DNA from: an uncultured Planctomycetia bacterium
GTDB lineage: Bacteria > Planctomycetota > Phycisphaerae > FEN-1346 > JAACEH01
DNA: 56,110 bases
NCBI GenBank assembly: GCA_903929765.1
Contig: CAIYVX010000058.1
Coordinates: 1-56,110 of the forward strand
Reading direction: 5' to 3'
Shown here: positions 1-56,110 of the stretch, one piece after another
Layout: each line of letters opens with the position of its first letter
Position numbering within the stretch: position 1 is the first letter of the stretch
Position numbers and translations under genes: made by a program
The notes under the pieces: model-generated
Database searches by the model: none
The model's input: the letters and a program-made list of their open reading frames with translations, nothing else
What the model was told of the DNA's origin: nothing

Positions 1-67
1 GGCCGTGCAGACTCTTTATCTCCGCCCCTAAACGTTGTACCATCTGCTCCAGCAGTTCTTCGTGCAT
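1..67 (-). CDS. Partial CDS, N-terminus of an unknown protein
   Basis: The first 22 codons of a minus-strand gene run off the left edge. The peptide begins MHEELLEQMVQRLG and is acidic and probably helical. The start is supported by an AAGGAGG ribosome binding site 8 bases upstream (77-83). The visible part is too short to assign a family. The gene diverges from the response regulator that starts at 225. Confidence 0.55.
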   Translation of the reverse strand, partial: MHEELLEQMVQRLGAEIKSLHG

Positions 68-106
68 CGGGTAGTCCTCCTTATTGACCATCTGGAAGAC
101 TACCCG
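68..106. promoter_or_regulatory. Inverted repeat around the RBS of the partial gene
   Basis: CGGGTAGTC (68-76) and GACTACCCG (98-106) are a perfect 9-bp inverted repeat. The AAGGAGG ribosome binding site of the minus-strand partial gene lies in the loop and the start codon abuts the stem. It could be an RNA hairpin affecting translation or a protein-binding site; the sequence alone does not distinguish them. Confidence 0.4.
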
Positions 107-157
107 ATTTCTTGCTCCTTCCCCAAAACGTTAATGCACCCCACCCAATCCCGGCAT

Positions 158-186
158 TTGCTGTTGATCAATTTTTGTGCTATAAT
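158..186 (+). promoter_or_regulatory. Sigma70-type promoter of the response regulator gene
   Basis: TTGCTG (158-163), a 17-bp spacer and a perfect TATAAT (181-186) lie 39 bases before the start codon at 225. A good ribosome binding site (AAGGAGA, 213-219) follows. Confidence 0.7.
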
Positions 187-224
187 GAGGCCACACCGGT
201 TTAAACCCGCGTTAAGGAGAACCC

Positions 225-662
225 ATGACTCCCGCTCCCATTGAAATCCTCATGATCGAAGACAACGAGGGCGACGTCTTCATGACCACCGAGGCCTTCA
301 AGGAGGCCAAGATCGCCAACAACCTCTCCGTCGCCCGCGACGGCAACGAGGCCATGGACCTTCTCCACCGCGAAGGCAAGTTCGCCGCCGCCCCGCGACC
401 CGACCTCATCCTCCTCGACCTCAATCTTCCCGGACGCGACGGCCGCCAGATCCTCTCCGACATCCGCTCCGATCCCAAACTCAGCACCATTCCCGTCGTC
501 ATCCTCACCAGTTCCAAGGCCGAGAAGGATATCGTCCAGTCCTACCAGCTTCACGCCAACTGTTACATCGTCAAGCCCGTCAACTTCGACGCCCTCCTCC
601 AGGTCGTCCGCGCCATCGAATCCTTCTGGCTCACCGTCGTCAAGCTCCCGCCACACCTGTAG
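225..662 (+). CDS. Single-domain response regulator (CheY/Rcp1-like)
   Basis: A 145-residue receiver domain with no output domain. The acidic pair is E12-D13, the phospho-acceptor is D65 in LLDLNLPG, the conserved Thr/Ser is T95 and the conserved Lys is K117 in VKPVN. The NEGD motif after the acidic pair and the long beta4-alpha4 region resemble the Rcp1 family, which usually receives phosphate from phytochrome-like or other hybrid histidine kinases. No kinase gene lies next to it. Cytoplasmic. The start is set by AAGGAGA 5 bases upstream. It is a single-gene unit ended by the hairpin at 717-736. Confidence 0.93.
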   Translation: MTPAPIEILMIEDNEGDVFMTTEAFKEAKIANNLSVARDGNEAMDLLHREGKFAAAPRPDLILLDLNLPGRDGRQILSDIRSDPKLSTIPVVILTSSKAEKDIVQSYQLHANCYIVKPVNFDALLQVVRAIESFWLTVVKLPPHL

Positions 663-684
663 GATGCGTGCTTGCACGCACCAT
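659..684 (+). repeat. Short palindromic repeat, GTGCTTGCAC type
   Basis: A hairpin of the form GGATGCGTGC-TTGCACGCACC lies directly after the response regulator stop. Related 'TGTAGGGTGGCTGCTTGCAG' hairpins occur at 11157-11190 and 51112-51138. Confidence 0.5.
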
Positions 685-712
685 CGTTAATAATGCCGTT
701 GCTGTTTTATTC

Positions 713-742
713 GTAGGGGCACCCCTCGTGGTGCCCTTTTTG
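713..742 (+). terminator. Terminator built from a CGTAGGGGC-family palindrome
   Basis: GGGCACC (717-723) pairs with GGTGCCC (730-736), followed by TTTTTG. The core 'CGTAGGGGCACCCCTCGTGG' belongs to a family also seen near 23917, 23958, 27076, 29418, 29478 and 55015, so a repeat appears to serve as the terminator of the response regulator gene. Confidence 0.65.
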
Positions 743-860
743 TTTCTGTTTTTTTACTAACCACTAACCACTTTTCTTTCTGTTCTCTATTGAAATATCT
801 GAAGAATCTTTGTAGTCTGATCTTCTATTCGTTTCCAGCGTCCTAACGAAAGGAGATGCT

Positions 861-1952
861 ATGAGAACAATGTTACGGCTGGTCTTCCTGGCGGCCGGCG
901 TGCTGGCCATCGGCCTCTGGGCCTCGGCCCCCACGGGCGCCCAATCCGACACCACCACCTGGAAAGAGTCCGGGATGGAGATGCGGGTCTACGACATCAA
1001 GGCCCTCTTCACCCGCATCCCCATCTACAACTTCGCTCATGTTAAAGGCACCGACCTGGCCGCCATGAACATCGGCGGCGGTGGCGGCGGAGGCTCCCTC
1101 TACGCGGAATCCACAACTACGGAATCCGCCACTTTTGGAGATCCCAACTATGGAGGCGTCGCCGAAGGCCAGGCCAAGCACCTCCAGGATCTGATCGAGC
1201 ACGCCGTCAAGGTCAAGGAACCCTGGGAATCCGCCGGCGGCCGGGGTACGATAGGTTTTGCTATCAGCCGCGGCCTGATGTTCGTCTCCACCACCGAGGA
1301 AGGCCACAAGCAGATCGCGACCCTCCTTCATCAGCTCATCCCGGGCGACAAGCGAAACGTCTTCATCGACATTCAGGTCGTCGATCTCGACCGCGCCGCC
1401 CTCGGCGACACCACCGTCGGCTTCATGGCCGCCACCGACAAGGACAAGGTCGCCCTCAAAAAAGCCGTCCGCAAAGTTCTTTTCTCCTCCATGCTCAGCG
1501 GCACCGACGGCCAGATTCTATCCAGCGAAAAAGGCAGCCAGCAGAATTATGTCGTCTCCGTTACGCCCGTTGTGGCCGATCGCTCCAGCGGTTATACCCC
1601 AACCATCGACTCCACCACCGAAGGTCTCGCCGCCAAGGTCCAGGCCTCACTCAGCAGCGACGAAACCAAGGCCACTTTTGACTTCCGCCTGCTGCTCTCC
1701 CGGCTGGTCGGCATTCGCCAGGCCCGCATCGAGGGCGTGGCCGGCTACCGCGTGGCCACCGGCACGGTCGATCTGCCGCGAACCGTCCGCGATGCCCAGG
1801 CTGGCACCCTCCTACTCCCCCTCGACACGCCCACCATCGTCGCCGGGGGCACCGTGCCGCAAAGCCTCCTCACCGGCAACGAAACCGACGCCACCCAGAC
1901 CGAAATCTACTACCTTGTCACCGTCCGTTCCCCGGTCACGCCAAAAAAGTAG
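861..1952 (+). CDS. Secreted protein, possibly secretin-like N-domain
   Basis: A 363-residue protein with a Sec signal peptide (residues 1-28, RLVFLAAGVLAIGLWASA, cleavage near GAQS). The mature part starts with a 'MRVYDIKALFTRIP' segment like those in planctomycetal type II/III secretion-like proteins, then a glycine-rich stretch (about 72-80), a 'HLQDLIEHAV...LMFVSTTEEGHKQIATLLHQL' segment resembling a secretin N-domain (residues about 110-165), and a beta-rich C-terminus. No secretin pore domain or C-terminal anchor is visible. Function unknown. The start is supported by AAAGGAG 5 bases upstream (849-855). Confidence 0.8.
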   Translation: MRTMLRLVFLAAGVLAIGLWASAPTGAQSDTTTWKESGMEMRVYDIKALFTRIPIYNFAHVKGTDLAAMNIGGGGGGGSLYAESTTTESATFGDPNYGGVAEGQAKHLQDLIEHAVKVKEPWESAGGRGTIGFAISRGLMFVSTTEEGHKQIATLLHQLIPGDKRNVFIDIQVVDLDRAALGDTTVGFMAATDKDKVALKKAVRKVLFSSMLSGTDGQILSSEKGSQQNYVVSVTPVVADRSSGYTPTIDSTTEGLAAKVQASLSSDETKATFDFRLLLSRLVGIRQARIEGVAGYRVATGTVDLPRTVRDAQAGTLLLPLDTPTIVAGGTVPQSLLTGNETDATQTEIYYLVTVRSPVTPKK

Positions 1953-1978
1953 TACATGTGTTTAGCAGCTAATAAATC

Positions 1979-2010
1979 CACCCCTCTCCCGCGCCGCGCC
2001 GGGTGAGGGG
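1979..2010 (+). repeat. CACCCCTCTCCC palindrome (family A)
   Basis: ACCCCTCTCCCGC...GGGTGAGGGG followed by TTTTTC. This is one copy of the most frequent intergenic palindrome in the window. Here it may also act as a terminator for the upstream secreted-protein gene. Confidence 0.6.
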
Positions 2011-2032
2011 TTTTTCTTTGTTTCTGTTTTTC

Positions 2033-2081
2033 TGCCCACTGCCCACTGCCCACTGCCCACTGCCCACTGCCCACTGCCCAC
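2033..2081. repeat. Seven tandem copies of TGCCCAC
   Basis: A perfect 7-bp microsatellite-like array, 7 full units, between the secreted-protein gene and pgpA. Related 'CTGACCACTGACC' strings occur at about 8228 and 27215. It is a candidate for copy-number variation by slippage. Confidence 0.9.
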
Positions 2082-2136
2082 TGCCGTTCCACTTTTTCTC
2101 TCGCCTCCCGACCCGCGAACGCTATATTCTATTCCT

Positions 2137-2637
2137 ATGGCCTCCGCCAAAGACTTTCTCAAAACCGCCGTCGTCACCGTCCTCGGCGGCGGCTACGCGC
2201 CCTTCATGCCCGGAACCGTCGGTACCCTCCCCGCCGTTGCTGCCTACCTCGCCATCGTCCTCCTCGCTCCGCCCGCTGCCCAACTCTGGCTCATCGCCGC
2301 CGTCCTCCTCCTCTCCTCCGCCCTGACCGTCTGGCTCGGTTTCTGGGCCGAAGCCCGCTGGGGCAAAGACCCGCAGCGCGTCGTCCTCGACGAATTCGCC
2401 GGCTTTTTCGTCACCGTCCTCCTTTTCCGCGCCCCCAGCCTCCCCGCCACCGTCGTCTGGGCCTTCCTCCTGACTCGCCTCTTCGACATCGTCAAGCCGC
2501 CGCCCTGCCGCCGCCTCGAACGCCTGCCCGGCGGCTGGGGCATCCTCCTCGACGACGTCTGGGCCTCCCTCTACGCCGCCGCCGTCCTTAATCTCATGCT
2601 CCGCTTCTGCCCGCAATTTTTCGCCTGGGGAATCTGA
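2137..2637 (+). CDS. pgpA: Phosphatidylglycerophosphatase A family protein
   Basis: A 166-residue membrane protein of the PgpA family, which removes phosphate from phosphatidylglycerol phosphate in phospholipid synthesis. Family motifs are all present: GGGYAPFMPGTVGTLP near the N-terminus, RVVLDEFAGFF in the middle, LFDIVKPPPCRRLE, and GGWGILLDDVWASL near the C-terminus. Three to four hydrophobic segments surround them. No Shine-Dalgarno precedes the ATG, and a TATATT box sits at 2123-2128, so the message may be leaderless. It is followed after one base by the SDR gene, suggesting co-transcription. Confidence 0.9.
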   Translation: MASAKDFLKTAVVTVLGGGYAPFMPGTVGTLPAVAAYLAIVLLAPPAAQLWLIAAVLLLSSALTVWLGFWAEARWGKDPQRVVLDEFAGFFVTVLLFRAPSLPATVVWAFLLTRLFDIVKPPPCRRLERLPGGWGILLDDVWASLYAAAVLNLMLRFCPQFFAWGI

Positions 2638-2638
2638 C

Positions 2639-3391
2639 ATGACCGAACCTCGCCCCAATCTCGCCGGCAAATCCGCCCTCGTCACCGGCGCCTCCGACCG
2701 ACTCGGCCGCGCTATCGCCCTCGCCCTTGCCGCCCACGGCGTCGCCGTCGCCGTCCACTACCACAGCGACGCCTCGGCCGCCGCCGCAACCGCCGACCAG
2801 GTCCGCGCCGCCGGCCCTCGCGCCGCCCTCATCCAGGCCGACCTCGCCCAACCGGGGCAGGGGGCCGATCTCGTTGCCCGTGCCATCGCCGCCCTCGGAC
2901 CGCTCGACATCCTCATCAACAACGCCTCCATCTTCCCCGAAAGCACCCTCGCCGACCTCTCCGCCGCCGCCCTCGCCGAAGCCATGCAGATTAACGCCTT
3001 CTCGCTCCTGGAAACTTCTCGCGCCTTCGCCGCACAGGGCCGCCCCGGCGATATCATCAACCTCCTCGACGCCCGCCTCGACGACTACGACCGCCAACAC
3101 GTCGCCTACCACCTCAGCAAGCGCGCCGCCCATGCCCTCACCGCCATGTGTGCCCTCGACTACGCCCCAACCATCCGCGTCAACTCCGTCGCCCCCGGCC
3201 TCATCCTCCCACCCGAAGGCCACGACCAGTCCTGGCTCCAGAACCTCGCCCACACCGCGCCGCTCCAAACCTTCGGCTCGCCGCGCGACATCACCGACGC
3301 CGTCCTTTTCCTCCTCGCCGCCCCCTTCGTCACCGGCCAACTGCTCTTCATCGACGGCGGCCGCCACCTCCGCGGCAACTTCTACGGCTAA
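2639..3391 (+). CDS. SDR oxidoreductase, pteridine reductase-like
   Basis: A 250-residue short-chain dehydrogenase/reductase. The NADP-binding TGASDRLGRAIA motif is at 16-27, the NNAS motif near 98, and the YHLSK catalytic Tyr/Lys near 160. The segment before it (LLDARLDDYDRQHVAYH) lacks the usual Ser and resembles the Asp-containing site of PTR1/FolM-type pteridine reductases, so a dihydrofolate, dihydromonapterin or related pterin substrate is likely but not proven. It starts one base after the pgpA stop, with the ribosome binding site inside pgpA. Confidence 0.85.
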   Translation: MTEPRPNLAGKSALVTGASDRLGRAIALALAAHGVAVAVHYHSDASAAAATADQVRAAGPRAALIQADLAQPGQGADLVARAIAALGPLDILINNASIFPESTLADLSAAALAEAMQINAFSLLETSRAFAAQGRPGDIINLLDARLDDYDRQHVAYHLSKRAAHALTAMCALDYAPTIRVNSVAPGLILPPEGHDQSWLQNLAHTAPLQTFGSPRDITDAVLFLLAAPFVTGQLLFIDGGRHLRGNFYG

Positions 3392-3461
3392 TGTGCTGCG
3401 CCCAAACGGTCGAAATCAATTCTATCTGATCTTATTTTGAACCAGTTCAATCGGAGCAGTT

Positions 3462-4529
3462 ATGCCAGAAAATAAATTCCACGACGTCACCGTCGTCCTC
3501 CTCGCCGGCGGCGGCGGCACACGCTTCTGGCCTCTCAGCACGCCCGCCCGACCCAAGCAGTTCCTCACCGAACTTACCGGCCGCTCCCTCTTCCAGCAGG
3601 CCGTCGAACGCGCCCGCCTTCTCGCCCCGCCCGACCGCATTTTCATCCTCACCAACCAGGCCTTCGCCGCCCTCGTCGCCGAGCAGGCTCCCGAAATCCC
3701 CTCCGCCAACGTCGTCCTCGAACCCCTGCGCCGCGACACCGCCGCCGCCCTCGTCCTTGGCGCCCTCCTGGTCGAACATCTCGCCCCCGGCCACATCATG
3801 GTCGCCATGCCCTCCGACCACCTCATCGGCCCTCTCGACGCTTTCCAAGCCACCCTCGATTCCGCCGTCACCGCCGCCCGCGACGGCGGCCTGGGCACCA
3901 TCGGCATCACCCCCACCTACCCGGCCACCGGCTACGGCTACCTCCTCGCCGCCAAACGTCCCCAGGCTCTCGAACCTATGCCCGTCGAAAAATTCGTCGA
4001 AAAACCCGACCGCGCCCGCGCCGAACAATACGTCGCCTCCGGCCGCTATTTCTGGAACTCCGGCATGTTCGTCTGGCGCGCCGCCGAACTCCTCGAAGCC
4101 GCCAAACGCCTCGCCCCCGCCGTTTACGGGCCGTTGGCCGATCTCGGAAAATCCTTCGCCACCCCCGCTTTCCCCGCCGAACTCCGCCGCGCCTTCGAGG
4201 CCGTCCAGCCCATCTCCATCGATTATGCCGTTATGGAAAACAGTTCAAACGTCTGGCTCGTCCCCGCCGCCTTTCGCTGGAGCGACGTCGGCGGCTGGAG
4301 CGCCGCCCTCGAACTCCTCCCCGCCGCCGCCAACGGCAACCACGTCCGTGGCCCCGCCGTCCTTCACGACGTCGCCGACTCCGTCGTCCTCACCGACGAC
4401 GACCACCCCGTCCTCGTCGCCGGCCTCACCGGCGTTGTCGTTGTCCACGGCCCCGGCGGCATCCTCGTCTGTCCACGCGACCGCGTCGACCAGATCAAGC
4501 CCCTCGTCGAACAAATTCTGCGCCGCTGA
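3462..4529 (+). CDS. manC: Mannose-1-phosphate guanylyltransferase
   Basis: A 355-residue nucleotidyltransferase making GDP-mannose from mannose-1-phosphate and GTP. The signature LLAGGGGTRFWPLSTPARPKQ is at about 12-33. Further family motifs are NVVLEPLRRDTAAAL, MPSDHLI, FVEKPD, NSGMFVW, SIDYAVME and WSDVGGWSAL. The length fits the single-domain form without the isomerase domain seen in bifunctional enzymes. A GGAG sequence lies 7 bases before the ATG. GDP-mannose would feed glycans or exopolysaccharide; no glycan cluster adjoins it. Confidence 0.93.
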   Translation: MPENKFHDVTVVLLAGGGGTRFWPLSTPARPKQFLTELTGRSLFQQAVERARLLAPPDRIFILTNQAFAALVAEQAPEIPSANVVLEPLRRDTAAALVLGALLVEHLAPGHIMVAMPSDHLIGPLDAFQATLDSAVTAARDGGLGTIGITPTYPATGYGYLLAAKRPQALEPMPVEKFVEKPDRARAEQYVASGRYFWNSGMFVWRAAELLEAAKRLAPAVYGPLADLGKSFATPAFPAELRRAFEAVQPISIDYAVMENSSNVWLVPAAFRWSDVGGWSAALELLPAAANGNHVRGPAVLHDVADSVVLTDDDHPVLVAGLTGVVVVHGPGGILVCPRDRVDQIKPLVEQILRR

Positions 4530-4588
4530 GTTCTCAAACAAAGCCTGGTTCGCCACGGATAAAAAAATCCGACGGCTGTCAAAATAAT

Positions 4589-4619
4589 AGTGGACAGCGA
4601 CAGTCCACTTTGATACAAT
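4589..4619 (+). promoter_or_regulatory. hcp promoter with an overlapping Rrf2-type operator
   Basis: AGTGGAC-N7-GTCCACT (4589-4609) is a perfect inverted repeat. It overlaps a -35 element TGGACA (4591-4596), which is 17 bp from the -10 TACAAT (4614-4619). The same arrangement occurs at the regulator gene (6581-6611). An extra half-site GTGGAC lies at 4626-4631. Binding here would block RNA polymerase, so repression is inferred. Confidence 0.85.
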
Positions 4620-4678
4620 CCGAACCGTGGACTTCAAGACAGGGCGTTCCTTCGGGAACCAATAGGAAAGGAAGAATC

Positions 4679-5986
4679 ATGAGCGAAACGCAAGCGATGT
4701 TCTGTTACCAGTGCGAGCAGACGGCCGGGGGCACGGGTTGCACCAGGAGCGGCGTGTGCGGCAAGAGTCCGACCGTGGCGGCCCTGCAGGATCTGCTGAT
4801 TTTCGGGCTTAAAGGCGTGGCGGCTTATGCCTATCATGCCCGCGAGTTGGGGGTCCACGATGACGAGGTTGACGCTTTCCTCGCCGAGGGCTTGTTCGCG
4901 ACGCTGACCAATGTCGATTTTGACGTGGACCGCTTTATCGGCTATAACCTCGAGTGCGGGCGGATCAACCTGAAAACGATGAAGATGCTCAACGAGGCCC
5001 ACGTGGCCCGGTTCGGGGCGGCGATGCCGACCGCCGTCGAGACGGGCGCCAAGGCCGGCCCTGCCATCCTGATCAGCGGCCACGACCTGCTGGCCCTGGA
5101 AAACCTGCTCAAGCAAACCGAGGGCCAGGGGATTAATGTTTACACGCACGGCGAGATGCTGCCGGCCCATGGTTATCCCGGCCTGAAAAAGTACCCGCAT
5201 CTGGCGGGCAACTACGGCGGGGCGTGGCAGGTGCAGCAGCGGGAATTTGCCGAGTTCCCCGGGCCGATCGTCATGACCACCAATTGCGTCATGGCCCCCA
5301 AGGGCGATTACAAGGATCGGCTGTTCACGATGGGGCCGGTGGGCGTCGGCGTGCAGCAGATCAAGGGCTTCGATTTCAGCGCCGTCATCGCCGCCGCCAA
5401 GGCCCTACCGCCGCTGGCGGCGAAGGCCGAGAAGAAGATCACGACCGGGTTCCAGCACCAGGCGGTGCTTGGCCTGGCCGGTCCGATCATCGACGCGGTC
5501 AAGTCGGGGAAAATCCGCCACTTCTTCCTGATCGGTGGTTGCGACGGGGCCAAGCCGGGGCGGAACTATTACACCGACTTTGCCCAGGCGGTGCCGCAGG
5601 ATTGCGTCATTCTGACCCTGGCCTGCGGCAAGTACCGGTTCAACAAACTCGAATTCGGCACGGTGCCGGGGACCGCGATTCCGCGGCTCCTGGACATCGG
5701 GCAGTGCAACGACGCCTACAGCGCGGTGGAGATCGCCGTGGCCCTGGCCGGCGCGTTCAAGTGCGGGGTGAACGAACTGCCTTTGAGTTTCATCATTACA
5801 TGGTACGAGCAGAAGGCGGTGGCCATTCTGCTGACGCTGTTGCACCTGGGTATCAAAAACATCCGGCTGGGACCGAGCCTGCCGGCATTCGCCCGCCCGG
5901 AGATTCTGAAGGTACTACAGGATAATTTCAACCTGATGCCGATTACGACGGTCGAGGCCGATCTGGCGGCGTGTCTGAAGAAGTAA
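4679..5986 (+). CDS. hcp: Hybrid cluster protein (NO/hydroxylamine reductase)
   Basis: A 435-residue cytoplasmic Fe-S protein. The N-terminal cluster motif is C9-x2-C12-x8-C21-x5-C27. Hybrid-cluster ligands are present: His in SGHDLL, Glu in THGEM, Cys in MTTNCV, the persulfide Cys in IGGCDGA, Cys in LACGKYRF, Cys in IGQCND, and Glu and Lys in YEQKAV. It is about 100 residues shorter than the usual ~540, matching the short (class III-like) forms that lack one helical bundle, although the cysteine spacing is class I-like. The start at 4679 is supported by AGGAAAGGAAG. Hcp proteins reduce NO or hydroxylamine. The operator shared with the convergent Rrf2 regulator fits nitrosative-stress control. 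Confidence 0.95.
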   Translation: MSETQAMFCYQCEQTAGGTGCTRSGVCGKSPTVAALQDLLIFGLKGVAAYAYHARELGVHDDEVDAFLAEGLFATLTNVDFDVDRFIGYNLECGRINLKTMKMLNEAHVARFGAAMPTAVETGAKAGPAILISGHDLLALENLLKQTEGQGINVYTHGEMLPAHGYPGLKKYPHLAGNYGGAWQVQQREFAEFPGPIVMTTNCVMAPKGDYKDRLFTMGPVGVGVQQIKGFDFSAVIAAAKALPPLAAKAEKKITTGFQHQAVLGLAGPIIDAVKSGKIRHFFLIGGCDGAKPGRNYYTDFAQAVPQDCVILTLACGKYRFNKLEFGTVPGTAIPRLLDIGQCNDAYSAVEIAVALAGAFKCGVNELPLSFIITWYEQKAVAILLTLLHLGIKNIRLGPSLPAFARPEILKVLQDNFNLMPITTVEADLAACLKK

Positions 5987-6005
5987 AAAGGCAATAGTTA
6001 AAACA

Positions 6006-6039
6006 AAACAGGGGCGGCCCGTGTGGGTCGCCCCTGTTT
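6006..6039. terminator. Bidirectional terminator between hcp and the Rrf2 gene
   Basis: AAACAGGGGCG (6006-6016) pairs with CGCCCCTGTTT (6029-6039), an 11-bp perfect stem with further inner pairing. The A-rich and T-rich flanks allow it to end transcription of both convergent genes. Confidence 0.85.
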
Positions 6040-6052
6040 ATTTGGTGGTTCA

Positions 6053-6532
6053 TTATTGCTTGTGACCCCGCGAGAGACCGGGCCGGGTTTTTGACGGCCG
6101 TCGCGACGGGTTACTTTTCACGGGCGGGTGGCCTGCGGCGCTTGCGATGAGGTCGGCCAGGGTGGCCTTCTCAAACAACTCTTCGAGCTTGTTCTGGAAC
6201 CCCCGCAGGTGGCCCGAGATCGGGCAGAACTTCTGCCGGTGGCAATGTCCGGCGCCTTTCATGCAGTTACTGAGCAGGGGGCGCCCTTGAATGACCGTGA
6301 TGACTTCCATCAATGAAATCGTGCCGGGCGACCGGGCCAAGGCAAACCCGCCTTGCCGCCCGGCCTTGACGTTCAGGATCCCGGCCCGCGCCAGCCGGCG
6401 AAGAATTTTCTGCGCAAAGCTCAGGGGCACTTCCTGGCGTGCAGAGAGTTCCCGAACGGTGGTGCGTGTTCCGCCGCCTGCCCCGATGTCGACCAGCACT
6501 CGCAATGCATAGTCCGTATCCTGGCGAATCAC
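6053..6532 (-). CDS. Rrf2 family regulator, NsrR-like
   Basis: A 159-residue DNA-binding protein. A winged helix is formed by TTVRELSARQEVPLSFAQ and the 'LRRLARAGIL...GGFALA' wing (residues 24-66). Three cysteines, C90-x6-C97-x5-C103, match the Fe-S ligand pattern of IscR/NsrR proteins. The start is GTG at 6532, preceded by AAAAGGAGA. It faces hcp, and both genes carry the same operator, so it probably represses hcp and itself and is relieved when its cluster meets NO. NsrR-type control of hcp is known elsewhere; the assignment here rests on context. The C-terminal 25 residues are basic. Confidence 0.88.
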   Translation of the reverse strand: MIRQDTDYALRVLVDIGAGGGTRTTVRELSARQEVPLSFAQKILRRLARAGILNVKAGRQGGFALARSPGTISLMEVITVIQGRPLLSNCMKGAGHCHRQKFCPISGHLRGFQNKLEELFEKATLADLIASAAGHPPVKSNPSRRPSKTRPGLSRGHKQ

Positions 6533-6580
6533 CCGCTTCTCCTTTTCCGGCAACGTCAGCGTGGCTTGCCTTAGAGGAGG

Positions 6581-6611
6581 ATTGTAACGATGTGGACTAA
6601 ACAAGTCCACA
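6581..6611 (-). promoter_or_regulatory. Autoregulated promoter of the Rrf2 gene
   Basis: On the minus strand TGTGGAC-N7-GTCCACA (6591-6611) overlaps a -35 TGGACT, which is 17 bp from the -10 TACAAT (6581-6586). Half-site sequence, 7-bp spacing and position over the -35 are the same as at hcp. Confidence 0.85.
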
Positions 6612-6653
6612 TATTTTCGGTTGAAACAAGGAATAGTAGGGCCGGACAAAAAG

Positions 6654-8093
6654 TTACTTCCCGATACAGAACCCGGCAAAAATCTCCCGGAGCACCTCTT
6701 CCCGCGAACTCTCCCCCGTGATCCCCCCCAGCGCCTCCAGCGCCTCCCGCAACTCCAGCGCCGCCAACTCCTCATCAAATTCCCCCGCCGCCAACTCCGC
6801 CACCCGCCCCAAAGCCTCCGACGTCAGTTCCAGACATTCCCGGTGCCGCGCCGCCACCGCCGGCGCCTCCGCCGATCGGTCCACCTCGCCCTGGCCAAGC
6901 GCCTCGCTCATCGCCGCTCGCAACTCCTCCAATCCCTCGCCCGTCCGGGCCGACGTCGTCACCACACGCCCCCTGCCAGCAATTATCCCCGCCGCCGCCC
7001 TCGCCTGCGTCGCCGCGCCGCCCGATCCATCCGGTGCCGCCAGGTCGCATTTGTTGATCACCATAATCGCCGGCGCCGCCAGCGTTGCCAGCAGCCGGCC
7101 CAAATCTGACCTGACCGACTCCTCCGCAATTACGTTCCCCGCCTCCGCCACCACCAGCACCAGATCCGCCCGACCCAGCGCCGCCAGCGTCCGCCGCCGC
7201 GCCGCTCCGTAAATTTCATCGCTACGCCGCAAATCCGCCACCGCCTCGTCCAACCCCGCCGTATCCGACAGCACCACCCGCGACCCGTTCAGCACAAACG
7301 TTTCCCGCAACTCATCCCGCGTCGTCCCCGCCACCGGCGTCACCAGCGCCCGCTCCGCCCCCGCCAGCCGGTTAAACAGGCTGCTCTTGCCCACATTCGG
7401 CCGACCCACCAGGGCCACCCGCACCTCGCCGTCGCCCCGCGCCGTCTGTCCCGCGCGCCGCGACAGCCCCACCACCGCGTCGCGCACCGCCCCGGCCTCC
7501 GCTGCCACCTCTGCCGCACTCACAATTGGCAAACGCTCCTCCGAAAAATCAATCGCCAGTTCCACCCGCGCCGCCAACCTCCGCAGCCGCCCCACCAACT
7601 CCCGCACCTCGTCGCTCAACCGACCTTCGAGCAGCCGCTGGGCCGCCGCCAGTTCGCGCTCACCCCCGGCCGAAATCACCGCCATCACCGCCTCGGCCTG
7701 GGCCAGGTCCAGCCGCCCGTTCAGAAACGCCCGCGCCGTAAACTCTCCGGGACCGGCCGCCCGCGCCCCCGCCCGGCACAGCCCCGCCACCACCGCCTCC
7801 ACCACCGCCGCATTCCCCGGCAGGTGCAACTCCACTATCGTCGCGCGCGTGTAACTGCGCGGCCCGCGCATCAGCCACAGCGCCGCCGGAACCGCCGCCG
7901 TCGTCCCCCCGGCCGCCAGAGCCACCGTCCCCGCCCACCACCGCCATGTGGCCGTTTCTTCAATTGTTTCTGGAGTTTGAAACACCGTCAGTGCCGCCCG
8001 AAGCGCCATCGGCCCGCTCAATCGCACAATCGCCCGCGCCGCACTCCCCAACGGGCTGCTCACCGCTACGATCGTATCATCTGAATTATTCAT
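6654..8093 (-). CDS. mnmE: tRNA modification GTPase MnmE (TrmE)
   Basis: A 479-residue GTPase that, with MnmG, builds the (carboxymethyl)aminomethyl group on wobble U34 of tRNAs. The N-terminal formyl-THF-binding domain (DTIVAVSSPLG) is followed by the helical domain and the inserted G domain with GRPNVGKS (230-237), DTAG and NKCD. The C-terminal FCIGK carries the family's catalytic cysteine. The start MNNSDD at 8093 is chosen because further upstream codons lie in a palindromic repeat. It is downstream of yidC on the same strand, a common bacterial neighbourhood. mnmG is not in the window. Confidence 0.96.
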   Translation of the reverse strand: MNNSDDTIVAVSSPLGSAARAIVRLSGPMALRAALTVFQTPETIEETATWRWWAGTVALAAGGTTAAVPAALWLMRGPRSYTRATIVELHLPGNAAVVEAVVAGLCRAGARAAGPGEFTARAFLNGRLDLAQAEAVMAVISAGGERELAAAQRLLEGRLSDEVRELVGRLRRLAARVELAIDFSEERLPIVSAAEVAAEAGAVRDAVVGLSRRAGQTARGDGEVRVALVGRPNVGKSSLFNRLAGAERALVTPVAGTTRDELRETFVLNGSRVVLSDTAGLDEAVADLRRSDEIYGAARRRTLAALGRADLVLVVAEAGNVIAEESVRSDLGRLLATLAAPAIMVINKCDLAAPDGSGGAATQARAAAGIIAGRGRVVTTSARTGEGLEELRAAMSEALGQGEVDRSAEAPAVAARHRECLELTSEALGRVAELAAGEFDEELAALELREALEALGGITGESSREEVLREIFAGFCIGK

Positions 8094-8109
8094 ATCGGAT
8101 CGAAATCCG

Positions 8110-8157
8110 GGTGCCACACTTTGAAGCCCCGGCCCGGCCGGGGCCAAAGTGTGTTCT
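8110..8157 (+). repeat. CACACTTTG palindrome (family B)
   Basis: GTGCCACACTTTG and CAAAGTGTGTTC flank a GC-rich inner stem. The copy lies just upstream of mnmE. Further copies are at 20134, 28028, 31748, 38330 and (short) 42992, with paired changes in the inner stem. Confidence 0.85.
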
Positions 8158-8170
8158 TCTTTTTCTTCTT

Positions 8171-8209
8171 CACCCCTCTCCCTTGACGGGAGAGGGTAGG
8201 GTGAGGGTG
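8171..8209 (+). repeat. CACCCCTCTCCC palindrome (family A)
   Basis: CACCCCTCTCCCTTGACGGG continues into AGAGGGTAGGGTGAGGGTG. It lies between mnmE and yidC, within what would otherwise be a short operon gap. Confidence 0.85.
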
Positions 8210-8242
8210 CTGCTGTAGTTGCTTTTCACTGACCACTGACCT

Positions 8243-10360
8243 CTATTTTTTAGACTTCTTCTTCTCCCACTTGCTCTCTCCCGCCGACTCCTGCAACCGC
8301 TGCGCCGCCTCCATCTTATCCTCGATGAAGGACATGATGCGGCCCTTCGGTTTCGGCGGTTTCGGCGCCTTCGGCCGCAACTTGTCCAAATCGTGCTGCC
8401 GCCGGATATACTTCTGCCCGAAGTATCCCAGCGTCGAGTTCGTCAGAATGTACAGGTTCAGCCCGCTCGGCGCGCTGTACAGGAACAGCAGCATCATCAC
8501 CGGCATCATGAACTTCATCAGCTTCTGTTGTTTCTCCATCTCCGGCGTGCTCGTCGGTTGTGGCTGCAACTTCATCTGCAGGAACATCGCCACCACCATC
8601 AGGAACGGCAGCACGTTCAACTGCCAGTTGGCCCAGCTCCCGATGTAACTGAGCACTGCAATGTTCACCGGATGGAACGGCCCCAGCGCCGCGTCCGGCT
8701 GGGCCAGGTCGTTGACCCACCCCACGAACGGCGCCTGCCGCAACGTGATCGCCACGCTTAGGCCCGTGTACAGGGCGAACCAGATCGGCATCTGCAGCAT
8801 CATCGGCACGCAACTCATAATCGGGTTTGCCCCGCGCTCACGATATAGCTTCATCTGTTCCAACTGCATCTTCTTCGGATCGTCCTTGCACTGCTCCTTC
8901 AGCTTCGCGATCTCCGGCGCCAGATCCTGCATCCGCAGCATGGCCACCTGGCTGTACCGGTAAATCGGAAACGTGAGCAGCCACACCAGAAACGTCAGGA
9001 TGATGATCGCCACGCCCTTGTTGACCACGAAATACGCGATCCCGTTGATCCCCGACACCATGATCTTCGCAATCCCGCCGATCAGGGCGTCCAGCGGTCC
9101 GATCCCGCCCAGCGGGCAGCACCCCGTCGACCAGCGAATCAGTTGCAGCAACCCATAGTCTTTGAACACCGGCTGATCCAGCAGCTTCGTGTCCTTCGGC
9201 CCCGCAAAAATCAGGCAGTCGAGCTTCGCCACCCCTTCCGTGCCGCTGGCCGCCACCGGCAGCGGGCAACTCGTCACCACCACCCCGGGAATCTTGCTCT
9301 TGCTGTCGCTGTTGAGCTTCACCTCGCTGTACGCCAGGTACACCGCAGCGCTCTGGAAATGTTCGCTCGACTCCTGCTTGTCCGACGACCGGGTGATCAG
9401 GGCCACCGCAAAATACTTGTCTACCGCGGCCACCCAGTCCGGCCGCGCCGGGAACAACCGTTTCTTGATGTCGTCACTCTCGCCGTCGCCTCCGGCCTTG
9501 AAGTTCGGCCGTTCCCGGCCGTCCGCAAACCCCGCCGTCGCCATCCGGTCCTCGCCGCGGCTCTCTTCCGTCACCAGCCCCTCCGGCCCGCGCATCGTAA
9601 AGCCGATGGCCCGCAGCGTCCCCGAGTGGTCCGTGAACTCCAGCGCCAGGTCGATGGCATAGCCCAGCCCGTCCCCAAACGCATCGTGCTCCGTCGGCGT
9701 CGTCCGCGGGTGCACGCGGTAAACGCGCCGCAACGTCAGGAACGCCTTGCCGTCCTTCTCAATCTCCAGCCGGTAGGCCGCCTGCTCCGTCGTCGCCCCC
9801 GGTTCCAGTTGCCACACCGCGTCGCTGAGGCCCCGGGCAAAATAAAGTTCCCGCCCCTTGTCGCCCTTTTCGATCATGTCCAGCCGCGTCAGCACCAGCG
9901 ACGGAGCCCCCGCCGTGGCCTGAATCAGTTGGAACTTCGCCCCCGCGCCTTTCGCCTCGCCCCGCGCCGCCACGCTGGTGAAATAATCGCTCATCTCAAT
10001 ATGTCTGATTGCCCCGCCGTTGGCCGTCAGCTCCATGGCCAGCGCGTAAGGGCCGTGCCAGACCGCCCCCCCCAGCCGCGCCGCCTGGACCGCACTCCCG
10101 CTCACCGGGACGATGCTCAGCCCCGTCGCTTCCGTCGCACCCGGCGGCAGGCCCCCGCCCAGTTCCGTCGCCCCCAGCGCCGTCGGCGCCGCCTGGCCCG
10201 ACCCCACGTTCCCCGCCGCTTGCGGCGCCGTCGCCGGCGCAGTTTGCACCTGCGGTTGCGCCTCCGGGTTCTTGGTCGGGAAGTAATGCTGGAATACCAT
10301 ATACCCGATGACCACCACCGCCATCGTCAGCAGCATTCTCGTAATATTCTCTCGATCCAC
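8243..10360 (-). CDS. yidC: Membrane protein insertase YidC
   Basis: A 705-residue inner-membrane insertase/chaperone. An N-terminal anchor (RMLLTMAVVVIGYMVF) is followed by a large periplasmic domain (about 30-420) and the conserved transmembrane core with LTFLVWLLTFPIYRYSQV, a cytoplasmic loop (LAPEIAKLKEQCKDDPKKMQ), and MLQMPIWFALYTGL. The tail is basic (KKSKK). The GTG start at 10360 gives the typical MDRENITRML N-terminus and is preceded by AGGAG; an ATG 21 bases upstream has no clear RBS and overlaps the previous gene. It handles Sec-dependent and independent membrane proteins. Confidence 0.95.
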   Translation of the reverse strand: MDRENITRMLLTMAVVVIGYMVFQHYFPTKNPEAQPQVQTAPATAPQAAGNVGSGQAAPTALGATELGGGLPPGATEATGLSIVPVSGSAVQAARLGGAVWHGPYALAMELTANGGAIRHIEMSDYFTSVAARGEAKGAGAKFQLIQATAGAPSLVLTRLDMIEKGDKGRELYFARGLSDAVWQLEPGATTEQAAYRLEIEKDGKAFLTLRRVYRVHPRTTPTEHDAFGDGLGYAIDLALEFTDHSGTLRAIGFTMRGPEGLVTEESRGEDRMATAGFADGRERPNFKAGGDGESDDIKKRLFPARPDWVAAVDKYFAVALITRSSDKQESSEHFQSAAVYLAYSEVKLNSDSKSKIPGVVVTSCPLPVAASGTEGVAKLDCLIFAGPKDTKLLDQPVFKDYGLLQLIRWSTGCCPLGGIGPLDALIGGIAKIMVSGINGIAYFVVNKGVAIIILTFLVWLLTFPIYRYSQVAMLRMQDLAPEIAKLKEQCKDDPKKMQLEQMKLYRERGANPIMSCVPMMLQMPIWFALYTGLSVAITLRQAPFVGWVNDLAQPDAALGPFHPVNIAVLSYIGSWANWQLNVLPFLMVVAMFLQMKLQPQPTSTPEMEKQQKLMKFMMPVMMLLFLYSAPSGLNLYILTNSTLGYFGQKYIRRQHDLDKLRPKAPKPPKPKGRIMSFIEDKMEAAQRLQESAGESKWEKKKSKK

Positions 10361-10370
10361 CACAACTCCT

Positions 10371-11117
10371 TTATCTTCCATCCCGTAACCGATGAGCATT
10401 GAATCGTTCCAGCCCATCCGTCGCCAGAATCGCCTTCACCATGCTCTCCACGTCATACGCCACCCGCCGCCAAATCACCTCGCTGCCGTTCCATACCGCG
10501 TAACACGCCCGCGGATCCCGGTCGCGCGGCTGGCCCACGCTCCCGATGTTCACCACCGCTTTGCGACCGTTCAGCGTGGTCTTGCCGCCCAGTTCCGCCG
10601 GCGTCCGGAACTGATAATCGTCGCCCAGCAGTCCCGGCATGTGCGTGTGCCCCACGAAGCAGGCCGACGGGATCCGCTCGAAAATCGCCGTCACCTTCTC
10701 CCGGTTCACCTCCGCGTCGTCCGGAAAAACATATTCGTGCAGCGGACGCCGCGGCGATCCGTGTACGAACAGCAGGTTGCTCTCAAACTTGTGTACGCCC
10801 AGGCCGGCCAGAAATTCCCACCGCCGCTGCCGCGCCGCCGCGTCCGGCTCCGCCTCCAGCCGTTGCCGCGTCCAGAAGATCGCCTGTTCCGCCGCGCTGT
10901 TGAATCCCCCCGGTTCCAGCAGCACTGCGTGATCGTGGTTGCCCATCAGGCAGAACTTCCACCCCATCGCCAGGTCCAGGCATTCCCCCGGCCACGGCCC
11001 GTACCCGATGATGTCGCCCAGGCAATAAATCTGCTCGATGCCCTGGCCCTTGATGTCGGCCAGCACGGCCTCCAGGGCCGGCAGATTCGCATGAATGTCG
11101 CTGATAAGCGCGATCAA
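10371..11117 (-). CDS. Calcineurin-like metallophosphoesterase
   Basis: A 248-residue phosphoesterase of the YfcE/MJ0936-like group. All metal-binding motifs are present: DIHAN (7-11), GDIIGYGPWP (about 34-43), GNHDH (about 59-63), VHGSPR and GHTHMP, followed by NIGSVGQPRD. Cytoplasmic with no signal peptide. The substrate cannot be read from the sequence; relatives hydrolyse phosphodiesters. The start is TTG with AGGAAGAAAG upstream. It ends 10 bases before the yidC start, so the two are likely co-transcribed. Confidence 0.9.
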   Translation of the reverse strand: MIALISDIHANLPALEAVLADIKGQGIEQIYCLGDIIGYGPWPGECLDLAMGWKFCLMGNHDHAVLLEPGGFNSAAEQAIFWTRQRLEAEPDAAARQRRWEFLAGLGVHKFESNLLFVHGSPRRPLHEYVFPDDAEVNREKVTAIFERIPSACFVGHTHMPGLLGDDYQFRTPAELGGKTTLNGRKAVVNIGSVGQPRDRDPRACYAVWNGSEVIWRRVAYDVESMVKAILATDGLERFNAHRLRDGR

Positions 11118-11156
11118 CGCTTTCTTCCTCAGGGAACTGGTGCCGCGTGCTGTTCA

Positions 11157-11283
11157 TGTAGGGCGGATGCGCTGTTTGCAGCCGCCGCAGTAAAATGCCT
11201 TTTTCCGATTGGTGTTGCCGTTACTGTTGTTTTGCTTCTTCTTTAAAAGCCCCCAGCGCTGCCGGGGGACGCTGTTTCTTCTT
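11157..11283 (+). repeat. Intergenic palindromes (families G and E)
   Basis: A 'TGTAGGGCGGATGCGCTG' element (11157-11190) is followed by AGCCCCCAGCGC/GCCGGGGGACGCTG (11248-11274), a family whose other copies lie at 11503, 25411 and 29520. No gene is seen in this stretch. Confidence 0.6.
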
Positions 11284-11291
11284 CACCGTGA

Positions 11292-11477
11292 CTAGGGCTG
11301 CTTCCCCCCGTCTTCCGCCCCCATCTCCGCCTCCTCCAGCAGCAGAATCGGCACGCCCTCGCGAATCGGGTACCGCCGGCCGCATTGGGCGCAACACAGC
11401 TTCGCCCCCTCCTGGGCCAGCGCCGTCTTACAGGCCGGACATGCCAGCCGTTTCACGAATTCCGCCTCCAGCATCAT
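11292..11477 (-). CDS. Trm112-like zinc-binding protein
   Basis: A 61-residue protein of the Trm112/UPF0434 (YcaR-like) family. Two zinc knuckles are seen, CPAC (13-16) and CAQC (29-32), followed by the family hallmark GRRYPIREGVPILL. Eukaryotic Trm112 activates methyltransferases; bacterial members are poorly characterised, so no partner is assigned. The start is one of two adjacent ATG codons behind an AAGGACAG sequence. The gene is flanked on both sides by family E repeats. Confidence 0.9.
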   Translation of the reverse strand: MMLEAEFVKRLACPACKTALAQEGAKLCCAQCGRRYPIREGVPILLLEEAEMGAEDGGKQP

Positions 11478-11502
11478 TCTGTCCTTGCCGGCTTCTTCTT
11501 TT

Positions 11503-11534
11503 CAAGCCCCCCAGCACTGCTGGGGGATGCTGTT
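11503..11534 (+). repeat. AGCCCCCCAGCAC palindrome (family E)
   Basis: CAAGCCCCCCAGCAC pairs with GCTGGGGGATGCTG. It is nearly identical to the copies at 25411-25440 and 29520-29551 and also follows a CTTCTT tract. Confidence 0.75.
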
Positions 11535-11677
11535 ATTGTCGCCTGCCAGGCGAACGGTTGAGAGTCTACCCGTGCCCACGCCCAACTTCAACCCTTTTCC
11601 CCAATCCGGCCTGCGGTTGTTCTCTTCCGCCCCTCCATTTTTAATTTTGCATTTGCCCCCCCCAGCCCCAATCGCAA

Positions 11678-11706
11678 TTGACCTCTCCACCCCCGCCTTC
11701 TATAAT
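11678..11706 (+). promoter_or_regulatory. Promoter of sppA
   Basis: TTGACC (11678-11683), a 17-bp spacer and a perfect TATAAT (11701-11706), 28 bases before the start codon. Confidence 0.8.
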
Positions 11707-11734
11707 CAGTCCTACCTTTTCTAAGGAGCCGCAC

Positions 11735-12835
11735 ATGACCGATATTCCTGCCGCCCCGCCGCCGCCCGCCGCGCCGCTCATCTACCCCGCGCCCCAGAAG
11801 AAAAAATGCGGCGCCGCCGTCTGGATTCTTGCCATCCTCCTCGCCCTCAGCGCCCTCTGCAACCTCGCTCTCCTGGGCGGCCTGATGGCCGTCTGCCTGG
11901 GCAGCGGCATGAGCAACGATCTCGCCCTCGACGGTTCGCCCGTCAAGGGCCTCAAGGAAACCATCACCCAGTCCGGCGACGCCAACCAGCGCATCGCCGT
12001 CATCCAGGTCCGTGGCCTCATCACCGGCGCCAGCCAGTCCTCCGCCTTCGGTTCGCCCACCTCCACCTCCGACTACGCCTTTCTCAAACTCCAGGTCGAA
12101 CGCGCCCTCTCCGACCACCGCGTCAAGATCGTCGTCCTGGCCGTCGATTCCCCCGGCGGAGAAGCCGCCGCCGCCGACATGATGCTCCACGAACTCAAAA
12201 AACTCCCCCTGGCCGGCAAAAAAATCATCGTCCACATGGGCAGCCTCGCCGCCTCCGGCGGCTATTACATCTCCATGGCCGGCGACAAAATCATCGCCGA
12301 CCCCACCTGCCTCACCGGCTCCATCGGCGTCATCGCCGAATTCTTCTCCGTCCAGGGGCTCCTCAACGACAAGCTCGGCGTCACCGTCCACACCATCAAG
12401 AGCGGCACGATGAAAGACGTCGGCAGCCCCTTCCGCGACATGACCACCGAAGAAAACCAATATCTCCACGACACCCTCATTATGCCCATCTTCGAACGCT
12501 TCAAGGACATCGTCAAGGAAGGCCGGCCAAAATTGTCCGACGAGGAACTGGACGCCCTCGCCGACGGTCGCGTCTTTACCGCCGAAGCCGCCGTCAAAAA
12601 CGGCCTCATCGACCGCGTCGGCTACTTCCAGGAAGCCATTGACGCCGCCGCCCAGGTCGCCAACCTCACCCGGCCCACCGTCGTCCATTACGGCCGCCAG
12701 GTCACTTTCCTCGACGCCCTCGGCCTCTCCACCCAGGCCCGCACCGGCGGCGCCGCCTCACTCCTCAACCTCAGCCGCCAGACCCTCGACGAACTCGCCA
12801 CTCCCAAGGTCGAAATGCTCTGGAAAATCGAATAA
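11735..12835 (+). CDS. sppA: Signal peptide peptidase SppA, short form
   Basis: A 366-residue membrane serine protease that digests cleaved signal peptides. A proline-rich N-terminal tail (1-20) precedes one transmembrane helix (AVWILAILLALSALCNLALL, 28-47). The single protease domain has DSPGG (138-142), the nucleophile S174 in LAASGGYY, and the general-base Lys probably in IKSG (K222). The length fits the 36K type rather than the double-domain E. coli enzyme. The start is fixed by AAGGAG 6 bases upstream. The lipoprotein gene follows after 40 bases. Confidence 0.93.
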   Translation: MTDIPAAPPPPAAPLIYPAPQKKKCGAAVWILAILLALSALCNLALLGGLMAVCLGSGMSNDLALDGSPVKGLKETITQSGDANQRIAVIQVRGLITGASQSSAFGSPTSTSDYAFLKLQVERALSDHRVKIVVLAVDSPGGEAAAADMMLHELKKLPLAGKKIIVHMGSLAASGGYYISMAGDKIIADPTCLTGSIGVIAEFFSVQGLLNDKLGVTVHTIKSGTMKDVGSPFRDMTTEENQYLHDTLIMPIFERFKDIVKEGRPKLSDEELDALADGRVFTAEAAVKNGLIDRVGYFQEAIDAAAQVANLTRPTVVHYGRQVTFLDALGLSTQARTGGAASLLNLSRQTLDELATPKVEMLWKIE

Positions 12836-12875
12836 GATACTCATAACCCTTTTCGCGTTTTTCCAGGATACCGCC

Positions 12876-13700
12876 GTGAACCGAATTCTTGCCCTGCTCG
12901 CTCTCTTCGCCGCCGCCGCCCTCCTCGCCGGCTGCGCCCATCCGCTCCAGCCCTACGACCAGGGCCGCGACCTGCTCCAGCGCAGCCACAGTCTTCTCGC
13001 CGACGGCGATGCCGCCCTCGCTGCCAACAATTTCCCCGCCGCCGCCGATCTTTACGCCCAGGCCGACTCCAAAGCCCGCGCCGCCGTCACCTCTTTCCTC
13101 GATGCCGAACGTCAGATCGAGGACGCCTCCCGCTCTCAGGACGCCGCCCCGCGCGACCTCGCCGCCGCCCGCTACCACGCCGACGCCTTGCGCGCCTACC
13201 GCGAATCCCTCGCCCTCGCCGTCATCCTGCGCAGCCTCGCCACCGCCCGTACCGCCGAATCCTTCTACCGCCAGGGCGCCGAACTCGTCGCTGCCGCTGA
13301 CCAGTTCTACCGCGCCCGCCAGTTCGCCAGCGCCGCCCAATCCTACGACGACGCCCAACGCGCCTTCCGTCGCGCCCTTGCCCTCTGGGACGACGACTCC
13401 GCCTTCATCAACTCCCAGATGATCGCCGGCTCCCGACTCGCCGCCGCCGCCCCGCGCGGTTCCTGGTCCGAAATGAAAGACCTCCAGGTCCTCCTCGACC
13501 GCCGACGCAACCAGACCGAAAGCTACCTGTCCGCTCTCAGCGAACGCGCCGCCCTCGCCGCCCGCATCGTCGACGCCTACCACGTCCGCCAGACCGGCAA
13601 CCTTCCCCCCGTCGTCCCCCAATCCCTCCCCGACCTCCCCGACATCGTCCGCTACTCCGTCACCCACCCGCCCGTCCCCGCCACCGCCCTCGTTCCATAA
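12876..13700 (+). CDS. Helical lipoprotein of unknown function
   Basis: A 274-residue lipoprotein. The signal peptide ends in the lipobox LLAGC, with lipidated Cys20. The mature part is almost entirely alpha-helical and alanine-rich, with repeated 'NFPAAADLYAQADSKAR' and 'QFASAAQSYDDAQRAFRRAL' segments that look like TPR motifs. No further family is recognised. The GTG start at 12876 is chosen because it begins the signal peptide directly; the same frame stays open upstream inside sppA, but in a non-coding sense. It is probably co-transcribed with sppA. Confidence 0.75.
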   Translation: MNRILALLALFAAAALLAGCAHPLQPYDQGRDLLQRSHSLLADGDAALAANNFPAAADLYAQADSKARAAVTSFLDAERQIEDASRSQDAAPRDLAAARYHADALRAYRESLALAVILRSLATARTAESFYRQGAELVAAADQFYRARQFASAAQSYDDAQRAFRRALALWDDDSAFINSQMIAGSRLAAAAPRGSWSEMKDLQVLLDRRRNQTESYLSALSERAALAARIVDAYHVRQTGNLPPVVPQSLPDLPDIVRYSVTHPPVPATALVP

Positions 13701-13719
13701 TCAGTTGTTGTTGTTTCTT

Positions 13720-13876
13720 CACCCCTCTCCCTCGGGAGAGGGGGGCCGCTTTAGCGGCCGGGTGAGGGGTTGAGGCCAGGCCCCATTCAATCACCAGGCC
13801 CGCCGTTTTTGTTGTTTTATTCTGACTTCGTGATTCTGCGGTTCGATATTCGTTATTCGATATTCGCCGTTTCTGC
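13720..13876 (+). repeat. Family A palindrome with GGCCGCTTTAGCGGCC, then TTCGATATTCG repeats
   Basis: At 13720-13769 the CACCCCTCTCCC arm encloses an inner GGCCGC-TTTA-GCGGCC hairpin before GGTGAGGGG. At 13841-13872 lies a 'TTCGATATTCGTTATTCG' string related to family F. No gene is seen between 13701 and 13893. Confidence 0.75.
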
Positions 13877-13893
13877 CGTTTCTACTCATGGCT

Positions 13894-15648
13894 TCACGCT
13901 CTAAATAAAGTCCCCATCTTCTTCCCCAGCAACCGCATGCTCACCCCCAGCGCCACCCCCAGCAGCACCATCGCCACCACCCCCAAGGCACTCGCCATCG
14001 CGTACGGGAACTTCTCATACTCATTCGTAAACACCTGGTAAATCGCCTTCGTCAGCGGGAAAAATCGCTCGCTCTTCGCCAGCACCAGGCTGTCCGAAAC
14101 CTCCAGCACGCTGAACGTGAACACCAGGATCGCCCCCGCAATCAGGTTCGCCAGCACCAGCGGCGCCGTAATCCGCACCAGCGTCCGCAGCGGCGACGCC
14201 CCCACATTCAGCGCCGCCTCTTCCAGCGTCCGGCTCGTCTGCTCAAACCCCGCCGCCGCCGACCGCACCATGAACGGCAACCGTCGCACCGCGTATGCCG
14301 CCACCAGCAGCACCACCGGATTTGCCTCAGGATACAAATAATTCTGCTGCCACCACCCATGATCCACAAACCACGCCCCGACGCCGTGATAGCAATTCAA
14401 AAACCCGAACGCCAGCACCAACCCCGGAATCGCCAGCGGCAGCATCGCCGTCGCGTCCAGAAGTCCCCGCCCCCAGAACTTTTTCCGCACCAGGGCCTGG
14501 GCCAGCCACACCGCCAGCACCACGCACACTCCCGTCGCCGCCAGCGAATAGAACAGGCTGTTCCGAATCGATCCCAGCGTCAGCGGGTGCCGCAGGGCCT
14601 CGCCGAAATGCGCCGTGCTGTAAATCTGCGGCAACACCGTCCCCGACCACTGATCCGAAAAACTCATCAGCACCACCATGACGTGCGGCAACCCCGCCAG
14701 CAGAATCACCGACCCGAAAAGCAGCCAACACCCCGCCGTCCCGCCCCAACTCGCCCGCCGCCCCGCCGCCACCTGCACGCTCCGGGCCATCATCTCGTGT
14801 CCGCCGCGCCCCAGGATCAGCTTCGCCGCATAATAAATCACGCCCACGACCACCAGCAGAATCAACACCAGGGCGTTCGGGTCCGGCGCTCCCGACTCGC
14901 CGATCCGGTCGAAAATCTGCACCGCGATCACGTCGCGATAACCGAACATCAGCGGCGTCCCCAGGTCCGTCAGCGACCACAGAAACACCAGAATCGCCCC
15001 CGCGAAAAATCCCGGAACCATCAATGGGAAGGTGATCCGCCGAAACAGCGTCCACCCCGACGCCCCCACGTTCCGCCCCGCCTCTTCCAGCGACGGATCG
15101 ACGTTGGCGAGCGCCGCCACCAGGTTAAGGTACATTATTGGATATAGATGCAGCGTCTGCAGCAGCACCACCCCCGCGAACTGGTGTTCGATGAACCAGT
15201 CCGGCCCCCGCCCGCCGTGCGCCAGCCCCAGCCATGCCAGCGCCGCATTCAGCACGCCCTCCGGCCCCAGCAGTTGCCGCATCCCGATCGCCCCGACAAA
15301 CGGCGGCAGGATCATCGGCACCAAGAGCAAGGCCGACAGCGCCCCCTTGCCCGCAAAGGTGAGCCGCACGTTCGCAAACGCCAGCGGCAAAGCCAGCACC
15401 GTCGCCGTCACCGTCACAATCAGCCCCAGCGTCAGCCCGTTAATCAACCCATCCCGCACCGCGCTCGACCGCAGCGCATTAAGCAGATACTGCCCCGTCG
15501 GCCCGCCCGACGTCCAGATTGCCAGCTTGAACACATTCGCCAGCGGCACCGCCATGAACAGAAATAAGAACAGCCCGACCGTCCCCACCAGCGCCCCCGT
15601 GCGCCAGTCCCAACCCGTGCGACGAATAATGGAGGAGAGCTTCGTCAT
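13894..15648 (-). CDS. ABC transporter permease, fused FbpB-like
   Basis: A 584-residue inner-membrane permease with two fused six-helix halves, as in Fe(III) (FbpB/AfuB), thiamine (ThiP) and 2-aminoethylphosphonate importers. Each half has an EAA loop for the ATPase: EEAGRNVGASGWTLFRRITF in the first and EEAALNVGASPLRTLVRITA in the second. The start MTKLSSIIRR at 15648 is preferred because upstream codons lie in low-complexity and repeat DNA. It forms a minus-strand importer cluster with the ATPase (17652), the binding protein (16050) and a small membrane protein (15852). Iron is the most likely substrate class, but this is an inference. Confidence 0.9.
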   Translation of the reverse strand: MTKLSSIIRRTGWDWRTGALVGTVGLFLFLFMAVPLANVFKLAIWTSGGPTGQYLLNALRSSAVRDGLINGLTLGLIVTVTATVLALPLAFANVRLTFAGKGALSALLLVPMILPPFVGAIGMRQLLGPEGVLNAALAWLGLAHGGRGPDWFIEHQFAGVVLLQTLHLYPIMYLNLVAALANVDPSLEEAGRNVGASGWTLFRRITFPLMVPGFFAGAILVFLWSLTDLGTPLMFGYRDVIAVQIFDRIGESGAPDPNALVLILLVVVGVIYYAAKLILGRGGHEMMARSVQVAAGRRASWGGTAGCWLLFGSVILLAGLPHVMVVLMSFSDQWSGTVLPQIYSTAHFGEALRHPLTLGSIRNSLFYSLAATGVCVVLAVWLAQALVRKKFWGRGLLDATAMLPLAIPGLVLAFGFLNCYHGVGAWFVDHGWWQQNYLYPEANPVVLLVAAYAVRRLPFMVRSAAAGFEQTSRTLEEAALNVGASPLRTLVRITAPLVLANLIAGAILVFTFSVLEVSDSLVLAKSERFFPLTKAIYQVFTNEYEKFPYAMASALGVVAMVLLGVALGVSMRLLGKKMGTLFRA

Positions 15649-15660
15649 CTCTTGCTGTTT

Positions 15661-15811
15661 CTTTTTTTGCTGTCCGCCCTGAAAGGGCGAGGGGATCGTA
15701 GCCGGGGGTGAAACCCGGTATGCAAACGCACGAGAACTCTCTTCCTTCTTCTTCTTCTTCTTCTTCTTCTTTTTCACCCCTCTCCCTTGAGGGAGAGGGT
15801 AGGGTGAGGGA
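15661..15811 (+). repeat. Family D double hairpin, CTT tract and family A palindrome
   Basis: CCGCCCTGAAAGGGCG (15674-15689) is followed by a GCCGGGGGTGAAACCC arm (about 15701-15716), then a (CTT)n tract (about 15740-15771), then CACCCCTCTCCCTTGAGGG... (15775-15811). The three elements abut one another between two genes of the importer operon. Confidence 0.75.
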
Positions 15812-15851
15812 GCATCTGTTGCACCCAAATCGTTCTCGGCCATTTATTTCT

Positions 15852-16022
15852 TTACGGCGCCACCGCGCTGCTGGCAGATTGAACGCTGGCAGAATGAACG
15901 CCTGGAGCATGAAGTCCTCCCGCGTTTCTCGTCAAGACCTTATACATGACATAATTTCCCACGCTGAAAAACACCACCAAGCCGCACAGAAAAATCAAAC
16001 CGTTCCTGGCTCCGCGCTTCAT
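15852..16022 (-). CDS. Small single-pass membrane protein in the importer cluster
   Basis: A 56-residue protein beginning MKRGARNGLIFLCGLVV, with one transmembrane helix (about 9-27) and a Ser/Ala-rich tail. AAAAGGAG lies 6 bases before the ATG, an excellent ribosome binding site. It starts 28 bases after the binding-protein stop and precedes the permease, so it probably belongs to the transporter operon. No family is recognised. It may be an accessory subunit or simply a small protein carried along. Confidence 0.7.
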   Translation of the reverse strand: MKRGARNGLIFLCGLVVFFSVGNYVMYKVLTRNAGGLHAPGVHSASVQSASSAVAP

Positions 16023-16049
16023 TGCTCACTCCTTTTCAATAGCCCGCTG

Positions 16050-17465
16050 TTACCGAGCCTGCTTCGCCGTCGCCTCATACCGCGCCCGAAACGCCTCCGC
16101 CCACTTTAGCCTCAGGTCGCTCTTCTTCATCTCCCGCCGATCCTGTTCCGCCCGCAGCTTCGCCTTCTCCTCCGCCGTAGCGCCATCCGGTATCACCACC
16201 GCCGCAAAAACCTCGCGGCCAAGCTGGTCCATTTCCTTTTCCGTCACCAGCGGCTCCGTCAGCTCCACCACCATCCGTTCCGGCGCCCCCGCCGCAATCA
16301 CCGCCTGCCACGCCTCGGTCAGTTGCTTCTTGTTCGTCACCATCATCGCCCGCAGATAAACCGGCAGCACCTCCATCCGGTTGTTTTCTTTCTCCGCGCT
16401 ATAAAACGTGTTTGGCGGCAGTTCGAACGGATTCGCCAGCCCCGGCGCCAAATCCGCCGCCCGCTCCTTATAAAGTTGCGGCAACACCGTGTACCGGGCC
16501 AGCGTTTCTTTCACCGGCCCGCCCGCCGCGCCTTTCTTCAGGCACCACAGTTTCTGCCCCGCCGGGCTCATCACGAACCGCTCAAACTCCTGGGCCAGTT
16601 CCGTGTGCGGTGCCCCGCGCAGAATACAAATTGTATCCGTGTCGAACGCCGTCAGATTCTGCGGCAGCACGAACCCCAGCCCCTCGCCCCCCGGCCCGGC
16701 CATCTGCCGCGATGCGTAAAAGTCGATGCACACGCCCAACGCGAGGAACCCCTGCCCGCAATCCTGCGGTATTTCCGCCGAGCCGTGCCCGATGTTCCGG
16801 GCGTTCGCCCCCATCAGCATCAGGATCCGCATCCCTTTCTCATATCCGTAGGCCTGCAATATTATTTCATAAGCCCGCCGCACCGACCCGCTCTGCGCCG
16901 CGTCCACCGCCCCGACCAGCCCGAAAAATTCCGGCCGGGCCATGTCCGCCCACTCCGCCACCGCCAGCCCCTTCGCCGCCGCTAATCTTTTGTTGTAAAT
17001 CAGCCCGAACCCCGTCACCGTCGCCCCATACCACTGAAACTCCGGGTCATACAGCGGCTCCCCCGCCACCGTTTTCGGCAGCGCCGCCAGCAGCTCGTCC
17101 GGCAATTTATAAGCTTGCAGCAACCCCGCCCGTTTCAATTGTTCCGCAATCGAGCCGCCCCCGAACACCAGATCGCAATCACGAATGCCCTGGCGATACT
17201 TGTCCTGGAGTTGTTGCAGCATGCCGCTCGCCCCGCCCGCATCCGGCCAATCAATCGTCACCTCGCGCCCGGTACTCGCCTTGTGCGCCGCCTTGAACGC
17301 CGCCGTAAACTCCTCGCGGATCGCCGGCACGTGTGGCGAATAAATCACCAGCCGCTCCCCCCCGCCCGTCGCCGCTCGCCCACACCCGCCCAACCCCAGG
17401 ACCGCCGCCACCACCAGCGCCGCCCCCACCGCCGCCGCCCCGATTATCGCTAATGTTTTCATCAT
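16050..17465 (-). CDS. ABC transporter substrate-binding lipoprotein (iron-type)
   Basis: A 471-residue extracytoplasmic solute-binding protein. The signal peptide ends in the lipobox LGGC. The mature protein starts 'LVIYSPHVPAIREEFTAAF', as in Fe(III)- and phosphonate-type binding proteins of the FbpA/AfuA group. An 'SGSVRRAYEIIL' segment and the GANARNIGHGSAEIPQD region fit a ligand cleft. A C-terminal extension of about 100 charged residues (RAEQDRREMKKSDLRLKWAE) is unusual. The start is one of two adjacent ATGs (17465 or 17462) because the upstream bases are repeat-derived. The ligand is not determined. Confidence 0.88.
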   Translation of the reverse strand: MMKTLAIIGAAAVGAALVVAAVLGLGGCGRAATGGGERLVIYSPHVPAIREEFTAAFKAAHKASTGREVTIDWPDAGGASGMLQQLQDKYRQGIRDCDLVFGGGSIAEQLKRAGLLQAYKLPDELLAALPKTVAGEPLYDPEFQWYGATVTGFGLIYNKRLAAAKGLAVAEWADMARPEFFGLVGAVDAAQSGSVRRAYEIILQAYGYEKGMRILMLMGANARNIGHGSAEIPQDCGQGFLALGVCIDFYASRQMAGPGGEGLGFVLPQNLTAFDTDTICILRGAPHTELAQEFERFVMSPAGQKLWCLKKGAAGGPVKETLARYTVLPQLYKERAADLAPGLANPFELPPNTFYSAEKENNRMEVLPVYLRAMMVTNKKQLTEAWQAVIAAGAPERMVVELTEPLVTEKEMDQLGREVFAAVVIPDGATAEEKAKLRAEQDRREMKKSDLRLKWAEAFRARYEATAKQAR

Positions 17466-17482
17466 GCTTATTCTTCTTCTTT

Positions 17483-17592
17483 TCACCCCTCCCCCTTGGG
17501 GGAGGGTGGCCGCTTTAGCGGCCGGGTGAGGGTTCTTCGTTTCTTCTGTTTCTTCACCCCTCTCCCTTGATGGAGAGGGTAGGGTGAGGGTG
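17483..17592 (+). repeat. Two family A palindromes
   Basis: A copy with the inner GGCCGCTTTAGCGGCC hairpin (17483-17532) is followed by a plain CACCCCTCTCCCTTGATGG copy (17554-17592). They lie between the ATPase and binding-protein genes of the importer. A run of TTTTTAATTTTT follows to 17660. Confidence 0.8.
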
Positions 17593-17651
17593 TACCTGTT
17601 TCACAAAAATCACTCCTGCCCTTGTTGCCGTTAATTTTTCATTTTTAATTT

Positions 17652-18740
17652 TTAACTTTTAATTCTTTCCACCGCAAACACGCTCCCCGCCTCCGTCCGG
17701 TACGAAACCCACACCGCCTCGCCCGTTTTCCACGCCGACTCCATTCGCGGAACTTGCAGCGCCTTCAGTTCCTGATCCCCCGCCCGCAGCGTCAACTGTT
17801 CCATCTCGCCCAGGAACGCCACGTCCATTACCGTCGCCGCCATCGAGTTCGCCGGTCGAATCACCTTTCCCGACACCACCTCCAGCGCCTCCGGTCGCAC
17901 CGCAATTTCGCACGCCGTCCCCTCGGCCAAATTCTCCGCCGGTCGCGCCGCCAGCAGCGTCCCCAGCGCCGTCTCGACCCGCGCCTGCCCCTCGACCATT
18001 CCTTTATACTGCCCGCGCACAAAATTCATCTCGCCCAGAAACGCTGCCGCAAAGTGCGATGCCGGCCGGGCATACATTTCGCGCGGCGAGCCGAGCTGCA
18101 CAATCCGCCCCTCCCGCATCAGCGCCACCCGGTCCGCCAGCGACAACGCCTCTTTCTGATCGTGGGTCACATATAATATCGTCAATCCCGTCTCGCGGTG
18201 AATTCGCCGAATCTCCCCCCGCATCTCCAGCCGCAGGCTCGCGTCCAGGTTCGACAGCGGCTCGTCCAGCAGGAGCGCGTCCGGCCGAATCGCCAGAGCC
18301 CGCGCCAAAGCCACCCGCTGCTGTTGCCCGCCCGACAACTGATTCGGTTTTCTCGCCGCCAGTTCCGCCAACTGCACCGTCTCGAGCGCCGCCATCCCCT
18401 CGCGCTTCCGTTCCGCCCGACTCCGCCCGCGCAGCGCCAGCCCGAACGTCACATTTTCCAGCACCGTCATGTGCGGCCACAGGGCGTAGCTCTGAAACAC
18501 CATCCCCGTGTTTCGCCGGTGCGGCGGCACGCGCGTGATATTTCGCCCACCCAGAAAAATCTCCCCCGCGTCCGGCTCCGCAAACCCCGCCACCGCCCGC
18601 AGCAGCGTCGTCTTCCCGCACCCGCTCGGCCCCAGCAGAAAAAAAAGTTCCCCCGCCGCCGCCTCGAACGAAACGTCGTCCACCGCCCGCACGCGGCCGA
18701 AGCTCTTCACCAGATGTTCCACCCGAATCGCCTGGCTCAC
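17652..18740 (-). CDS. ABC transporter ATPase, FbpC/PotA type
   Basis: A 362-residue ATPase energising the importer. Walker A is GPSGCGKTT, the signature LSGGQQQR, Walker B ALLLDEPLSNLD and the H-loop YVTHD. The C-terminal 120 residues form a TOBE-like domain (CEIAVRPEALEVV), as in FbpC, PotA and CysA. The GTG start at 18740 has AAGGAAC upstream and gives the usual short N-terminus before IRVEHLVKSFG. It is the first gene of the minus-strand importer and diverges from the enolase-superfamily gene. Confidence 0.93.
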   Translation of the reverse strand: MSQAIRVEHLVKSFGRVRAVDDVSFEAAAGELFFLLGPSGCGKTTLLRAVAGFAEPDAGEIFLGGRNITRVPPHRRNTGMVFQSYALWPHMTVLENVTFGLALRGRSRAERKREGMAALETVQLAELAARKPNQLSGGQQQRVALARALAIRPDALLLDEPLSNLDASLRLEMRGEIRRIHRETGLTILYVTHDQKEALSLADRVALMREGRIVQLGSPREMYARPASHFAAAFLGEMNFVRGQYKGMVEGQARVETALGTLLAARPAENLAEGTACEIAVRPEALEVVSGKVIRPANSMAATVMDVAFLGEMEQLTLRAGDQELKALQVPRMESAWKTGEAVWVSYRTEAGSVFAVERIKS

Positions 18741-18932
18741 CGCATGTTCCTTCTTTGCTGTTTCTCCTGCTCTACTGTTCACCTGTTCTACTGTTCTCGG
18801 CGGCTTTGCCGCCGCACTATATTCCCCCATTCGCCCCCGAATTGCAATCGCCAACCCCACAAAATTTCTAGCCCCTCCCGCCCCGCTGCGGTATCATCTT
18901 ACTTGTCCTCTCTTTTTCCGAGGCCCGTCGCC

Positions 18933-20111
18933 ATGACCCGGTTGCGTCTTCCACTCCTCGACCTCCCCAAGCCGCGCCTCCTCCGCCTCTACAAATATCG
19001 CCTCCCGCTTCGCCAATATTTTCGCCACGCCGCCGCCGCACGCGACGTCAACGAAGGTCTCATCGTCCGCCTCGAACTCTCCAACGGCGTCGAAGGCCTC
19101 GGCGAAGGCATCCCCCGCCCCTACGTCACCGGCGAAACCGTCGCCTCCGCCGCCGATGCCGTCGAACAACTCTACGCCCCGCGAATGGCCGCCGCCGATC
19201 CCCTGGCCCTCGGACCCGTCGAGGGCAGCGCCGAGGGCGTCTGGCACAATGCCGCCTGGTGTGCCTGCGAATTAGCCCTCCTCGACGCTGCCGCCCGCTC
19301 CGAAAACCTCACCCTCGCCGTCTTCCTCGCCCAACGTCTCATCCGGCCCCTCCGCCCCAAAATCTCCCAGCGCGTCGCCGGCGTCCTCAGCGCCGAAGCT
19401 CCCGACGTCCTCATGCGCAGCCTGCGCCGCATGTGGTGGTTCGGCCTCCGCGACTTCAAGCTCAAGGTCGCCGCCCCCGAAGACCGCGAGGGCCTCCGCG
19501 CCGCCCTCGAATACCTCGGCCCCGCCGTCGCCAAACGCCAGGCCACCCTCCGCGTCGACGCCAACGGCGGCTGGTCGTTCGACCAGGCCCGCCAGGAATG
19601 CCGCCGCCTCGGCCAACTCGGCATCGCCGCCGTCGAGCAACCCCTCCGCCGCGGCGACGAAGCCGACCTCCCCGCCCTGCGCCGCGAAGCCGGCGCACCC
19701 ATCATGCTCGACGAATCGCTCCTTGAACCGCGCTCTGCCGCCCGCCTGGCCGCCGCCGGCGCCGCCGATTTCTGGAACCTCCGCATCAGCAAGAACGGCG
19801 GCCTTCTCCAGACCCTCGAACTCGCCGATCTCGCCCGCTCCAGCAACATCGGACTCATGCTCGGCGCCATGGTCGGCGAGAGCGGCATCCTCGCCGCCGC
19901 CGCCCGCGTCATCCTTCAACTCGTCCCCGAAATCCGTTTCCTCGAAAATTCTTACGGCCGCTTCCTCCTGGAGGAAGACCTGGTCGAACAGCGCACCCGT
20001 TTCGGTTACGGCGGCCGCCTCGCCCCGCTCCCCGGTCCCGGCCTCGGCGTCTCCCTCGACCTCGAAGTCTTCGAACGCCTCACCGAAAAAGTCGCCCAGA
20101 TTCTGTTGTAA
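18933..20111 (+). CDS. Enolase superfamily enzyme (epimerase or OSBS-like)
   Basis: A 392-residue muconate-lactonizing subgroup enzyme. The capping domain (1-130) is followed by a barrel with the catalytic FKLKVA motif, the metal ligands in RVDANGG, VEQPL and LDESL, and the second lysine in ISKNGG. These motifs occur in L-Ala-D/L-Glu epimerases, o-succinylbenzoate synthases and N-succinylamino-acid racemases, so the substrate stays open. No menaquinone or peptidoglycan-recycling neighbour helps. The ATG at 18933 lacks a strong RBS. The N-terminus 'RLRLPLLDLPKPRLLRLYKY' is slightly longer than usual. Confidence 0.85.
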   Translation: MTRLRLPLLDLPKPRLLRLYKYRLPLRQYFRHAAAARDVNEGLIVRLELSNGVEGLGEGIPRPYVTGETVASAADAVEQLYAPRMAAADPLALGPVEGSAEGVWHNAAWCACELALLDAAARSENLTLAVFLAQRLIRPLRPKISQRVAGVLSAEAPDVLMRSLRRMWWFGLRDFKLKVAAPEDREGLRAALEYLGPAVAKRQATLRVDANGGWSFDQARQECRRLGQLGIAAVEQPLRRGDEADLPALRREAGAPIMLDESLLEPRSAARLAAAGAADFWNLRISKNGGLLQTLELADLARSSNIGLMLGAMVGESGILAAAARVILQLVPEIRFLENSYGRFLLEEDLVEQRTRFGYGGRLAPLPGPGLGVSLDLEVFERLTEKVAQILL

Positions 20112-20133
20112 GCGGGTAGGAGGTATGAATCGG

Positions 20134-20237
20134 GGTGCCACACTTTGAAGACCCGGCGCAGCCGGGGCCAAAGTGTGTTCTTCTTCAGTGTGGATGGAGC
20201 GTGCTTGATTTCCCCGAGTTTGTCGAGGGGCACGCAC
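20134..20237 (+). repeat. Family B palindrome plus a GCGTGC hairpin
   Basis: GTGCCACACTTTG...CAAAGTGTGTTCTTC (20134-20182) follows the enolase-superfamily stop. A second inverted repeat, GCGTGCTTG... and ...GCACGC (about 20189-20236), reaches to the convergent gene. Confidence 0.75.
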
Positions 20238-20245
20238 CAAGAAAA

Positions 20246-22531
20246 CTACGGCATTCCGACCGCTTCTGGCCTTGACGCCTCCACCTTATAAATCAGGCTT
20301 TTCGCGTACATCGGCGTAGAGATAGAGTCAGGGCCGGCCGCAACGAGGTTATGAAATCGCAGAGCCAACTCTCGGGCTTTGGCGAAGTCACCGGCCCCGA
20401 TCCGGTTGCGGATGGCGGCGGCAAAGGCCCCGGGCGGCGTGCTGTTCAGGATTTTGGCGTCTCGATGCTTCAGTTCTTCACTGCGCTGGGTGTCAGGCCA
20501 ACGGACCGGCGGATAGTCGACTAGGATTTTCAATAGTTCATCGGCGTTCGGCGCCTGACCAGTTGGCGTTCTCTGGTGGAAGTCGGCCACCGCCTGTTTG
20601 ACCCACGGATCCTGGCCATGCAGCCATTCCAGGGACTCGTAGAAAGCGGCCGATTTTTTGTCGGGCCAGCGGCGGTCGAAGGCGTCGAAGAGTACCCACG
20701 AGAGCCGGCACTCCGGATGGGACCGCAGATACCACGCCAGTTCATTCTGACCCTTGTCTTCGCCCTGCACATAACAGGCCTGGGCGTACAGGTGCACGTG
20801 CTGCAAACGCACACTCCAGTAAGGATCCTTCACAAAATCTTCCTTGATCTTTACAGTATCGACCTTCTTGCCGTCCAGAAGGTCCAGGTATGCCTGCCAG
20901 ATCGACAGACAGTTGGCTTTCCGGGCCAGTTCCTCTTGTTTATGACACAACCTCTCCAGGCGGTCGCGCTGACCCGATAGGGCCATGGCCACTCCGGCAC
21001 CGGAAAGCGTCAACATTTTCCGCCCTTCGTCCTTCAGCAATGGGAAGGCCTTGACATAGGCCTCTGTGGCCTGAGCGTATTGACCTAATTCGGTCAGGGC
21101 GTCGCCGGCATGCCACAAGGCCACGCCTGTATCGACATCGCTGTTCTGCGCTTTCCGGCACCTTTCTGCCAGGTCCAAGGCCAAGCCCGCGGCCCAGTCG
21201 TGTCGGCCGCAAAAGTCGGTCAGCAGGTTGGACAACCGCTCGACCGGCTCCCAGTTCTTGCCGCTGCCAGTCAGGTAACTGCTCTTCATTGCGATGAGGC
21301 AGAGCGAAACCGCCGCATCGGCGTCGGCAAAGCGGATGTCTTCGCACATTGCTTTGGCCGTTTGGAGCGCAAGAATGTTCTCGTTGGGATATCTACTGAT
21401 AGTCCTTTTCAGCCGGTCAATCAAGGGCCCGACTTCACTATGCTTGTTCCTGAGGGCGACGTCCAACTCGCTGCTCAGCAACCGGTGATTGTCCGGACCG
21501 CCCAGCGCACGGGCCTGGTCCAGCCAGCGTTTGTATCGCTCCGGTGCCACCGAGTCGGGAGGAACTTGCCACAGTTCCGGCACTGGATAGGCATCGAGGG
21601 CTTGGACGATCTGCTCAAGATAGGCCTGGTCGTCGCCGTCGTCCCAGTGCTTCTGGTTGGCCCACCAGTAGCGCACGTCGGCGAAGCCCGGATCGCGCCG
21701 GAGAATCTTGTCGTACAGGCCGAACTCTTCCGCCCCGCGCTCCGGCAGAAACGCGGCCCGGCCCAGGTCGATCAACGACTCCGGTTGACAACGCTTCATG
21801 TGGAGGTGGCGCACCAGTTCCGGTCCAGGGGCCTGGTCCAGCAAGGTCATGGCGTCGACGCTCATGTCTCCCAGCAGGTCGAAATAGTCACGGGCCGGTG
21901 GGTAGTCCTTCTTGTGCATCACGCCCTTGTCCGTGTATATGAGCAGGGTACCGCTGTAGCCGTCTTTGTCGGCGACGATCGTACCGCCAATGGCATGGGT
22001 GGCTGCCCAGTTTTCGATCTCGTCGCGGATATCCCCCTTCGCGTACTTCTTGGACATGGGCAGCATTATCTCCCGGTCGCGTTTGAAGACGAAGAAGGCA
22101 TGCCGCGCACAATAGGATCCCGGCGCCCAGTCCAGCGAGTTCGACAACAGGAACGAGAAGGCCAGTGCTTCGGCCGGATCGCCGGCCTGGTTTTTACTGA
22201 CGAACAGAAACGGCAAAACCACGGCGCTGAAACCAGCTTTCTCAAAGGGCCGGTGGCCGACCTCAGGAAAGGCCGCTTCCAACTGGGCCAGCGAGGGCAC
22301 CACGGGGGACTGCGGCCGCAACGTCATCAGCGGCAACTTGACCGGTTGCTGGTTGCCCACTGCCGCCGGATCAGGCAGGGGCTGCGATTCCATCGCGGCA
22401 GGCCGAGTGTGCATTATCTTGGGCAGCGCCGACCGCACGGTCTCCACGGCGAACCAAACGACAGCCGCGGTCACGACCAACGCCCCGGCCACAACGAAAG
22501 CACCAATCACATAGAGAGCCTTGCGTCCCAT
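20246..22531 (-). CDS. Membrane-anchored protein of unknown function with TPR-like helices
   Basis: A 761-residue protein. One N-terminal transmembrane helix (ALYVIGAFVVAGALVVTAAVVWF, about 5-27) is followed by a proline-rich linker and a large extracytoplasmic region. Residues about 85-230 form a mixed alpha/beta domain (FSAVVLPFLFVSK...GGTIVADKDGYSGTLLIY) like those before TPR arrays; the rest is helical with TPR-like segments (GDALTELGQYAQATEAYVKA). No catalytic motif is recognised. The start is set by AAAGGAG before MGRKAL. Its base composition is more balanced than its C-rich or G-rich neighbours, which may mark a different history. Confidence 0.75.
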   Translation of the reverse strand: MGRKALYVIGAFVVAGALVVTAAVVWFAVETVRSALPKIMHTRPAAMESQPLPDPAAVGNQQPVKLPLMTLRPQSPVVPSLAQLEAAFPEVGHRPFEKAGFSAVVLPFLFVSKNQAGDPAEALAFSFLLSNSLDWAPGSYCARHAFFVFKRDREIMLPMSKKYAKGDIRDEIENWAATHAIGGTIVADKDGYSGTLLIYTDKGVMHKKDYPPARDYFDLLGDMSVDAMTLLDQAPGPELVRHLHMKRCQPESLIDLGRAAFLPERGAEEFGLYDKILRRDPGFADVRYWWANQKHWDDGDDQAYLEQIVQALDAYPVPELWQVPPDSVAPERYKRWLDQARALGGPDNHRLLSSELDVALRNKHSEVGPLIDRLKRTISRYPNENILALQTAKAMCEDIRFADADAAVSLCLIAMKSSYLTGSGKNWEPVERLSNLLTDFCGRHDWAAGLALDLAERCRKAQNSDVDTGVALWHAGDALTELGQYAQATEAYVKAFPLLKDEGRKMLTLSGAGVAMALSGQRDRLERLCHKQEELARKANCLSIWQAYLDLLDGKKVDTVKIKEDFVKDPYWSVRLQHVHLYAQACYVQGEDKGQNELAWYLRSHPECRLSWVLFDAFDRRWPDKKSAAFYESLEWLHGQDPWVKQAVADFHQRTPTGQAPNADELLKILVDYPPVRWPDTQRSEELKHRDAKILNSTPPGAFAAAIRNRIGAGDFAKARELALRFHNLVAAGPDSISTPMYAKSLIYKVEASRPEAVGMP

Positions 22532-22732
22532 GAGTAACTCCTTTCTGATGCGAACTGAGACAATGGTACCGATGTACGCAATTGTGGGCAAGCAGAAAGG
22601 GTTTTCCGATGTTTGCGATTTCGATGCTTGCGGGACGCGGCCCTCGGTGGTAGGATTTCACTTGTCGGACCTATGCGGCGGCGAGAACCCCTCGCCGCAA
22701 ATCCGCCTGGGGCCATGATCAATCAGATAAAG

Positions 22733-22763
22733 GGTGGCATGGCGGCCGCTGTGTGCCGCCAAG
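22733..22763 (+). repeat. GGTGGCATGGCGGC palindrome (family H)
   Basis: GGGTGGCATGGCGGCC pairs through GTGTGCCGCCA. Other copies lie at 28095, 34338, 41850 and inside the nested cluster at 43032-43201. It directly precedes the ArfA-like ORF. The hairpin GCGGCGAG-AACCC-CTCGCCGC at 22678-22698 lies just upstream. Confidence 0.7.
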
Positions 22764-22783
22764 TTTCGCTGGGAGACCAGCTC

Positions 22784-22972
22784 TTGTCCCGCAGCCGCCG
22801 AAAATCCATCCACGCCACCAAGCGCGTCCCGCAACCCAAGCCGCCACGCACCGCCGCCCGCACCTGGCTCGCCAACCAGGTCGAACGGGTCGTCCAGCCC
22901 AAGGCCGGCAAAGGCTCCTACAATCGCCGCCAAGCCAAACGCGAAGGGCAGGGGGCCGTGGAGGAAAATTAG
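22784..22972 (+). CDS. Small basic protein, possibly ArfA-like ribosome-rescue factor
   Basis: A 62-residue, very basic protein. The C-terminal half, VERVVQPKAGKGSYNRRQAK, resembles the core of ArfA (RVEKNKKGKGSYMRKGK in E. coli), which recruits RF2 to ribosomes stalled on non-stop messages. The proposed TTG start at 22784 has GGGAG 8 bases upstream; the reading frame is open further upstream but there overlaps a palindromic repeat. The assignment rests on a short motif, so it is tentative. Alternatively it is an unrelated lysine-rich small protein. Confidence 0.42.
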   Translation: MSRSRRKSIHATKRVPQPKPPRTAARTWLANQVERVVQPKAGKGSYNRRQAKREGQGAVEEN

Positions 22973-23007
22973 TTTGGGCGTGTTGTCGGATCCCGGAATG
23001 GAGTCTG

Positions 23008-23050
23008 ACTTCATGATTGGATATTGAGTGTTGGATATTGGATATTCGCT
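23008..23050 (+). repeat. TGATTGGATATTG repeat (family F)
   Basis: TTCATGATTGGATATTGAG then TGTTGGATATTGGATATTCG. Near-identical copies are at 24016, 28164 and 29731, always in this orientation. On the other strand it reads as a spurious '[11 protein letters not shown]' peptide. Confidence 0.85.
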
Positions 23051-23090
23051 GTTTTCTTTTTTCTGCCGGCGAGTTCCAGGAACCGCCCCG

Positions 23091-23816
23091 TCAGTCCTGC
23101 TCTTCTTCCGCCTCTTCGCTCGCCGTAATCTCCCCCAACGCTTCCAGCGCCCGCTGCGCCGCCTTCTGTTCCGACTCTTTCTTGTTCAGCCCCCACGCGC
23201 TTGGATATCTCTTCCCATCCATAATCACAGCCACCTCAAACGCCTTCGAGTGGTCCGGCCCTTTCTCGTCCAGCAACTCATAGTTCGGCGTCGCCCCCAG
23301 CACCCGCTGAGCGTACTGTTGCAGCAGGCTCTTGTAATTGACGTCCTGACCCCCGTGGGCCACCAGGTTGATCTCCGGCCGCATCAGCCGCAGAATCAGC
23401 TCCTCCGCCGCCTTGAAACCCCCGTCGAAATAAACCGCCGCAATCAGGCTCTCCAGGGCGCACGCCGCCAGGCTCGTCGGCATCACCCCTTCCACATCCA
23501 TCCCTTTCGACAGGAAGAGCAGTTCGTCGATCCCCAGTTGCGACGCCACCCGCGCGCACGTTGCCCGGCTCACCACCGCGCTCTTGATCCGCGTCAAGTC
23601 CCCCTCGGTGTAAGTCGGGAATTGCCGGAACAGTTCCTCGCACACCACCAGCCCCAGCACCGCGTCTCCCAGAAACTCCAGCCGCTCGTTGCTCTCCAGG
23701 TAATGCGACGCCACGCTCGCGTGCGTCATCGCCTTCTGCAACAGCGCCCGGTCCGCGAACTTATGCCCCAGCAGCGTCTCGCACCGATCAATCATTTCCT
23801 CGCGGCTGTCGGCCAA
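23091..23816 (-). CDS. rnc: Ribonuclease III
   Basis: A 241-residue double-strand-specific endonuclease that processes rRNA and regulatory RNA. The catalytic signature [16 protein letters not shown] is near residue 43, the second acidic site is in [14 protein letters not shown], and a C-terminal dsRNA-binding domain spans about 155-225 ([13 protein letters not shown]...[16 protein letters not shown]). An acidic tail (EEAEEEQD) ends the protein. The TTG start at 23816 has AGGGAAG upstream; an ATG seven codons later is the alternative. The processing stems around 16S and 23S in this window are typical substrates. Confidence 0.95.
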
Positions 23817-23912
23817 GAGACTTCCCTTTCTTCTTCTGGATGTGCTTTCACTTCCAAGGCCATTTTAAGAACGCCGCCGGAACCTGTCAATGCACCCGCG
23901 CGGATGAGTTGC

Positions 23913-24060
23913 CTTTCGTAGGGGCAGAGCTTGTCTCTGCCCTGTCGTTGTTTTGCCGTTCGTAAGGGCGACATACATGTCGCCCGTGTTGCTGTTGTCG
24001 TTTCTTTTGCTGTCCTTCATGATTGGATATTGGGTGTTGGTTATTGGATATTCGCCGTTT
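23913..24060 (+). repeat. Two CGTAGGGGC palindromes (family C) and a family F repeat
   Basis: GGGGCAGAG-CTTGT-CTCTGCCC (about 23920-23942) and GGGCGACAT-ACATGTCGCCC (about 23964-23983) share the frame but have different stem sequences. The family F repeat is at 24016-24060. No gene is seen between 23817 and 24151. Confidence 0.75.
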
Positions 24061-24151
24061 CTCAATTTCCCCTATCCCTGCCACCAAAAAAAATTCGGGC
24101 GCCCCGCTCATCACGGAACGCCCGACTCATTTCTCGTCTTCTCAATCACTT

Positions 24152-25372
24152 CTACAACCCCGCCGCCTTCCGCAGCTTCGCCGCCATATCCGTCTTCTCC
24201 CAGGTGAACTCCGGATCGTTCCGCCCGAAGTGCCCGCCGGAGGAAGTCTTCTTGTAAATCGGCCTGAGCAGCTTCAGATGGGCGATCATCTCGCGCGGCT
24301 TCAGCGGGAAAAATTCCCGCACCAGCTTGCCGAGTTCCGTCTCCGAAATCGCCCCCGTCCCGAACGTGTCCACCTTCACCGACAGCGGCTCGGCCACGCC
24401 GATGGCGTAACTCAACTGGATTTCGCACTTCTCCGCCAGCCCCGCCGCCACGATGTTCTTCGCCACATACCGGGCCATGTACGCCGCCGACCGGTCCACC
24501 TTCGACGGGTCTTTCCCCGAAAACGCCCCGCCGCCGTGCCGCCCCATCCCGCCGTAAGTGTCCACGATGATCTTCCGGCCCGTCAGGCCCGTGTCGCCGT
24601 GCGGCCCGCCGACCACGAACGATCCCGTCGGATTAATCAGGTAAATCGTGTCCTTGTCCAGCATCCCCTTCGGGAACACCGGCTTGATCACCTTCTCGAT
24701 AATCTGGTTGCGAATCGCCGGCTTGTTCGTGTCGACCGACGCCAGATGCTGCGTCGAAATCACCACCGTGTGAATGCGGCACGGCTGCCCGCCGCAATAT
24801 TCCACCGTCACCTGGCTCTTGCCGTCCGGCAGAATCCACGGCAGGATTTTCTTTTGCCGCACCTCCGCCAGCCGCAGCACCAGCTTGTGGGCCATGGCGA
24901 TCGGCATCGGCATCAGCTCTTTCGTCTCGTTGCAGGCGAACCCGAACATGATCCCCTGGTCGCCCGCGCCCTGTTCCTTGTCCGAGCCCGAGTCCACGCC
25001 CTGGGCGATGTCCGGGCTTTGGCTGTGCAGGCTCACCAGGATGCCGCAACTGTCCGCGTCGAACCCGATGCCCTGTTCGGTGTACCCGATCTCGGTAATG
25101 GCCTGCCGCACCACGTCGCGGATATCGACATAGGCCTTCGTCGTCACTTCACCCGCCACCACCACCAGGCCCGTCGTCACCAGCGTTTCGCAGGCCACGC
25201 GGCTCTTGGGGTCTTCGGCCAGCATGGCGTCCAGGATCGAATCCGAAATCCGGTCGGCCACCTTGTCCGGGTGGCCCATCGTCACCGATTCGCTCGTGAA
25301 ATAATAATGATTCGGCTCGCTCCCGCAATTGCACCGCATTGCTCCCACCTTCGCGCTCTTCTTCTTCGCCAC
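24152..25372 (-). CDS. metK: S-adenosylmethionine synthetase
   Basis: A 406-residue methionine adenosyltransferase making SAM from methionine and ATP. The motifs [28 protein letters not shown] (ATP binding) and [16 protein letters not shown] (P-loop) are all intact. The GTG start at 25372 ([12 protein letters not shown]) is preceded by AAGGAGA at a good distance; the more usual short N-terminus would be the ATG at residue 12. No SAM riboswitch was recognised upstream; that region is filled with repeats. Confidence 0.97.
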
Positions 25373-25410
25373 AGAATTCTCCTTATGCTGTTGCCGTTGC
25401 TTCTTCTTAT

Positions 25411-25530
25411 CAAGCCCCCAGCACTGCTGGGGGATGCCGTTTCTTCTTCCTTTGTTGCTTCTTTCCGCCCTGAAAGGGCGCGAGAGCCATAGCCAGGGGT
25501 GAAACCCCCGGAACACCACCCCACGAATCA
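25411..25530 (+). repeat. Family E palindrome and family D double hairpin
   Basis: AAGCCCCCAGCAC/GCTGGGGGATGC (25411-25439) is followed by CCGCCCTGAAAGGGCG (25464-25480), then GCCAGGGGTGAAACCCCCGG (about 25492-25511) and CCCCACGAATC. The remainder to 25913 shows only a CT-rich tract and a TATAAT-like -10 (25799-25804) for the next gene. Confidence 0.75.
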
Positions 25531-25913
25531 ATTTTTTTCTTCTTCTTTTTCCCCTTCTTCTTCCACCCGAATTTTGAAGCCGCTAGTTTACCGAAATCCC
25601 CGCCCGTTTCAAGCAAAATGGCCGCCCGTGCTGTAGCTTTCAGCCGCCTGGCGGCGTCTGGCAATGGCCACGCTTCGCCAGCCCGTGGTTGCCTTTGACA
25701 ACAATCCTTCATTCCCAACTCTTGGGCCAAACTTGCAAATCTGCCCATTTTCATTTCCGCCGCAAATTTTTCTTCCCTCCCACCCCGCATTTTTACGCTA
25801 TAATTGACGCAACCACACGGTTTCCGCTCCGGAATCCCTGTTGGCTTTGCCGTGGTTGCGAGGATTCTTCGCGGAGAGTAGTTCAATACCAGGTCCCTTT
25901 CGGGAGAGTGGCC

Positions 25914-27047
25914 ATGAAAAATGCATTGTTGTTGTCGGCGGCTGTTTTTGCGGTGATCGCTTTGGCGGCTGCTTCCGTCTCGGCCGGCGTAGCCATGGGC
26001 AGCGGTCCCCCCGGACAGTTGGGCATTGTGCCGCAAGGGCCGCATGCTCCTGCGCCCGGGGCCGCGCAGTTCGCCCCGGTCCCGGGCCCCGCTCCCGCAG
26101 CGGCCCCGCAGACCCCCGCGCCGCCGCCCGTCGACCCCGTTACGCAACTCTCCCACGACCAGAAGGAGTGGTACTATAAGATTCGCGACCTCGCCTTCAC
26201 CTCCCTTTCCTCCTCCTCCATGGACGACTTCCGCGCCGGCGAACAGAAGCTTCTGGCCATCAAGGAACCCATCGCCCTCGAACCCATGGCCCTGGCTCTC
26301 TACACCTCCAACACCCGCTGGCGGAGCAGCTTCCTCCAGGCCGTCGCCCAGTACGCCAGGAGCGGCGTCTCGCCCGCCAACAAGCTCGCCGTCGTTTACC
26401 TCGAAGACATCGCCGTCAAAGACGACAGCAGTGTCCTGCGCAGCAAAGCCCGCGCCCTCCTCCTGGCCAAGGACACCCCGCGCGAAACTTCACGCATCAA
26501 ATACCAGTTGGCCTACAGCAAGGATAACGGCGCCCGCGACCGCGCTGCCGGACTACTGGCCGACCTCAAGGATCAGACCTCCCTGGCCAACCTCGTCGAC
26601 GCCCTGACCACCGAGTCCTCCACCCTCAACGGCTACTGGGTTGACACCCGCAACGTCCAGCTCGACATGCGGCCCGCCGTCGCCCAATTGCAGAGCATGC
26701 TCGTGGTCCAGGAAGGCGCCACCGCCAGCGGCGTGGGTGGCGGAACCGGCACCGGCGCTGGTGGCTCCACCTCCACCGTCGGCCAGGCCCTCGGCAACAT
26801 CCAACTCCCCACCGTCCACGTCACCCAAACCCGTACCACCGTCAGCGCCCCGGGCGGCTACAGCATCACCCCCGACATCGAGCAGAAGACCATCACCCAT
26901 CCCGAAGTCCTCTCCGCCCTCAAGTCGCTCACCGGCCAGGATTTCGGCTACGACAAAGCCGCCTGGATGAACTGGATCACCTCCGGCCACGGCGACCGCA
27001 ACACCAAAGGACAGTCCAACCCCAACTGGGGCAGCTTCAACAAATAA
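25914..27047 (+). CDS. Secreted protein with HEAT-like helices, unknown
   Basis: A 377-residue exported protein. The signal peptide (NALLLSAAVFAVIALAAASVSAG) is followed by an Ala/Pro/Gly-rich linker (about 35-75), a helical region resembling HEAT or armadillo repeats (about 80-240), a Gly/Thr linker, and a C-terminal 'ALKSLTGQDFGYDKAAWMNWI' segment typical of planctomycetal HEAT-repeat proteins. Function unknown. GGGAGAG lies before the ATG and a TATAAT at 25799-25804. A strong terminator follows at 27076. Confidence 0.75.
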   Translation: MKNALLLSAAVFAVIALAAASVSAGVAMGSGPPGQLGIVPQGPHAPAPGAAQFAPVPGPAPAAAPQTPAPPPVDPVTQLSHDQKEWYYKIRDLAFTSLSSSSMDDFRAGEQKLLAIKEPIALEPMALALYTSNTRWRSSFLQAVAQYARSGVSPANKLAVVYLEDIAVKDDSSVLRSKARALLLAKDTPRETSRIKYQLAYSKDNGARDRAAGLLADLKDQTSLANLVDALTTESSTLNGYWVDTRNVQLDMRPAVAQLQSMLVVQEGATASGVGGGTGTGAGGSTSTVGQALGNIQLPTVHVTQTRTTVSAPGGYSITPDIEQKTITHPEVLSALKSLTGQDFGYDKAAWMNWITSGHGDRNTKGQSNPNWGSFNK

Positions 27048-27075
27048 GTCCGCGGCCGAACTCGTATTGATTTTG

Positions 27076-27109
27076 CAAGGGCGACAGATCTGTCGCCCTT
27101 GTTTTTTTT
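27076..27109 (+). terminator. Terminator made from a perfect family C palindrome
   Basis: CAAGGGCGACAGA pairs with TCTGTCGCCCTTG, a perfect 26-bp palindrome (27076-27101), followed by eight T (27102-27109). Confidence 0.9.
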
Positions 27110-27161
27110 CACCCCTCCCCCTTGAGGGGGAGGGTGGCCGCTTTAGCGGCCGGGTGAGGGT
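27110..27161 (+). repeat. Family A palindrome with inner GGCCGC hairpin
   Basis: CACCCCTCCCCCTTGAGGGG, then GGCCGCTTTAGCGGCC, then GGGTGAGGGTG. It abuts the T-tract of the terminator. Confidence 0.85.
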
Positions 27162-27270
27162 GCACCTGTTTCTCTCACAGCGTCAGTAGCTGTTGTTGCT
27201 GTTCACTGTTCGCTGACCACTGACCACTGCCGTATTGTACCCCGCGCCTCTCGTCGCTAAACTTAACCTC

Positions 27271-28020
<750 letters not shown>

Positions 28021-28027
28021 ACTCCGG

Positions 28028-28210
28028 GTGCCACACTTTGAAGCCCCGGCTGTATCGGGGCCAAAGTGTGTTCTTCTTGGTCCCACCTTGAACGTGGGTG
28101 GCATGGTCCGGCGCAGACGGGCCATGAATCAAAACCGCTCACCTGTCGGTCGTTGCTGTTTTCAACTTCATGATTGGATATTGAGTATTGGATATTGGAT
28201 ATTCGCCGTT
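28028..28210 (+). repeat. Families B, H and F in a row
   Basis: Family B (28028-28074), family H (CATGGTCCGGC...GGGCCATG, 28095-28128) and family F (28164-28210) follow one another in the gap between truA and the glycosyltransferase. No gene is seen. Confidence 0.8.
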
Positions 28211-28242
28211 TCCCTTGCCTCTCAAGCCGGAGAAACGGTCCC

Positions 28243-29421
28243 ATGAAAATCGTCCATATCATCACCCGTCTCATTATCGGCGGCGCCCAGGAAAACACCC
28301 TCCTCTCCTGCGCCGGCCAGGCCGCGCGCGGCCACGAAGTCACTCTCCTCACCGGCCCGACCGCCGGCCCCGAAGGCACACTCGTCGCCCGGGCCAAAGC
28401 CATCCCCGGCGTCCGCTACGAAGAAATCTCCCACCTCGTCCGCAACCTCCGCCCCTGGCACGACCTCCTCGCCCTCGGCCAACTGAAAGCTCGCCTCGCC
28501 GAACTCCAGCCCGACATCGTCCACACCCATTCCTCCAAAGCCGGCATCCTCGGCCGCGACGCCGCAGCCGCCGCCTGTCCCCGCGCCGCCGTCGTCCACA
28601 CCATTCATGGACAAGCTTTCCATGACCACCAGAACCCCTTCGTCCGCCAGTTCTACGCCTGGCTCGAACGACGCGCCGCCCGCTCCACCGACCGTATAAT
28701 CAGCGTCTCCGACGCCATGACCGATCAGGCCGTCGCCGCCCGCGTCGCCCCGCCCGAAAAATTCGTCACCGTCTATTCCGCCGTCGAGGTCGAAAAATTC
28801 CTCAACCCCGCCGAACCTCCCGGTCGTGTCCGTGAGCGTTATAACATTCCCCAATCCGCTATCCTCGTCACCAAAGTCGCCCGCCTCTTCCACCTCAAGG
28901 GCCACGCCGATGTCCTCCGCGCCGTCGCCTCCATCCTCCCGCGCCACCCCACGCTCTACCTCCTCTTCGTCGGCGACGGCCTTCTCCGCCGCCAGTTGGA
29001 GCACCTGGCCAATAAACTCGGCCTCCACGACCGCGTCCGCTTCGCCGGCCTCGTCCCGCCCGAAGCCGTGCCCTCGATCCTCCACGCCTCCGATCTCGTC
29101 GTCCACGCCTCGCGCCACGAAGGCCTGGCCCGCGTTTTGCCCCAGAGCCTGTTGTCCGGCCGCCCGGTCATCAGTTATGATGTCGACGGGGCTGGGGAGG
29201 TCGTCCACACCGGCGAGACCGGAATCCTGGTCGCCCCCGGCGACTGGCGCGGCCTGGCCCGCGCCATCGAATCGCTCGTCAGCGACCGCCTGCTCCGCCA
29301 GCGTCTCGGCGAGCGCGGCCGAGAACTCTGCCGCGAACGTTTCGACCATCGCCGCATGGTCGACGAAATCGAAAAAGTCTACCTCGCCGCCTTGGCGGTA
29401 AGCAGCCGTCGCCGTTCGTAG
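28243..29421 (+). CDS. Glycosyltransferase family 4
   Basis: A 392-residue GT-B fold glycosyltransferase of the GT4 family. The N-terminal acceptor domain has RLIIGGAQENTLL (9-21) and VHTHSSKAGILGR; the C-terminal Glycos_transf_1 domain has LFHLKGHADVLRA, FVGDGLLR, FAGLVPPEAVPSIL and HASRHEGLARVLPQ, the last holding the usual E-x7-E-like donor site. It probably builds a cell-surface glycan using a nucleotide sugar; the manC product GDP-mannose is one possible donor. The start MKIVHII has GGAGAAA upstream. The stop TAG (29419-29421) lies inside a family C palindrome. Confidence 0.9.
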   Translation: MKIVHIITRLIIGGAQENTLLSCAGQAARGHEVTLLTGPTAGPEGTLVARAKAIPGVRYEEISHLVRNLRPWHDLLALGQLKARLAELQPDIVHTHSSKAGILGRDAAAAACPRAAVVHTIHGQAFHDHQNPFVRQFYAWLERRAARSTDRIISVSDAMTDQAVAARVAPPEKFVTVYSAVEVEKFLNPAEPPGRVRERYNIPQSAILVTKVARLFHLKGHADVLRAVASILPRHPTLYLLFVGDGLLRRQLEHLANKLGLHDRVRFAGLVPPEAVPSILHASDLVVHASRHEGLARVLPQSLLSGRPVISYDVDGAGEVVHTGETGILVAPGDWRGLARAIESLVSDRLLRQRLGERGRELCRERFDHRRMVDEIEKVYLAALAVSSRRRS

Positions 29422-29776
29422 GGGCGACCCATGGGTCGCCCGAGTTGTTGTTTCTTTTGTCGTGGTTGTTGCCCCTCGTAGGGGCAGAGTTTATCTCTGC
29501 CCTGCCGTTTTTTCTTCTTATGAAGCCCCCTGCATTGCTGGGGGATGCTGTTTTTTCTTCTGTCGTTGCTGTTGTTGCCGTCCGCCCTGAAAGGGCGCGA
29601 GGATCGTAGCCGGGGGTGAAACCCCCGGTACGCAACTCCTCGAAAAATTTGTTTCTTCTTTTTTTTTCTTCTTCTTCACCCCTCCCCCTTGAGGGGGGAG
29701 GGTAGGGTGAGGGTGATGTTGCTGTTTCTTAACTTCATGATTGGATATTGAGTGTTGGATATTGGATATTCGCTGT
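29412..29776 (+). repeat. Six-element repeat tract
   Basis: In order: family C (29415-29441), family C (29475-29504), family E (29520-29551), family D (29581-29646), family A (29677-29715) and family F (29731-29776), separated by CTT- and GTT-rich strings. It is the densest mixture in the window. No gene is seen between 29422 and 29804. Confidence 0.85.
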
Positions 29777-29804
29777 TTTTTTTCTTCTCCGCAAGGACAT
29801 GATT

Positions 29805-31724
29805 ATGACCATTAGATCAATCCTAACCGTCTTCTCTCTGCTCGTCCTCTCCGCCCCCCTCCTGGCCGATCCGCCCGCCTCCTCCGCCCTCGAAGGCCCT
29901 GCCGCTCCAGTCCGCATCACCGGCCCCCTGGCCGACGTGCCCGCTGGCCAGCTCCTGGTCGTCCACGTGCCCAACGCCCCGAAAGTCCTCGCCGAAATCG
30001 ACCGCCTTCTCGACCAGATGCACCTCGATCCAGCCCAGAATCCTCTCCGTCGCCAGGTCGACCTCTGGTCGCTCGGCCAGCCCCTGCCGCCTGACTCTTC
30101 GGTCACGATCTGCCTTGTCCCGCACGCCCCGACCGCCCCGCCCGGCGGCCCGCTCCTCCTGGGCGCCCTCGTCACGCGCCTCAACACCGCCCTGATCGTT
30201 GGCAAAACGACAGTCGACGAAGACGGCGTCTTCGTCCGCCCCGCCGCTATGCCCGCCATGGTTTTCGGCGACGGCACCGTCGCCGTCGGCGACCGCGAGG
30301 CCGTCCTCGCCCTTTTCCGAGCCTCGCGCGGCGTGAGCGTTTCCCCCCTCGAACGCGACGCCCTGGCCGACGCCGATGTACTCGTCCGCTTTGACGTGGC
30401 CGCCGCACTCAGTGCCACCGTCGCCGACCGCGCCGTCCAACGCTCGGCCCTCGCCGTCCAAGCCGGAGCCATGCGCCGCCTCGCCCGCTCGAGCGCCACC
30501 CTCGCCGCCAAAGCCGACGCCGCCGACCGACGCCTCCAGGCCCTCGACCGCTTCTGGGCCGAAGCCGGCCAGGTCTCCGCCGTCGCCGCCGGACTCATGG
30601 TCAACCGCCAGGCTGTCGATGCCCGCCTTTGCCTCACTGCCACCCCGGCCGCGCCGCTGGCGGATCTTCTCGACGCCCACCCCATGATCGCCGGCGAACT
30701 CAACCCCCCGCTGCCCTCTCAGAAATTCGCCGCCCTTGGCTGCCTCTCGTTCGACCCCCGCCGACTGGCCGGCCTCCTGCAATGGTCCGCCGACATCTTT
30801 GTCGATCACCTGGCCGCCGGTGCGAGCGAAAACACCAAACTCGGCCCCGCCGAACTCGCCGCCTTCCACGGCCTTTTCGCCGATTGGGGAAAATTACTCG
30901 GCGAACGCGCCGCCCTGATCATCCCCGTCCGCCCCGCCGGCGAACCGCTCCTCCAGGCCGACGGCCTCGTCGAACTCGCCGCCCCGGACCAGGCCCCCGC
31001 CCTGCGCGGCCGCCTGCCCCAACTCCTCGACGCCCTCACCTTTCTCTGTAATGTCGTTGCTTCCGAACAAACCCCCGGCCGCCCCGCCCCTTGGCGCCTC
31101 CGCCCCAGCTTCGAACCCGCCGTCCCCCACGCCGACCCGCCCGTCGATCTCTGGCGGCTCTCCGTCACCGGCTCGCTCTTCGCCGCCTCCGCCGCCAGCG
31201 CCACGCCTTCCGGCGCTGCCGCAGAAGTCCCCGAATTTTCCGAACCCAAGCCCGCCGAAGAGTTCGTCGCCGCCCTGGTCGGCGGCTCCGGCCTCAACCT
31301 CTGGTTCACCACTTCCGCCGCCACGGCCGGCTTCTCCGCCGCCCCCACGCCCGCGCGGCTCCCGGCCCTTCTGGCCCGCAACGCCGCCCATCAGGTCGGC
31401 CAGGCCGGCGACGACGACCGCACTCTCGAAGCCCTCCGCCACGTCGCCCCGCGCTCCAACGCCGTCTTTCTCTTCTCCCCCAGCGAACTGATCCAACTCC
31501 TCGCCCGCTCGATGGTTCTCAATTACGTCCCCCTCACCCGCCACGGGGAGCCGCAACCCGAAATCCCCATCGTCGAATCCAAAGCCCTCTCCGTCCTCAG
31601 CCTCCGTGCCGAATCCGGCTGCCTCTCCGCCCGTATCTACCTCCCCGTCACCGAACTCGCCCCCGTCGTCTCCGACCTCCGCGCCTTCGACCTGCTCCTG
31701 GCCCCAGTCGCTCAGGCAAAGTAA
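29805..31724 (+). CDS. Large secreted protein of unknown function
   Basis: A 639-residue exported protein with a signal peptide (SILTVFSLLVLSAPLLA, cleavage near ADPPA). The rest is Ala/Leu/Pro-rich with alternating helix and strand and no recognised catalytic motif. Segments such as 'GQLLVVHVPNAPKVLAEIDRLLDQM' and 'FGDGTVAVGDREAVLALFRA' resemble planctomycetal DUF3352-like proteins, but the match is weak. The ATG at 29805 is 7 bases from AAGGA; an ATG two codons earlier is too close. Confidence 0.7.
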   Translation: MTIRSILTVFSLLVLSAPLLADPPASSALEGPAAPVRITGPLADVPAGQLLVVHVPNAPKVLAEIDRLLDQMHLDPAQNPLRRQVDLWSLGQPLPPDSSVTICLVPHAPTAPPGGPLLLGALVTRLNTALIVGKTTVDEDGVFVRPAAMPAMVFGDGTVAVGDREAVLALFRASRGVSVSPLERDALADADVLVRFDVAAALSATVADRAVQRSALAVQAGAMRRLARSSATLAAKADAADRRLQALDRFWAEAGQVSAVAAGLMVNRQAVDARLCLTATPAAPLADLLDAHPMIAGELNPPLPSQKFAALGCLSFDPRRLAGLLQWSADIFVDHLAAGASENTKLGPAELAAFHGLFADWGKLLGERAALIIPVRPAGEPLLQADGLVELAAPDQAPALRGRLPQLLDALTFLCNVVASEQTPGRPAPWRLRPSFEPAVPHADPPVDLWRLSVTGSLFAASAASATPSGAAAEVPEFSEPKPAEEFVAALVGGSGLNLWFTTSAATAGFSAAPTPARLPALLARNAAHQVGQAGDDDRTLEALRHVAPRSNAVFLFSPSELIQLLARSMVLNYVPLTRHGEPQPEIPIVESKALSVLSLRAESGCLSARIYLPVTELAPVVSDLRAFDLLLAPVAQAK

Positions 31725-31747
31725 AGAGGTATGAACGGCCAATCCGG

Positions 31748-31891
31748 GTGCCACACTTTGAAGCTCCGATTTCAGTCGGAGCCAAAGTGTGTTCTCGTCT
31801 CGCCCGCAATGACGGTAGCGCAGCTACAAAGCGTGGGACTTTCCGAGATTGCATCGTGGGCTTTTGACCTTTCTACGATTTGTAGAAAGGT
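31748..31891 (+). repeat. Family B palindrome and a 10-bp inverted repeat
   Basis: Family B at 31748-31796 has an AGCTCCGA/TCGGAGC inner stem instead of AGCCCCGG/CCGGGGC. ACCTTTCTAC-GATTT-GTAGAAAGGT (31867-31891) is a separate perfect 10-bp hairpin. The rest of 31725-32092 holds a TATAAT (31951-31956), a TGCGCGC/GCGCGCA repeat and no gene. Confidence 0.75.
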
Positions 31892-32092
31892 GGCCTTAAG
31901 TCTTAGGCCTACAGCCTTAAGCCTGCCGTACTTTTGTAAAGCCACGTCCTATAATCAGCCGATAATAAAAGTGCCGAAATCTGGAGGCCCGACCGGCGGG
32001 CCGTGCGCGCGGATTGCGCGCATCGTAAAAATAGTTTTCCCCGACGGAGTCGGGCTTAGCGTTCCGAAAACCACTCTGCGAGGGCCGAATCC

Positions 32093-33490
32093 ATGCGTTA
32101 TTTCCTTCTTCTGGCTGCTCTGGCGATTGCGGCGACCGGCTGTTCCAAGATGACTTCCGCCTGGCTTAACGAGCCACAGGCGGCGGTTCAGCCCGCCTCC
32201 GGCCAGTCGCTCGATATCCTCGGCCAGGTCGGCACCACGCCGGCCGCGCGGTTCGAGACGCCCGCCTATACCGGACTCCAGCAGAATTCCTTCACCGAAC
32301 TTGGGGCCGATTTCGATCCCAACGTCAGCCCCGACGGCCGGCAGATCGTCTACGCTTCGACGCGAAATAGCCGCAATTCTGATATCTATGTGAAGAAAGT
32401 CGAAGGCCAGACCGTCACCCGCCTCACCGCCGACGGGGCCAACTCCATTCAGCCCGTCTTCTCGCCCGACGGCACGTTCGTCGCCTTCTCGAGCGACCGC
32501 AACGGCCATTGGGACATCTTCGTCATGACCGCCGACGGCCAGAAACCGTTCCAGCTTACCAACGGCCTCTCGCACGAAGTCCATCCGTCCTGGTCGCCCG
32601 ACGGTTCGCGCATCTGCTATTCCGCCTACAACGACCGCAGCAGCCAATGGGAAATATGGGTCGTCGAAGTCGCCAACCCCGCCAACCGCAAGTTCCTCAC
32701 CAACGGCCTCTTCCCGGCCTGGTGCCCCAGCCCCGCCGTCAACCGCATCGCCTACCAGCTCCCCCGCCAGCGCGGCACACAACTCTTCAGCATCTGGACC
32801 ACCGACCTCGTCAACGACGAAGCCCGCTACCAGACCGAAGTCATTTCAGCCACCCGCGACACGGCCGCCATCTGCCCGTCCTGGAGCCCCGACGGCACCA
32901 AGCTTGCCTACACCACGGTCTTGGTGCCGCAAAACGATCCCAAGACCGGCGCGGCCACGAAGCCCAAACGCGTTGATCGCGGCGACGACATCTGGGTCGC
33001 CGCCGTGGACGGCACGACCAAAGTCCGCCTGACCGGCGACGGCACCAACAACTGGAGCCCGACCTGGGCTGAGGACGGCCGCATCTATTTCACCAGCAAT
33101 CGCAGCGGCTGCGACAACGTCTGGAGCCTCAAACCGCTCGACACCAACATCATTCAGGCCACGCGGGTAAAGAACGTCCGCGTCGGCAACACCAACGGTC
33201 CGGCCCCGGTTCCGGGCCTTTCGCCGACGAACACCGGCGGCAATTCTTCCGTGACCACGCCGTCGGGCATTTCGCCGTCCACACCCAACGTTTCGACGCC
33301 GTCGAGCGGGCCGCTCAGCGCGAACCCAAATTCGCCGCCGCCGACCTTCTCCCCGCCGACCGGAACCGCCAAGACGCCGCCCGCCGCGCCGCCGGCCGCA
33401 CCGGTGGCCTTGTCGCCGCTTTTTTCACCGTTGCCGCAGGCGACGCTTGAGGCGATAGTCGCTCCGATCACAGTGCCGCCGGTGAAATGA
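32093..33490 (+). CDS. TolB-like beta-propeller lipoprotein
   Basis: A 465-residue lipoprotein with signal peptide ending at AATGC (Cys17). Residues about 70-350 carry at least four PD40/TolB-type propeller blades (SPDGRQIVYASTR, SPDGTFVAFSSDR, SPDGSRICYSAY, SPDGTKLAYTT, EDGRIYFTSNR). A Pro/Thr/Ser-rich tail of about 100 residues follows. TolB-type propellers dock with Pal in envelope maintenance, but no tolQRA or pal genes adjoin, so it may be a general binding propeller. No clear ribosome binding site was found. It is followed after 54 bases by another lipoprotein gene. Confidence 0.85.
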   Translation: MRYFLLLAALAIAATGCSKMTSAWLNEPQAAVQPASGQSLDILGQVGTTPAARFETPAYTGLQQNSFTELGADFDPNVSPDGRQIVYASTRNSRNSDIYVKKVEGQTVTRLTADGANSIQPVFSPDGTFVAFSSDRNGHWDIFVMTADGQKPFQLTNGLSHEVHPSWSPDGSRICYSAYNDRSSQWEIWVVEVANPANRKFLTNGLFPAWCPSPAVNRIAYQLPRQRGTQLFSIWTTDLVNDEARYQTEVISATRDTAAICPSWSPDGTKLAYTTVLVPQNDPKTGAATKPKRVDRGDDIWVAAVDGTTKVRLTGDGTNNWSPTWAEDGRIYFTSNRSGCDNVWSLKPLDTNIIQATRVKNVRVGNTNGPAPVPGLSPTNTGGNSSVTTPSGISPSTPNVSTPSSGPLSANPNSPPPTFSPPTGTAKTPPAAPPAAPVALSPLFSPLPQATLEAIVAPITVPPVK

Positions 33491-33544
33491 ACGACAATTA
33501 AAAATTAAAAATGAAAAATTAAAAATGAACGGCAAGACGCAAGA

Positions 33545-34321
33545 ATGGACAGAATAAAAATTATCAATGTTTTCGTGATGACGATGGCCCTGGCCGCGCT
33601 GGGCGGCTGCGAAGGTTGGACGGATCACCTCGAACTCCAGCGCGGTGAAATACTGTTCAATTCCCTTTCCGGCGTGCAATCCATTGTCGTCGCGCCGATG
33701 ATGAACCTCTCGACCAACCGCGACGTCGATCTGGTCGAGGCGACCAACGCTTTCGCCTCCGAACTGCAGCAGGTGCGCGGCCTGACGGTCGTACCGCTGG
33801 GCCGGGTTTACCAGTACCTGGCCCAGAGCAAGGTGGCCACGGTGGGCAGCCCGGCCGAGGCGCGGCAACTGGCCAAAGCCTTCGGCGCCCAGGCCTGCAT
33901 CGTCGTCGCCGTGACGGAATTTGATCCCTACAATCCGCCGCGCCTGGGCCTGGCCGTCCAGATGTTCACCGTCGGCGATCTTCCGCCGCCCAAAGGAACG
34001 CCGGGCTTCGACCCGGTCGAGGCCGAACAGGCCGGCACGCCGCTGGCGGCGCCCTCATCCGGCGAGGCTCGCCCGCGCGACATCCTCAGCCACATTTTCA
34101 GCGGTCGCAACGTCGAGGTGGAGCACCTGGCCCAGAAGTATGCCCGCGAACGGATGGCCGATTCCACGCCGTTCGGCTGGCGGCGCTTCGTCGCGGACCA
34201 GCACGAATTCATGCGGCTGTGCAGCTACGGGATGATCCGCGAGATGCTCGGTGCCCAGGGCCGCACCGGAAGAATGCCGGGGATAAATGTTGGACCCGGA
34301 AGCGGGAAGTGGCCGAAATAG
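33545..34321 (+). CDS. Lipoprotein with a CsgG/LpoB-like domain
   Basis: A 258-residue lipoprotein with lipobox LGGC (Cys22). The segment 'SIVVAPMMNLSTNRDVDLVEATNAF' through 'AFGAQACIVVAVTEFDPYNPP' resembles the core of CsgG/LpoB/GNA1162-like lipoproteins (an early-strand Asn-rich motif, then a helix and a hydrophobic strand). The C-terminal 80 residues are unassigned. It follows the TolB-like gene and may act with it in the envelope, which is an inference. Its start has only a weak RBS. Confidence 0.65.
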   Translation: MDRIKIINVFVMTMALAALGGCEGWTDHLELQRGEILFNSLSGVQSIVVAPMMNLSTNRDVDLVEATNAFASELQQVRGLTVVPLGRVYQYLAQSKVATVGSPAEARQLAKAFGAQACIVVAVTEFDPYNPPRLGLAVQMFTVGDLPPPKGTPGFDPVEAEQAGTPLAAPSSGEARPRDILSHIFSGRNVEVEHLAQKYARERMADSTPFGWRRFVADQHEFMRLCSYGMIREMLGAQGRTGRMPGINVGPGSGKWPK

Positions 34322-34337
34322 TCTTAGCGGGCAGAAC

Positions 34338-34375
34338 GGGTGGCAGGGCGGCCTCCGTTTGCCGCCATGAGGCAA
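34338..34375 (+). repeat. GGTGGCAGGGCGGC palindrome (family H)
   Basis: GGGTGGCAGGGCGGCC then GTTTGCCGCCATGAGGC. It sits in the gap before the small gene coupled to xerC. Confidence 0.7.
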
Positions 34376-34404
34376 CCAGAACCTTCGCCGCAAGGGATTG
34401 CGCT

Positions 34405-34602
34405 TTGAATGACCTGCGACAACTATCGCTCGTAAAGGGCGGCCATCAGTACGTCTTCCGCTACGAGGAAGGCGAAGAAGAAACGCTGATCGAATCGCTG
34501 ATGGAAATGGCGAATCGGACCGACTTGGAATTCGATTGGTTCGACGCCGCGGTCCTGAGCCGCCAGGCCAACGATCGGCTCCTGAAGCGATTGGACGAAT
34601 GA
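34405..34602 (+). CDS. Small acidic protein coupled to xerC
   Basis: A 65-residue protein, LNDLRQLSLVKGGHQYVFRY followed by an acidic helix and ending FDWFDAAVLSRQANDRLLKRLDE. The TTG start has AAGGGA 7 bases upstream. The stop overlaps the xerC start in ATGA, so translation is probably coupled. The family is not recognised; the sequence is compact and protein-like, and the overlap argues that it is real. Confidence 0.75.
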   Translation: MNDLRQLSLVKGGHQYVFRYEEGEEETLIESLMEMANRTDLEFDWFDAAVLSRQANDRLLKRLDE

Positions 34603-35594
34603 AAATGGCGAGCGCACTGGTCGAAAAATTTCTGAACAGCCTCCAGTACGAGAAGAATTTCAGCGATCATACGCTGAAATCGTACCGGGGCGACCTGGTT
34701 CATTTCGTGTCTTTTCTGATGGCGCCGCCGGCGGCGCCGGCCGCGATGACTCCCGCGGGGCAGCATCAGGCGGCGTCCGATTTCGACCCGGTCGAAGTGA
34801 CCGCGGCCTTGCGGGCGGTCGACGTGCTGGTCTTGCGGCGCTATCTGGCGGTGTTGCGCGACGCGGGCTATTCGCGGGCCACGGTGGCGCGCAAGCTCGC
34901 CACGCTGCGATCATTCTACAAATATCAATGCCGCACCGGAGAGTTGCTGCAAAATCCGGTCGCGGTCATCCGCACGCCCAAGCAGGAACGGCGGTTGCCG
35001 AAATTCCTCGATCCAACGGAAGTGGAACGGCTGCTCGAAACGCCCAAGGGCGACGACCTGCTGACCGTCCGCGACCGGGCCATCCTGGAAACGCTCTATT
35101 CCACCGGCGTCCGCGTCAGCGAACTCTGCCAGCTCGACCTGGCCGACTATGATCCCCTCGGCGAGATGATCAAAGTGCGCGGCAAGGGCAAAAAAGAACG
35201 CCTTTCGCCCATCGGCTCCTACGCCGTCGCCGCGATCAACCGCTATCTCCAGTGCCGCCAGGGGGATCCGACCGTCGCGACCTTCGACGCCAAGCCGCTC
35301 TTCCTCAATCGCCACGGCCGCCGCCTCAGCCAGCGCAGCGTGCGCCGCAAGCTCTCGAAATATCTGGCCGAAGCGGGGCTTGATCCGGGCGTCAGCCCGC
35401 ACACCCTGCGGCACTCGTTCGCCACGCACATGCTCAACCGCGGCGCCGACCTGCGGGCCGTCCAGGAACTCCTGGGCCACCGCTCGCTCTCGACCACGCA
35501 GATTTACACACATGTCACCATGAGGCGGATGAAGGAAGTTTACGACGCCGCCCATCCCCATGCCGTGCCGGAGCCGGAAAAGGTCGGGGTCTGA
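34599..35594 (+). CDS. xerC: Tyrosine recombinase XerC/XerD family
   Basis: A 331-residue site-specific recombinase for resolving chromosome dimers at dif. An N-terminal SAM-like core-binding domain (about 5-130, with a 30-residue Ala/Pro-rich insertion at about 48-78) precedes the catalytic domain. Catalytic residues are Arg in STGVRVSELC, Lys in KVRGKGKKERL, His and Arg in HTLRHSFATHM, His in LGHRSLSTTQIYTH and the nucleophile Tyr in IYTHV. It overlaps the preceding small gene by 4 bases. XerC and XerD cannot be separated by reading. Confidence 0.93.
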   Translation: MKMASALVEKFLNSLQYEKNFSDHTLKSYRGDLVHFVSFLMAPPAAPAAMTPAGQHQAASDFDPVEVTAALRAVDVLVLRRYLAVLRDAGYSRATVARKLATLRSFYKYQCRTGELLQNPVAVIRTPKQERRLPKFLDPTEVERLLETPKGDDLLTVRDRAILETLYSTGVRVSELCQLDLADYDPLGEMIKVRGKGKKERLSPIGSYAVAAINRYLQCRQGDPTVATFDAKPLFLNRHGRRLSQRSVRRKLSKYLAEAGLDPGVSPHTLRHSFATHMLNRGADLRAVQELLGHRSLSTTQIYTHVTMRRMKEVYDAAHPHAVPEPEKVGV

Positions 35595-35725
35595 TCCGGA
35601 CCATAAAACGCTTCCTCCAAAATGACGGCATTTTATCATTGACGGGCATATAGCCGCCGATAAGATAATTGCACGTCGAGTATCGAGCGTCCAACAGCCA
35701 CTGGTGCGAAGAAAGGAACCGTCCC

Positions 35726-43429: not shown

Positions 43430-44683
43430 ATGGCCAAGATCCAAGCCCCCAAGGGCACACGCGATTTTTATCCCGACGAGATGCGCCGTCACCGCCACCT
43501 CGAAGACGTCTGGCGGAAGGTCAGCCTGCGCGCGGGCTTCGAGGAAGTGGACGGCCCGATCTTCGAGTCGCTCGACCTCTACATCCAGAAGTCCGGCCCC
43601 GAGATCGTCGAGCAGCTTTACAATTTCAAGGACAAAGGCGACCGCGACCTGGCCATCCGTCCCGAGTTTACGCCGACGCTGGCCCGCATGGTGGCCGCGC
43701 GCCAGGCCGCCCTGCCGCGCCCGGTCAAATGGTTCAACATCTCCCGCGTCTGCCGCTACGAGCGGGCGCAAAAAGGCCGCCTGCGCGAATTCTGGCAGTG
43801 GAATTGCGATATACTTGGCGCGCCGGGGGTGGAGGCGGATGCGGAGTGCATTACGCTGGCGGTGGAGGCATTGAGAGAGTTTGGGGTGACGAGCGAGCAG
43901 GTTGAAGTGAGACTATCAAGCCGTCGGTTGCTGGCGGCCATATTGAAACATCATGGCCTCACGGATGAACAGATGCCGGCCGTCTATTTGGCGCTCGACA
44001 AGCTTGGCAAGGTTCCACCGGAAGTGGGCAAGCAGATGCTGGATGAGCTTCACCTTTCGCCGGAGTTGAGGCATGATATTGAAGTAATCTTGACTTCTAA
44101 TACATTTGACCAAATGCTGCGAGACGGCGGGAGTTTCGGTTTTACGCAGGGCGCGACGGATGAGATGAATCGTTTGCTCTCTCTGCTTGAAGCCAATGGC
44201 GTGAAGGATTTTGTGCGTTTCGACCTTCGTGTTGTTCGCGGTCTGGCATATTACACCGGGCCGGTCTGGGAAGTCTTCGATAAACGCGGCGAGTTGCGGT
44301 CGATTTGTGGCGGTGGACGCTACGACAACCTCATTGCCACGATGGGCGGGCAGCCGATGCCTGCTTGTGGTTTCGGGGCAGGGGATGTCACCACCGGACT
44401 GTTGCTGGATTCGCTGGACCTGTGGCCGACGGATATCGGGCGCGTGGAGTTTTACGTTATCGGTGCGGCTGCCGAGTCTTTCGCCGTGGTAGGCCAATTG
44501 CGGTCCGCCGGTCGGTCGGCTCAGTGCGATTTGATGGGGGCGCAGATCAATCGCCAGATGAAAGTGGCCGCAGATTCCGGCGCTCGGTATATCGTAACGG
44601 TGCAATCTGATTCGCTCCGCCTGCGCGAAATGAACTCTGGTCAAGAACGAGAAATCACCCTCGACGAACTTCTAAAGGTCTGA
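43430..44683 (+). CDS. hisS: Histidyl-tRNA synthetase
   Basis: A 417-residue class II synthetase. Motif 1 region APKGTRDFYPDEM, motif 2 RVCRYERAQKGRLREFWQ, the HisA signature GLAYYTGPVWEVFD and motif 3 region CGGGRYDNLI are present, with the anticodon-binding domain at the end. The first ~400 bp use C-ending codons as in the left part of the window; from about 43830 codon choice switches to G-, A- and T-ending codons. This may reflect a recombined gene. One base separates it from the next gene. Confidence 0.95.
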   Translation: MAKIQAPKGTRDFYPDEMRRHRHLEDVWRKVSLRAGFEEVDGPIFESLDLYIQKSGPEIVEQLYNFKDKGDRDLAIRPEFTPTLARMVAARQAALPRPVKWFNISRVCRYERAQKGRLREFWQWNCDILGAPGVEADAECITLAVEALREFGVTSEQVEVRLSSRRLLAAILKHHGLTDEQMPAVYLALDKLGKVPPEVGKQMLDELHLSPELRHDIEVILTSNTFDQMLRDGGSFGFTQGATDEMNRLLSLLEANGVKDFVRFDLRVVRGLAYYTGPVWEVFDKRGELRSICGGGRYDNLIATMGGQPMPACGFGAGDVTTGLLLDSLDLWPTDIGRVEFYVIGAAAESFAVVGQLRSAGRSAQCDLMGAQINRQMKVAADSGARYIVTVQSDSLRLREMNSGQEREITLDELLKV

Positions 44684-44684
44684 C

Positions 44685-45203
44685 ATGGTCAAGCGGCTCA
44701 TTCACTACGAAGCCGCGTTCGAGGATTTTTTGCGGCAACGGGGCACGCCGTATGTCGCCGTGGATGAGGCGAAAAAGGCCCTCTTTGCCGGGGCGGCGCT
44801 GAAGAGTTTTGATTTTGTGGTTTATTCCAGCACCGGCCAGAATCTGCTCGTGGACGTGAAAGGGCGGAAGTTTCCGTATGTTTCTGGCGGGCCGACCGGG
44901 CAGAAAAGGTTCTGGGAGAATTGGGTCGAGCGGGCCGACCTCGACGACCTCGGCCGGTGGCAGGAAGTTTTTGGCCGCGATTTTCAGGCCATGATCGTCT
45001 TCGCCTATCTGCTGGGCGAGCCGGGCTTGGCGGCGCAGTTTACCGACGTTCACCTGTTCCGGCAGGATTGGTACGGGTTTGTGGCGGTTTCCGTGGAGAT
45101 TTACGCTCAGCACGCGCGGCTGCGCAGCCCGGCCTGGCAGACGGTGAGTATGCCGACGAGGCTGTTTCGGGAGATGCTGGCGCCGGTGAGTTCGTACCTG
45201 TAA
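44685..45203 (+). CDS. HYExAFE family protein, PD-(D/E)XK nuclease-like
   Basis: A 172-residue protein with the family's name-giving HYEAAFE motif at 7-13. 'FDFVVYSSTGQNLLVDVKGRKF' contains the D...D-x-K arrangement of PD-(D/E)XK nucleases, so a nuclease-like fold is probable though activity is unproven. It starts one base after the hisS stop. The role is unknown; the family is seen mostly in planctomycetes. Confidence 0.82.
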   Translation: MVKRLIHYEAAFEDFLRQRGTPYVAVDEAKKALFAGAALKSFDFVVYSSTGQNLLVDVKGRKFPYVSGGPTGQKRFWENWVERADLDDLGRWQEVFGRDFQAMIVFAYLLGEPGLAAQFTDVHLFRQDWYGFVAVSVEIYAQHARLRSPAWQTVSMPTRLFREMLAPVSSYL

Positions 45204-45264
45204 AGTGCGAAAAATGCTTTACATGGACGGGCGGCGGTTTAGAATGGCGGGTTGGAGGATGGAT

Positions 45265-45468
45265 ATGGCCAGGCGGATGATGAGGTGGGCGGCGGTGACG
45301 GCGACGGCGGCGTGGCCGGCGGCGGCGCTGGCCGCGGCCAACCAGGACGTGACGCGGAGCGTCGACGAGGCGGCCAACGCGACCGGGAAGTACATGGGCG
45401 CGTACGTCGTGGCGATTCTGGCCGTGGTGCTGCTGGGCCTGGCCATGTTGCGGCGCGTGCGACATTAG
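45265..45468 (+). CDS. Small exported membrane protein
   Basis: A 67-residue protein. A signal-like N-terminus (MARRMMRWAAVTATAAWPAA) is followed by a short polar stretch (NQDVTRSVDEAANATGKY) and a C-terminal transmembrane helix (AYVVAILAVVLLGLAMLR). GGAGG precedes the ATG by 6 bases; the frame is open upstream. Function unknown. Confidence 0.6.
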   Translation: MARRMMRWAAVTATAAWPAAALAAANQDVTRSVDEAANATGKYMGAYVVAILAVVLLGLAMLRRVRH

Positions 45469-45610
45469 AAGAGAATTCAAAATTAAAAAATGAAAAATTA
45501 AAAATGTAAAAGAAAAAAGGGAAGAAAAATACAACGGCAAAATCACGGGCAGGAAGCTCGTGCCAGGGTTAAACGGCGGGATCAGGCCTTAGAGGAAAGG
45601 AGTTTGAGCG
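45469..45610 (+). other. A/T-rich gap with AAAATTAAAAATG repeats
   Basis: 'AAAATTAAAAAATGAAAAAT' strings (45479-45506), similar to those at 33492-33526 and 17636-17660, then a GGGCAGGAAGCTCGTGCC hairpin (about 45548-45565). No gene is seen. Confidence 0.5.
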
Positions 45611-45898
45611 ATGGGTAAAACAGTGTTGATAGTGGTGCTGACCATCACGGCGGTGCTGCTGGCCGGCGCGGTGGTGACGGGACTGCGGGAGAATGTGGCG
45701 CAGGCCCAGGCGGGACGTTTTTCGGATTATGCGATGGCGACGGTGGCGTTAACGGAGTCGGCGGAGGCGCTGGTGGTGGTGGACAGCACGACGCAACGGA
45801 TGCTCTTCTTCTCTTACGACCTGGGCTCGAAGCAGTTTACGTCGATACCGGAGGCCAAGGCGGACCTGATGACGGAATTCGGAATGAAGCGACCATAA
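45611..45898 (+). CDS. Small secreted protein, paralogue 1
   Basis: A 95-residue protein with an N-terminal transmembrane or signal helix (VLIVVLTITAVLLAGAVVTG) and a small beta-rich domain containing ALVVVDSTTQRMLFFSYD. AAAGGAGTTTGAGCG precedes the ATG. It resembles the next gene in order of features, in the leader and in the ALxVxD...F core, so the two are probably old tandem duplicates. Confidence 0.7.
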   Translation: MGKTVLIVVLTITAVLLAGAVVTGLRENVAQAQAGRFSDYAMATVALTESAEALVVVDSTTQRMLFFSYDLGSKQFTSIPEAKADLMTEFGMKRP

Positions 45899-45969
45899 GG
45901 AAGCTGGCACCGGCCGCGGCGTGAGATGTATGTTTTACGAAACCAACAGCTCCAAAGGGAGTTTAAGCG

Positions 45970-46305
45970 ATGAAAACAAAAGACCTGATTCTTGGCGGGG
46001 TGATCATTCTGAACCTGGTATTTGCCGTGACCCTGGCGGCGGTGGTCCTGTCTGGCCCGGCGGCGCCGGCCACGGCGGGGAAAAGTTTTGTGCTGGAGTC
46101 GCCGGCGCTGGGCGCGGCCAACATGTCGACGGGCGGGTACTACCACATCTGCCCGATCAAGATTCAGCGCGGCCAGGACGCCCTGGCGGTGATCGACACG
46201 GCGTCCAACCAGCTTAACTTTTATGTGGCGCCGATGGGGACGAAGGCCTTCGCCAAGATCCCGCCCTCGCTGAATCTGGCGGTCGGCTTCGGTCATCATC
46301 AGTAA
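45970..46305 (+). CDS. Small secreted protein, paralogue 2
   Basis: A 111-residue protein with an N-terminal helix (LILGGVIILNLVFAVTLAAVV) and the core ALAVIDTASNQLNFYVAPMG. The leader AAAGGGAGTTTAAGCG resembles that of the preceding gene. It has two segments (GGYYHICPIKIQRGQ; KAFAKIPPSLNL) rich in conserved-looking residues. A terminator hairpin follows at 46332. Function unknown. Confidence 0.7.
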   Translation: MKTKDLILGGVIILNLVFAVTLAAVVLSGPAAPATAGKSFVLESPALGAANMSTGGYYHICPIKIQRGQDALAVIDTASNQLNFYVAPMGTKAFAKIPPSLNLAVGFGHHQ

Positions 46306-46331
46306 TCTCGGCGGAAGCGTGGCGACAAGAT

Positions 46332-46391
46332 GAGCCTATGCGAATAGCCCGTCGGGGGTCGGCGACGGGGGTTCGGATAGGCTCGTTTTTT
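46332..46391 (+). terminator. Strong terminator or attenuator directly before bioB
   Basis: GAGCCTAT, CGAA and CCCGTCG on the left arm pair with CGACGGG, TTCG and ATAGGCTC on the right, followed by TTTTTT. The T-tract runs into the bioB ribosome binding site (AGGAG, 46393-46397), so bioB transcription from upstream must read through it. Confidence 0.8.
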
Positions 46392-46402
46392 AGGAGCGGC
46401 AG

Positions 46403-47407
46403 ATGGACGGCGGTGTGCTGGAAAGAGCAGGAGAACTGGCGGCGGGACCGCTCGAGGGCGTGGGCCTGGGACGCGAGGCGGCGCTGGAGCTGGCGGCCCT
46501 GGCCGCCGAGGATTTATGGGCGGTGATCTACTGGGCGAACCGGATTCGCCGACGCTGGCGCGGGGATCGGGTCCACCTGTGCGGGATCGTGGCGGCGAAG
46601 GTGGGGCGGTGCACGGAAGACTGCCAGTGGTGCAGCCAGTCGGGGCGGTACGCGAGTACTGTGGCGGCGCGAGGGCTGCTGGGCGAAGAGGAATTGGCTG
46701 GGGCGGCGCGGTCGGCGGCCGAGGCGGGGGCGAATTGTTTCGGGTTCGTCACCAGCGGCGCGGGGCCGACGGCGGAGGAGTTGGATCGGCTGTGCGCAGC
46801 CTACAGTCAGGTGCGGGAGGATGGCCGCTTGGCGGCGTGCGCGAGTCTGGGAAAGATTGACGAGGCGACGGCGCGGCAGTTGGGGGCGGCGGGGTGCCGG
46901 CGGTATAACCATAATCTGGAATCTTCGCGGCGGCACTACGGGCGGGTGGTGACGACGCACACCTTCGACGAGCGGCTGGCCACGGCCCGGGCGGTGAAGG
47001 CGGCGGGGCTGGAATTGTGCTCGGGCGGGCTGTTCGGAATGGGCGAGACGGTGGAGGATCGGGTGGATCTGGCGTTGGAACTTCGGGCGGTGGGAGCGGA
47101 CATCGTGCCGGTGAATTTCCTGCGGCCGATGGCGGGGACGCCGCTGGCGGACGCCCGGCCGCTGGAACCGCGCGAGGGGCTGGCGATCATCGCGTTGCTG
47201 CGGTTCATGTTGCCGCAACAATGTATAAATATAGCCGGCGGGCGGGAACTGTGCCTGCGGGATTTGCAGTCGTGGATGTTTCACGCCGGGGCGGACGGTT
47301 GTTTGCTGGGCGATTACCTGACCTATGGCGGTCGGGCGGCGGCGGAGGATTTGCGGATGATTGATGACCTTGGACTGACACCGGAGAGCGCGGCTACGGC
47401 CGACTGA
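46403..47407 (+). CDS. bioB: Biotin synthase
   Basis: A 334-residue radical-SAM enzyme that inserts sulfur into dethiobiotin. The [4Fe-4S] motif is C70-x3-C74-x2-C77 (GRCTEDCQWCSQS). Ligands of the auxiliary [2Fe-2S] cluster are seen in LAACASLG, the YNHNLESS segment, LELCSGGLFGMGE and the Arg of INIAGGRE. AGGAG precedes the ATG. A ketosynthase follows, which may help make the pimeloyl precursor. Other bio genes are not in the window. Confidence 0.93.
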   Translation: MDGGVLERAGELAAGPLEGVGLGREAALELAALAAEDLWAVIYWANRIRRRWRGDRVHLCGIVAAKVGRCTEDCQWCSQSGRYASTVAARGLLGEEELAGAARSAAEAGANCFGFVTSGAGPTAEELDRLCAAYSQVREDGRLAACASLGKIDEATARQLGAAGCRRYNHNLESSRRHYGRVVTTHTFDERLATARAVKAAGLELCSGGLFGMGETVEDRVDLALELRAVGADIVPVNFLRPMAGTPLADARPLEPREGLAIIALLRFMLPQQCINIAGGRELCLRDLQSWMFHAGADGCLLGDYLTYGGRAAAEDLRMIDDLGLTPESAATAD

Positions 47408-47426
47408 GCGAGGCGTGAGGCCAGGT

Positions 47427-48485
47427 ATGGCGGCGGAAGCGGTGATCGTTGGGTATGGGTGCATTCTGCCGCAAGGCCAGGGGCGGGCCGGATTGGACCG
47501 CGTGCTGGCGGGGGAGATGGCGGCGACGGTTTGGTCGGAGAATCCGCGGTTAATGGTGGGGCGCGTGGCGGCTGATCTGGTGGAGGAGCGGCCGGGCGAA
47601 GATCGGTCGGTGGCGCTGGCGTTGCATGTGGCGGAACTGGCGCTGGCGGATGCGGGGGAGTTGGGGGTCGAGGGCGAGCGGTTTGCGTGTCTCTTCACGG
47701 TGTCGAAAGGCGGGTTGGGGAGCATTGGACATCTTGTTTCCGGTACGGCGGGAGATTGGTTTGCGGCCATTGATCCGGCGGCGGCGGCGCGGGCGGTGGC
47801 GGGACGGTTCGCTTTGCGCGGGGCAGCGCTGGCGCCGGTGAGCGCGTGTTCGTCGGGCGGCCACTTGCTGGCGGCGGCACGGGCGATGATCGTGAGCGGT
47901 CGGGCGGAAGCGGTGCTTTGCGGCGCGGCGGACGCCTCGCTCTTGCCGATTGTGCTGGCGTCCTATGATCGGTTGGGGTTGTTGTCGCATACAGGCCAGG
48001 ACAAAAACGGGGGCGGATTTTTTGTGGGGGAGGGGGCGGCGGCGTTCGTGGTGACGTCGGTGGAGTGGGCGAAAAAAAGAGGGTTGCCGATCGTGGCTCG
48101 TTTGGCGGGGAGCGCGGCAGGGAGCCAGGCGATGAGCTTGGTAAATCTGCCGACGGACGGAGTGGATTTGGCCCAGGTCTGTGAACTGGCGCTCGGACGC
48201 TCGGGCGTGAGGCCGGAAGAGGTGGACGTGGTGATGGTGCATGGGACGGCGACGCGGGTTGGAGATCGCAACGAGGCGGCGGCGCTGGAGCGGGTGTTCG
48301 GAAGGGATAATCTACCGGCGGTAGTGGGAACGAAGTGGTTGCATGGACACCTGTTGGGGGCGTCGAGTGCGGCGGAGACGGCGGTGCTGCTGCGTGGGAT
48401 GGAGTCGGGGTGCGGTTGGCGGGTAGGGCTGAAAATCTCGGCGGGGTTTGGCGGACATATATCGGCAAATGTACTGGTGCGGTGA
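47427..48485 (+). CDS. Beta-ketoacyl-ACP synthase (FabF-like)
   Basis: A 352-residue thiolase-fold condensing enzyme. The active-site triad is C141 (VSACSSGGH), H272 (VHGTATRVGD) and H308 (KWLHGHLLGAS), as in KAS I/II. It is shorter than FabF (about 410) with a compact N-terminus. It starts 19 bases after bioB; a GTG 12 bases earlier is an alternative start. Next to bioB it may contribute to pimelate-chain formation rather than bulk fatty-acid synthesis, an inference from position. Confidence 0.88.
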   Translation: MAAEAVIVGYGCILPQGQGRAGLDRVLAGEMAATVWSENPRLMVGRVAADLVEERPGEDRSVALALHVAELALADAGELGVEGERFACLFTVSKGGLGSIGHLVSGTAGDWFAAIDPAAAARAVAGRFALRGAALAPVSACSSGGHLLAAARAMIVSGRAEAVLCGAADASLLPIVLASYDRLGLLSHTGQDKNGGGFFVGEGAAAFVVTSVEWAKKRGLPIVARLAGSAAGSQAMSLVNLPTDGVDLAQVCELALGRSGVRPEEVDVVMVHGTATRVGDRNEAAALERVFGRDNLPAVVGTKWLHGHLLGASSAAETAVLLRGMESGCGWRVGLKISAGFGGHISANVLVR

Positions 48486-48531
48486 AAAAATCCCGGGTTT
48501 TTGGGGGCGCAAATATTTTTTTAACTCCGGC

Positions 48532-48559
48532 TTGACAATGGTTTGAAACCGGGTATACT
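48532..48559 (+). promoter_or_regulatory. rRNA operon promoter P1
   Basis: A consensus TTGACA (48532-48537), a 16-bp spacer and TATACT (48554-48559). Confidence 0.85.
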
Positions 48560-48677
48560 GTTCAACGCAGCAGGAGGAGTAAAGCACCGTAGGCATCAGT
48601 GTGCAACCTCCAGTCAGTAACCCTCGGGGGTTGCTCGAAAAAAGTTAAAAATCTGCGTTTTATTGCGGATTTTAGTG

Positions 48678-48706
48678 TTGACGCCTCGGGCGTGAGACGC
48701 TAGTAT
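48678..48706 (+). promoter_or_regulatory. rRNA operon promoter P2
   Basis: TTGACG (48678-48683), a 17-bp spacer and TAGTAT (48701-48706), about 120 bp after P1. Tandem promoters are usual for rRNA operons. Confidence 0.7.
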
Positions 48707-48748
48707 GGTGGGTCTTCGCCTGGGGTTGAGTTCAACCCTATGCGGAAC

Positions 48749-48762
48749 GTTCTTTGACAATT
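48749..48762 (+). promoter_or_regulatory. boxA-like antitermination site, leader
   Basis: GTTCTTTGACAATT in the leader, repeated as CTCTTTGACAATC (51284-51296) before 23S. Sites of this type recruit the Nus antitermination complex. Confidence 0.65.
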
Positions 48763-48771
48763 AGGCAGCAG
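48761..48771 (+). other. 16S processing stem, left arm
   Basis: TTAGGCAGCAG (48761-48771) is complementary to CTGCTGCCTAA (50561-50571), and the pairing extends with interruptions (GAGCGCAAGAGCGT against AGACGCTTTTGTGCC). This is the expected RNase III stem that encloses 16S rRNA. Confidence 0.8.
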
Positions 48772-48906
48772 AGTGTGAGCGCAAGAGCGTGAGACTGGCT
48801 TCGGCGGGCAACCGCTGAAGAGAGTTTTAAAGAAGCCAGGCTTGCTCTTGCAGACATACGTCAAATTTGTAAGAGTAAGCCTGCGACAAAATAAGTACAG
48901 GATTTC

Positions 48907-50500
<1,594 letters not shown>

Positions 50501-50717
50501 GGGATTAACTAGAACGGTCCCCTTCGGGGGACCGGAAGGTCAGACGCTTTTGTGCCACACCTGCTGCCTAACTATATTTTTCGGGTCGAGCGGTCGCGCT
50601 GCTCGTGTCGTCGGTATATTGCCGATAGACCAGGGCGGCGCGGGTACCGAACCCCGGCTTCGTTTCGGCACGGTCGCGGCAGTAGGGCGGTCGGCCGCAG
50701 CGGAAGCGTCTGTGGGT

Positions 50718-50794
<77 letters not shown>

Positions 50795-50844
50795 GTTAAT
50801 TCTGAGGAAGTTCGAGTGGTTTTGTCCAGGGTTGGTGGGTAAGG

Positions 50845-51042
50845 ATGACGGTCGTGGCTCTCTCGGACTGGGTGAGTTCGATCTTCTGGTTCTTCGGCGG
50901 GGTCGGCGTGGCCGTGGCTGTGGTCGGCGCCTTCCGCCTCCTGAAGGCCAAGCGGCAACGGGAATACCAGCAGGAGCTGGAGGCCCGCGATCGGAAAGAA
51001 GGCGGCGCCGGAGAGCGCGTAACGAAAACTCCGGGGACGTAG
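50845..51042 (+). CDS. Small membrane protein inside the rRNA spacer
   Basis: A 65-residue ORF between the two tRNA genes. One transmembrane helix (about 12-32, IFWFFGGVGVAVAVVGAF) is followed by a charged helical tail (RLLKAKRQREYQQELEARDR). AAGG adjoins the ATG; a GTG three codons on (50854) has a better-spaced AAGGATG. Codon third positions are GC-rich as in real genes. The TAG stop (51040-51042) lies inside the tRNA-Ala gene. Translation from an rRNA transcript would be unusual, so it could also be a chance ORF. Confidence 0.5.
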   Translation: MTVVALSDWVSSIFWFFGGVGVAVAVVGAFRLLKAKRQREYQQELEARDRKEGGAGERVTKTPGT

Positions 51043-51108
51043 CTCAGTTGGGAGAGCGACTGGTTTGCAACCAGTAGGTCGGCGGTTCGATTCCGCTCGT
51101 CTCCACCA
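51033..51108 (+). tRNA. tRNA-Ala (TGC)
   Basis: A 76-nt cloverleaf with acceptor GGGGACG/CGTCTCC (one G-T pair), anticodon loop TTTGCAA (TGC) and encoded ACCA. Its first 10 bases overlap the end of the small ORF. Confidence 0.97.
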
Positions 51109-51283
51109 GATTGTAGGGTGGCTGCTTGCAGCCACGCTGATTAAAGTAAAAAGTTTAAAGTAAAAAGTATAAAGTGAAAAGCAAAGACAAGAAGCGTGAG
51201 CTTGAGGCCTTGGGCCTGAAGGTTGAGGCAGAGGTTTCAAGCCTGCGTTTCTGGCAGGAATGAGCGTTAGGCTCGACGTGCGG

Positions 51284-51437
51284 CTCTTTGACAATCCAAT
51301 AAGCGAATCTCGTGGCAAATAGATTCTCATCGTCTTTGTACCCTGTAAGTGGGGTGCAAAGATTCGTGTGCCTTAGAGCGATATGACACAATTGCAGCGT
51401 TCGGGTCTCCTCGGCTTGGGGAGGCAAGAACAATTGT

Positions 51438-51445
<8 letters not shown>
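51284..51445 (+). other. boxA-like site and left arms of the 23S processing stem
   Basis: CTCTTTGACAATC (51284-51296) is a boxA-like site. GACAATCCAAT (51290-51300) and GCGAATCTCG (51303-51312) pair with ATTGGATTGTC (54550-54560) and CGAGATTCGC (54537-54546). ACAATTGTGGTCAAGT (51430-51445) pairs perfectly with 54441-54456. These arms enclose 23S and are likely RNase III substrates. Confidence 0.85.
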
Positions 51446-54448
<3,003 letters not shown>

Positions 54449-54680
54449 ACAATTGTTGTTGTCTCCTCCGCCGATGCGAAGCGGGGAGAAACCAACGATT
54501 TCGCATCTAAGCACACAGATGAGTTTCTTCTGTTCGCGAGATTCGCAAAATTGGATTGTCCAAGCGCCGCTGGAGGTCGCCCGTTTTTGGGGGCCTTCGG
54601 GGCGTGACAAGTGAATAAGCAATATTAGCGGGCGGCGCCTGCGTCTGGTTATTCGGGGCGGCGCTGCTCGTAATAGGAAT

Positions 54681-54792
54681 TTTCCGGCGGTAAGACGAGC
54701 GGGGAAACACCTGATCCCATTCCGAACTCAGCAGTTAAGCCCGTCTCGGCCGATGATAGCGCAACAAACGCGAAAGTAGGTGGCTGCCGGGA
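54681..54792 (+). rRNA. 5S ribosomal RNA
   Basis: Helix I arms TTTCCGGCGG and TGGCTGCCGG pair; GAACACCTGATCCCATTCCG-like core (AAACACCTGATCCCATTCCG) and AACTCAGCAGTTAAGCCC are typical of 5S. Ends are approximate. Confidence 0.92.
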
Positions 54793-54802
54793 ATTTTTTT
54801 CT

Positions 54803-54840
54803 AGCCCCCTGACCGGGATCGGTCAGGGGGCTGTTTTTTT
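54803..54840 (+). terminator. rRNA operon terminator
   Basis: AGCCCCCTGACC (54803-54814) pairs perfectly with GGTCAGGGGGCT (54821-54832), followed by a G and seven T. Confidence 0.95.
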
Positions 54841-54868
54841 GCGAGATGCAATTCTATTGCTTCTGTAG

Positions 54869-55340
54869 CCGTTCGCCCCAAAGGGGCGGCAAGATCCTAG
54901 TCGGGAGTGAAACCCCCGGTCCTCAACCCCACGAAAATCTTCTTCTTTTTTTGTTGTTGTTTCACTCCTCCCCCTTGAGGGGGGAGGGTAGGGTGAGGGT
55001 GTTGCTTTTTCTGTTCGTAGGGGCACACCTCGTGGGAGCCCTGTTTTTGTTTCTTCTTTCCCCGGTCCAATCCCAGCGCCGCCAACAGCCCATTCGCTCA
55101 CTACCAGCCGCGAAGCGGCGAAAGTATTTAACCGGGTGGCGTAAGCCCCCGGTCCTGGCTCTCCCAAACATATTCTTCTTCTTTTTCTTCTTTTAGCCGC
55201 ATCGCGACGCCTGAAAGTAGCCACATGGCGCCAGTCCGTGGTAGGCGACGACCCCAAATAAAATTTTTACTTCTTCTTGCCTTTGCCGTTTCTTTTTCAC
55301 CCCTCCCTCCTGACCGCGTTCGGTCAGGGGCCTGTTTTTT
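54869..55340 (+). repeat. Repeat tract after the rRNA operon
   Basis: A family D double hairpin (54871-54938), family A (54963-55001), a family C-like copy (55015-55046), a variant double hairpin with GCCGCGAAGCGGC and CGGGTGGCGTAAGCCCCCGG (about 55106-55155), a CTT tract, and a CCTGACCG-CGTT-CGGTCAGG terminator-like hairpin with T6 (about 55309-55338). No gene is seen. Confidence 0.75.
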
Positions 55341-55349
55341 GCACTGAGA

Positions 55350-55886
55350 TTATTTCGTGGGAGGTTCAGCCAGCAGAAATGAATGCCAATAGTAGTCGAG
55401 CAACTTTTGCGCCGCCAAATGGTCGGCGTGGTCTTTGCGGATTCCGGTGGCCATGAAACGAAGGAATTCAGCCACAGCCTCCTTCTGTTCCTTATTTAGG
55501 AGTGCCCAAGTCTCCCTCCACATTCTTTCATCCTTGAAGGCATAGATGGTAAAATCGGGACCGGCGAGCGATGATGCGTCGTCGTAGTGCCTGATGGCGA
55601 AGATCATGAATGCCGGAATGTAGTATCGGAAACCTTGCGGGTCGAGGAAACAGAGGGCGGCGCTGAAACTGTTTTCTTTCTGGATCCAATCCTCCGGAAT
55701 ATCCTGCCATCGCTTTTCGGTGTCGAGCTTGCGGGCTTCGGCTTCTTCCTCCTCGGAGCCGTATTCGTCAATAACGTCCGCCTGGTGGAGCGTGATACCT
55801 TTGCCGCGCTGGACTCCGTCAAAGGCATTCTCGATCAGGCGAATCAAGTCCTCTCGTTCTGCTTGATCGGAGCTTTTCGTTTCCAA
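55350..55886 (-). CDS. DUF6714-like protein
   Basis: A 178-residue cytoplasmic protein. The N-terminal helix (LIRLIENAFDGVQRGKGITLHQADVIDEYG), the WQDIPEDWI segment and the FLDPQGFRYYIPAFMIFAIR motif match a family of unknown function known as DUF6714. The C-terminal 60 residues are helical. The start is TTG with AAAGGAATGG upstream. Its codon use is more balanced (lower GC) than its neighbours. Confidence 0.75.
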   Translation of the reverse strand: METKSSDQAEREDLIRLIENAFDGVQRGKGITLHQADVIDEYGSEEEEAEARKLDTEKRWQDIPEDWIQKENSFSAALCFLDPQGFRYYIPAFMIFAIRHYDDASSLAGPDFTIYAFKDERMWRETWALLNKEQKEAVAEFLRFMATGIRKDHADHLAAQKLLDYYWHSFLLAEPPTK

Positions 55887-55969
55887 TGGCCATTCCTTTC
55901 ATAATGCAAGTCTTCTTTCCAGTTTAGCCATTCCCGAAGACGACCTCAATAGTCCGTCGACAGATTGCG

Positions 55970-56110
55970 AGGCAAAGCAACTTTTTTTCTGTAAATTCAT
56001 TTCCGGTCCGTCTCTCGTAACAGTGGCTTAGGCGTTCTCCGATTCTGTTATGGTCAGATAAACTTTTCCCGTTTCCCATTCTTCGCTTTGTTCCATCAGC
56101 ACGGCGGTCA
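55970..56110 (-). mobile_element. Right end of an IS256-type insertion sequence
   Basis: The transposase 3' end is followed on the minus strand by AATTTACAGAAAAAAAG (about 55980-55997), the 'TTTACAGAA' string common near the ends of IS256-family elements. The element continues beyond the right edge, and its exact left boundary here is not fixed. Confidence 0.6.
56028..56110 (-). CDS. IS256 family transposase, C-terminal fragment
   Basis: Only the last 27 residues are in the window: TAVLMEQSEEWETGKVYLTI and a short tail, stop at 56028. The 'ME.SEEW.TG..YL' ending is characteristic of mutator-type (IS256) DDE transposases. Confidence 0.75.
   Translation of the reverse strand, partial: TAVLMEQSEEWETGKVYLTITESENA

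Follow-up and report, generated by a model that had tools for sequence, protein, structure and literature searches.

A putative small membrane-protein gene in the tRNA-Ile/tRNA-Ala spacer of a planctomycete rRNA operon, and candidate selenoprotein genes in the same spacer of related families

Results

The tRNA-Ile/tRNA-Ala spacer of the window operon contains a 65-codon frame

The window, the whole 56,110-nt stretch analysed here (genome G000, family f1), carries a complete rRNA operon, in which ARAGORN and Rfam placed the genes in the order 16S - tRNA-Ile - tRNA-Ala - 23S - 5S (Table 1). This is the gene order of the canonical operon; however, the Ile-Ala spacer measures 238 nt and contains an ORF, whereas the spacers of many members of the class (Phycisphaerae-type planctomycetes) measure about 20-110 nt. 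The initial annotation had described a 65-codon frame with one transmembrane helix, a charged tail and a stop inside tRNA-Ala, and all of these features were recovered. The ATG lies about 50 nt past tRNA-Ile, and the TAG stop codon (51040-51042) falls in the D arm of tRNA-Ala. A 197-codon frame on the antisense strand of the spacer overlaps both tRNA genes; its 197-aa translation matched no Pfam family. Just 3' of tRNA-Ala, a dispersed repeat was observed (51104-51190; ggctgcttgcagccacgctg...taaaaagtttaaag), short pieces of which occur more than 20 times across the window genome.

Table 1. Genes of the window operon and elements of the spacer frame.
Feature	Position	Strand	Basis
16S rRNA	48907..50497	+	Rfam RF00177, 1460 bits
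tRNA-Ile (GAT)	50718..50794	+	ARAGORN, Rfam
Possible ribosome-binding stretch cagggttggtgggta	50827..50841	+	anti-SD duplex -9.5 kcal/mol
65-codon putative small membrane-protein ORF, ATG start	50845..51042	+	coding statistics; no Pfam/NCBIfam family
Predicted transmembrane segment, residues 10-30 (VSSIFWFFGGVGVAVAVVGAF)	50872..50934	+	Kyte-Doolittle 19-mer 2.04; AF2
Charged tail, probably cytoplasmic (RLLKAKRQREYQQELEARDRKE)	50935..51000	+	sequence; predicted by the positive-inside rule
tRNA-Ala (TGC)	51033..51108	+	ARAGORN, Rfam
23S rRNA	51438..54450	+	Rfam RF02541
5S rRNA	54683..54792	+	Rfam RF00001

The frame has the codon statistics of a gene

We scored the frame by its codon log-likelihood ratio (LLR). 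The LLR was 19.2 bits. Among fragments of real genes this value falls at the 58th percentile, and 2.9% of off-frame fragments attain it; all five alternative frames of the spacer scored lower. The GC contents at the first, second and third codon positions were.69/.48/.82, against.68/.47/.77 in 225 training genes of the window genome, in agreement with the GC-rich third positions reported earlier. When the spacer was shuffled 3000 times with its dinucleotide composition kept, 1358 of the shuffles (45%) contained a frame of at least 65 aa, so the length of the frame is not evidence for coding. None of the 3000 shuffles matched its codon score, and none yielded a helix with a Kyte-Doolittle (KD) value of 2.0 or more. 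Across 448 kb of the window genome, only two further gene-free ORFs of 50-90 aa equalled the frame on codon score and helix, each of them resembling a genuine small membrane protein.

The anti-SD duplex 5' of the ATG (-9.5 kcal/mol) lies in the range of -8 kcal/mol or lower, which is reached at 20% of genes versus 6% of random sites. An AF2 single-sequence model of the product contained only one long helix (residues 2-52), with a pLDDT of about 90 at residues 11-30. The coding signal climbed to about codon 58 and was flat across the final 7 codons; thus, the end of the frame, next to the stop in the tRNA, may be a recent or incidental addition. Taken against the shuffles, codon score and helix give good support to the earlier proposal that a small membrane protein is encoded within this spacer.

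No relatives of the frame were found in the class

No homolog of the frame was detected among 396-397 genomes of the class, and nothing real was retrieved from 61 relatives, GTDB contigs and viral contigs. Weak matches were set aside; none of them adjoins spacer tRNAs. Pfam and NCBIfam contained no family for it, and no parent gene was found within the window genome. The sole same-family genome examined (G001) is an assembly without an rRNA operon. Two relatives from the order that do have the operon (G002 and G006, of another family) have spacers of 71 and 178 nt, which lack an ORF.

The same spacer holds membrane-protein genes in other families

The arrangement had been called rare, which was not borne out: in other families of the class, the same spacer holds small membrane-protein genes with conserved frames and synonymous bias. 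According to their named records, the carriers are Phycisphaerae/Planctomycetes. In family f10, a conserved multi-helix membrane protein of about 150 aa is encoded in the Ile-Ala spacer (L102 in G015:C52; L233/L234 in G024). The proteins of these two genera share 51%/44% identity, with pN/pS values of.32/.50 and.43/.52, and match no Pfam family; the G024 gene is divided between two contig ends at the spacer.

Families f3, f14 and f19 share a different occupant, a single-helix protein of 30-37 aa (about 33) ending in (R/K)GGG-UGA-G-P-x-x-C-x-stop. In f19, a one-helix ORF of 26-29 codons up to the UGA adjoins tRNA-Ile in 20 genomes with the relevant locus, and GGAG-like motifs lie 5' of most of these ORFs; in G105, where the tRNA pair is split, a one-helix ORF lies beside the lone tRNA-Ala. 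In f14, the microprotein gene lies within the full tRNA pair in seven genomes and follows a single, unpaired tRNA-Ile in one, and further genomes carry it free-standing, outside tRNA/rRNA operons, with no neighbour context shared among these copies. Several f14 members have the tRNA pair with a short spacer and no ORF, and the microprotein gene is therefore optional. In f3, it was present in G123, G265, G330 and a Phycisphaerales MAG. Purifying selection acts on these frames, as seen for example in 6 synonymous against 0 nonsynonymous changes (pN/pS 0.1-0.55). The conserved spacer ORFs of relatives stop within the spacer, whereas the window ORF stops in tRNA-Ala. Because three related families keep a conserved membrane protein of about 33 residues there, the tRNA-Ile/tRNA-Ala spacer appears to be a recurrent home for membrane microproteins in the class.

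The unit in f19 and f3 is tRNA-Ile/ORF/tRNA-Ala/23S, with no adjacent 16S. At L228, L219 and L226, which belong to these families, the tRNA-Ile/tRNA-Ala pair is followed by 23S-5S and no 16S lies upstream within several kb; the 16S there is unlinked.

The UGA codon of the microproteins probably encodes selenocysteine

The UGA of the f3, f14 and f19 microproteins is very probably read as selenocysteine (Sec), because it is universal, the sequence past it evolves like codons, a covarying hairpin follows at a fixed distance, and SelB or tRNA-Sec occurs in each carrier tested for both. TGA ends the frame in every microprotein copy, compared with 53% (54/101) of the genes in the same loci. Read-through past the UGA gives G-P-x-x-C-[D/G]-stop: Gly follows in 34/34 copies, Pro (encoded by any of its four codons) occurs in 22/34, Cys occurs in 21/34, and a second in-frame stop lies at codon 7 past the UGA in 33/34. 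Over the first five codons past the UGA, pS was.71 and pN.37 in frame, while the two values were equal in the two shifted frames. In f19, two members have no Cys past the UGA; in both, a Cys directly precedes it. Two stand-alone f14 genes (L223 and L224, in G046 and G183) end in GGGG-UGA-Lys-Ser/Asn-Cys-stop, that is, with a UxxC end, and their C/G-rich hairpin overlaps the stop.

The SECIS-like hairpin has a 7-bp stem and a loop of CGUGN or similar, and it begins 15 nt past the UGA. Of its cells, 93.7% were paired, and double changes numbered 41 versus 13 in shuffles, a count reached in 0/500 shuffles. Its position is also kept in microprotein copies outside rRNA operons. SelB scored over the cut-off in 25/27 carriers tested, and tRNA-Sec was found in 33/39; each carrier tested for both has SelB and/or tRNA-Sec, and G227 and G243, which have no tRNA-Sec, were outside the SelB test. 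No UGA gene was found in the sampled genomes of the Sec-less families f1, f10, f8, f9, f11 and f20. When a profile was searched against 397 class genomes, the first 32 matches each contained exactly one TGA.

A phylum-wide sample contained no UGA form outside the class, and no homolog with Cys in place of Sec was present in the class or phylum samples. Weak Cys-like profile matches in G005, G022, G043 and G210 proved to be other-frame or unrelated translations, and a pattern match in Chloroflexi came from another gene, read in a different frame. The family matched no NCBIfam model.

If the UGA were an ordinary stop, the hairpin would serve RNA processing and would not be a SECIS element. The lack of a homolog with Cys for UGA fits that reading, which we nevertheless regard as highly unlikely: the codon-like evolution past the UGA, the fixed second stop, the near-universal Gly and frequent Cys, and the presence of UGA in all copies speak against it, as do the Sec machinery of the carriers and a hairpin that stays in place in copies outside rRNA operons. 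As selenoproteins, the microproteins would probably act in membrane-anchored thiol/selenol redox.

The window ORF lies outside the UGA microprotein family

The window ORF showed no similarity to the UGA microprotein profile (hhalign probability 0.3%), and genome G000 was unmatched by the microprotein profiles A3 and A4. The ORF has no UGA, GGG end, Cys or hairpin. Its genome has no SelB over the cut-off and no tRNA-Sec, the best candidate reaching 52 bits against at least 61 for true matches. The window ORF therefore stands outside this family. As in f10, the slot is probably occupied by a small membrane protein of another kind.

Discussion

Readings of the window ORF

We put the probability at about two in three that the window ORF is a genuine gene, encoding a small membrane protein with a single pass, and one case of a habit of these planctomycetes of placing such genes in this spacer. 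Against this reading count the missing homologs among the class genomes, the lack of similarity to the microprotein profile, the stop inside tRNA-Ala, the final 7 codons without a gene-like signal and the two relatives from the order whose spacers have no ORF. That the frame is open by chance, in a transcribed, GC-rich spacer that has an RNA role only, is the least probable of the other readings, in our view very improbable. Long frames do arise often by chance, as 45% of the shuffles demonstrated, and the antisense strand carries an even longer one (197 codons); but the codon score and helix were attained in 0/3000 shuffles, and the third-position bias together with the anti-SD site fit a gene. 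The frame might also derive from DNA that formerly encoded a protein, either a decayed gene or a fragment of one, which was caught in the spacer and keeps gene-like codons but is no longer functional. We consider this unlikely, though it deserves to be taken seriously: the ORF is an orphan among the 396-397 class genomes, borrows its stop from tRNA-Ala and loses its coding signal over the last 7 codons, and spacers of the class do acquire foreign DNA, as the GIY-YIG gene of G033 illustrates. Against a captured fragment stand the ATG at a good SD-like site, the intact frame, the layout of a complete small membrane protein (a helix close to the N-terminus followed by a charged tail) and the absence of a parent gene from its own genome.

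The window ORF could also descend from a UGA microprotein: after selenocysteine loss, the helix would have been kept and the GGG-U-G end swapped for the charged tail. The slot is the same, with the start at the same distance from tRNA-Ile (about 50 nt) and a helix of similar length, and f1 lacks SelB and tRNA-Sec while its sister family f2 retains both. However, there is no detectable similarity and no GGG motif, Cys or hairpin, and the microprotein is absent from those f2 relatives in which Sec persists, which makes this origin distinctly improbable.

Proposed use of the spacer

We infer the expression and topology of the spacer proteins from sequence. The product of the window ORF is predicted to be a single-pass membrane protein whose positive charges would place the C-terminus in the cytoplasm. 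The ORF would be part of the rRNA precursor transcript, and its translation, on that precursor or on a spacer piece, would take place before tRNA maturation is complete. RNase P cleavage at tRNA-Ala (51032/51033) would strip off the stop codon; therefore, translation would either precede tRNA-Ala maturation or end as on a non-stop message. The conserved ORFs of relatives, which stop within the spacer, would escape this difficulty. Only its position and presumed co-transcription suggest a link to ribosome synthesis; the f19 and f3 units have no 16S beside them, and some f14 copies stand alone.

More broadly, the spacer probably serves these planctomycetes as a place for small membrane-protein genes, with the window as one instance. 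In families that keep the selenocysteine machinery, the occupant would be a selenoprotein of 30-37 aa (a helix, then GGG-U-G-P-x-x-C); in the Sec-less families f1 and f10, it would be an unrelated, UGA-free membrane protein. It is possible, though doubtful, that the Ile-Ala spacer of Phycisphaerae is a dedicated site tying a tiny membrane protein, mostly a new selenoprotein family of about 33 aa, to tRNA/rRNA transcription, with the window ORF as the version of a Sec-losing lineage. The conserved selenoprotein-like microprotein family is a stronger and more novel result than the window ORF.

Few parts of bacterial genomes have been sequenced as often as the rRNA/tRNA spacer, yet this family of membrane microproteins with probable selenocysteine was missed, because annotation pipelines call no protein genes in rRNA/tRNA spacers and cut proteins at UGA. 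If the family is real, a membrane redox peptide would be made in proportion to stable-RNA transcription, its shortest members, of about 30 aa, would rank with the smallest selenoproteins known, and a spacer used in phylogeny would be protein-coding.

Comparison with known systems

A 2026 table of bacterial selenoproteins of the SelB/SECIS/tRNA-Sec system comprises 119 families, among which the UGA microproteins are missing (PMC13188914). Like bacterial selenoproteins, the microproteins have an in-frame UGA, a hairpin 15 nt past it, a Cys near the putative Sec, and SelB and tRNA-Sec in the genome. Unlike those listed, they are only about 33 aa long, have a single helix and are encoded in a tRNA/rRNA spacer; the window ORF itself differs from bacterial selenoproteins in having no UGA. 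Eukaryotic SelK and SelS have a single helix, are Gly-rich and carry Sec near the C-terminus. The microproteins share with them one N-terminal helix, a glycine run and U-G near the C-terminus, which is a resemblance only; they are much shorter, and bacterial.

Protein genes are known in stable-RNA operons, for example in E. coli tyrT/tpr and as homing endonuclease genes carried by introns of rRNA or tRNA. The spacer frames would likewise be co-transcribed with tRNA or rRNA; unlike these cases, they lie between two spacer tRNAs, encode membrane proteins and recur across families. The openly available literature that we searched contained no paper on protein genes in the Ile-Ala spacer or on a selenoprotein in an rRNA operon.

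Other elements in spacers and rRNA genes of the class

The Ile-Ala spacer of G033:C11 (L110/L028), between tRNA-Ile at 228-303 and tRNA-Ala at 754-826, contains a 94-aa GIY-YIG ORF (PF01541, E 1e-12), together with an additional tRNA of weak score at 590-656 (45 bits). In G265:C3 (f3), a group I intron (RF00028) was located within the 23S rRNA gene (L220, 396-643, minus strand). The Ile-Ala spacers of f11 and f2 (L024-L027, L105, L117 and others) contain short tandem units, e.g. gattgcggattgcgg, which are often mirrored at the opposite end.
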